Positions 1 through 32,112 of a stretch of 32,112 nt of DNA are shown here, piece after piece. Position numbers and translations under genes: made by a program. Origin of the DNA: Desulfuromonas sp. CSMB_57 (GTDB taxonomy: Bacteria > Desulfobacterota > Desulfuromonadia > Desulfuromonadales > Syntrophotaleaceae); NCBI RefSeq assembly GCF_020194955.2, contig NZ_JAFCIY020000007.1, positions 1 through 32,112 on the forward strand, in the 5' to 3' direction. The number at the start of each line of letters is the position of its first letter. Position 1 is the first letter of the stretch. The notes beneath the pieces were generated by a model. That model searched no databases, was not told the DNA's origin, and saw nothing but the letters and a program-made list of their open reading frames with translations.

Positions 1-67
1 CGGATTCACAGCGGAACGGTGGCCGCTTTCCTGTCAGTTCCACTGGCCGCTTTCGCCGGAATACGCA
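1..67. mobile_element. probable terminal segment of an IS21-type insertion sequence
   Basis: Two copies of the 11-mer TGGCCGCTTTC lie at 20-30 and 44-54, 24 bases apart, and are followed by GGAATACGCA ending in CA at 66-67. Spaced subterminal repeats and a CA/TG terminus are the layout of IS21-family ends. No transposase is visible because the element would continue to the left of the window. The boundary at 67 is inferred from the terminal dinucleotide only, and no target duplication can be seen. Confidence 0.4.
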
Positions 68-147
68 CTTGGCAGGACATCAGCGCCCTTTTCTCCGCTC
101 GCGAAGTCGCTGGATACGATGGCTGGGAATATGGATGGGAACAAAAA

Positions 148-176
148 AAGGGTTAGCCCGTAAATGGCTAACCCTT
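148..176 (-). terminator. intrinsic terminator of the tRNA-Arg gene
   Basis: Perfect 11-bp inverted repeat AAGGGTTAGCC / GGCTAACCCTT (148-158 and 166-176) with a 7-base loop. On the minus strand it is followed by a run of T (the A run 143-149 on the plus strand). It lies 8 bases past the CCA end of the tRNA. Confidence 0.9.
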
Positions 177-183
177 GAATTTT

Positions 184-260
<77 letters not shown>

Positions 261-271
261 TTGGATTGCCT

Positions 272-300
272 TATATAGACCATTTCCGCGCAAATTGCAA
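272..300 (-). promoter_or_regulatory. sigma70-like promoter of tRNA-Arg
   Basis: On the minus strand TTGCAA (295-300), a 17-base spacer and TATATA (272-277) stand 12 bases before the tRNA 5' end, so transcription would start a few bases ahead of the mature tRNA. Confidence 0.75.
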
Positions 301-338
301 CGTTAAAAATCCCGGCGTGGCCGGTTCGAAAGGCAACC

Positions 339-1043
339 TCAGGGGCCGGGGTTGGCCGCCAGGCCCTGAACCGGGATGCGCAGGGTTGGGGTTTGCTGGC
401 TGCTGGTGATGATGAACAGATAGCCGGACAGGCGACTCTGCCCCTCGGGCAGCCTGGCTGTTACACGCACGGTGGCGGAAGCGCCGGGTTTCAGGCGCCG
501 GGTGGAGGGTTCGGCGGTTAACTCGCGGGGCACGCCGCGAAGATCCGACAGCGTCAGGAGCCGATCGCTGTGGTTGGTCAATCGGACCCTGGTTACGGCA
601 GGCTGGCCCGGACGGAGATCTCGCAGAATGATGGTTTCGGGTTGGACGGTGACCTCCGGGATGACCGTGGCGTGCAGGGTAAGGCGGGTTTCCGGTTGCC
701 GGGGGTCGTTGCTCTGGACATAGATGGTTTTTACGACGGGGCCGCGGAAACCTTGGGAGTTGAAGGTGGCCCGCAATTCGCCGCGGCCGCCGGGCGGGAT
801 TTCCCGCTGCGACAACAGGGTGCTGGTGCAGCCGCAATCGGCCCGGACCTGCTCGATGATCAGGGGGGCATCGCCGCCGTTGCGAAAGCGGAAAACGTGG
901 TCCTTCCGCGCGCCGGCCTGAATGCGGCCGAAGTCATGTTGCCGGGTTTCAGGGATCAGTTGCGGGGCGGCGGCCAGGGCCGGCAGGGCGGAGAGGAGCA
1001 GCCAGGCCAGAGTCAGCCGGACCAGGGCGCGAGGAATGGGCAT
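339..1043 (-). CDS. DUF1573 domain-containing exported protein
   Basis: 234 residues. The N-terminus (about residues 1-25) is a signal peptide: a short basic start, a Leu/Ala-rich core and an Ala-x-Ala cleavage region. The mature part begins with the pattern typical of DUF1573 (residues about 28-125): an 'HDFG-I' strand, 'F-F-N-GD-PL-I' and the motif ADCGCT, followed by a second Ig-like beta domain to about residue 230. The family is of unknown biochemical role; the folds resemble ASH/HYDIN-type immunoglobulin domains and it is usually periplasmic. The ATG at 1043 is preceded by GGGAGG at good spacing. It is transcribed away from hpt, with a shared intergenic region of about 280 bases. No terminator is visible before the downstream tRNA. 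Confidence 0.85.
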   Translation of the reverse strand: MPIPRALVRLTLAWLLLSALPALAAAPQLIPETRQHDFGRIQAGARKDHVFRFRNGGDAPLIIEQVRADCGCTSTLLSQREIPPGGRGELRATFNSQGFRGPVVKTIYVQSNDPRQPETRLTLHATVIPEVTVQPETIILRDLRPGQPAVTRVRLTNHSDRLLTLSDLRGVPRELTAEPSTRRLKPGASATVRVTARLPEGQSRLSGYLFIITSSQQTPTLRIPVQGLAANPGP

Positions 1044-1149
1044 GGAAACCTCCCGGGAGTTGCGTCATGCTGTCGTGACGCTACAGAACTGTCTGGGGTA
1101 TATCATTTTTTCCTTTTTTGAGCCAGCGTTTTAGCCCGCCCCCGGAAGA

Positions 1150-1178
1150 TTGACAGGGGGCCGTATTGTTGTTATAGG
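1150..1178 (+). promoter_or_regulatory. sigma70-like promoter driving hpt
   Basis: TTGACA at 1150-1155 matches the -35 consensus. A 17-base spacer separates it from TATAGG at 1173-1178. Transcription would start near 1185, leaving a leader of roughly 140 bases before the hpt start. Nothing recognisable as a riboswitch was seen in that leader. Confidence 0.65.
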
Positions 1179-1326
1179 TATCCTCATTTAATGGTCGGTC
1201 GGCTCTCTTGCCGGAGCCGCCCCCGGCTGACTGGCCGCCAGCCGTCAACCCCGCACCATAGCTGGTTCGTGGCGGTAATCCCGGGTGTGCCGCTCCTGTC
1301 CGTTTGCCGTCGGAAAGTTGCACCGC

Positions 1327-1857
1327 ATGTCGCAACCCCATCTCAGGCTGCTGTTTTCCCGCGAACATATCGCCGAGCGGGTACAACAATTGGCCGCGGC
1401 CATCAATCGCGACTATCCGGATGGGGAAATTCTGCTGGTCGGCGTGCTGAAGGGATCCTTTCTGTTGGTGGCCGATTTGGCGCGGGCGCTGGGACGGCCC
1501 TGCCTCATTGACTTTGTCCGTCTGGCCAGTTACGGCAACGAAACCAGCTCGTCGGGCCTGGTGGAGATACGCAAGGACCTGGAATTGCCCATCCGCGATC
1601 GGGATGTGCTCATTGTCGAGGATATCGTCGATACCGGCCTGACCCTGGAGGTGCTTTACCGCCACCTGCTGCAAGGCCGGCCCCGCTCTCTGAAGGTATG
1701 TGCCTTGCTCGATAAACGGTGCCATCGGCAGGCCGCCATCGAGGCGGATTATGTCGGCATCCGTCTGGAAGAGGGTTTTGTGGTCGGCTACGGTCTGGAC
1801 TACCAGGAACGATACCGGCATTTGCCGGAAATCTATCTGCTCGAACCGGGTGCATGA
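1327..1857 (+). CDS. hpt: hypoxanthine phosphoribosyltransferase
   Basis: 176 residues, the usual length of bacterial type I hypoxanthine(-guanine) phosphoribosyltransferases. It joins hypoxanthine or guanine to PRPP in purine salvage. The PRPP loop VEDIVDTG is present, with the catalytic Glu-Asp pair starting at residue 98. 'GVLKGSF' (about residue 40) is the conserved PPi-binding loop and the C-terminal 'VGYGLDYQERYR' is the family's base-binding/C-terminal segment. I prefer the ATG at 1327 over an in-frame ATG at 1285, because the extra 14 residues have no family resemblance and 1327 gives the standard N-terminus. A promoter is visible at 1150-1178. The zinc-ribbon gene follows in the same direction after about 100 bases. 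Confidence 0.95.
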   Translation: MSQPHLRLLFSREHIAERVQQLAAAINRDYPDGEILLVGVLKGSFLLVADLARALGRPCLIDFVRLASYGNETSSSGLVEIRKDLELPIRDRDVLIVEDIVDTGLTLEVLYRHLLQGRPRSLKVCALLDKRCHRQAAIEADYVGIRLEEGFVVGYGLDYQERYRHLPEIYLLEPGA

Positions 1858-1961
1858 GCCCTGGCGACCCAATCGCGCCGGTACTCCGCAGGGAGCAGAG
1901 ATATCTTAATGCACAAGTCGGCCGACATCGGTGCGGCAGGATGGCTTCGGGGGAGGAAATA

Positions 1962-3101
1962 ATGGTCATTGAATGTCCGGAATGCGCAACCCGGTTTCGT
2001 CTGTCGGAGGACAAACTGCGGCCGCGGGGAACCAAGGTGCGTTGCTCCAAATGCGCGACGATTTTTACCGTTCATCCCCCGGCTGCTGCCGTAGCGGACG
2101 GGCGGGACAGGGCCGAGGGTTGGTCCCTTGGCACACCTGCCGAAGCGACTTCGCAGGCTGGGCCGGAGCCCGGCGGGCAGGACGAAGCCTTTGATTTCGA
2201 CGAGCCGGCCCGGCAGGATGACGCTTTCGGGGATGAGGGTGCGGATGGTGGCCGGGCGGGCTTGGGCGACAAGTTCGACTTTGACGAGCGGGTTTCCCCC
2301 TTTGCGCCCAACTCCTTTGCCGAGGAAACGCCCGAGGACGAAGCCGAGCCACCTTTTGAGCGGGGTCTGGCGGAGGAGGCCGGGGAGGCCTATGCCGCTT
2401 TTGGCTGGTCCACGGAAGCAGCGAATCCCGAAGAAGATAATGCGTTTTCCGACCGCCAAGAGGCAGCCTATGACGCCCCGGAAGAGGATGCCGATGCAGC
2501 GGCGGAGGAGCCGTTTGCCCCCGCTCCACCCACCTGGCGGCCTCCGGTTGCGGAGCCGGTCGTGGGCGGAAGTCGGCGCCGACTGCCCCTGTTGCCGGTG
2601 TTGCTCCTGATTTTGTTGGCGGTCGGCGGTTTCCTGTGGTGGCGGGGCGGGCCGGATTCCATCCCCCTGGTGTCGCGGCTGATGTCGGGCGCTCGACCAA
2701 GGCCGGTCCCGGTCGGCCAGTTGGCGCTGCAGGACCTGGAAGGGTTCTTTATCGACAGCCCGCAACTTGGCCAGTTGTTCGTGGTGCAGGGGCGCGCGGT
2801 GAATGGATATGACGCGGCGCGATCCGCCATGGCCGTAAGGGGGCTGCTGTATGATGCCTCCGGTGTTGCCGTACAGCAACAGACGGTTTTTTGCGGCAAT
2901 GCCCTCGATGCGGCGCAGTTGCGGACCCTGAGTTGGGAGCAGATGGTCGAGCGGATGAATAACCAGTTCGGTGATTCCCTGGTGAATGAAAATGTGGCGC
3001 CGGGAAAAGCTGTTCCCTTTACCATTGTGTTTCGCGAGCTGCCGCCAACCATGACCCATTTTGCCGTTGAGGAGGCCGGCGCCCGGCCATCCGGAAAATA
3101 A
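1962..3101 (+). CDS. MJ0042-type zinc-ribbon membrane protein with C-terminal DUF3426-like domain
   Basis: 379 residues. The first 35 form a zinc ribbon with two knuckles, CPEC and CSKC, in the MJ0042 pattern, ending in 'TIFTVHPP'. A long acidic, low-complexity linker rich in Asp/Glu/Ala/Phe-Asp repeats follows (about residues 45-195). A basic patch (GSRRR) and one hydrophobic segment of about 20 residues come next, then an extracytoplasmic C-terminal domain that resembles DUF3426. The architecture (cytoplasmic zinc ribbon, charged linker, single membrane span, outside domain) is common in deltaproteobacteria, with no assigned function. The start at 1962 is set by GGGAGGAAATA just upstream and by the zinc ribbon beginning at once; upstream in-frame codons would read through the end of hpt. 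Confidence 0.85.
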   Translation: MVIECPECATRFRLSEDKLRPRGTKVRCSKCATIFTVHPPAAAVADGRDRAEGWSLGTPAEATSQAGPEPGGQDEAFDFDEPARQDDAFGDEGADGGRAGLGDKFDFDERVSPFAPNSFAEETPEDEAEPPFERGLAEEAGEAYAAFGWSTEAANPEEDNAFSDRQEAAYDAPEEDADAAAEEPFAPAPPTWRPPVAEPVVGGSRRRLPLLPVLLLILLAVGGFLWWRGGPDSIPLVSRLMSGARPRPVPVGQLALQDLEGFFIDSPQLGQLFVVQGRAVNGYDAARSAMAVRGLLYDASGVAVQQQTVFCGNALDAAQLRTLSWEQMVERMNNQFGDSLVNENVAPGKAVPFTIVFRELPPTMTHFAVEEAGARPSGK

Positions 3102-3304
3102 AATCCATCTGGGCAGAGGGCATTGAAAGCCGGAGTCCTTAAGGTGGTTGCCGGTGTCGGCAAACGGCATTTTGCGGCCGATGTCGGGATCGGGCCAAGC
3201 TGGCGTTGCTGTGAAGCGGGGGAGACGGCTGGGGCAAGGGAAGGGAACGTGCCGGAACGGCGGATTCCTGGTGCCATGCGGCGCGGCTTGCCGGGTGGCG
3301 GCAG

Positions 3305-3336
3305 AAAAAAGGGAGCGACTCTGGCGAGTCGCTCCC
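3305..3336 (-). terminator. intrinsic terminator of the ferredoxin gene
   Basis: Perfect 10-bp stem GGGAGCGACT / AGTCGCTCCC (3311-3320 and 3327-3336) with a 6-base loop, followed on the minus strand by six T residues (3305-3310). Confidence 0.9.
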
Positions 3337-3355
3337 GGTACATCAGTACAACAAA

Positions 3356-3526
3356 TTACGGAGCTTTGATGGCTTCGACGGGACAAACGTCAACGCAAGC
3401 GCCGCAGTCGGTGCAGGAATCGGCGTCGATCACGCGGATTTCGCCCTGTTCGGAGATGGCGCCCAGAGGGCAGGAGTCGTCACAGGCACCACAGTTGATG
3501 CAATCGTCAGTAATGATATGAGCCAA
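3356..3526 (-). CDS. 2[4Fe-4S] ferredoxin, TTG start
   Basis: 56 residues, beginning with TTG at 3524-3526. The start is fixed by an excellent AGGAGG eight bases upstream and by the usual clostridial-type ferredoxin N-terminus. Two cluster motifs are complete: CINCGACDDSCP near the N-terminus and CTDCGACVDVCP in the second half, each CxxCxxCxxxCP. It is a small soluble electron carrier for low-potential reactions such as pyruvate or 2-oxoacid oxidation; the actual partner cannot be told from the context. It is a single-gene unit with its own promoter-like sequence and terminator. Confidence 0.92.
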   Translation of the reverse strand: MAHIITDDCINCGACDDSCPLGAISEQGEIRVIDADSCTDCGACVDVCPVEAIKAP

Positions 3527-3584
3527 GGGATTCACCTCCTTTGCTTTGGAATCGTGTCCATTCGGACTTCAAGTTCGATGGCTG

Positions 3585-3614
3585 ATACTACAACACCTTT
3601 TTATATTTTGTCCA
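3585..3614 (-). promoter_or_regulatory. candidate promoter of the ferredoxin gene
   Basis: On the minus strand TGGACA (3609-3614), an 18-base spacer and TAGTAT (3585-3590) precede the TTG start by about 60 bases. The match is moderate, and the very A/T-rich spacer would favour melting. Confidence 0.45.
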
Positions 3615-3668
3615 CCAGAAACGGTCGGCCGATTTGGCCAAAAGTCCCGTAAACGCTGGATAAAGGCC

Positions 3669-3697
3669 TTGCATTTCGCTTTTTCTTCTTATAGTAT
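3669..3697 (+). promoter_or_regulatory. candidate sigma70-like promoter of ackA
   Basis: TTGCAT (3669-3674), a 17-base spacer and TAGTAT (3692-3697) lie about 95 bases before the acetate kinase start. Confidence 0.5.
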
Positions 3698-3790
3698 CCG
3701 AACGTTTGCTCTTCAAAGCGTCCCGTCAGGGCAGGCACCGGAATTCACCGGCGGCGCTGCCCGAAATATTTTTCAGGAGGATACAAGTCC

Positions 3791-5056
3791 ATGGATATTC
3801 TTGCTCTGAACTGCGGCAGTTCGTCCGTGAAATACCAGCTGTACAGCTGGGAGCGCCGGGAGGTCATCGCCAAAGGGGTGGTTGAACGCGTGACCATCGG
3901 CGATTCCTTTATTTCCCACGAAGTTCCGGGCCGCGAAACCTATCGCGAAACCCACGATTGCCCGGATCACACCGTGGCCATCGGCCTGATCATCAAGACC
4001 CTGACCAGCCCGAGCCATGGCGTGGTCAAGGACATGAAGGAAATCGCCGCCGTCGGCCACCGCGTGGTCCATGCCGGCGAAAAGTTCGCCCGCTCGGTGC
4101 TGATCGACGATGCCGTGCTGGAAGCCATCAAGGACTGCGCCCACCTGGCCCCGTTGCACAATCCGCCCAATATCATGGGTATCGAAGCCGCCAAGAAGGT
4201 GCTGCCCGAGGTGCCCCATATCGCCATCTTCGACACCGCCTTCCACCAGACCATGCCCAAATCGGCTTATATCTACCCGCTGCCCTATGAGTGGTACGAG
4301 AAGCACGGCGTGCGTCGCTATGGTTTCCACGGCACCAGTCACCTGTACGTTTCCAAGCGCGCCGCGGCGCTGCTCGGCAAGCCGTCCAGCGAATGCAACA
4401 TCATTACCCTGCACATCGGCAACGGCGTTTCCCATTGCGCCATCCGCGGCGGCGTGTCGGTGGATACCAGCATGGGTCTGACCCCCCTGGAAGGGGCGGT
4501 CATGGGTTCGCGCTGCGGCGACATCGATCCGGCCATCCCGACCTTCATTATGGAGCGGGAAGGCTACAGCGCCAAGGAAGTCGACGGCATTCTCAACAAG
4601 AAGTCGGGTCTGCTGGGCATCACCGGCCAGTACACCGACCGTCGCGACATCATGGAAGGCATGGCTGCCGGCGACGAGCGCTGCAAGCTGGCCTACGAAA
4701 TCGAGTGCTACCGAATCAAGAAGTACATCGGCGCCTATATGGCGGTGCTCGGCCGGGTTGACGCCATCGTCTTCACCGCCGGCGTCGGCGAAATGGGCTC
4801 CGAGGTACGGCAGTTGGCTCTGGAGGGCCTCGAACCCCTCGGCATCATCGTCGACAAGGAGAAAAACCTGGCGACCCGCACCAAGAAGGCGGAAGTCACC
4901 GTCTCCACCCCGGAATCCCCGGTCAAGGTGTTCGTCATTCCCACCGACGAGGAACTGGTCTTTACCGAAGACGTGGTCGCCATTCTGCAGAGCACCTATG
5001 CCGACCACATGAACTTCGATTACAGCTTCGCTTCGGCTGATTACGAACGCAAGTAA
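3791..5056 (+). CDS. ackA: acetate kinase
   Basis: 421 residues, full length for the family. It interconverts acetate + ATP and acetyl phosphate + ADP in the cytoplasm. The sequence opens with the phosphate-1 motif NCGSSSVKYQ. Residues that align with the catalytic set known from the Methanosarcina enzyme fall at identical numbers: Arg91 in 'GHRVVHAG', Asp148 in 'IFDTAFHQ', His180 in GFHGTSH and Arg241 in 'GSRCGDIDP'; the Glu near residue 387 lies in 'PTDEE'. AGGAGG lies just before the ATG. The gene converges on pta, with which it forms the AckA-Pta route between acetate and acetyl-CoA. The convergent rather than operonic layout means the two are transcribed independently. Confidence 0.98.
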   Translation: MDILALNCGSSSVKYQLYSWERREVIAKGVVERVTIGDSFISHEVPGRETYRETHDCPDHTVAIGLIIKTLTSPSHGVVKDMKEIAAVGHRVVHAGEKFARSVLIDDAVLEAIKDCAHLAPLHNPPNIMGIEAAKKVLPEVPHIAIFDTAFHQTMPKSAYIYPLPYEWYEKHGVRRYGFHGTSHLYVSKRAAALLGKPSSECNIITLHIGNGVSHCAIRGGVSVDTSMGLTPLEGAVMGSRCGDIDPAIPTFIMEREGYSAKEVDGILNKKSGLLGITGQYTDRRDIMEGMAAGDERCKLAYEIECYRIKKYIGAYMAVLGRVDAIVFTAGVGEMGSEVRQLALEGLEPLGIIVDKEKNLATRTKKAEVTVSTPESPVKVFVIPTDEELVFTEDVVAILQSTYADHMNFDYSFASADYERK

Positions 5057-5080
5057 GCAGCGGGCGGCAGTCGCAAAAAC

Positions 5081-5118
5081 AAACGGGGCCGGCGGATGAT
5101 TTTCGCCGGCCCCGTTTT
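5081..5118. terminator. bidirectional intrinsic terminator between ackA and pta
   Basis: A 14-bp perfect stem AAACGGGGCCGGCG / CGCCGGCCCCGTTT (5081-5094 and 5104-5117). T runs follow on both strands (TTTT at 5115-5118; the A run 5075-5083 for the minus strand). It lies 25 bases past the ackA stop and about 30 bases past the pta stop. Confidence 0.93.
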
Positions 5119-5147
5119 GTTGCCCTGCTGTCTGGTCCGGATTAGGG

Positions 5148-6149
5148 TCAGCCCTGGGCCTGGACAGCGGTGATGGCGGTGACGCTGATGATGTCGTCCA
5201 CGGAGCAGCCGCGGGACAGGTCGTTGACCGGCTTGGCCAGGCCCTGGATGACGGGACCGACGGCTTCGGCGCCGGCCAGGCGCTGCACCAGTTTGTAGCC
5301 GATGTTGCCGGCGTCGAGGTCGGGGAAGACCAGGGTGTTGGCCTTGCCGGCGACGGTGGAGCCGGGCGCCTTGCTGCTGCCGACCTTGGGCACCAGAGCG
5401 GCGTCGGCCTGCAATTCGCCGTCGATCTGCAGCTCGGGAGCCATCTCCTTGGCGATGGCCAGGGCTTCGATGACCTTGTCCGAATCCTGGTGCTTGGCGC
5501 TGCCCTTGGTGGAAAAGGACAGCATGGCGACGCGGGCCTCGACGCCCAAAAAGCTCTTGCAGCTGCGGGCCGTGGCCACGGCGATTTCGGCCAGGGCGCG
5601 GGCATCGGGATTGGGATTGACGGCGCAGTCGGCAAAGATCAAGGCGCCGTTTTCGCCGAACTCCGGGGTGTTGGTGACCATGATAAAGCAGGAGGACACG
5701 GTTTTCATGCCGGCGGCCGGGCCGATGACCTGGAAGGCCGCCCGCAGCACGTTGCCGGTGGTGTTGAAGGCCCCGGCCACGCAACCGCCGGCATCGCCCT
5801 TGTGCACCATCATGGCGCCGAAGAACAGGTTGTCATCGGCGGTCAGCAGTTTTTTGGCTTCGTCGCGGCTCAGGCCCTTTTTTTTGCGCAGTTCCACCAG
5901 TTCGTCGACGTACTGGTCGAGTTTCGGCGCGGTTTTCGGGTCGAGGAGCGTTACGCCCTCCAGGGAGACGCCCAGTTCGGCGGCTTTGGCCTGCAGGGTT
6001 GCCGGGTCGCCCAGCAATACCACCTTGGCCAGGCCGTCCTTGACAATCGGGCCGGCAGCCTGGATCATGCGGTCATCATAACCTTCAGGCAGAACGACGA
6101 TCTGCGGATTCTGGCGGGCTTTGGCCTTGATCTGATCAACTAATTGCAT
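5148..6149 (-). CDS. pta: phosphate acetyltransferase
   Basis: 333 residues, the short form of the enzyme (PTA_PTB domain only, without the N-terminal DRTGG/P-loop extension of E. coli Pta). It converts acetyl-CoA + phosphate to acetyl phosphate + CoA. The start '[11 protein letters not shown]' and '[16 protein letters not shown]' are typical of this family. The C-terminal half has the conserved '[37 protein letters not shown]' region (given here broken), followed by '[16 protein letters not shown]'. AGGAGG precedes the ATG, and a near-consensus promoter is present at 6188-6216. It pairs functionally with ackA. Confidence 0.97.
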
Positions 6150-6187
6150 TGGGTCCTCCTGTGGGTGAAAAGTGATTGGCGCCTCAT

Positions 6188-6216
6188 TTTATACTCCTTG
6201 CTCCAGGTAGGGTCAA
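6188..6216 (-). promoter_or_regulatory. near-consensus sigma70 promoter of pta
   Basis: On the minus strand TTGACC (6211-6216), a 17-base spacer and TATAAA (6188-6193) lie about 40 bases upstream of the pta ATG. This is among the best promoter matches in the window and suggests strong constitutive expression. Confidence 0.75.
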
Positions 6217-6349
6217 CAGCTTTTCCGTCGTTTACACGCCCTTTTACGGCGATTATGCACGTATTCCGGGCTGGCGCCGAAGTCCCAACATCGGCTATAG
6301 TAATCGTCTGCCGCAAATCGGTGAGAACCCGTTTTCCCATGGCTGATTC

Positions 6350-7171
6350 ATGACTTCCGATCCCCGTCCCAATCTTTTTCTGATTACCTTTGTGCTGCTT
6401 TCCCTGTTGCTGCACCTCGTACTGCTGTGGGTGCCGCGCTGGGACCTGTTTCCCCAGCGCCGCCAGGAGGCGCCGGTGTTCGTCGAGGTCCGGCCGCCGC
6501 AGGTGCGGCCGCGGGAGTTGGACACGCCGCCCCCGGCAGCGCCGCAACCGCCCCGGGAACAGCCGGCGCGCCGGCTGGGTCCTGAGGATCGGGTGGCGGT
6601 GCGGGAAACCGCGCCGCGTGGTCGGGCCGCCGAAGACCGCCGCCCCGCGGTGCCGCAACCGGCCGCTCCGCAGCCCGCCGCGCCGCCCGCGGTTCCGACT
6701 CCGCCCCGGGCCGGCGACCGCCCGGCGCCGTCCGGCATCGACCTCAACCTGCCCCAGGCCACCCAGGATCGCCTGCATGGTGCCGCCAGTCGCCAACGTT
6801 CGGACGTGGCGGAAGGGGAGGTCATCTGGCTGGATACGGAGAAGGACCTGCTGGCCTCCTTTTTTCGCCGCTTTCGGGATGGTATCTACCGGGTCTGGAA
6901 CTATCCGCAGCCTGCTGCGGAGCGCGGGGAGCAGGGGGTCAGCCTGTTGCAGATCACCATCCTGCGTGACGGCAGTGTCGAAAATGTCGAGCTGCTGAGC
7001 ACTTCCGGTTATCCGCGGCTGGATCGCGAGGCCATCGCCGCCGTTTACCGGGGGGCGACCTACGGCAACCTGCCGCGTTCCTTCGAGGGGGAGCGGCTGA
7101 CCTTCCGGGCCTATTTTCAATATCGCCTGGTCTATGGCGGGACGCGGGCCGGGGATATCACCGGCCGTTGA
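6350..7171 (+). CDS. TonB-family energy transducer-like protein
   Basis: 273 residues. A hydrophobic segment at about residues 9-27 (single N-terminal anchor, 'LFLITFVLLSLLLHLVLLW') is followed by a long Pro/Arg/Ala-rich region (about 45-130), as in TonB and TolA periplasmic stalks. The C-terminal 90 residues show the TonB C-terminal fold: 'YRVWNYPQPA', 'ILRDGSVENVELLSTSGYPRLD' (broken here) and 'AIAAVYRGATYGNLP'. TonB couples the inner-membrane proton motive force to outer-membrane transport, but no exbB/exbD or receptor gene is nearby, so it may serve another envelope function. The start at 6350 has only a weak ribosome site. It is convergent with the FmdB-type gene. Confidence 0.82.
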   Translation: MTSDPRPNLFLITFVLLSLLLHLVLLWVPRWDLFPQRRQEAPVFVEVRPPQVRPRELDTPPPAAPQPPREQPARRLGPEDRVAVRETAPRGRAAEDRRPAVPQPAAPQPAAPPAVPTPPRAGDRPAPSGIDLNLPQATQDRLHGAASRQRSDVAEGEVIWLDTEKDLLASFFRRFRDGIYRVWNYPQPAAERGEQGVSLLQITILRDGSVENVELLSTSGYPRLDREAIAAVYRGATYGNLPRSFEGERLTFRAYFQYRLVYGGTRAGDITGR

Positions 7172-7201
7172 GGAGGATGGTGCGGCAGGGAAGTGTAACG
7201 A

Positions 7202-7234
7202 GCAAGGCCCCGGAGAATGTCGCCGGGGCCTTGC
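7202..7234. terminator. strong hairpin between the TonB-like and FmdB genes, no T run
   Basis: A 12-bp perfect stem GCAAGGCCCCGG / CCGGGGCCTTGC (7202-7213 and 7223-7234) with a 9-base loop sits between two convergent stop codons. Neither strand has a T tract, so it may work as a transcript-end stabiliser or an atypical terminator. Confidence 0.55.
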
Positions 7235-7243
7235 CGATTCAGA

Positions 7244-7501
7244 TCAGTGGTTGGCGGCCTTGGCGCAGCCGCCACCGCCACAACCGCCGCTGGCAGCTGC
7301 GCTGCAGGCGGGTTTGGCGGAGTTGCCGGAATAGCCCTGCTGAAACCAGCCGCCGCCCTTGAGGGCGAAGGCGGTTTGGGAGATCAGTTTTTCGACCTCG
7401 CCGCCACAGGTTTCGCAACGGGTCAGGGGGGCGTCGGAAAATTTCTGGCGGGCTTCGAAAACCACTCCGCAGTCTTTGCACTGGTACTCGTATAAAGGCA
7501 T
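7244..7501 (-). CDS. FmdB-family zinc-ribbon protein
   Basis: 85 residues. It begins 'MPLYEYQCKDCG', the hallmark of the FmdB/CxxC regulatory-type zinc ribbon. The second knuckle 'CETCGG' follows about 20 residues later, so four cysteines can bind one zinc. 'FALKGGGWF' in the middle is also family-typical. The tail is unusually Cys/Gly rich (a GGCGGGGC stretch), which may bind another metal. The start at 7501 is preceded by GGAGG at good spacing; longer readings upstream would run into the udp gene. The family is named after a putative formamidase-operon regulator, but its real function is unclear. Confidence 0.88.
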   Translation of the reverse strand: MPLYEYQCKDCGVVFEARQKFSDAPLTRCETCGGEVEKLISQTAFALKGGGWFQQGYSGNSAKPACSAAASGGCGGGGCAKAANH

Positions 7502-7559
7502 CGCTGTATTCCTCCATGAACGAAATTCGTCGCCAATGTAATCACTTCTGACCCCGGTG

Positions 7560-8372
7560 TCAAGGCCTGCCCGGCCCCGCGCAGGTTGCCTCGGACAAGT
7601 TTCGGGCTGCTTCCACGGCCACGGCGATGGCCATGGTTTCCGAGGCGTGCTTGCCGGCCAGGTCGATGGCTTCGCCTGCCGTCCGTCCGGCCAGAACTCC
7701 GCAGACACAGCCGGCGGCAAAACCGTAGACGCCGCCCATCTTGAACAGGGTTCCCGCCTCCATTTCGTAGTTGAGCAGGTTGAGGCGTCGGTACTCCTCG
7801 GTGATGCCCTGCAGGCGGCGCAGCAGATGGGGATTGGCCGACGTGGCGGTGCGTTCCTGGCCTTCGTAGAAGGTGTCCACGGAGGCGGTCAACCCCAAAT
7901 GCCAGGGCACGGCCAGTTTCCCGGCCGCTGCCACCAGAGCGACGGTCACGAAGGGATCGGCGGCGGCCGGATATTCCGGCGGCGCGATGTCGTCGGCCGC
8001 CCCCTGGCGGCAGAGCGCGGCCCGGGAAATGACTACGCTGCCGACGGGCACTGTGCTGCTGATGGCGCCGCAGGTGCCGACCCGGATGATCTGGCGGATG
8101 CCGAGGGCGACCAGTTCGTTGACGACGATGCTCAGGGAGGGCGCGCCCATGCCGCTGGTGGCGGCCAGCAGCGGCCGGCCGTTATCCAGACGGGCCAGGT
8201 AGCTGTGCAGGCCGCGGCGTTCCGAGAGGGTTTTCAGACCCTGCACGCCGGGGGTGTCCCAGGCGATCTGACGGGCCCGTTCCGGTGCGCCGCAAAGCAG
8301 GGCCAGGGTCGGGGGCGCATCGCCCAGGTCCTCCCGGCCGAAGCCGAGGTGATAGAGTCGCGGATCATGCAT
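7560..8372 (-). CDS. udp: uridine phosphorylase (nucleoside phosphorylase family)
   Basis: 270 residues from the ATG at 8372. It cleaves uridine (and possibly related nucleosides) with phosphate to a base and ribose 1-phosphate. Matches to the E. coli Udp pattern are clear: 'YHLGF' near the start, 'TSGMGAPSLSIVVNEL', 'RVGTCGAI', 'LTASVDTFYEGQER' and the base/ribose-binding 'LNYEMEAGTLF' followed by 'GVLAGRT'. I chose the ATG at 8372 because GGAGAG stands before it and it overlaps the end of cdd by only 8 bases, a typical coupled overlap; an upstream start at 8402 would overlap by 38. With cdd it forms a pyrimidine-nucleoside salvage pair: cytidine to uridine to uracil. Confidence 0.9.
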   Translation of the reverse strand: MHDPRLYHLGFGREDLGDAPPTLALLCGAPERARQIAWDTPGVQGLKTLSERRGLHSYLARLDNGRPLLAATSGMGAPSLSIVVNELVALGIRQIIRVGTCGAISSTVPVGSVVISRAALCRQGAADDIAPPEYPAAADPFVTVALVAAAGKLAVPWHLGLTASVDTFYEGQERTATSANPHLLRRLQGITEEYRRLNLLNYEMEAGTLFKMGGVYGFAAGCVCGVLAGRTAGEAIDLAGKHASETMAIAVAVEAARNLSEATCAGPGRP

Positions 8373-8790
8373 GGGGCGTCTCTCCAGGTTTCGTGAGGGC
8401 AAAGGCCTGCGGCAGCAGAGCGGCCAGGTTGGCGATCCAGCGTTCCGGGCCGTCGCAGACCGCGATGACCGTCAGGTCCGGGACAAATTCCAGCAGGGCC
8501 TGTCGGCAGGCGCCGCAGGGTATGGTCGGAGTGGCTGTCGGCGTATAGAGCAGCAGGGCGGTGAACCGACGATGGCCGCGGGCGACAGCCTGGCAGAGGG
8601 CCGCCCGTTCGGCGCAGAGGGTCAGGCCGTAGGAGGCATTTTCGACATTGCAGCCGGCGCTGATTGCCCCGCCGGCTTCCAGCAGGGCGGCGCCGACGGC
8701 GAAGCCGCTGTAGGGGCTGTAGCTGTGACGGGCGGCCTGACGGGCGGCTTTTTCCAGCGCGGCAATCTGCTCCGGAGTAGGCGGAGGCAT
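8365..8790 (-). CDS. cdd: cytidine deaminase
   Basis: 141 residues, the tetrameric small form. It hydrolyses cytidine or deoxycytidine to uridine or deoxyuridine. The zinc site is complete: 'CAERAAL' holds the first Cys and the catalytic Glu, and 'PCGACRQ' holds the other two cysteines. 'YSPYSGFAVGAAL' and 'GCNVENASYGLT' are also conserved. It is translationally coupled to udp downstream (8-base overlap) and follows def by about 30 bases, so it probably belongs to the leftward operon ACT regulator-def-cdd-udp. Confidence 0.96.
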   Translation of the reverse strand: MPPPTPEQIAALEKAARQAARHSYSPYSGFAVGAALLEAGGAISAGCNVENASYGLTLCAERAALCQAVARGHRRFTALLLYTPTATPTIPCGACRQALLEFVPDLTVIAVCDGPERWIANLAALLPQAFALTKPGETPHA

Positions 8791-8819
8791 GGGCGACTCC
8801 TGGGCGTTTAGGGCTGCGG

Positions 8820-9323
8820 TCAGCGGTGTTTACGGCGGAACAGATCGGTTTTCAGGCTGGAAACCCGGTCCAAAAACAGCAGGCCGTCCAGATGATCGAT
8901 TTCATGCTGCAGGGCAATCGCCTCGAAGCCGTTGGCCCGAATCACCCGGCGCTCGCCGGAGCGATCACAAAACGCCACCACCACGCTTGCGGCGCGGGCG
9001 ACGTTGCCGGTGTAGTCGGGCACGCTCATGCAGCCCTCGCGGGAAATGCAGTGCCCCTCGCGTTCAAGGATATCGGGGTTGACCAGCACCAACTGGCCGT
9101 GATTGGCGTCGCGGCCCAGTTTGCTGTGGGAGACATCCACCACCACCACCCGCCAGGGTATGCCGATTTGGGGAGCGGCAACGCCCACGGAGTGGCCGGC
9201 GGCAATCATGGTGTCGAGCAGATCCTGGATCAGGCCGTCGGTTGCCGCATCGAACCTGGTCACCGGGGCGCAGATCTCCTTGAGGATCGGGTGCGGGTAG
9301 AGCAGGATCTCCCGGACGGCCAT
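8820..9323 (-). CDS. def: peptide deformylase
   Basis: 167 residues, usual length. It removes the N-formyl group from new proteins. All three motifs are present: 'GVAAPQIG', 'EGCMSVP' (metal-binding Cys) and 'QHEIDHLDG' (HExxH with catalytic Glu). The start 'MAVREILLYPHPIL' is family-typical. It begins 3 bases after the end of the ACT-domain gene and precedes cdd. It is not beside fmt, its usual partner, in this window; the formyltransferase at 24,561 is a different subfamily. Confidence 0.97.
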   Translation of the reverse strand: MAVREILLYPHPILKEICAPVTRFDAATDGLIQDLLDTMIAAGHSVGVAAPQIGIPWRVVVVDVSHSKLGRDANHGQLVLVNPDILEREGHCISREGCMSVPDYTGNVARAASVVVAFCDRSGERRVIRANGFEAIALQHEIDHLDGLLFLDRVSSLKTDLFRRKHR

Positions 9324-9326
9324 GGT

Positions 9327-9866
9327 CTACAGTTCCACGGGCGTGATGGGCCGCAGGGAGATGTCCACCTGCAGAGCCGCCTTCAACTGCGCCAGGGCGG
9401 CGTCCAGTTCCGTCAGTTCCTGACCGGGTGGCAACAAGGCCTCGATGACCATGACATAGATGGGTTGATCGGCGGTTCCGATGAGCTTGGTATTGAGGTC
9501 GGTGATATTGATCCGGCGCTCCTCCAAGGCTTTGACTACCGGATACACGATACCCGGCTTGTCCGAACCGTAGACGGAGATCATGCACAGTTCGCCTTCC
9601 AGCTTGGGCGCGGTTTCCTCGCCGGGGCGCAGTTGCCGTAGGAAAACGGACAGCCCTTCGGCCTCCAGATCCTCGAAGGCCTGGCCGAAGGCAGCCCCAT
9701 CCCGGAAGCGGGGGTGGGAGATGATCAAAATCATGGCGAACTGGCCGCCGAGGATGGTTGAACTGGAGTCGGCGATGTTGCAGCCGAGGCGGTAGAGAAT
9801 CTCCGCCACCTTGGCGACGATGCCGGGACGGTCGTGGCCGATGATGGTGAGGGCGAAATGACTCAT
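9327..9866 (-). CDS. two-ACT-domain protein, GcvR-like regulator
   Basis: 179 residues. Two ACT domains can be seen. The first (about residues 4-80) opens with 'LTIIGHDRPGIVAKVAEILY' and the second (about 92-170) with 'MISVYGSDKPGIVYPVVKAL' (each within the family pattern GxDRPG). This matches the glycine cleavage repressor GcvR family, which binds amino acids and acts through protein contacts, not DNA. No gcv gene is present here, so the partner is unknown. GGAGGAGC stands before the ATG. It heads the leftward set with def, cdd and udp. Confidence 0.85.
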   Translation of the reverse strand: MSHFALTIIGHDRPGIVAKVAEILYRLGCNIADSSSTILGGQFAMILIISHPRFRDGAAFGQAFEDLEAEGLSVFLRQLRPGEETAPKLEGELCMISVYGSDKPGIVYPVVKALEERRINITDLNTKLIGTADQPIYVMVIEALLPPGQELTELDAALAQLKAALQVDISLRPITPVEL

Positions 9867-9974
9867 GGCAGTGCTCCTCCAAATTGGGGAAGGATGGGTG
9901 CTTGCCCCTGGTACCCGTTTTTTCTATCATGAACCTGCGAAAATTGCCACTTTCCCTGTAGCGGAGCCTGGAAT

Positions 9975-10301
9975 ATGACCATTGATCCCGCGGAACTCGA
10001 CATCTCCTATTTCAAGGCCCCGGGACCCGGCGGCCAGAAAAAGAACAAGGCGGCCACGGCCGTGCGCTTGCGGCATCGGCCCAGTGGCCTGGTGGTGACT
10101 GCCGGCGAGCGCCGTTCGCGTCTCGCCAACCTGGCCCGGGCCATGGAGCGCCTCGAACAGCGCCTCGCCGACTCGCAGCGGCAGGCGCCGCCGCGTATCG
10201 CCACCCGACCCGGAAAGGGTGCCGTCGAGGAGCGGTTGCAGATGAAAAAGCGTCGCTCCGAACGCAAGACCCAGCGGCGGCGCCTGACGGATGGCTGGTG
10301 A
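9975..10301 (+). CDS. peptide chain release factor-like protein (GGQ domain)
   Basis: 108 residues. The motif PGPGGQ at about residues 16-21 is the peptidyl-tRNA hydrolysis GGQ of class-I release factors, followed by 'KKNKAATAVRLRHRPSGL'. The C-terminus is strongly basic (RRSERKTQRRR). There is no codon-recognition domain, so it resembles the small ArfB/YaeJ- and PrfH-like group that can release peptides from stalled ribosomes. Whether it acts as a rescue factor here is inference. The start at 9975 is supported by AGCCTGGA upstream, weakly. The next gene follows after 49 bases. Confidence 0.82.
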   Translation: MTIDPAELDISYFKAPGPGGQKKNKAATAVRLRHRPSGLVVTAGERRSRLANLARAMERLEQRLADSQRQAPPRIATRPGKGAVEERLQMKKRRSERKTQRRRLTDGW

Positions 10302-10350
10302 CGGGTCGCGGCGGGCGGTTCTCTTGCGCAGGACCGGCGCTTCTGCTAGC

Positions 10351-10587
10351 ATGGCGGCCATGAAAACCTCCGAAGAGACAAACCGGGAAAACCGCCTGGC
10401 CGAGCTGGAAGAGCGGGTCATGGAGTTGGAAATGCGCTTTACCCACCAGAGTCTCCAGCTCGAGGAATTGAGCGACGTGCTGCGGGACAACGCCGCCCGG
10501 TTGGCTCTCCTGCAGAGCCAGAATGCCGTGCTGCGGGATATGCTCGGCACTCTGGGGCCGCAGTTGGAAGAGTCGCCCGATGAGTGA
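10351..10587 (+). CDS. SlyX-like small coiled-coil protein
   Basis: 78 residues from ATG 10351 (a second ATG at 10360 is equally possible; neither has a strong ribosome site). The whole sequence is a heptad-patterned, Glu/Leu-rich helix: 'ENRLAELEERVMELEMRFTH' then 'QSLQLEELSDVL'. This matches the SlyX pattern, a small family of unknown function. Its TGA overlaps the start of the rhodanese gene by 8 bases, so the two are probably co-translated. Confidence 0.7.
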   Translation: MAAMKTSEETNRENRLAELEERVMELEMRFTHQSLQLEELSDVLRDNAARLALLQSQNAVLRDMLGTLGPQLEESPDE

Positions 10588-11092
10588 TGAAAGCCCGAAA
10601 TTGAGCCTGGTGCGGCCCCTGGTCGATGCCGCCCTGATGGTCGTGGTGGGCAGCCTGATCGGCTTGGCGGTCAACGGCCGTCTGCTCTGGGAGGTCCTGG
10701 AGCGGCATGCCTTGAGCCGCAACGACGAGCCGGTGGCCGAGGAACTGGCCACCCGTCTGCCCCTGCCCATCGGCCTGGAGGAATTGCGCGGTCTGCTGCC
10801 CGCCAACGCCCTGCTCATCGATGCCCGGCATCGGGAAAGCTATCGTCGTGGCCATCTGCCGGGAGCCCGAAATCTGCCCTGGGGCGATGCCGGCAAGCTG
10901 CTGCCGGCGTTGCGCGATGAAATCCCCCCCCAAACGACCCTGGTAGTCTACTGCAGCGGCTACGGTTGCGAGGATTCCTTTCTCCTGGCGCAGCGCCTGC
11001 TGCAGGACGGTTACCGGGATGTGAGGGTTTTCGAGGGCGGCTTGCCGGCTTGGCAGGCGGCCGGCCTGCCGTTGGAGGGAGTGCGGCCGTGA
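10580..11092 (+). CDS. membrane-anchored rhodanese-domain protein
   Basis: 170 residues from ATG 10580. An N-terminal hydrophobic segment (about residues 15-33, 'ALMVVVGSLIGLAV') anchors the protein. The rhodanese domain spans about 68-165, with 'LLIDARHRESYRRGHLPGA' (short form of the CH2A box) and active-site loop 'YCSGYGCEDS', whose first Cys is the expected catalytic residue. The end 'VRVFEGGLPAWQAAGLP' is the canonical closing motif. A role in persulfide transfer on the outer face of the membrane is inferred. It overlaps the next gene as GTGA (11089-11092), which ties it to the MauE-like protein. Confidence 0.87.
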   Translation: MSDESPKLSLVRPLVDAALMVVVGSLIGLAVNGRLLWEVLERHALSRNDEPVAEELATRLPLPIGLEELRGLLPANALLIDARHRESYRRGHLPGARNLPWGDAGKLLPALRDEIPPQTTLVVYCSGYGCEDSFLLAQRLLQDGYRDVRVFEGGLPAWQAAGLPLEGVRP

Positions 11093-11511
11093 AGCGTTAT
11101 TTGCCCCATCTGCTGCTGAGCTGCCGGCTGGCCCTTGGTGCCATCTTCGTCTATGCCGGCCTGCTCAAGGCCCTCGATGTCACGAGTTTTGCCGGCAGCA
11201 TCGCCAATTACCAATTGTTGCCGGAACTGCTCAACTACCTGGCGGCCGCTACCCTGCCCTACATCGAAATGCTGGCCGGCAGCCTGCTGCTGATTCGTCG
11301 CCATGTCCGGGGCGCCGCTCTGCTGCTGGGGGGGCTGACGGGGGTTTTCATGATCGCCCTGGCGTCGGTGCTGATCCGCGGCCTGGACATCGACTGCGGC
11401 TGTTTCGGAGTGGCCGCTCCGACTAGCGCCGTGACGGCACTGTGGCGTAATGCCGGCCTGTTATTGCTGGCGGCCGGAGCCTTTGTCGACGGCGGCCGGC
11501 GCTCTGCCTGA
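11089..11511 (+). CDS. MauE/DoxX-like integral membrane protein, GTG start
   Basis: 140 residues starting at GTG 11089, which overlaps the rhodanese stop (GTGA). Four hydrophobic helices are visible. 'RLALGAIFVYAGLLKALD' and the later 'DIDCGCFG' motif are diagnostic for the MauE/DoxX redox-associated membrane family, which helps form disulfides or deliver reducing equivalents across the membrane (known for MauE in methylamine dehydrogenase maturation). The paired cysteines near residues 104-106 probably act in thiol exchange with the upstream rhodanese. The overlap and shared theme point to one membrane thiol/sulfur system. Confidence 0.85.
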   Translation: MKRYLPHLLLSCRLALGAIFVYAGLLKALDVTSFAGSIANYQLLPELLNYLAAATLPYIEMLAGSLLLIRRHVRGAALLLGGLTGVFMIALASVLIRGLDIDCGCFGVAAPTSAVTALWRNAGLLLLAAGAFVDGGRRSA

Positions 11512-11514
11512 TCC

Positions 11515-13086
11515 ATGTCTCTTCTGCTGATCCACCCGCCGGCGGCCAAGCCGGCCGAACCGCCCCTGGGCCTGGCGGTGCTTCAGGCGCATCTGCGCGC
11601 CGCCGGCGCCGAGGTCCGGGTGTTCGATGCCAACCTCGACGCCTATCTTGACCATTTGCATCCCGCCCGGTTGGCAGCGGCGACCGGCCTCACCCCGGAA
11701 CCCCGGTTGCGTCGGGCGTTGCGTCATGCCGCGGCGGCCCTGGCCTTGCTGCGCTCGCCGGCGGCCATGAGCCGGCCGGCACGGTATGTGACGGCGGTCA
11801 ACCACCTCAACGATGCTCTTGGCGCTTATCGGGGCGCGAGTGGCGAAGAGCGCCTGACCCTCGGTGATTACCGGCATCAACGCCTGTCCGAATTCACGCC
11901 GGAGCATCTCGAACTGCTGGCGACGGGTCGGGAGCGCACCCTGTTCCACGATTATTATGTCCGCCAGGTGTTGCCGCGGGTACTGGCATGGCGGCCGCAG
12001 CGCATCGGCCTGTCCATCAATTATCGCCACCAGGTGTTGCCGGCCTTCGAGCTGGCCGGATTGCTGCGTCGGCAACTGCCCGAGGTGGAGCTGATAGCCG
12101 GCGGCGGCATGATCGGCTCCTGGCTGCCGGCGTTGCAAGGGGGGCTGAGGCTGCCGCCCTTCGATCGTCTGGTCGCCGGGGCCGGGGAGGAGCCGCTGGG
12201 GCGGCTGAGCCAGGGACAGGCCGGGACCGAAGTCCTGCTGAGCGGGGCGGGAGGAGCTAACTTCCGCCCCGATTTCGAAGGCCTCGAGCCTGCGGCTTAT
12301 CTCTCCCCGCTGCCGGTTCTGCCGGTGACGGCGACGCGCGGCTGTTACTGGGCGCGCTGCCTGTTCTGTCCGGAAGCGGGCGCCCCGGCGCATGCCTATC
12401 GGCCTATGCCGGGCAGCGCCCTGCCGAAAATGCTCCGGCAGCTGGCGGACCGCTGGCAGGTGCGCCATTTCCATCTGACGGACAACGCCATTCCGTTGCC
12501 GGCTTTGCGGGCCCTGGCCGGGAGCCCGGAGCTCATGGCGGACCTGGCCTGGTACGGTTTCGTCCGCTTCGAGCCCCAGTTGCTGCGCGGCGATCTGCTG
12601 CCCGGCCTCGCCCGGGCCGGGTGCCGGTTGCTGCAGTTGGGCCTGGAAAGCGGCGCCCAGCCGGTGCTGGATCGCCTCGGCAAGGGCACCCGGGTCGAGA
12701 GCGCGGCGGAGGTGCTGCGTCGGGCACGGCAGGCCGGCATCGCCACCTATGTCTACGTGCTGCTTGGCACGCCCGGCGAAAGCCTGGACGAATTGCAGCA
12801 GACCCGGGATTTTCTGCAGCGGCATGCCGACCACATCGACTTTCTCAACCTGGCCATCATGAACCTGCCGCGCCATTCGTCCCTGGCGGACGCGGCGGCA
12901 GGCTCTGATGCGGCTCTGGAGCCACTCGGTCTGTATCGGCCCGTTACCGAGGATGCCCGCGAACGGCGCAGCGCGCGTCGTTTTCTGCAGCAGGAGCTGT
13001 TGGGCGACCCGAGCATCCGCGCCATTGTCCGGCGGACGCCGCCCCTGTTCACCTCCAACCATGCCTTTTTCTTCCCGCCTCGATGA
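11515..13086 (+). CDS. B12-binding-type radical SAM protein
   Basis: 523 residues. The N-terminal half (about 1-265) opens 'LLLIHPPAAKPAEPPLGLAVLQAHL', the cobalamin-binding fold start, but the DxHxxG signature is not clear, so B12 binding is uncertain. The radical SAM core begins at 'TRGCYWARCLFC' with Cys277, Cys282 and Cys285, a C-x4-C-x2-C spacing seen in this subgroup rather than the commoner CxxxCxxC. 'GLESGAQPVLDRLGKG' and 'YVYVLLGTPGES' match the radical SAM GLES and substrate-loop regions. The substrate is not known. It starts 3 bases after the MauE-like stop and ends 57 bases before epmB, in one rightward run. Confidence 0.85.
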   Translation: MSLLLIHPPAAKPAEPPLGLAVLQAHLRAAGAEVRVFDANLDAYLDHLHPARLAAATGLTPEPRLRRALRHAAAALALLRSPAAMSRPARYVTAVNHLNDALGAYRGASGEERLTLGDYRHQRLSEFTPEHLELLATGRERTLFHDYYVRQVLPRVLAWRPQRIGLSINYRHQVLPAFELAGLLRRQLPEVELIAGGGMIGSWLPALQGGLRLPPFDRLVAGAGEEPLGRLSQGQAGTEVLLSGAGGANFRPDFEGLEPAAYLSPLPVLPVTATRGCYWARCLFCPEAGAPAHAYRPMPGSALPKMLRQLADRWQVRHFHLTDNAIPLPALRALAGSPELMADLAWYGFVRFEPQLLRGDLLPGLARAGCRLLQLGLESGAQPVLDRLGKGTRVESAAEVLRRARQAGIATYVYVLLGTPGESLDELQQTRDFLQRHADHIDFLNLAIMNLPRHSSLADAAAGSDAALEPLGLYRPVTEDARERRSARRFLQQELLGDPSIRAIVRRTPPLFTSNHAFFFPPR

Positions 13087-13143
13087 TTTCGCCACGGACC
13101 GAGCCGATGGGGATAGTGGATTTTTTTCAGGAGTTTTGAACCT

Positions 13144-14187
13144 ATGAGCGAATGGCAACGGCAACTGGCCGCGGCCCTGACCGATCCCGGCGACCTGGCG
13201 CGCCGTTACCAGTTGGACCCGGAGCCGCTGCGGGCGGTGGTAGAGCGTTATCCCATGCGCATCTCGCCCCACTACCTGGGGCTCATCCAAGGGCCGGGCG
13301 ACGCCATCTGGAAGCAGTGCGTACCCGATCCCCGGGAACTGGTGGCCACCGATGAGGTGCTCGATCCCCTCGACGAGGAACGGCTGTCGCCGGTGCCTCG
13401 CATCGTCCATCGCTATCCGGATCGGGTGCTGCTGCTGGCCTGCGGTGAGTGCGCCACCTATTGCCGTTTCTGTACCCGCAAGCGCAAGGTCGGCTGCCCG
13501 GCCATGGCCGGGACGGCGGAAGAACTGGCGCAGGCCCTGAGTTACCTGGAAAACACGCCGGCGGTGCGCGATGTGATTCTGTCCGGGGGCGATCCCCTGT
13601 TGCTCGAGGACGATCGGCTGGAGGATCTGCTGCGCCGGCTGCGGTCTATACCCCACGTTGAGATGATCCGCCTCGGCAGCCGGGTGCCGGTGACCCTGCC
13701 GGAGCGCATCACCGACCGGCTGTGCGCCATGCTGCGCGAGTTTCATCCCCTGTACCTGAACACCCATTTCAACCATCCCCGGGAACTGACCCCCGAGGCG
13801 GCCGCCGCCTGCCGGCGACTGGCCGATGCCGGCCTGCCCCTGGGCAACCAGACGGTGCTGCTGCGGGGTGTCAACGACACGGCTCCGACCATGCTGGAGC
13901 TGGTCCGGGGGCTGCTGAAAATCCGGGTGCGGCCCTATTACCTGCACCACATGGATCTGACATCCGGCACCGGTCATTTCCGCACCCGCATCGAGACCGG
14001 CCTGAATATCGTCGCCGCCCTGCGCGGACCGGTTTCCGGCCTGGCGGTGCCCCATTACGTCATCGACGCGCCGGGCGGCAAGGGCAAGATCCCCTTGCAG
14101 CCCGAGTACCTGCTGCGCGGGGGCCATCCGGCCCTGCTGCGCACCCCCGGCGGCGCCACCCTGGAATTTCCCAATCGGGTGGAGTAA
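13144..14187 (+). CDS. epmB: KamA-family radical SAM enzyme, EF-P (R)-beta-lysine synthase
   Basis: 347 residues, close to E. coli EpmB (about 340) and shorter than true lysine 2,3-aminomutases (over 400, with a zinc-binding tail). It isomerises L-lysine to (R)-beta-lysine. The cluster motif is Cys103-x3-Cys107-x2-Cys110 in 'CATYCRFCTRKR'. 'SGGDPLLL' is the SAM-binding GGD motif and 'PGGKGKIPLQP' contains the PLP lysine. AGGAG precedes the ATG. It converges on epmA and efp, the transferase and target, which supports the EpmB role over general lysine aminomutase. Confidence 0.93.
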   Translation: MSEWQRQLAAALTDPGDLARRYQLDPEPLRAVVERYPMRISPHYLGLIQGPGDAIWKQCVPDPRELVATDEVLDPLDEERLSPVPRIVHRYPDRVLLLACGECATYCRFCTRKRKVGCPAMAGTAEELAQALSYLENTPAVRDVILSGGDPLLLEDDRLEDLLRRLRSIPHVEMIRLGSRVPVTLPERITDRLCAMLREFHPLYLNTHFNHPRELTPEAAAACRRLADAGLPLGNQTVLLRGVNDTAPTMLELVRGLLKIRVRPYYLHHMDLTSGTGHFRTRIETGLNIVAALRGPVSGLAVPHYVIDAPGGKGKIPLQPEYLLRGGHPALLRTPGGATLEFPNRVE

Positions 14188-14267
14188 CCGTAGGGGGGCG
14201 TTATCGTTTCCGGATGAAAACTGCAGGTAACTATTCAGCTTCGTGGAGCAGGGTCTCGCGCCGCCCA

Positions 14268-14336
14268 CCCCGAGGGCCGCATGAACCCATCCATGGGGCT
14301 TGGCTGGCGCCATCCGGGCGCCAGACACCCTCGGGG
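14268..14336. repeat. branched palindromic element between epmB and epmA
   Basis: The gap between two convergent stops holds nested inverted repeats. The outer stem is CCCCGAGGG / CCCTCGGGG (14268-14276 and 14328-14336, 9 bp). An inner stem CTGGCGCC / GGCGCCAG (14304-14311 and 14317-14324, 8 bp, 5-base loop) is present, and a small CCCA..TGGG hairpin lies near 14286-14297. Together they fold as a three-way branched structure. There is no T tract. The layout resembles REP/BIME-type dispersed repeats, but only one copy is in the window. Confidence 0.6.
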
Positions 14337-14371
14337 AGGGCGCCCCGAGCCCCGGTGCTGAACGGTTACAG

Positions 14372-15283
14372 CTACAGCAGTTCCGGCGTAAAGGCGACCA
14401 CCTCGTCGATGGTTGCGGCATCGGTCAGCAGCATCACCAGACGGTCCAGGCCGAGGGCGATGCCGGCGGCGGGGGGCATGGCGGACAGTTCCTCGAGGAA
14501 TTTTTCCGGTTCGGGGACGGGACGCTTGCCGGCGGCGCGGCGGGCCGCCTCGTCGGCACGAAAACGGGCGCGCTGCTCCGTGACATCGGTGAGTTCCGAG
14601 AAGGCGTTGGCCAGTTCCAGTCCGGCCAGATAAAGTTCGAAACGCTCGGCGACATCGGGCCGCCGGGGATGACGGCGGGCCAGGGCGGCCAGGGTGGCGG
14701 GGTATTCATACAGCAAAGTCGGCCGCTGTCTGCCCAGGTGCGGTTCGACCTTCTCCGTCAGAACCTCGTCGAAGCGGTCCGCGGCCAGGGCTTCCGCGAC
14801 GCTCAGGTCGGCATGGCGGGCGAAGGCCTCGGCTACCGTCAGCCGCTCCCAGGGGGGCGCCAGATGGAGGGTTTCGCCCTGCCAGGTCAGCGTTCCGGAC
14901 GGCACCAGGGTGGTCAGCAGCGCTTCGCATTCCTCCATCAGAAAATGGTAGTCGCGGTCGGCGGCATACCATTCCAGCATGGTGAATTCCGGCAGGTGAC
15001 GGCCGCCGCGCTCATCGGAGCGCCAGCAGCGGCAGATTTGGAACAGGCGGGGATAACCGGCCGCCAGCAGGCGCTTCATGCACAGTTCGGGGCTGGTGTG
15101 CAAAAACCAGCCGTCGCTGCCGACGGGATCGATGTGGCATTCCGGGGCGTTGCCCGGGATGCGGTGGGGGGTTTCCACTTCCAGGTAGCCGCGTTCCATA
15201 AAAAAGGCCCGGATCGTCTGCACAATCCGGGCCCGCTGCTCCAGGGTCCGGCGCTTTCTGGCCAGGGCCCAATTGCCTTCCAT
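14372..15283 (-). CDS. epmA: EF-P--(R)-beta-lysine ligase, class II LysRS-like
   Basis: 303 residues, similar to E. coli EpmA/GenX/PoxA (325). It is a lysyl-tRNA synthetase catalytic core without the anticodon domain, and uses ATP to attach beta-lysine to EF-P. Class II motifs are visible: motif 1 'FFMERGYLEVETPH', motif 2 'FQICRCWRSDERGGRHLPEF' and motif 3 'GIALGLDRLVMLL'. 'HTSPELCMKRLLAAGY' is typical of the GenX branch. It begins 7 bases after the efp stop, so efp-epmA is an operon, and it ends facing epmB. Confidence 0.95.
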   Translation of the reverse strand: MEGNWALARKRRTLEQRARIVQTIRAFFMERGYLEVETPHRIPGNAPECHIDPVGSDGWFLHTSPELCMKRLLAAGYPRLFQICRCWRSDERGGRHLPEFTMLEWYAADRDYHFLMEECEALLTTLVPSGTLTWQGETLHLAPPWERLTVAEAFARHADLSVAEALAADRFDEVLTEKVEPHLGRQRPTLLYEYPATLAALARRHPRRPDVAERFELYLAGLELANAFSELTDVTEQRARFRADEAARRAAGKRPVPEPEKFLEELSAMPPAAGIALGLDRLVMLLTDAATIDEVVAFTPELL

Positions 15284-15290
15284 AGGGTTC

Positions 15291-15854
15291 TTATTCCTTG
15301 ACGCGGGTGACGTACTCGCCGCTGCGGGTGTCGATCTGGATCAGGATGCCTTCTTCAACGAAGGACGGCACCTGCAGATTGTAACCGGTTTCTACCGTCG
15401 CCGGTTTGTTGTTGCCGGCCGCGGTGTCGCCCTTCACCCAGGGATCGGCGCTGGTGACCCGCAGATTGACGAAGTTGGGCAGGGTGATACCGATGGCCCG
15501 CTCGCCGAACATGAGGATCTTCACTTCCATGTTGTCGATAAGGAAATACTTCTGGTCGCCGAGGGCTTCCTCGCTCAGGGTGACCTGCTCGAAGCTTTTC
15601 TGATCCATGAACACGTAGCCGCTTTCGTCCTGGTAGAGGTACTGCATCTCCCGCTCGGACAGGGCCGCCGGTTCAAAGGACTCGCCGGACCGGTAAGTGC
15701 GGTCGAACAGAGACCCGGTGATCATGTTGCGCAGTTTGCATTTGTACAGGGCCTGGCCCTTACCCGGCTTGGTGAAATCGAACTGGACGATGACGTGGGG
15801 CTCGCCATCGATCATCAGCTTGGTGCCTTTGCGTAAATCGGAACAGGTCAACAT
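15291..15854 (-). CDS. efp: translation elongation factor P
   Basis: 187 residues, full length with three beta-barrel domains. EF-P relieves ribosome stalling at polyproline. The loop 'KPGKGQA' holds Lys32, equivalent to E. coli Lys34, the residue that EpmA beta-lysylates; this agrees with epmA next door and epmB opposite. The C-terminal 'IQIDTRSGEYVTRVKE' is canonical. GGAGAAAAA precedes the ATG. It is the first gene of the efp-epmA unit. Confidence 0.97.
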   Translation of the reverse strand: MLTCSDLRKGTKLMIDGEPHVIVQFDFTKPGKGQALYKCKLRNMITGSLFDRTYRSGESFEPAALSEREMQYLYQDESGYVFMDQKSFEQVTLSEEALGDQKYFLIDNMEVKILMFGERAIGITLPNFVNLRVTSADPWVKGDTAAGNNKPATVETGYNLQVPSFVEEGILIQIDTRSGEYVTRVKE

Positions 15855-15942
15855 GCGGTTTTTCTCCTCGAAACATGATTAAGCCATGGTGGCGAATAAG
15901 CGAAACAGGGCATTAAAGCACAGGAAAACCGTTTTTGTCATG

Positions 15943-15972
15943 AAAAAATTGCCCTGCTTGGAGGCAGGGCAA
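15943..15972 (-). terminator. intrinsic terminator downstream of mscL
   Basis: Stem TTGCCCTGC / GCAGGGCAA (15949-15957 and 15964-15972), 9 bp with a 6-base loop. On the minus strand it is followed by a T run (the A run 15943-15948). It lies just after the mscL stop and separates it from efp. Confidence 0.88.
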
Positions 15973-16024
15973 GGGGGAGAGAAACCACGTCGCCGGTTGC
16001 GACGGCATATTGGGCAGAAATCAA

Positions 16025-16435
16025 TTACATGGGGGAGCGCTCTTTCAACAGATCGCGGATTTCCGTCAGCAGGGTTGCCTCCGCCGTCGGTGCGGGCGGC
16101 GCGGCCGGGGCTTCCGCCTGCTTGCGGCGCAGGCTGTTGATGCCCTTGACGAACAGGAACACGACAAAGGCGACAATGATGAAATCGAACACGTTTTGCA
16201 GGAACAGGCCGTAGTTGAGAGTGACCGCGGGTGCCGTTTCGGTGGCCTCCTGAAGGGTGGCGGCCAGATCCTTGAAATCGACCTCGCCGAGCAGAATACC
16301 CAGCGGCGGCATGAACACATCGGCCACCAGAGACGAGACGATCTTGCCGAAGGCCGCACCGATGATGATACCGACGGCCATGTCCACCATGTTGCCTTTC
16401 ACGGCGAAGGTCTTGAATTCCTGCAGCATGCCCAT
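16025..16435 (-). CDS. mscL: large-conductance mechanosensitive channel
   Basis: 136 residues from ATG 16435. It forms a pentameric inner-membrane tension valve that opens under osmotic downshock. TM1 is '[31 protein letters not shown]', the signature (given over its length at residues about 13-43). A periplasmic loop of about 30 residues follows, then TM2 '[18 protein letters not shown]'. The C-terminal amphipathic helix '[11 protein letters not shown]' is preceded by an Ala/Pro linker. GGGAGG at 8 bases supports 16435 over an in-frame ATG 11 codons upstream. Confidence 0.96.
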
Positions 16436-16680
16436 GGGTTGAACCTCCCTTTGAAAAATGGTTGTCATCCCGGTTCTGGCAAGGGTGGAAAAACCGGATT
16501 CATGTCATGAATATAACACAATTCTTCGGATATGCTCGGGTTCGGCAAGGGGTCTGACAGGTGTCCGGCCAATACTTGGCAGGGCCTTCAGATTTTGGCC
16601 TGTCTGGCAACTGTATGCCCGGAATTCTGCCGGTTGGAGGGCCAAGTAAATTTGCCCGTTTCCCCATGCATGCTTAGTCT

Positions 16681-18330
16681 TCAGGCCCGCAGGGCGGCTG
16701 CCGGCAGCGACTCGCGCCCCGATTTGTGCAGGTAATAGTCGTAATCGCCCTCATAGGCCAGCAACCGGCCGTGATCGATCTCGAAGACCCGGTTGACCAG
16801 GCTGCGCAGGAAGTGGCGGTCATGGCTGACCAGCACCACCGTGCCGGCGAATGTCTGCAGAGCGTCTAGCAGCACCTCGCGGGAGACGATGTCGAGGTGG
16901 TTGGTCGGTTCGTCGAGGATCAGAAAGTTGAGCGGTTTGGCCAGCAGGGTGGCGAGGACCAGGCGGCTTTTCTCTCCGCCGGACAGGATCTCGATACGCT
17001 TTTCCACGTCGTCGCCCTGAAACAGGAAGGCGGCGCAGAGGTTGCGCACCACTCCCACGGAGGCCATGGGCAGCGCCTCGCAGACCGTTTCAAATACGGA
17101 TCGTTTCGGGTCAAGGATATCCATGGAGTGCTGACTGAAATAGCCCCCATGGACGTTGGCGCCGATGGTCACCGTACCGGAACCGGGTTCGGCCTGGCCG
17201 GCCAGCACCTTGAGGAAGGTCGATTTGCCGGCGCCATTCACTCCGGTCACGGCGATCTTCTCGCCGCGCCGGATCAGCCCGGAAATGCCGCTGAAGACCG
17301 GCTGTTCGCCCCCTTCCGGAGTCGGCCAAGCCTTGGCCAAGTCCCGCATCAGAACCACGTCGTCGCCGCTGCGCGGCGGTTTGGCGAATTCGAAACGGAT
17401 GGTTTTCTGCTCCGGCGGCAGCTTGATGCGTTCGATTTTCTCCAGTTTCTTGACCCGCGACTGCACCTGGGCCGCATGGGAGGCGCGGGCCGCGAAGCGG
17501 GCAATGAAGTCTTCCTCCTTGGCCAGCATCTCCTGTTGGCGGCGATGGCTGGCCATGAGCTGTTCCCGGCGGATTTCCCGCTCCCGCAGGTAAAAATCAT
17601 AATTGCCGCCATAGGTGGTGACGGTCTGATTGCCGACCTCGATGATCCGCGTCACCAGCCGGTTCATGAATTCGCGGTCATGGCTGGTCATCAGCACCGC
17701 GCCCTTGAAGTCTTCGGACAGCCAGCTCTCCAGCCAGATGATGGACTCGACGTCCAGATGGTTGGTCGGCTCGTCAAGGAGCAGCACGTCGGGATTCAGG
17801 GTCAGGATTTTCGCCAGGGCAATGCGCATCTTCCAACCGCCGCTGAAGGATTCCACCGGTCGTTGATGGGCCTCCGGGCCGATGCCGAGGCCGGTCAGCA
17901 CCGCCTGAGCGCGGCTTTCGAGATGGTAGCCGTCGCGATGCTCGAATTCTTCCTGGGCATCGCCATAGCGTTCCAGCAGTGCCGCCAGCGCCTCGTCCGC
18001 CATGGGCTCGCACATGGCCGCTTCCATCTCGGCGATCTGCCGACCCAGTTCCATGGTGCGGGCCGAGGCGGCCATGACCTCGGCGAGGGCCGAACGGCCG
18101 GCCATCTCGCCCACATCCTGGGAAAAATAGCCAATGACGGTTTTCTTGCCGCAGCTGATTTCGCCGCTATCCACGGCTTCTTCGCCCGTAATCAGGCGGA
18201 AAACCGTGGTTTTGCCGGCGCCGTTGGGTCCCACCAGGCCACTGCGCGTGCCGGCGGTTATCTGAAAACTGGCATTCTCGAAAAGGATCTGCGAGCCGTA
18301 TTGCTTGGAAATATGGGTCAGGTGAATCAT
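16681..18330 (-). CDS. ABC-F family ATPase
   Basis: 549 residues from ATG 18330 ('MIHLTHISKQYGSQ'). Two nucleotide-binding domains are present and no membrane segments. NBD1 has Walker A 'GPNGAGKTT', signature 'FSGGWKMR' and Walker B 'LLLDEPTNHLD'. A linker rich in basic and Gln residues follows (about 240-310). NBD2 has 'GVNGAGKST', 'LSGGEKSRL' and 'LILDEPTNHLD'. ABC-F proteins act on ribosomes as translation factors or antibiotic-protection factors; which type this is cannot be told from the motifs. I rejected the longer reading from 18408 because the extra 26 residues lie before the standard N-terminus. Confidence 0.92.
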   Translation of the reverse strand: MIHLTHISKQYGSQILFENASFQITAGTRSGLVGPNGAGKTTVFRLITGEEAVDSGEISCGKKTVIGYFSQDVGEMAGRSALAEVMAASARTMELGRQIAEMEAAMCEPMADEALAALLERYGDAQEEFEHRDGYHLESRAQAVLTGLGIGPEAHQRPVESFSGGWKMRIALAKILTLNPDVLLLDEPTNHLDVESIIWLESWLSEDFKGAVLMTSHDREFMNRLVTRIIEVGNQTVTTYGGNYDFYLREREIRREQLMASHRRQQEMLAKEEDFIARFAARASHAAQVQSRVKKLEKIERIKLPPEQKTIRFEFAKPPRSGDDVVLMRDLAKAWPTPEGGEQPVFSGISGLIRRGEKIAVTGVNGAGKSTFLKVLAGQAEPGSGTVTIGANVHGGYFSQHSMDILDPKRSVFETVCEALPMASVGVVRNLCAAFLFQGDDVEKRIEILSGGEKSRLVLATLLAKPLNFLILDEPTNHLDIVSREVLLDALQTFAGTVVLVSHDRHFLRSLVNRVFEIDHGRLLAYEGDYDYYLHKSGRESLPAAALRA

Positions 18331-18621
18331 GAAACCTCGCTGAAAGTGGCGTAAAGCGGTTTTTTCATGGGGAGGCATCGCGAACCCATCGAAGGAGGGT
18401 CCGATCATGCCAGGCGCAGGACCTTGTCCCGCCGGTCTGTTTGCCGTACCTTGAGGCTAAGGAGGGGGTTCGGCCAGAGATGGTGTACAATGATCGATGA
18501 GCGCGGCAGCCTGTATGGATAATCCGGGGTACTGGTACCACGGGGCGGGGCGCGACGGCAAGGCTCTTGGTGGGAAAAGGTGATTTTTTCAGCGAAGGGT
18601 TTGGGGAGAAGGGGGTAAGAG

Positions 18622-19059
18622 ATGGATGAATTTATGCAGGCCGCTCTGGAAGAGGCGAAAAAGGGCTTGGCAGCCGGCGGCATTCCCATCGGATCCGTAT
18701 TGGTCCTGGACGGAAGAATCGTCGGCCGCGGGCATAACCAACGGGTGCAAAAAGGCAGTGTGGTACTGCATGCGGAAATGGACTGTCTGGAAAATGCGGG
18801 CCGTTTAAAGGCGGCTGATTATAAACGGTCGGTTCTCTACACGACCCTGTCGCCGTGCGATATGTGCAGTGGCGCGATTCTGCTCTACGGCATTCCCAAA
18901 GTGGTGATCGGTGAGAACAAAACTTTCCATGGGCCGGAGGCGTACCTGCAATCCCGAGGGGTGGAACTGGTCGTGGTCGACAGCCGGGAGTGCAAGCAGC
19001 TCCTGGGGCAATTCATCATGGCAAATCCGGATCTTTGGAACGAAGATATTGGAGCATGA
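18622..19059 (+). CDS. yeast-type cytosine deaminase (CMP/dCMP deaminase superfamily)
   Basis: 145 residues. The protein follows Saccharomyces Fcy1 along its length: 'GRGHNQRVQKGS', 'LENAGRL', 'LYTTLSPCDMCSGAI', 'YLQSRGVELVVVD' and the C-terminal 'WNEDIGA' all have direct counterparts. The zinc ligands are His50, Cys79 and Cys82 and the proton shuttle is Glu52 (HAE in place of yeast HGE). The C-terminal Asp that contacts cytosine in the yeast enzyme is kept. The likely reaction is cytosine to uracil, which would feed the same pool as udp and cdd. The bacterial codA type is unrelated. GGGGG lies about 8 bases before the ATG. It converges on the Sec rhodanese with a 3-base gap. Confidence 0.82.
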   Translation: MDEFMQAALEEAKKGLAAGGIPIGSVLVLDGRIVGRGHNQRVQKGSVVLHAEMDCLENAGRLKAADYKRSVLYTTLSPCDMCSGAILLYGIPKVVIGENKTFHGPEAYLQSRGVELVVVDSRECKQLLGQFIMANPDLWNEDIGA

Positions 19060-19062
19060 CGG

Positions 19063-19467
19063 TTACTTCGGGACCACCGGATAACCGGCTTCGCGCCATT
19101 CCTGCCAGCCCCCCTTGAGGGCGTACACATCCGGGTACCCCATCGAAATAAGCATCCGCGCCAGACCGGCGCTGGTTGCTTCATCCGGTCAAGAACAGTA
19201 AAGGACCAGGGTCTTCGACGCCGGATATTTGTTTTTCCAATCGTCGAATTTTTCCGGAGCCTCCCGGACTGCACCGGCTATTTTCTGGTCGCTCTCCGTC
19301 CATTCCATGTCGGATCGCGCATCGATGATAACCAATTCAGCCGAACCGAGCCGAGCCTTCAGCTGCTCCTTCGCCATACGGGGCGCTTGGCCCTGGCTGG
19401 ATGTCTCCATTCCGGCACATCCAAAAACCAAAATGAGCAGAAGAATCGCCAGCCATTTCCCTTTCAT
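19063..19467 (-). CDS. probable selenocysteine-containing rhodanese-like lipoprotein (in-frame TGA)
   Basis: 134 residues if the TGA at 19189-19191 is read as selenocysteine (residue 93); otherwise the frame is cut to 92 residues. The N-terminus 'MKGKWLAILLLILVFGC' looks like a lipoprotein signal. 'LVIIDARSDMEW' (about 45-57) is the rhodanese start, 'TLVLYCS-U-PDEATSAG' is the active-site loop, and after the TGA the same frame continues perfectly with 'LARMLISMGYPDVYALKGGWQEWREAGYP', the canonical rhodanese end (listed here as a position reference, residues about 102-130). Continued homology across the stop, plus a SECIS-like hairpin, argues for recoding and not decay. AGGAGG precedes the ATG. 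The alternative is a nonsense mutation in a cysteine codon. Confidence 0.78.
19152..19184 (-). promoter_or_regulatory. bacterial SECIS-like stem-loop downstream of the in-frame TGA
   Basis: On the minus strand, 21 bases after the TGA comes the loop GGTCT (19163-19167), the same apical pentamer as in the E. coli fdhF SECIS. It is closed by GCGCC/GGCGC (5 bp). Beyond a bulged A, CC pairs with GG, and after an A-A mismatch AAGCA pairs with TGCTT, giving about 12 bp. Loop sequence, distance from TGA and a bulge in the stem are those expected for SelB recognition. Confidence 0.7.
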
Positions 19468-19502
19468 GATTTTGTCCCTCCTTTCATTTCGGTTCTACCC
19501 TC

Positions 19503-19530
19503 ATATTAGCAGCCCTGTCACCTCCTTCAA
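19503..19530 (-). promoter_or_regulatory. candidate promoter of the Sec rhodanese gene
   Basis: On the minus strand TTGAAG (19525-19530), a 16-base spacer and TAATAT (19503-19508) lie about 35 bases before the ATG at 19467. Confidence 0.5.
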
Positions 19531-19742
19531 TCTCCTGTGTTCCATATTTTGACATCATTGGGTCTGAAAAATGTAAGAATTTTCAAAAATTCCCTTGTTT
19601 TGCCGGAAAAGCCCTCTCATCACGACTGCCGAGGGTGCTCTTCCAACCTTTACTCTGGCTGTTGTTCCAGATAAAATGCCTTGTTTTTAACAGATATTGT
19701 CAGGTCAGATCAGCCGGCGGCGCGGGCAACCAGGAGCGATAG

Positions 19743-21287
19743 ATGAAAAAGGAAGCTGTTTTGCAGGCGGTCCTGGCGGGGAATGCCCTGCCAACCCTGT
19801 CCCCGGTTGCCTCGCGGCTGATCTCTCTGACGGCTCGAGAGGATACCACCATCAGCGACATTGCCGAGCTGGTTTCCAAGGATATTTCCCTTTCCGCCAA
19901 AATCCTTAAAGTCGTCAATTCGGTCTTATACAGCTTCCCCCAATCCATCGTCACTATCCAGCAGGCCGCCTCGATTCTCGGCACCAATGCCGTGCGCAGT
20001 CTGGTGCTGTCCTTTTCTTTCTTGCAACCGTCCAAAGGAAACGATGGGTTCGACTACTTGAACTTCTGGTCCCAGTCCCTCGGCGAGGCGGTAGCCGCCC
20101 GCAGGCTCATGGAGGCCATCGACAAGAATGCCGCCGAAGAGGTCTTTGTCGCCGGTTTGTTGCAGAACCTGGGAATTTTGATATTGGCCCGCGCCTATCC
20201 CGAGCTCTACCGCCAGGTGGAGCAAGTGGTTGCAGGGGAGGAACAGAAGCGCTGCCGGGCCGAAATGGATCTCATAGGCGCCGACCACGCCTACATCGGG
20301 GGGGAAGTCGCCCGCAACTGGGGGTTTCCGGATGCCTTGGTGCTGCCGATTTTTTTTCATGCCGATCCCAACAGGTATGATGGGCGCGATCCGCAAATTC
20401 GTCGGCTGTGCCAGGTCGTCAATCTTGCCGGTTTGCTGTCCCAGGTCTATCACAGCAAGACACCCGAGGCGATTGTCAACGAATTCAAGGTCCAGGTTCG
20501 GCAACAGTTCGGGTTGGAAGAGCGTTACCTCAAGGATTTTCTGGAGAATGTACATGCCGAGGTCAACCAGGTAGCGGAAAGTTTCGAACTCAACATCGAT
20601 GAAAAGAAATCCATCACCGAAATCCTGCAGATTGCCAACGCCGAATTGAGCGTTCTCAATCTCAGCTACGAAGAAATGAATCGGTCATTGGTGGAAAAGA
20701 CGGTCAAGCTGGAGTTGCTGACCGCCGAACTGGAGCGAAAAAACCGGCAGCTCGAACAGCTGGCGAACGTCGATGGCTTGACTGGGGCTTATAACCATCG
20801 ATATTTTCAAGATTTTCTCGACCGGGAGCTAAAACGTTCCCGAAAACGATCTCATTCCTTGGCTCTGGTTCTGGCCGACATCGATAATTTCAAGGCGTTC
20901 AACGATGCCTATGGCCACTTGGTTGGCGACAAAGTGTTGCGCCAGTTTTGCGATGGGTGCCGTGGCGAGTTGCGTGAATACGATCTGTTTGCCCGGTATG
21001 GCGGCGAGGAATTTGCTATCGTGCTGCCCGAGACGAGCGCCGAGGAAGCCGAGGCCGTGGCAGAAAAACTGCGCCTGGCCGTGGCCCGCCGCAGATTTGA
21101 ACACAATTTGGAAGTCAGCAATCTTACCGCCAGTTTCGGGGTGTTTGTTTTGTCCCCTGAAAATGCGGAAGTCACTAAAAACGATATGATCGATTTTGCC
21201 GACCAGGCCCTTTTTCAAGCCAAGAAAAAAGGGCGCAATCAGGTCGTGGTTTACAGCCCCAAAAAGAAGAATTGGTTCGGGCGTTGA
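19743..21287 (+). CDS. HDOD-GGDEF signalling protein, probable diguanylate cyclase
   Basis: 514 residues. An N-terminal HDOD domain (about 10-210) starts 'LPTLSPVASRLISL' with 'ISLSAKILKVVNS', a regulatory relative of HD phosphohydrolases. A helical linker (about 280-340) with heptad-like 'EKTVKLELLTAELERKNRQLEQL' (spread over that region) leads to the GGDEF domain (about 345-505). The active site is GGEEF at 420-424, so cyclase activity (2 GTP to c-di-GMP) is expected. REYD at 411-414 is a proper RxxD inhibitory site. AGGAG precedes the ATG. The last 155 bases of the gene and about 95 bases beyond it recur as an imperfect copy at 24,196. Confidence 0.93.
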   Translation: MKKEAVLQAVLAGNALPTLSPVASRLISLTAREDTTISDIAELVSKDISLSAKILKVVNSVLYSFPQSIVTIQQAASILGTNAVRSLVLSFSFLQPSKGNDGFDYLNFWSQSLGEAVAARRLMEAIDKNAAEEVFVAGLLQNLGILILARAYPELYRQVEQVVAGEEQKRCRAEMDLIGADHAYIGGEVARNWGFPDALVLPIFFHADPNRYDGRDPQIRRLCQVVNLAGLLSQVYHSKTPEAIVNEFKVQVRQQFGLEERYLKDFLENVHAEVNQVAESFELNIDEKKSITEILQIANAELSVLNLSYEEMNRSLVEKTVKLELLTAELERKNRQLEQLANVDGLTGAYNHRYFQDFLDRELKRSRKRSHSLALVLADIDNFKAFNDAYGHLVGDKVLRQFCDGCRGELREYDLFARYGGEEFAIVLPETSAEEAEAVAEKLRLAVARRRFEHNLEVSNLTASFGVFVLSPENAEVTKNDMIDFADQALFQAKKKGRNQVVVYSPKKKNWFGR

Positions 21288-21385
21288 ACCTTTTCTGCCG
21301 GGAACGCATGTTGGGTTTCAGGGTTGCTTGAATTTCGCAGCAGAATTACACCAATTCCTCCGAAAATTTCCGTTTGTCACCCCTG
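21133..21385 (+). repeat. direct repeat copy A (3' end of the HDOD-GGDEF gene)
   Basis: This stretch matches 24,196-24,445 without gaps through the coding part (constant offset 3,063), then less well for about 95 bases past the stop. I count about 11 differences in the 155 coding bases. The interval between the copies holds the methyltransferase, the permease and the frameshifted toxin. Confidence 0.85.
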
Positions 21386-21427
21386 ACCCATTTATTTCAA
21401 TTTGAATTGCCTGGACTCCATCAAGCC

Positions 21428-22288
21428 TCACTCGCCATCAATACGACTTCGGGTGCCGGGCCGGCGCGTGGCTTGCCACTGAAAAACGCCGTAATCGGTG
21501 GTGATGGTTCCGTTAAGCACGTCTTTCGATACCAACTCAGCTGCAAACTTCGCCGGAACAAATCTTCCTCCATGGCGGGCCTCGCCGCTGAAAGCGACGC
21601 TGGTGCCGTGAATTTTGATTTCACCTAAATCGGAAGAGTTGTTGTTCCCGCGGTGGACACCCTTGGCTGCTTGGAACCTTTGATTGATTTCGATAGCCTC
21701 CTTCTCTCCGGCATGGTTTTGCCATTCCCACGTGCCGGAAATGTTGGCCGGGATGACCCAGTAATAAATATTTGCCCCAGCCACGTCGCGTTGGGCGTCC
21801 GTTTGCCATTCACCCATGTCGAAGGCATGAGATACCACCCTGGCGCCGGGCCGCAGCTCACCCAGCAGCTTGGGTCTGAGGCGGAGGTTCACACTCTGTA
21901 GCAGGTAAATGGCGACCACGCTGGCCTCTGAAATATCCGCCTCGAACAGGTCGCCCTGACGGAATTCGACACCTTCAACTCCCGCCCGGCGAAGATTGTC
22001 ACGGGCTTCCTCGACTCTGACGGGATCGATGTCGATCCCGACGCCCCTGCAGCCCGTCTGCTTAGCCGCCTGGATGACAATCCTTCCGTCTCCGCTGCCC
22101 AGATCGTACAACACGTCGTTGCTGTTCACTCCGGCGAGGTGGATCATTGCCGTGACCACCGATTCGTCGGTGGGCACGAACGGCACATCCAACTCCGGCA
22201 TGGTCAGTTCCGCTGCAAATAACCTATTCGAGGCCGGCGGGGTGAACGTGAAAAGTGCTGCCAGCAGGAAATAAATGAGTGTTTTCAT
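21428..22288 (-). CDS. exported class I SAM-dependent methyltransferase-like protein
   Basis: 286 residues from ATG 22288. A clear signal peptide (residues about 1-25, 'YFLLAALFTFTPPASNRLFA') is followed by 'LDVPFVPTDESVVTAMI'. The SAM-binding fold begins at 'DVLYDLGSGDGRIVIQAA' (motif I) with 'GVGIDIDP' (motif II) and 'VEFRQGDLFEADI'. 'LYDLGSGDG' shows the nucleotide site intact. The C-terminal 90 residues form a beta-rich region unlike common methyltransferases. This exported type is a recognised but uncharacterised bacterial group; how it would obtain SAM outside the cytoplasm is unclear. It overlaps the permease stop as ATGA, so the two are translationally coupled. Confidence 0.82.
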   Translation of the reverse strand: MKTLIYFLLAALFTFTPPASNRLFAAELTMPELDVPFVPTDESVVTAMIHLAGVNSNDVLYDLGSGDGRIVIQAAKQTGCRGVGIDIDPVRVEEARDNLRRAGVEGVEFRQGDLFEADISEASVVAIYLLQSVNLRLRPKLLGELRPGARVVSHAFDMGEWQTDAQRDVAGANIYYWVIPANISGTWEWQNHAGEKEAIEINQRFQAAKGVHRGNNNSSDLGEIKIHGTSVAFSGEARHGGRFVPAKFAAELVSKDVLNGTITTDYGVFQWQATRRPGTRSRIDGE

Positions 22289-23598
22289 GTTTTCTCCTTT
22301 TTTTTGTTTAAAAGAAGCAGGGGAATGCCGGATGACACGATCAGCACGCCGGCGATCGGCGCCGCCGCGGCGCTTCTCAGGCTTGATACCAGCATGAACA
22401 GGCATATCCCGAAAAACACAATAGGTATGAGGGGAAACAAGGGGACTTTGAACGGTCTTTGCCTGTCCGGTTCGCGCTTTCTGAAGATGAACAAGGAAAA
22501 GGTGGAAAGCAGGAAAAAGAACCAGAACACCGGAGCGGTGAACTCCACCATGAGGGAGAACCCGTCCCTGGCGAAAGACCCGAAAGCCACCAGCACCAGG
22601 GAAGCCGCCCCGTTGAACAGAACGGCGTTCCTGGGCACTCCCGCGGCGCTGTTCCATTTGCCCAGAAATCCCAGCAGTTTGAAATCCCTTCCGACGGCGT
22701 AGGCGGACCTGGCTCCGGTAATAAGCGTTCCGTTGATTGTCGCGAGAGCCGCGATGGCGATGAGCAGGCTGATTATTCCTGCGCCTCCTTTTCCCAGGGC
22801 TTTTTCCATCAGGTCTGCGGCTGCCGTATCAGAGCCCGCCATTGCGGAAATTCCCAAACCTCTCATGAAGGCGATATTGACCACCATGTAAATGGCGGTG
22901 ATGAAAGCGATGCTGTAGATAAACACCTTTATGATGCTTTTCCGTTCCATTTCCGCGGAGAGATAAACCGCTTCGTTCCAGCCGCCGTAGGTAAGCAGTA
23001 CGAATATCAGCACTTTGCCGATGGCCCCGGGAGGCATTGGAGAAACTTCGGCAGCCACCGGTAGCGCGTGCGCGGGAGTGTTCAGGGCGAAAAAACTGAT
23101 CAACAAAAGACCCGCGCCCACGACAAAGACCAGGGATTTTTGAATCCTGTTCCCCTGGGAAAAACCGGCGGCATTCAAAGCCGTCAGGGCAATGACAAAG
23201 CCTGCGGCGACCAGGGTGGAGGAGCCGGGACGGCCGATCATTCCCGCGACGTAATCGCCGGCCAGAAAGGCGAGCATGGCTATGGAACCGGTTTGAATGA
23301 CGGTCATGCGCGACCAGGCAAACAGAAAACCCATGGGTTTTCCGTAAGCGCGGGAGAGATAAAAATAATCCCCGCCCTGGTCCGGATAGGTGGAGGCCAG
23401 TTCGGCGAAACAGAAAGCGCCGAGCAGGGAAATCAATCCACCCAGTCCCCAAATCATGAGAATCCGGGTGCTATCGGCAACTTCGGCGGCTACCAGGGAG
23501 GGGGTTTTGAATATGCCGGCCCCGATGACGATGCCGATGGTTATGGCCACGGCGTCGAAAGTCATGAATTTTGGGGCGCTTTTTTTAAGGCCGTGCAT
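22285..23598 (-). CDS. APC-superfamily amino acid/polyamine permease
   Basis: 437 residues from ATG 23598, with GGAGGATCC just upstream. About 12 hydrophobic segments are visible. The first contains 'ITIGIVIGAGIFKTP', the TM1 signature of the APC family with the unwound GxGIF substrate loop. 'FAELASTYPDQGGDYFYLSRAYGK' (spread over about residues 58-81) is the TM2-TM3 region of that family. Substrate cannot be assigned; the closest group includes serine/threonine and basic amino acid exchangers. Its stop overlaps the exported methyltransferase start (ATGA, 22285-22288), so transport and methylation may be linked. Confidence 0.88.
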   Translation of the reverse strand: MHGLKKSAPKFMTFDAVAITIGIVIGAGIFKTPSLVAAEVADSTRILMIWGLGGLISLLGAFCFAELASTYPDQGGDYFYLSRAYGKPMGFLFAWSRMTVIQTGSIAMLAFLAGDYVAGMIGRPGSSTLVAAGFVIALTALNAAGFSQGNRIQKSLVFVVGAGLLLISFFALNTPAHALPVAAEVSPMPPGAIGKVLIFVLLTYGGWNEAVYLSAEMERKSIIKVFIYSIAFITAIYMVVNIAFMRGLGISAMAGSDTAAADLMEKALGKGGAGIISLLIAIAALATINGTLITGARSAYAVGRDFKLLGFLGKWNSAAGVPRNAVLFNGAASLVLVAFGSFARDGFSLMVEFTAPVFWFFFLLSTFSLFIFRKREPDRQRPFKVPLFPLIPIVFFGICLFMLVSSLRSAAAAPIAGVLIVSSGIPLLLLNKKKEKT

Positions 23599-23913
23599 CT
23601 GGATCCTCCGGCGCGAGCTTTTCCTGAAATTGGGAGGCGATTTTCCATCCCCATTGCAGTTTGGGCGCGGGATATTCCTCTGCTCGGGCAATGCCTCTTA
23701 CGACAAAGCCATGTTCAAGGGATGGCTTCATGCGGAAAGGCTATCGCAAATCTGCTCCTTGGGAACACTGACCGATATTTTTCTTTTCTGGATAGGCATT
23801 AAAATCCAGTGAGGCAAGGCTCCCTGATATTTTTTAACGCCAGGACCAAAAGGAAAATTCATGGGAAACATTGCTTCAAAAGGCGCCATCCTTCCCTGGT
23901 TCACTTTTTCTTC
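23599..23913. other. non-coding stretch upstream of the permease
   Basis: About 315 bases between the permease start and the end of the toxin pseudogene. Only the permease ribosome site (near 23,605) is recognisable. Short open frames here have no family resemblance. No terminator or convincing promoter was seen. Confidence 0.5.
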
Positions 23914-24188
23914 TTACCGATACACCTCATCATGACTCCCGATGTCGAAAAGAACCATTTCCTGTTCGGTAATCAACAAGGTCAGAGTGATGCGATAGCT
24001 GCATGTGAGGCTGGCCGCGTGGCAATCGGAAAGGATGCCGATCAGGGGGTGGAGTTCAAGATGGGGATGGAAGAGGTCTTGTTGCAGGTCAGCCAACACC
24101 TTGCCGAAGCAAGGCTTCAAATCGGGATGTTTTTTAAGAATTTTCGCGCCTGCCGCAGAAACTGTTGCGGTGTGGTGAGGGTGAACAT
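23914..24188 (-). pseudogene. frameshifted RelE/YafQ-family toxin
   Basis: Reading from ATG 24188 gives 'MFTLTTPQQFLRQARKFLK', then the frame breaks. Restoring one base at the run near 24,130 (the second copy has AAAAAAGCAT where this has AAAAAACAT) gives a continuous 91-residue protein, with 'DLFHPHLELHPLIGIL', 'YRITLTLLI' and the family's closing 'FDIGSHDEVYR'. That end is diagnostic for RelE/StbE-type mRNA interferases. No antitoxin precedes it; the sequence just upstream switches abruptly to a GGDEF gene tail. It is therefore an orphan, inactivated remnant. Confidence 0.8.
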
Positions 24189-24195
24189 CACGCCG

Positions 24196-24350
24196 GTTTT
24201 GGAGTGTTTGTTTTGTCCCCTGAAAATGCGGAAGTCACTAAAAACGATATGATCGATTTTGCCGACCAGACTCTCTTCCAAGCCAAGAAAAGAGGGCACA
24301 ATCAGGTCGTGATTTACAGCCCCACAAAGAAGAATTGGTTCGGACGTTGA
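24196..24350 (+). pseudogene. 3' fragment of an HDOD-GGDEF gene (direct repeat copy B)
   Basis: The last 51 codons of a diguanylate cyclase gene, homologous to 21,133-21,287 with no indels. Five amino acids differ, for example Ala to Thr and Arg to His, and homology continues about 95 bases past the stop to around 24,445. No start or catalytic GGDEF motif remains. It begins exactly where the toxin-locus homology ends (24,195), marking a recombination junction. The differences from copy A suggest it came from a paralogue, not a recent local duplication. Confidence 0.85.
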
Positions 24351-24560
24351 GCCTTTTTCGCGGGAGTTCATGGTTGGTGGCAGGGTTGCTGGAATTTCGT
24401 AGCAGAATTACGCGAAATCCTACGAGAGTATCCGTTTGTTAGATCCCCATCGGTGTTCTTCGGAAGATTCAAGGCCTGTTGCACTGCTAAATTTATTCTG
24501 GAAGATTGCCTTTACTTGAGGCGAGTCCGACGAGCCCGCTGAATGAGGCGGCGTCAAATA

Positions 24561-25205
24561 TCACTGCAACACCGGCGATTCCGGGTTACAGATTCTGGCG
24601 TGTTCGACAAGTTGAGCAATCTGATTGCGGGTGCGACGAGTTTCCGCCCAATGCTGGCCCATGCCGTTCCCCTTCGTCCATAATGCTAGGCGCGCCTCTT
24701 TGGCTGACGGTGCCTGACGTACTATCCGAGCCGACCACTCGAGAAGATGCAAGCAGAGGGCTTGGGTTACCTGTCGTACCCATGAGCGGGACGCCCCTTG
24801 CGGCAGGGGGAATCGTTCAGTGTGAAAGATGGTTCCACTATCGACCTTTTCGATGATTTCATGCAGGGTCACTCCCACTTCTGGGTGTTGTTCCAGGATA
24901 GGGATAACATCATGGCCGATGCCGGGAAGGTTTGGCAAAGCGGGATGCAGATTCAGAGCGAGGCCCATCCCGGAGAGTTCATGGGCCGAAAAGAGCAGAT
25001 CATTGTGAACCGAGAACACGATGTCCCAGGGGCGGTCCGAAACGGTTTTTCGCACCGCCGTGTCAGGTTCCCTGCTGATATCCCATATGGCGGATACCTG
25101 GTCGGGAAAAAACCGGCGCAGGAGTACCTCTGCGCGGGGGCCGACAGCCGGATCGGAAACAAGTAGCACTCTTGGGGTCCAGTAAGTTGTCATCACATGG
25201 CACAT
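24561..25205 (-). CDS. formyltransferase-family protein
   Basis: 214 residues from ATG 25205. The N-terminal half matches the formyl-transfer (10-formyltetrahydrofolate) fold. 'LNLHPALPNLPGIGHDVIP' (given as residues about 84-102) contains Asn85 and His87 and corresponds to the 'N-H-SLLP---G' motif. 'GVTLHEIIEKVDSGTI' supplies Asp122. The Asn-His-Asp catalytic triad is thus complete. It is shorter than Fmt (about 310) and lacks its C-terminal tRNA-binding domain, so the acceptor is more likely a small molecule or a sugar amine. An ATG at 25193 is an alternative start. It begins 4 bases after the ATP-grasp stop, suggesting joint action. Confidence 0.82.
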   Translation of the reverse strand: MCHVMTTYWTPRVLLVSDPAVGPRAEVLLRRFFPDQVSAIWDISREPDTAVRKTVSDRPWDIVFSVHNDLLFSAHELSGMGLALNLHPALPNLPGIGHDVIPILEQHPEVGVTLHEIIEKVDSGTIFHTERFPLPQGASRSWVRQVTQALCLHLLEWSARIVRQAPSAKEARLALWTKGNGMGQHWAETRRTRNQIAQLVEHARICNPESPVLQ

Positions 25206-25209
25206 GGAG

Positions 25210-26409
25210 TCAGGCCCGCATTCCCTTCCCCTTAAGTGTGACCTTCGGTAACGGTGCCGCATCGCCGCCGTCAAAGCGCGACATCTGGAGCGCATGACGA
25301 TCAATTGCCCTCCGTAATGCAGCGGCGTAGATCTTGCGCCATCCTTTCTGCGGACTGCGTAAAAACCATGCGCGACGCAGGTCCCAAGACCGGTTCAGCG
25401 GGGTGTCCACGATATCGCCGGTATGATAAGCGCAGCCGCCAAGATTGTAGACAGTGATCTCGCCGAGATAGAGAAGCTCACCGTCGGTGAGGAAATCGAC
25501 ACGAAGATGATCGAATTCGGTACCTATCTTCGATGCCAGCCACAGAGCTTCGTCGATACAAGCCGGCAGCGGGCGCCGATCGATGTGCTCCGAGATGGCC
25601 GTCCTGATTTCCAGCATACGAAAATCGCCCTCCGGGCCCCGCTCCCAAATGGCTCCGGACCGGCCCTGTTCATTTTCCGAAATCAATACAACCTGCTCGA
25701 CGTGCGGACCAAAGGTGTAAAGCTTCAGATCCAGCAAATCCCCTGCCGCGGGCCGAATCATTTCTTCTGCCAGCAGCCTTCGCGGGACGTGGAGGTAGGC
25801 CCATTCAAATTTGCGGCGACCGTGAGACCTTTTAAGAAAGCCGTTGGCCTCTTCGATCAGTTGCGTTTTGCTATACTGGCCGCCTTTGACGAAAAGATTC
25901 ATCCGCCAGCCATGGGTTGCCTTGATAACGACATCGCCCTGGAGAACAGTTTCGGGTATGTCCCTCGCGTCGGTTCCGCACCAGAGCGTCGTTGGGACTC
26001 TTGCGCCAAAATCATGCTGTGCAACCCAGTCTTTTGCCGCTTGCTTGTCTGACAAAATTACAAATCGCGGATCGCGATCAAAGATCTTTCTCCAGGCGTA
26101 CTTCTCGTTCGCGGTCAGTGGCAAGGCAATGTTCGGACGGAAGCCGGATTTCCTTCTGCACCGCCAAATCTTCGGATGCCGCACCATGACCCAGGACTGT
26201 GCCAGCCATAAAATCAGATAATCGACTAGCTCGCACTTTTTCAATGTCCTCGCCTTTGCGAAAGTAACAGAGAGCAGGCCTGCCAATTTCTGACCATCAA
26301 ATTTCAAATATTGAGCTTTTTCTTGCTCCTCAGCGCCTTGCGATATGCCATGGTAGATGGAACCAGTACGTATCTTAATGGTTGCGCCGTGGTGAATGGA
26401 AAGTCTCAC
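25210..26409 (-). CDS. TupA-like ATP-grasp ligase, GTG start
   Basis: 399 residues from GTG 26409 (GAGGG four bases upstream). 'RFVILSDKQAAKDWV' (about residues 115-129), 'VIKATHG' (161-167), the EE-M motif in 'RLLAEEMIRPAAGDLLDLKLY' (about 208-228) and 'RVDFL' with 'YLGEITVYNLGG' near the end match the ATPgrasp_TupA pattern, which includes the teichuronopeptide ligase TupA. ATP-binding Lys and the metal-binding Asp/Glu residues can be placed. The family forms amide or peptide bonds on cell-surface or small-molecule carriers. The first 75 residues are less conserved, so a later start is possible. The paired formyltransferase follows directly. Confidence 0.8.
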   Translation of the reverse strand: MRLSIHHGATIKIRTGSIYHGISQGAEEQEKAQYLKFDGQKLAGLLSVTFAKARTLKKCELVDYLILWLAQSWVMVRHPKIWRCRRKSGFRPNIALPLTANEKYAWRKIFDRDPRFVILSDKQAAKDWVAQHDFGARVPTTLWCGTDARDIPETVLQGDVVIKATHGWRMNLFVKGGQYSKTQLIEEANGFLKRSHGRRKFEWAYLHVPRRLLAEEMIRPAAGDLLDLKLYTFGPHVEQVVLISENEQGRSGAIWERGPEGDFRMLEIRTAISEHIDRRPLPACIDEALWLASKIGTEFDHLRVDFLTDGELLYLGEITVYNLGGCAYHTGDIVDTPLNRSWDLRRAWFLRSPQKGWRKIYAAALRRAIDRHALQMSRFDGGDAAPLPKVTLKGKGMRA

Positions 26410-26669
26410 CCGTCCCTCAAGAATGGACCGGCTTTTGCAGTTTGGAACGTTGACCTTTTTTCAATGGACGGAGTTTTTTGGAATGATTGGAAGATAGCAT
26501 GTGAATTTGTAATTCTCAACAACGTTGGCCCAACGTCCCTGCTTGACGACAAGTGCGGCGTCAGGCGGGACGTAACCTGCGGTATTGACCGGTCGTCGAG
26601 GAAAAGCGAGGATTTTTGATTGCCTCTGGCGATGACATGATACAGCGTGCCGGGGGGTGCTATGTAGCT

Positions 26670-26837
26670 TTATCTGGGAGAAGTGAGAGGGTACCGGTGG
26701 AGTTCAAGATGGGGATGGAAGGGGTCTTGTTGCAGGCCGGCCAACACCTTGGCGCTGCGAGGCTTCAAGTCGGGATGCTTTTTTAAGAATTTTCGCGCCA
26801 GCCGCAGAAACTGTTGCTGTGTGGTGAGGGTGAACAT
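26670..26837 (-). pseudogene. truncated RelE-family toxin, second copy
   Basis: From ATG 26837 the frame reads 'MFTLTTQQQFLRLARKF' and is intact through 'KKHPDLKP' and 'FHPHLELH', but then leaves the homology at about 26,696 and stops at 26,670. It gives 55 residues instead of about 91, so the catalytic C-terminal half (HDEVYR end) is missing. It matches the toxin at 23,914 closely in the shared part and shows the unshifted version of the A-run where that copy lost a base. The ATG overlaps the antitoxin stop (TGATG). Confidence 0.78.
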
Positions 26838-27100
26838 CACGCCGGCTCGTCCGCGTGGAGGGCTTGCAGCAGGGCATCGACCGTTGTGAACTTTTGAACC
26901 CGCCGTGCCTTGGCATCATCCAGCGAGGCCCATACGCGTGCAAGATAGGCTTCCTTTGCCTCAGCCGCCAGCTCCTAATAATGCGCCTCGGAAAGCACCG
27001 CGTACTGCGGCTGGTTGTTCCTGATCACATGGACATCGCCCTTGGCGATGATATCGTCCACGGCGAAAGGTCGTAAGGCAAATAATATTCCTTCTTGGCG
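26837..27100 (-). pseudogene. decayed Phd/YefM-family antitoxin
   Basis: Minus strand. The readable frame ends at TGA 26837-26839, overlapping the toxin start as TGATG. It contains 'DDIIAKGDVHVIRNNQPQYA', 'VLSEAHY', then a TAG stop (26975-26977), then 'ELAAEAKEAYLARVWASLDD' and 'RRVQKFTTVDALLQAL', a typical Phd/YefM C-terminus. The stop in the middle and a frame change upstream (near 27,065) leave it non-functional. The 5' limit is approximate. Together with the truncated toxin it is a dead toxin-antitoxin operon. Confidence 0.72.
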
Positions 27101-27190
27101 GCATGTTCGCCGTTCGGCGTGGTGGGCATCATGAATCACATAATTTCATGCGCGTTCCTCTTGACTCTTTCAAGTTATCAAGGCCTGACC

Positions 27191-29102
27191 GTATGCAGTA
27201 ACAGTTGAATATCTAACGGGTTAAAGTCCCGTCCGGGGAGTTGTCCGTTCACCCCGGTAGCTCAAGGGAGCGGCGTTCTGGTAACAGAGGGTCGTAAGTT
27301 CCCAATTGGCAAAACAGCAGGCCGTAACGCAAGTGAACCTACAGGTAGCCTCGTAAATTGATCGAAGATGCCGACCCTGTGGTCAGAAGGGGAAGGCCGC
27401 TGCCTATTGGTCCTGATAACGGAATCGGCCAATAGGATCTTCCGGGGTAGCAGGGACGGCATGTTGTGGAAGATGCTCAACCCAGTGCTGGAGGCCCGGT
27501 ATGGTGGCGCTGGAGGAGCGTCAACCGGCGCGTATAAGGCAACGAAGTCGCGTTGGGCTGTACCGGGAGTCGGAGGGGTCCATAGTACCGCTTGAGGGCA
27601 CGGGACAGCATAACCCTGTCCGAGGGAAGGGACCCTGCTTTGTTCGCGCAACCGAAGAGTGGAGGATGAGGGGATTGCATTCATGCTAGCCACCCCGGAA
27701 AGCATCAGGACACTACAGAGGAAGCTTTACCGCAAGGCCAAGCAGGACTCGGCCTTTCGCTTCTACGCCTTGTACGACAAGGTATATCGGGCCGACATCC
27801 TCAGTCATGCCTATCGCCTTGTCCGCGCCAACAAGGGGAGCGCCGGGATAGACGGCCTCTCCTTCGAGGCCATCGAGACGGGAGAAAGGGAAACCGCTTT
27901 TCTGGCGGGGCTGGAAGAAGCACTGAGAAACAAGACGTACAAACCCGATCCGGTGAAACGGGTCATGATACCAAAAAGGGACGGGAGTAAACGTCCTCTG
28001 GGTATTCCGACCATTCGGGACCGGGTGGCGCAGATGGCCGTGAAACTGGTCATTGAGCCGATCTTCGAAGCGGACTTTTGCGAAACCTCGTATGGATTCC
28101 GGCCGAAGAAGTCAGCCCATGACGCAGTCGATGACGTAGCCTATCACCTCAACTGTGGGTATACGGAAATCATCGATGCCGACGTAAGCAAATACTTCGA
28201 CACCATCCCCCATGCCAACATCTTGGCGGTATTCGCGGAACGCATCTGTGATGGCGAAATACTGCGCCTGCTCAAGATGTGGCTCAAGGCCCCAATAATG
28301 GAGGTGGGCAAGGATGGTAAGAAGCGGAACGTCGGAGGCGGCAAGGGTAATCGAAACGGTACACCGCAGGGCGGGGTCATCTCACCACTGTTATCCAATC
28401 TCTACCTGCACATCTTGGACAGGATATGGGAGCGGAGAAACCTGCAACTGCGCCTGGGAGCCCGCCGCGTCAGATACGCGGACGATATTGTCTTGCTGTG
28501 TCGGAGATCGAAGTCCGGCCAAGCCATGACAGTCCTGCAGCAGATACTGGATCGTTTGGAACTCACCTTGAATGAAGCCAAGACGAAGGTGGTCAACGCC
28601 AACAAGGAGAGTTTCGACTTTCTCGGCTTCACAATCCGGATCGGACAAAGCAGAAGAACGGGGAATTGCTATCCCCATGTCCAGCCGGCGAAGAAGTCCC
28701 TACAAAGTGTCAAAGACCGAGTAACCGAACTCACGAAACGAACGCGAACGGTAAAGCCGTTAACCTGGATAGTGAATGAAGTCAACGCCACCGTGCGAGG
28801 CTGGGTGGGCTACTTTCATTATCGAAATTGCAGCAGTGCGCTTAAGAGCCTCAGACATCACGTTGAGGAGCGACTGAGAACACACCTGCGGAAGCGGCAC
28901 AAGGTCAAGGACAGGGGGGCTGGATACTACCGCTTCGGCAGTAGGAAGCTCTACGCTACGTACGGACTGTACAAAGTGCCAACCACAGCGGGCTGGACGA
29001 CAGCGCATGCCTTGCGGTGAAGAACATCGGAAAGCCGTGTGCGGGAAAACTGCATGCACGGTTTGATGAGGGAGGGCAGGAAATACCTGCCCTCTACTCT
29101 AC
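27191..29102 (+). mobile_element. group II intron with encoded reverse transcriptase/maturase
   Basis: The region carries a long structured 5' leader (about 490 bases, with paired segments such as CCGGGG / CACCCCGG) before the maturase. After the maturase comes a domain V-like hairpin (about 29,034-29,066): AAGCCGTG / CACGGTTT with the catalytic AGC and a GAAAA-type tip. It is followed by a domain VI hairpin GAGGGCAGG / CCTGCCCTC ending in TACTCTAC. The 3' end near 29,102 is fairly well placed. The 5' end is uncertain; GTATGC at 27,191 is only a guess. Confidence 0.8.
27683..29020 (+). CDS. ltrA: group II intron reverse transcriptase/maturase
   Basis: 445 residues from ATG 27683 (GAGGGG upstream; another ATG lies 8 codons earlier). 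The RT domain has 'ANKGSAGIDGLSFEAIE', 'PLGIPTIRDRVAQMA', 'SYGFRPKKSAHDAV', 'DADVSKYFDTIPH', 'GTPQGGVISPLLSNLYL' and the catalytic 'RYADDIVLL', all intact. The maturase (X) domain follows with 'FDFLGFTIRI', 'VNATVRGWVGYFHY' and 'RLRTHLRKRHKVKDRG' near the end. No HNH endonuclease domain is present, so mobility would rely on a free 3' end at the target. It helps intron splicing and retrohoming. It appears functional. Confidence 0.95.
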   Translation: MLATPESIRTLQRKLYRKAKQDSAFRFYALYDKVYRADILSHAYRLVRANKGSAGIDGLSFEAIETGERETAFLAGLEEALRNKTYKPDPVKRVMIPKRDGSKRPLGIPTIRDRVAQMAVKLVIEPIFEADFCETSYGFRPKKSAHDAVDDVAYHLNCGYTEIIDADVSKYFDTIPHANILAVFAERICDGEILRLLKMWLKAPIMEVGKDGKKRNVGGGKGNRNGTPQGGVISPLLSNLYLHILDRIWERRNLQLRLGARRVRYADDIVLLCRRSKSGQAMTVLQQILDRLELTLNEAKTKVVNANKESFDFLGFTIRIGQSRRTGNCYPHVQPAKKSLQSVKDRVTELTKRTRTVKPLTWIVNEVNATVRGWVGYFHYRNCSSALKSLRHHVEERLRTHLRKRHKVKDRGAGYYRFGSRKLYATYGLYKVPTTAGWTTAHALR

Positions 29103-29218
29103 CCATTGTAACCTTATATATAACTGATTATGATTCTTTTTCTTAAACACAAGGCTTATTACACTCAAGGTATCGAAATTTTTATATATTATCAATATCT
29201 ACATTTAAAAGTGATTGA

Positions 29219-30355
29219 CTAATCTTGAAAAGACGAAAGAATCCCATTTTCAAAATAAAGATAACTACCAGGATAAACCCACTGCTCATGCACCCCCCAT
29301 GACCCTACCATTCTGTTTACATCTTTTGGCCTACCCCAACTTGTAAGCACTTGTTTTTTGGTCATTCCAATATATATATTCTTATTATTAATGGCATTAA
29401 GTGCTCTTTTACTCCATCCCTTACCAATGTTTTTTCTATAAAAGTCTTGCGAGATTTTTTCAATATCAACATCATACTCATATTTAATTTCATTATTATT
29501 TTCACAAATCGCAAAAATAACAATTTTTTTTCTAATAGTTTTGTCGTAATAATTTTTTGGAGTGTCTCTTTCCAATGTAATATCTTTTATTTTTATTTTA
29601 GATAATCCTGGAAGCTCAGGTTCAGGATACTTAGTCCACAAAGCCTCACCAATATTAATACCATAAGTTTTCAACTTGTTTATTATATCATTCTTTTCTT
29701 TTTGTAACTCTTGCAGATCTAATTCACTTTTTGCTTTTTCAATACCGAGGCTATCAACAATAATGTCTCCGGACGAAACATATCGCTCATAAAATTCTTC
29801 ACTTATATAAAAAAAGCCACCAGAGGAAAAAAGGATTTTATAATAAATTTCTTTATAAGGACTTCCTTCTTTATAGCCAAGCACTCTTGATTCAATAGAA
29901 GCTTCTTTTGGCTTATTAATTGAAAATAATTCCTTACTGTCATGGTCCTTGTATATGATTTTGACTTTATTTGTTAACCATACTTTTTTACCAATATTTT
30001 TATCAATTTTTTCAACCTTGGACTTAGGGACCACATTTGAAAACATTAAATCCATATCCAGCCCAGAACAAGAATAAAATGCTGTTTTATTCCCAAAGTC
30101 AACCAGATATCTTCTCAGGGCATCGTCAACCTGTTTTATCTCAAATTTTTCACCACCAGAAAAATTAATCTTATCACCATTGCCACTATCAAAAACACTT
30201 CCGTAAACCTTTTGTGACATAAAAACATTAGAACCATCAACTATTACGTAACTATTTCCAACTTCATTAATTCTGCACTCATATCCTTCAACACAGTTTG
30301 CTAGAAAGCTATTAATAAAAAGAAAAATAAATACGAAACTAAAAACATTCTTCAT
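29219..30355 (-). CDS. exported protein with BamE/SmpA-like C-terminal domain, AT-rich gene
   Basis: 378 residues from ATG 30355 (an ATG at 30367 is possible). A signal peptide is visible ('VFSFVFIFLFINSFLANC', residues about 4-21, maybe with cleavage near 'VEG'). The central part is Lys/Asp/Ile rich with a coiled segment around 'LQELQKEKNDIINKLKTYG'. The last 50 residues, 'IYIGMTKKQVLTSWGRP' then 'WVYPGSYLYFENGIL', match the BamE/SmpA-like fold found in outer-membrane assembly factors. The middle is unrecognised. The gene is strikingly AT-rich compared with its neighbours and flanked by mobile DNA, so it was probably acquired. The promoter-like sequence at 30,429-30,457 fits the chosen start. 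Confidence 0.75.
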   Translation of the reverse strand: MKNVFSFVFIFLFINSFLANCVEGYECRINEVGNSYVIVDGSNVFMSQKVYGSVFDSGNGDKINFSGGEKFEIKQVDDALRRYLVDFGNKTAFYSCSGLDMDLMFSNVVPKSKVEKIDKNIGKKVWLTNKVKIIYKDHDSKELFSINKPKEASIESRVLGYKEGSPYKEIYYKILFSSGGFFYISEEFYERYVSSGDIIVDSLGIEKAKSELDLQELQKEKNDIINKLKTYGINIGEALWTKYPEPELPGLSKIKIKDITLERDTPKNYYDKTIRKKIVIFAICENNNEIKYEYDVDIEKISQDFYRKNIGKGWSKRALNAINNKNIYIGMTKKQVLTSWGRPKDVNRMVGSWGVHEQWVYPGSYLYFENGILSSFQD

Positions 30356-30428
30356 TGCAACATCCATTCTTAATAAATTGCAAAAATGACTACAAACAAA
30401 CTCTTTTTCAAAGATTATCCTTTGAATC

Positions 30429-30457
30429 ACCATAAATAGAATCAGTATTTACGACAA
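30429..30457 (-). promoter_or_regulatory. candidate promoter of the AT-rich exported-protein gene
   Basis: On the minus strand TTGTCG (30452-30457), a 17-base spacer and TATGGT (30429-30434) stand about 75 bases before ATG 30355. An earlier GTG/ATG start at 30433 would lie within the -10 box and is therefore unlikely. Confidence 0.4.
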
Positions 30458-31046
30458 TTTCATAAAATTAGCACGAAAGTACTCACATTTGAGCACAAAC
30501 AAATCCATGTTCACTTTGGCCATTAAACTCTTAAATGGTGTGCCTTTACGATCCCGATCGCCATTCAAAAAAGCGATACATGGTTGTCCCAAGATTTTAG
30601 AGAGCATTTATTATATACGCCATGTTCTACTAATTGTAAATAGGCTCTTAACATACCTCGGACAGGATACAACCTAGGGATATGCCAGTTTCTCTGCAAA
30701 AAAGCAATAATGGACAGAATTTCCATATAAAACCATAAACTTTTATCTCATTATCTTCAGGGCTATGTTTTTCTTCTCAGATGGGACGATTTATGAAGAG
30801 GAAGACGGCGAAACCATGCAAAATCCGCCTTCACGCCACCCTCATCAGGCAAAAAACACACCGTAAATTATTGGGTTCACGTAGGATTCAAATAAACGTT
30901 AACCTTTGTAGGGTAGACTCCCTGAAGACTAATTACTCCTGCACCCTAAGTACACGAGTAGAGATTAGTTGGATAGTAACTTGCCGAATTCCGGGGACAT
31001 ACTTAATTTCTCGGGCCCTTTGGCCCCGGGCTTCTCCGGCTTTAAG
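30434..31046. other. gene-free stretch between the AT-rich gene and the IS66 element
   Basis: About 610 bases. The first 330 are AT-rich like the exported-protein gene; the rest rises in GC toward the IS. Two short open frames (30,489 and 30,781, plus strand) lack ribosome sites and any family pattern. The sequence AATTCCGGGGACATACTTAATTT at 30,987-31,009 (23 bases; key core CCGGGGACAT) resembles a word often found beside REP-associated transposase genes, though none is present. No terminator or RNA gene was recognised. Confidence 0.5.
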
Positions 31047-31133
31047 GTAAGCGTCAACTCACCCCATCTTGCCGTTCCATAAATCCCCGGTTAAGCTGTC
31101 CTCCGTTTCCAATTTCGAGAAGGAGGCCAGCAC

Positions 31134-31424
31134 ATGTCATCCCTTGTGCAAGAATGGACCGAGAAAGTTGCTGCCTGGCGCAGCAGCGGCTTGAGCATCG
31201 CGGCTTGGTGCCGCCAGAACGCCGAAGGTTATCACCGTTTCCTCTACTGGCGCTGACGCCTGGAAGTCCCACAATCGGCCTCCTCCGGCAGCTTTGTCGA
31301 GCTGTTGTTTGGTCCCGGCCGATCCGGTCTGTGCCTGGAGTGCAACGGGATTGCGCTCCACGTGGAGCGCGGATTCGATCCCGCCCTGCTGAGCGATGTC
31401 CTCGCTTTGCTCAAACAGGTGTGA
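31134..31424 (+). pseudogene. tnpA: IS66 accessory gene tnpA with in-frame stop
   Basis: A 96-residue frame from ATG 31134 with AGGAGG upstream. The first 40 codons give 'VQEWTEKVAAWRSSGLSIAA' and 'RFLYWR', a Xre-like helix-turn-helix typical of IS66 OrfA. Codon 41 is TGA (31254-31256), where relatives have a Gln, Lys or Arg codon. After it the frame continues 'RLEVPQSASSGSFVELLFG' to 'LALLKQV'. The mutation probably disables the element. It is the only break in the gene, so it may be recent. Confidence 0.75.
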
Positions 31425-31427
31425 GCG

Positions 31428-31754
31428 GTGCGTCCTTCCCGCTGCCAGCCGATTGACCTGTATGATCAGGCCGTCGACATGCGCAAGAGCTTCGAGGGCC
31501 TGAGCACCTTGGTCGAGGCCGCCTTTCCCGGCCGGCTATTGAACGGCTCGCTGTTTTTGTTTCTCAACCGCCGCCGCACCCTCATCAAGATCCTCTATTG
31601 GGAGGGTGACGGCTTTGCCATCTGGTACAAGCGGCTGGAAAAGGGCACCTTCTCGGGCTGTTTCAGCGGTCGGCGGGAGCTGACCCGCCAGCAGTTCGTC
31701 CTGCTGCTCGAAGGAGTGGTGCCAAGGCGCCTAAGTAGTCGATTTTCCTTGTAG
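31428..31754 (+). CDS. tnpB: IS66 accessory protein TnpB
   Basis: 108 residues, beginning at GTG 31428 or a close in-frame alternative. The core 'DMRKSFEGLSTLVEAAF' and 'GSLFLFLNRRRTLIKILYWEGDGFAIWYKRLEKGTF' (residues about 35-70) are the IS66 Orf2 signature. Length matches the usual 115 or so. It begins three bases after tnpA. The last residues ('VVPRRLSSRFSL') do not match typical TnpB ends, so the 3' end may be slightly altered. TnpB is needed for IS66 transposition, but its exact role is unknown. Confidence 0.88.
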   Translation: MRPSRCQPIDLYDQAVDMRKSFEGLSTLVEAAFPGRLLNGSLFLFLNRRRTLIKILYWEGDGFAIWYKRLEKGTFSGCFSGRRELTRQQFVLLLEGVVPRRLSSRFSL

Positions 31755-31795
31755 GTATTGGCTCTTGCCGCTTCTTTTCCAGACCGATTTGTGCT

Positions 31796-32010
31796 ATGTT
31801 TTCCGCCATGAAAAACCGGGGCGACAAGACAACGGCCGGACTCCCCGTCCAGGATCTTCTGCGGCAAAAGGATGCCAGCATCGAGGCCCTGCAAGCGCAG
31901 GTTGCTCTGTTGAGCGAGCAGCTCGCCTGGCTGCAGAGACAGCTCTTCGGTCGCCGCAGCGAACGGCTGGTGGGCGATCTCGACCGCCATACCCTGCCGC
32001 TGGATTTTGG
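31796..32010 (+). pseudogene. tnpC: 5' fragment of IS66 transposase tnpC
   Basis: From ATG 31796 (or 31808) the frame reads 'DLLRQKDASIEALQAQVALL' and 'LAWLQRQLFGRRSERL', the leucine-zipper-like N-terminus of the IS66 DDE transposase, up to 'DRHTLPLDFG'. At 32,010 it enters unrelated sequence and stops at 32,050. The DDE core is missing, so this copy cannot transpose by itself. Confidence 0.8.
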
Positions 32011-32112
32011 TGTCACTGGTAATGCAATAATGGCCCAAAAACGGCAATGAAAAGTGTACCACCCCGGAACCGTGGTATTCCTCCTTGAGGAAAGGAGGGA
32101 TGCCGATGATCG
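32011..32112 (+). mobile_element. left end of a probable IS21-type element inserted in tnpC
   Basis: At 32,011 the tnpC homology ends and a sequence starting TGTCACTGG begins. Within 100 bases comes AGGAGGG (32,092-32,100) with an ATG at 32,107, in ideal position for the first gene of an insertion sequence, which runs out of the window. The TG terminus and short leader are like IS21 elements. The terminal sequence does not match the IS-like end at 1-67, so these are different elements. Family is tentative. Confidence 0.45.

Follow-up and report, generated by a model that had tools for sequence, protein, structure and literature searches.

A Predicted C-x-U Rhodanese-Like Selenoprotein of Family NF041203 in Desulfuromonas sp. 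CSMB_57 and Its U-x-U Relatives

Introduction

Rhodanese-like proteins carrying a CxU motif are already included in the published lists of predicted selenoproteins. PMC13188914 reports a "Rhodanese-like domain-containing protein form 3 (NF041203, CxU)", with TKB26178.1 as the example, and the same sequence exemplifies the "COG0607 form 2 (CxU)" of PMC9312934, which credits the prediction of the CxU rhodanese to Zhang and Gladyshev 2005 and describes the functions of most such predicted selenoproteins as unclear. The accessible text of PMC9312934 and PMC13188914 gives no biochemical function for NF041203. Another rhodanese selenoprotein, the rhodanese/DsbD fusion-like TsoB (NF045694), belongs to a separate family, being distinguished by its UxxxxU motif (PMC13188914) and by the DsbD fusion. 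In Burkholderia pyrrocinia, a DedA-rhodanese fusion (L127, WP_258285231.1) has the loop of the protein described here with Cys replacing Sec (YCACPNE); it differs in having a DedA membrane domain attached and in lacking selenocysteine. The classical thiosulfate sulfurtransferases of the GlpE/PspE type possess an active-site loop with a basic residue, of the CxxGxR type; among them, the single-domain GlpE of Escherichia coli (1gmx) is cytoplasmic and Cys-based, and its active-site loop is unlike that of the protein described here.

The window analysed in this work, i.e., the whole stretch of 32,112 nucleotides from Desulfuromonas sp. CSMB_57, harbors a rhodanese-like gene interrupted by an in-frame TGA. 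A preliminary description of this DNA had stated that selenocysteine-containing rhodaneses had been predicted before, and this statement was sound, since both PMC9312934 and PMC13188914 list the CxU rhodanese, with which the window gene shares the family accession and the CxU motif. The likeness to NF041203 (rhodanese_LYCAU) consists of a full-length match over the cut-off, a Y-C-x-U-P motif, and a signal-like N-terminus; the window protein reads LYCSU rather than the LYCAU of the family name. The match to TsoB is weak (33.7 bits vs. a cut-off of 805).

Results

Structure of the Gene and of Its Reading Frame

The features of the locus are listed in Table 1. The gene starts with the ATG at 19467, upstream of which a GGAGG-containing stretch is located, and the TGA is the sole interruption of the rhodanese frame running from 19467 to 19063, whose translation is MKGKWLAILLLILVFGCAG...KTLVLYCSUPDEATSAGLARMLISMGYPDVYALKGGWQEWREAGYPVVPK. 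Each of the two parts is independently recognised by Pfam Rhodanese, with E 6.6e-06 for residues 1-92 alone and E 1.9e-05 for the 41 residues 3' of the TGA taken alone, the whole 134-codon frame reaching E 1.1e-15. These results bear out the preliminary description, according to which the frame is intact on both sides of the TGA; its coordinates, residue counts, and placing of the active-site loop were also correct, and the strand was absent from it. An annotation ending at the TGA yields a product of 92 residues, devoid of Sec93 and of the final third of the protein.

The frame scores 162.6 bits against NCBIfam NF041203, "rhodanese-related (seleno)protein" (cut-off 115), with residues 13-134 aligned on positions 5-126 of the 126 of the profile, and the score would drop to 87.2 bits if the frame ended at the TGA; the Y-C-x-U/C motif of the family is present as LYCSUPDEATSA. 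On the basis of this full-length match and of the reviews listing the CxU form, the gene is classified by sequence as a new member of a family that is itself already catalogued. It is very probable that the TGA at codon 93 is read as selenocysteine and that the gene encodes an NF041203-type selenoprotein.

Table 1. Coordinates of the features of the rhodanese-like gene in the window.
Feature	Position	Strand	Details and basis
Predicted rhodanese-like selenoprotein gene	19060..19467	minus	134 codons and TAA stop (19062-19060); Pfam Rhodanese and NF041203
Putative N-terminal export signal, lipobox-like LVFG-C17	19417..19467	minus	Cys17 codon 19419-19417; direct reading and rough pattern
Cys91 codon, conserved YC, start of the active-site loop	19195..19197	minus	Frame, alignment, and model
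In-frame TGA, codon 93	19189..19191	minus	C91-S92-U93; TGA in the same column in 79/106 homologous genes
SECIS-type hairpin	19144..19187	minus	Outer pairs 19187-19184/19147-19144; middle pairs within 19181-19174/19157-19150
Conserved apical stem-loop GCGCC-GGTCT-GGCGC	19158..19172	minus	Starts 16 bases 3' of the TGA; 5 pairs; covariation

The rhodanese gene lies alone between a convergent deaminase gene, which ends with an ordinary TGA stop (19057-19059), and a divergent HDOD-GGDEF gene. Further along the window, at about 24117-24371, a frame ends in the peptide CLFCPLKMRKSLKTI, which also terminates a frame that covers the GGDEF gene at 21189; this common terminal peptide suggests that the former region is a duplicated fragment of the GGDEF gene. 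Another rhodanese-domain protein, of the ordinary kind, is encoded in the window at 10523-11089 on the plus strand; it has the loop YCSGYGCEDS and, by eye, a membrane segment at its N-terminus.

Hairpin Downstream of the TGA

The 55 nucleotides counted from the TGA fold with -23.5 kcal/mol (z -2.43), a value equalled by 1 of 200 shuffled sequences. The apical stem is composed of five base pairs (GCGCC/GGCGC) closed by the loop GGUCU, beyond which one bulged base and one mismatch are followed by two and five further base pairs; on the whole, the hairpin counts 12 inner pairs and four outer ones. The bulged stem of about 12 bp with a GGTCT loop, noticed downstream of the TGA in the preliminary description, is thus real according to RNA folding.

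The covariation of the stem was analysed on 41 TGA genes, including that of the window, corresponding to 40 distinct sequences. Standard pairs are found in all of the 200 pair cells (100%) of the five-pair stem, and three of the five pairs show two-sided changes, one of them, for instance, being UA in 19 sequences, CG in 15, and UG in 6. None of 500 shuffles was as good, and shifting the 3' arm by one to three columns lowered the paired cells to 21.5-51.5%. At a fixed spacing, 78 of the 79 TGA genes have all five pairs of the stem, and the remaining one has four of them. None of the eight Cys-form genes has a complete stem (one to three of the five pairs are formed), and among the 27 homologous genes with a non-TGA codon at this column it is complete in three, namely the identical and distant Asp forms L075 and L076 and the Ser form L111.

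In bacterial selenoproteins, the SECIS is a hairpin just past the UGA with an apical loop of the GU type, the feature that is recognised by SelB. Such a hairpin, with the loop GGUCU, is found here; among the 79 TGA genes, positions 2-3 of the loop read GU 66 times and GG 13 times. A scan of the window with Rfam at gathering thresholds gave no SECIS; its three hits are a tRNA and two group II intron parts, the latter lying at 27223-29102 on the plus strand around an ORF (27659-29020) that is reverse transcriptase-like by eye.

Distribution of the Residues at the Selenocysteine Column

In total, 106 homologous genes, including the window's own (L022), were read at base level. The codon at the Sec column is TGA in 79 and Cys in eight of them; in the other 19, it encodes Ser (eight), Gly (five), Asp (four), Ala (one), or Val (one). 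When 395 genomes were drawn from the phylum, the best matches gave the loci L077-L106, and L107-L126 were hand-picked from the same draw, mainly for zero or two TGA; because of this choice, the 27 non-TGA genes out of 106 and the 12 U-x-U genes out of 79 TGA genes are not frequencies. In this draw, all of the 12 rows marked with two TGA were examined, and the rows marked with none were read only in part. The NF041203 family is widespread in the phylum, with 61 of the 395 genomes drawn having a match over the cut-off. The order-wide search returned matches at E 1e-10 in 58 of 136 genomes; among the 73 matches listed, 63 contain exactly one in-frame TGA and 10 contain none, the position of the TGA being checked at the loci read and the TGA count alone being used elsewhere. 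The plasmid search returned 29 records, all with less than 60% identity.

Some of the loci have peculiarities of their own. L058 (Desulfacinum hydrothermale) and L086, which coincide in the part read, have a second in-frame stop, a TAA, about 57 bases 3' of the Sec TGA, which is due either to decay or to a sequence error; because of this extra TAA, L058 was left out of the protein alignments and kept in the hairpin counts. L052, with no start codon in the locus, is also outside the protein alignments, and L061 and L064 are near-identical in the part read. In a genome of the same order, L039 (1034-1893) harbors a tandem pair of Sec-form rhodanese genes.

The preliminary description had expected a Cys at the position of the TGA in relatives. 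Cys is indeed found there in five Acidobacteriota loci (e.g., YCSCP and YCSCPDEATS), as well as in L109 and L110 (from the phylum, over the cut-off), in the distant match L124, and in the Burkholderia DedA-rhodanese fusion; the Cys of the conserved YC of the family is, however, residue 91, the Sec lying two residues later. To judge from these sequences, the Cys/Sec exchange among relatives is the pattern expected of a selenoprotein. A residue other than Cys or Sec, which had been regarded as evidence against selenocysteine, was encountered in part, in the 19 genes mentioned above, all the others having TGA or Cys. Seven of the Ser forms (L107, L108, L111-L114, and L123) exceed the NF041203 cut-off; in six of them the site is occupied by TCA, one base away from TGA, and six of the seven (all except L111) are devoid of the complete stem. 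They sit in five genomes, four of which also hold a TGA form, and they are likely to be paralogues that lost Sec. Since the window gene has both the TGA and the hairpin, the Ser forms have no bearing on it. One of them, L108, also lacks Cys91, so that neither of the two active-site residues appears to be strictly required in every paralogue.

Selenocysteine Machinery and Decoding of the TGA

The genome (3.14 Mb in 94 contigs, listed as 100% complete with 1.52% contamination) contains selA (626.5 bits), selB (379.3 bits), and, immediately before selB, a tRNA-Sec (79.2 bits; anticodon tca according to ARAGORN), together with two selD matches over the cut-off. The four genes whose presence had been proposed as a check are therefore all found. 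One of the two selD copies (L019, 1501-2448, C59) bears an in-frame TGA, which suggests that its SelD is probably itself a selenoprotein; the other copy (L018) is TGA-free. At E 1e-60 or better, selB was detected in 25 of the 27 Sec-form genomes tested, the exceptions being G132 (87% complete) and G028, which is listed as 99% complete and carries the Sec form L038. Among the 38 chosen genomes, selB was found in 36, including all of the 11 where non-Sec forms alone were seen; hence, the presence of selB failed to discriminate between Sec and non-Sec forms.

Two other explanations of the TGA have to be weighed against its decoding as selenocysteine. A nonsense mutation might have ended the rhodanese gene at residue 92, turning it into a pseudogene, in agreement with the fact that the frame ends at the TGA under the standard code; against this stand the TGA in the same column of 79 of the 106 homologous genes with a conserved downstream frame, the covarying hairpin, and the 41 residues past the TGA that still match Rhodanese alone. 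The TGA being common to relatives and the hairpin covarying, the pseudogene was rejected, and its probability is practically nil. The TGA might also be read through by near-cognate suppression, the hairpin being a mere stop-codon readthrough element. Such a mechanism requires no Sec machinery, and the sense replacements are not restricted to Cys, given the seven Ser homologues over the cut-off; nonetheless, the occurrence of Cys at this column in eight homologues and of Trp or Arg in none, the complete Sec machinery of the genome, and the ordinary TGA stop next door make readthrough highly improbable. An alternative genetic code was likewise considered and is not supported, as TGA terminates the adjacent deaminase gene and a tRNA-Sec is present.

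U-x-U Relatives

Twelve of the 79 TGA genes carry TGA at both the conserved Cys and the Sec positions (U-x-U). These genes (L085, L091, L095, L106, and L115-L122) represent all of the 12 matches with two TGA in the draw of 395 genomes. A tree was constructed on 87 proteins (the 79 TGA and the eight Cys forms), in which every Sec was replaced by Cys to keep the motif from driving the grouping. When mapped onto this tree, the U-x-U label requires nine changes, at least five of which are forced by well-supported branches; shuffled labels required 11.5 changes on average, and 11 of 500 shuffles were as low, the columns being few and the support values rough. Since nine changes are needed, the second replacement of Cys by Sec seems to have happened, or to have been reversed, several times, and it is likely that the family repeatedly converts its second active-site Cys to Sec. 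In PMC13188914, a review of 2026, the table assigns to NF041203 the value 1 in the column taken as the Sec number, while the relatives described here would have two; the term "UxU" is absent from the main text of that paper, and no UxU rhodanese was found in the literature searched, which comprised full texts, titles, and the starts of abstracts, most subscription papers lying outside it.

Export Signal

The sequence MKGKWLAILLLILVFG-C17 is lipobox-like by eye and with a rough pattern. The same pattern detects a lipobox-like Cys in 10 of the 78 Sec-form genes, among them that of the window, and none in the other 68, which distinguishes the window protein from most of the family. A hydrophobic N-terminal stretch is visible by eye in the Sec-form proteins examined, except for L025, which has none, and L052, which is cut off. 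The protein is therefore likely to be exported to the periplasm, and lipid anchoring at Cys17 is plausible. The preliminary description considered such an export unusual for a Sec sulfurtransferase; this does not hold, hydrophobic N-termini being common to the Sec-form relatives examined.

Fold and Active Site

The AlphaFold model, based on 14 sequences, has a mean pLDDT of 87.3 and a rhodanese fold, which superimposes on 3tp9 with Z 16.9 (rmsd 1.7 over 102 residues) and on GlpE (1gmx), with which the fold is shared, with Z 15.6 (rmsd 2.6 over 106 residues). A strand spans residues 86-90 and a helix residues 97-108, so that the segment C-S-U-P-D-E between them corresponds to a loop. In the alignment of 44 proteins, whose members were chosen as C-x-U and C-x-C forms, three positions are invariant, namely Y90, C91, and position 93, which is occupied by Sec in 39 proteins and by Cys in five. 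Of the 79 TGA genes, 67 encode Cys at residue 91 and the other 12 encode Sec. The loop C-S-U-P-D-E-A-T contains neither Arg nor Lys and no CxxGxR pattern, so that it is not a loop of the GlpE/PspE type; the loop of 6mxv has a basic residue (CGGGFR).

The two candidate nucleophiles are favoured by different lines of evidence. In the gapless profile alignment, residue 93 faces the Cys of the loop YCGGGFRSA in 6mxv and would be the classical nucleophile. The strand and the helix of the model favour residue 91 instead, as does the retention of Cys91 in those homologues whose residue 93 is Gly, Ser, Val, or Ala (with the only exception of L108).

Gene Neighborhood of the Relatives

The flanks of 71 Sec-form genes were surveyed over about 1.5 kb or 2.5 kb, depending on the locus, and over shorter distances at contig ends. 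The commonest neighbor is a membrane protein of about 430 amino acids, which is encoded upstream in the same orientation in 16 of the 71 loci (e.g., L062, L087, and L092), mostly immediately before the gene; its longest copy had no Pfam match at E 0.001, and no copy was detected next to the gene of the window. Second in size is a cluster of the aconitase/leuC type (by eye), located downstream in 11 loci that belong to one group of relatives. In four loci (L085, L089, L091, and L095), three of whose four rhodaneses are UxU, the gene immediately downstream encodes a DUF547 protein, and a fifth DUF547 match is about 2.1 kb upstream. For the window's gene, this survey revealed no informative gene partner.

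Discussion

The proposed sequence of events is as follows. SelB and tRNA-Sec would decode the UGA at codon 93 as selenocysteine, directed by the hairpin just downstream; in the exported protein, Cys91 and Sec93 might form a C-x-U redox pair in the periplasm, in which one of the two accepts the sulfane or disulfide sulfur of a substrate while its partner resolves it via a Cys91-Sec93 selenenylsulfide that a periplasmic reductase would then reset. The redox pair is favoured because two chalcogens are nearly adjacent, family members exist with selenium in place of either of them, basic residues are missing from the loop, and export is probable. If Cys91 and Sec93 are seen as a redox pair, the protein is better read as a reductase than as a classical sulfurtransferase, and we tentatively propose a periplasmic persulfide, polysulfide, or disulfide reductase acting via a C-x-U selenenylsulfide, a function that is possible and that appears more likely than that of a classical thiosulfate:cyanide sulfurtransferase.

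In the case of a classical sulfurtransferase, the persulfide formed on Sec93 or Cys91 would be handed to cyanide or to a thiol acceptor with no redox pair involved, as the rhodanese fold of the model and the position of residue 93 opposite the Cys of 6mxv in the gapless profile alignment might indicate. This role is rather doubtful in view of the loop devoid of Arg/Lys and of the CxxGxR pattern, and of the Cys or Sec found at residue 91 in 79 of 79 TGA genes, which points to a pair; the missing basic residue speaks against a textbook sulfurtransferase and proves no alternative. The C-x-U motif might otherwise represent a peroxidase or a soft-metal site, i.e., the protein would be a periplasmic selenoprotein dealing with peroxide or with metals and metalloids. 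CxU motifs do occur in other selenoprotein families of PMC13188914, and the probable exported location would suit such a role; among the loci surveyed, however, no neighbor or homologue is so assigned, and the fold lends it no direct support, so that it is an unlikely explanation.

The reductase proposal and the U-x-U relatives have a bearing on the family as a whole. If the family does convert its second active-site Cys to Sec, a rhodanese-fold site with two selenium atoms would arise from two UGA codons six bases apart, both 5' of one hairpin, and the C-x-U of the window protein would represent one state of an ongoing Cys-to-Sec series, which would argue that both residues are catalytic. A small exported protein available in both C-x-U and U-x-U forms would permit a direct test of the role of a selenenylsulfide or diselenide in periplasmic sulfur chemistry.
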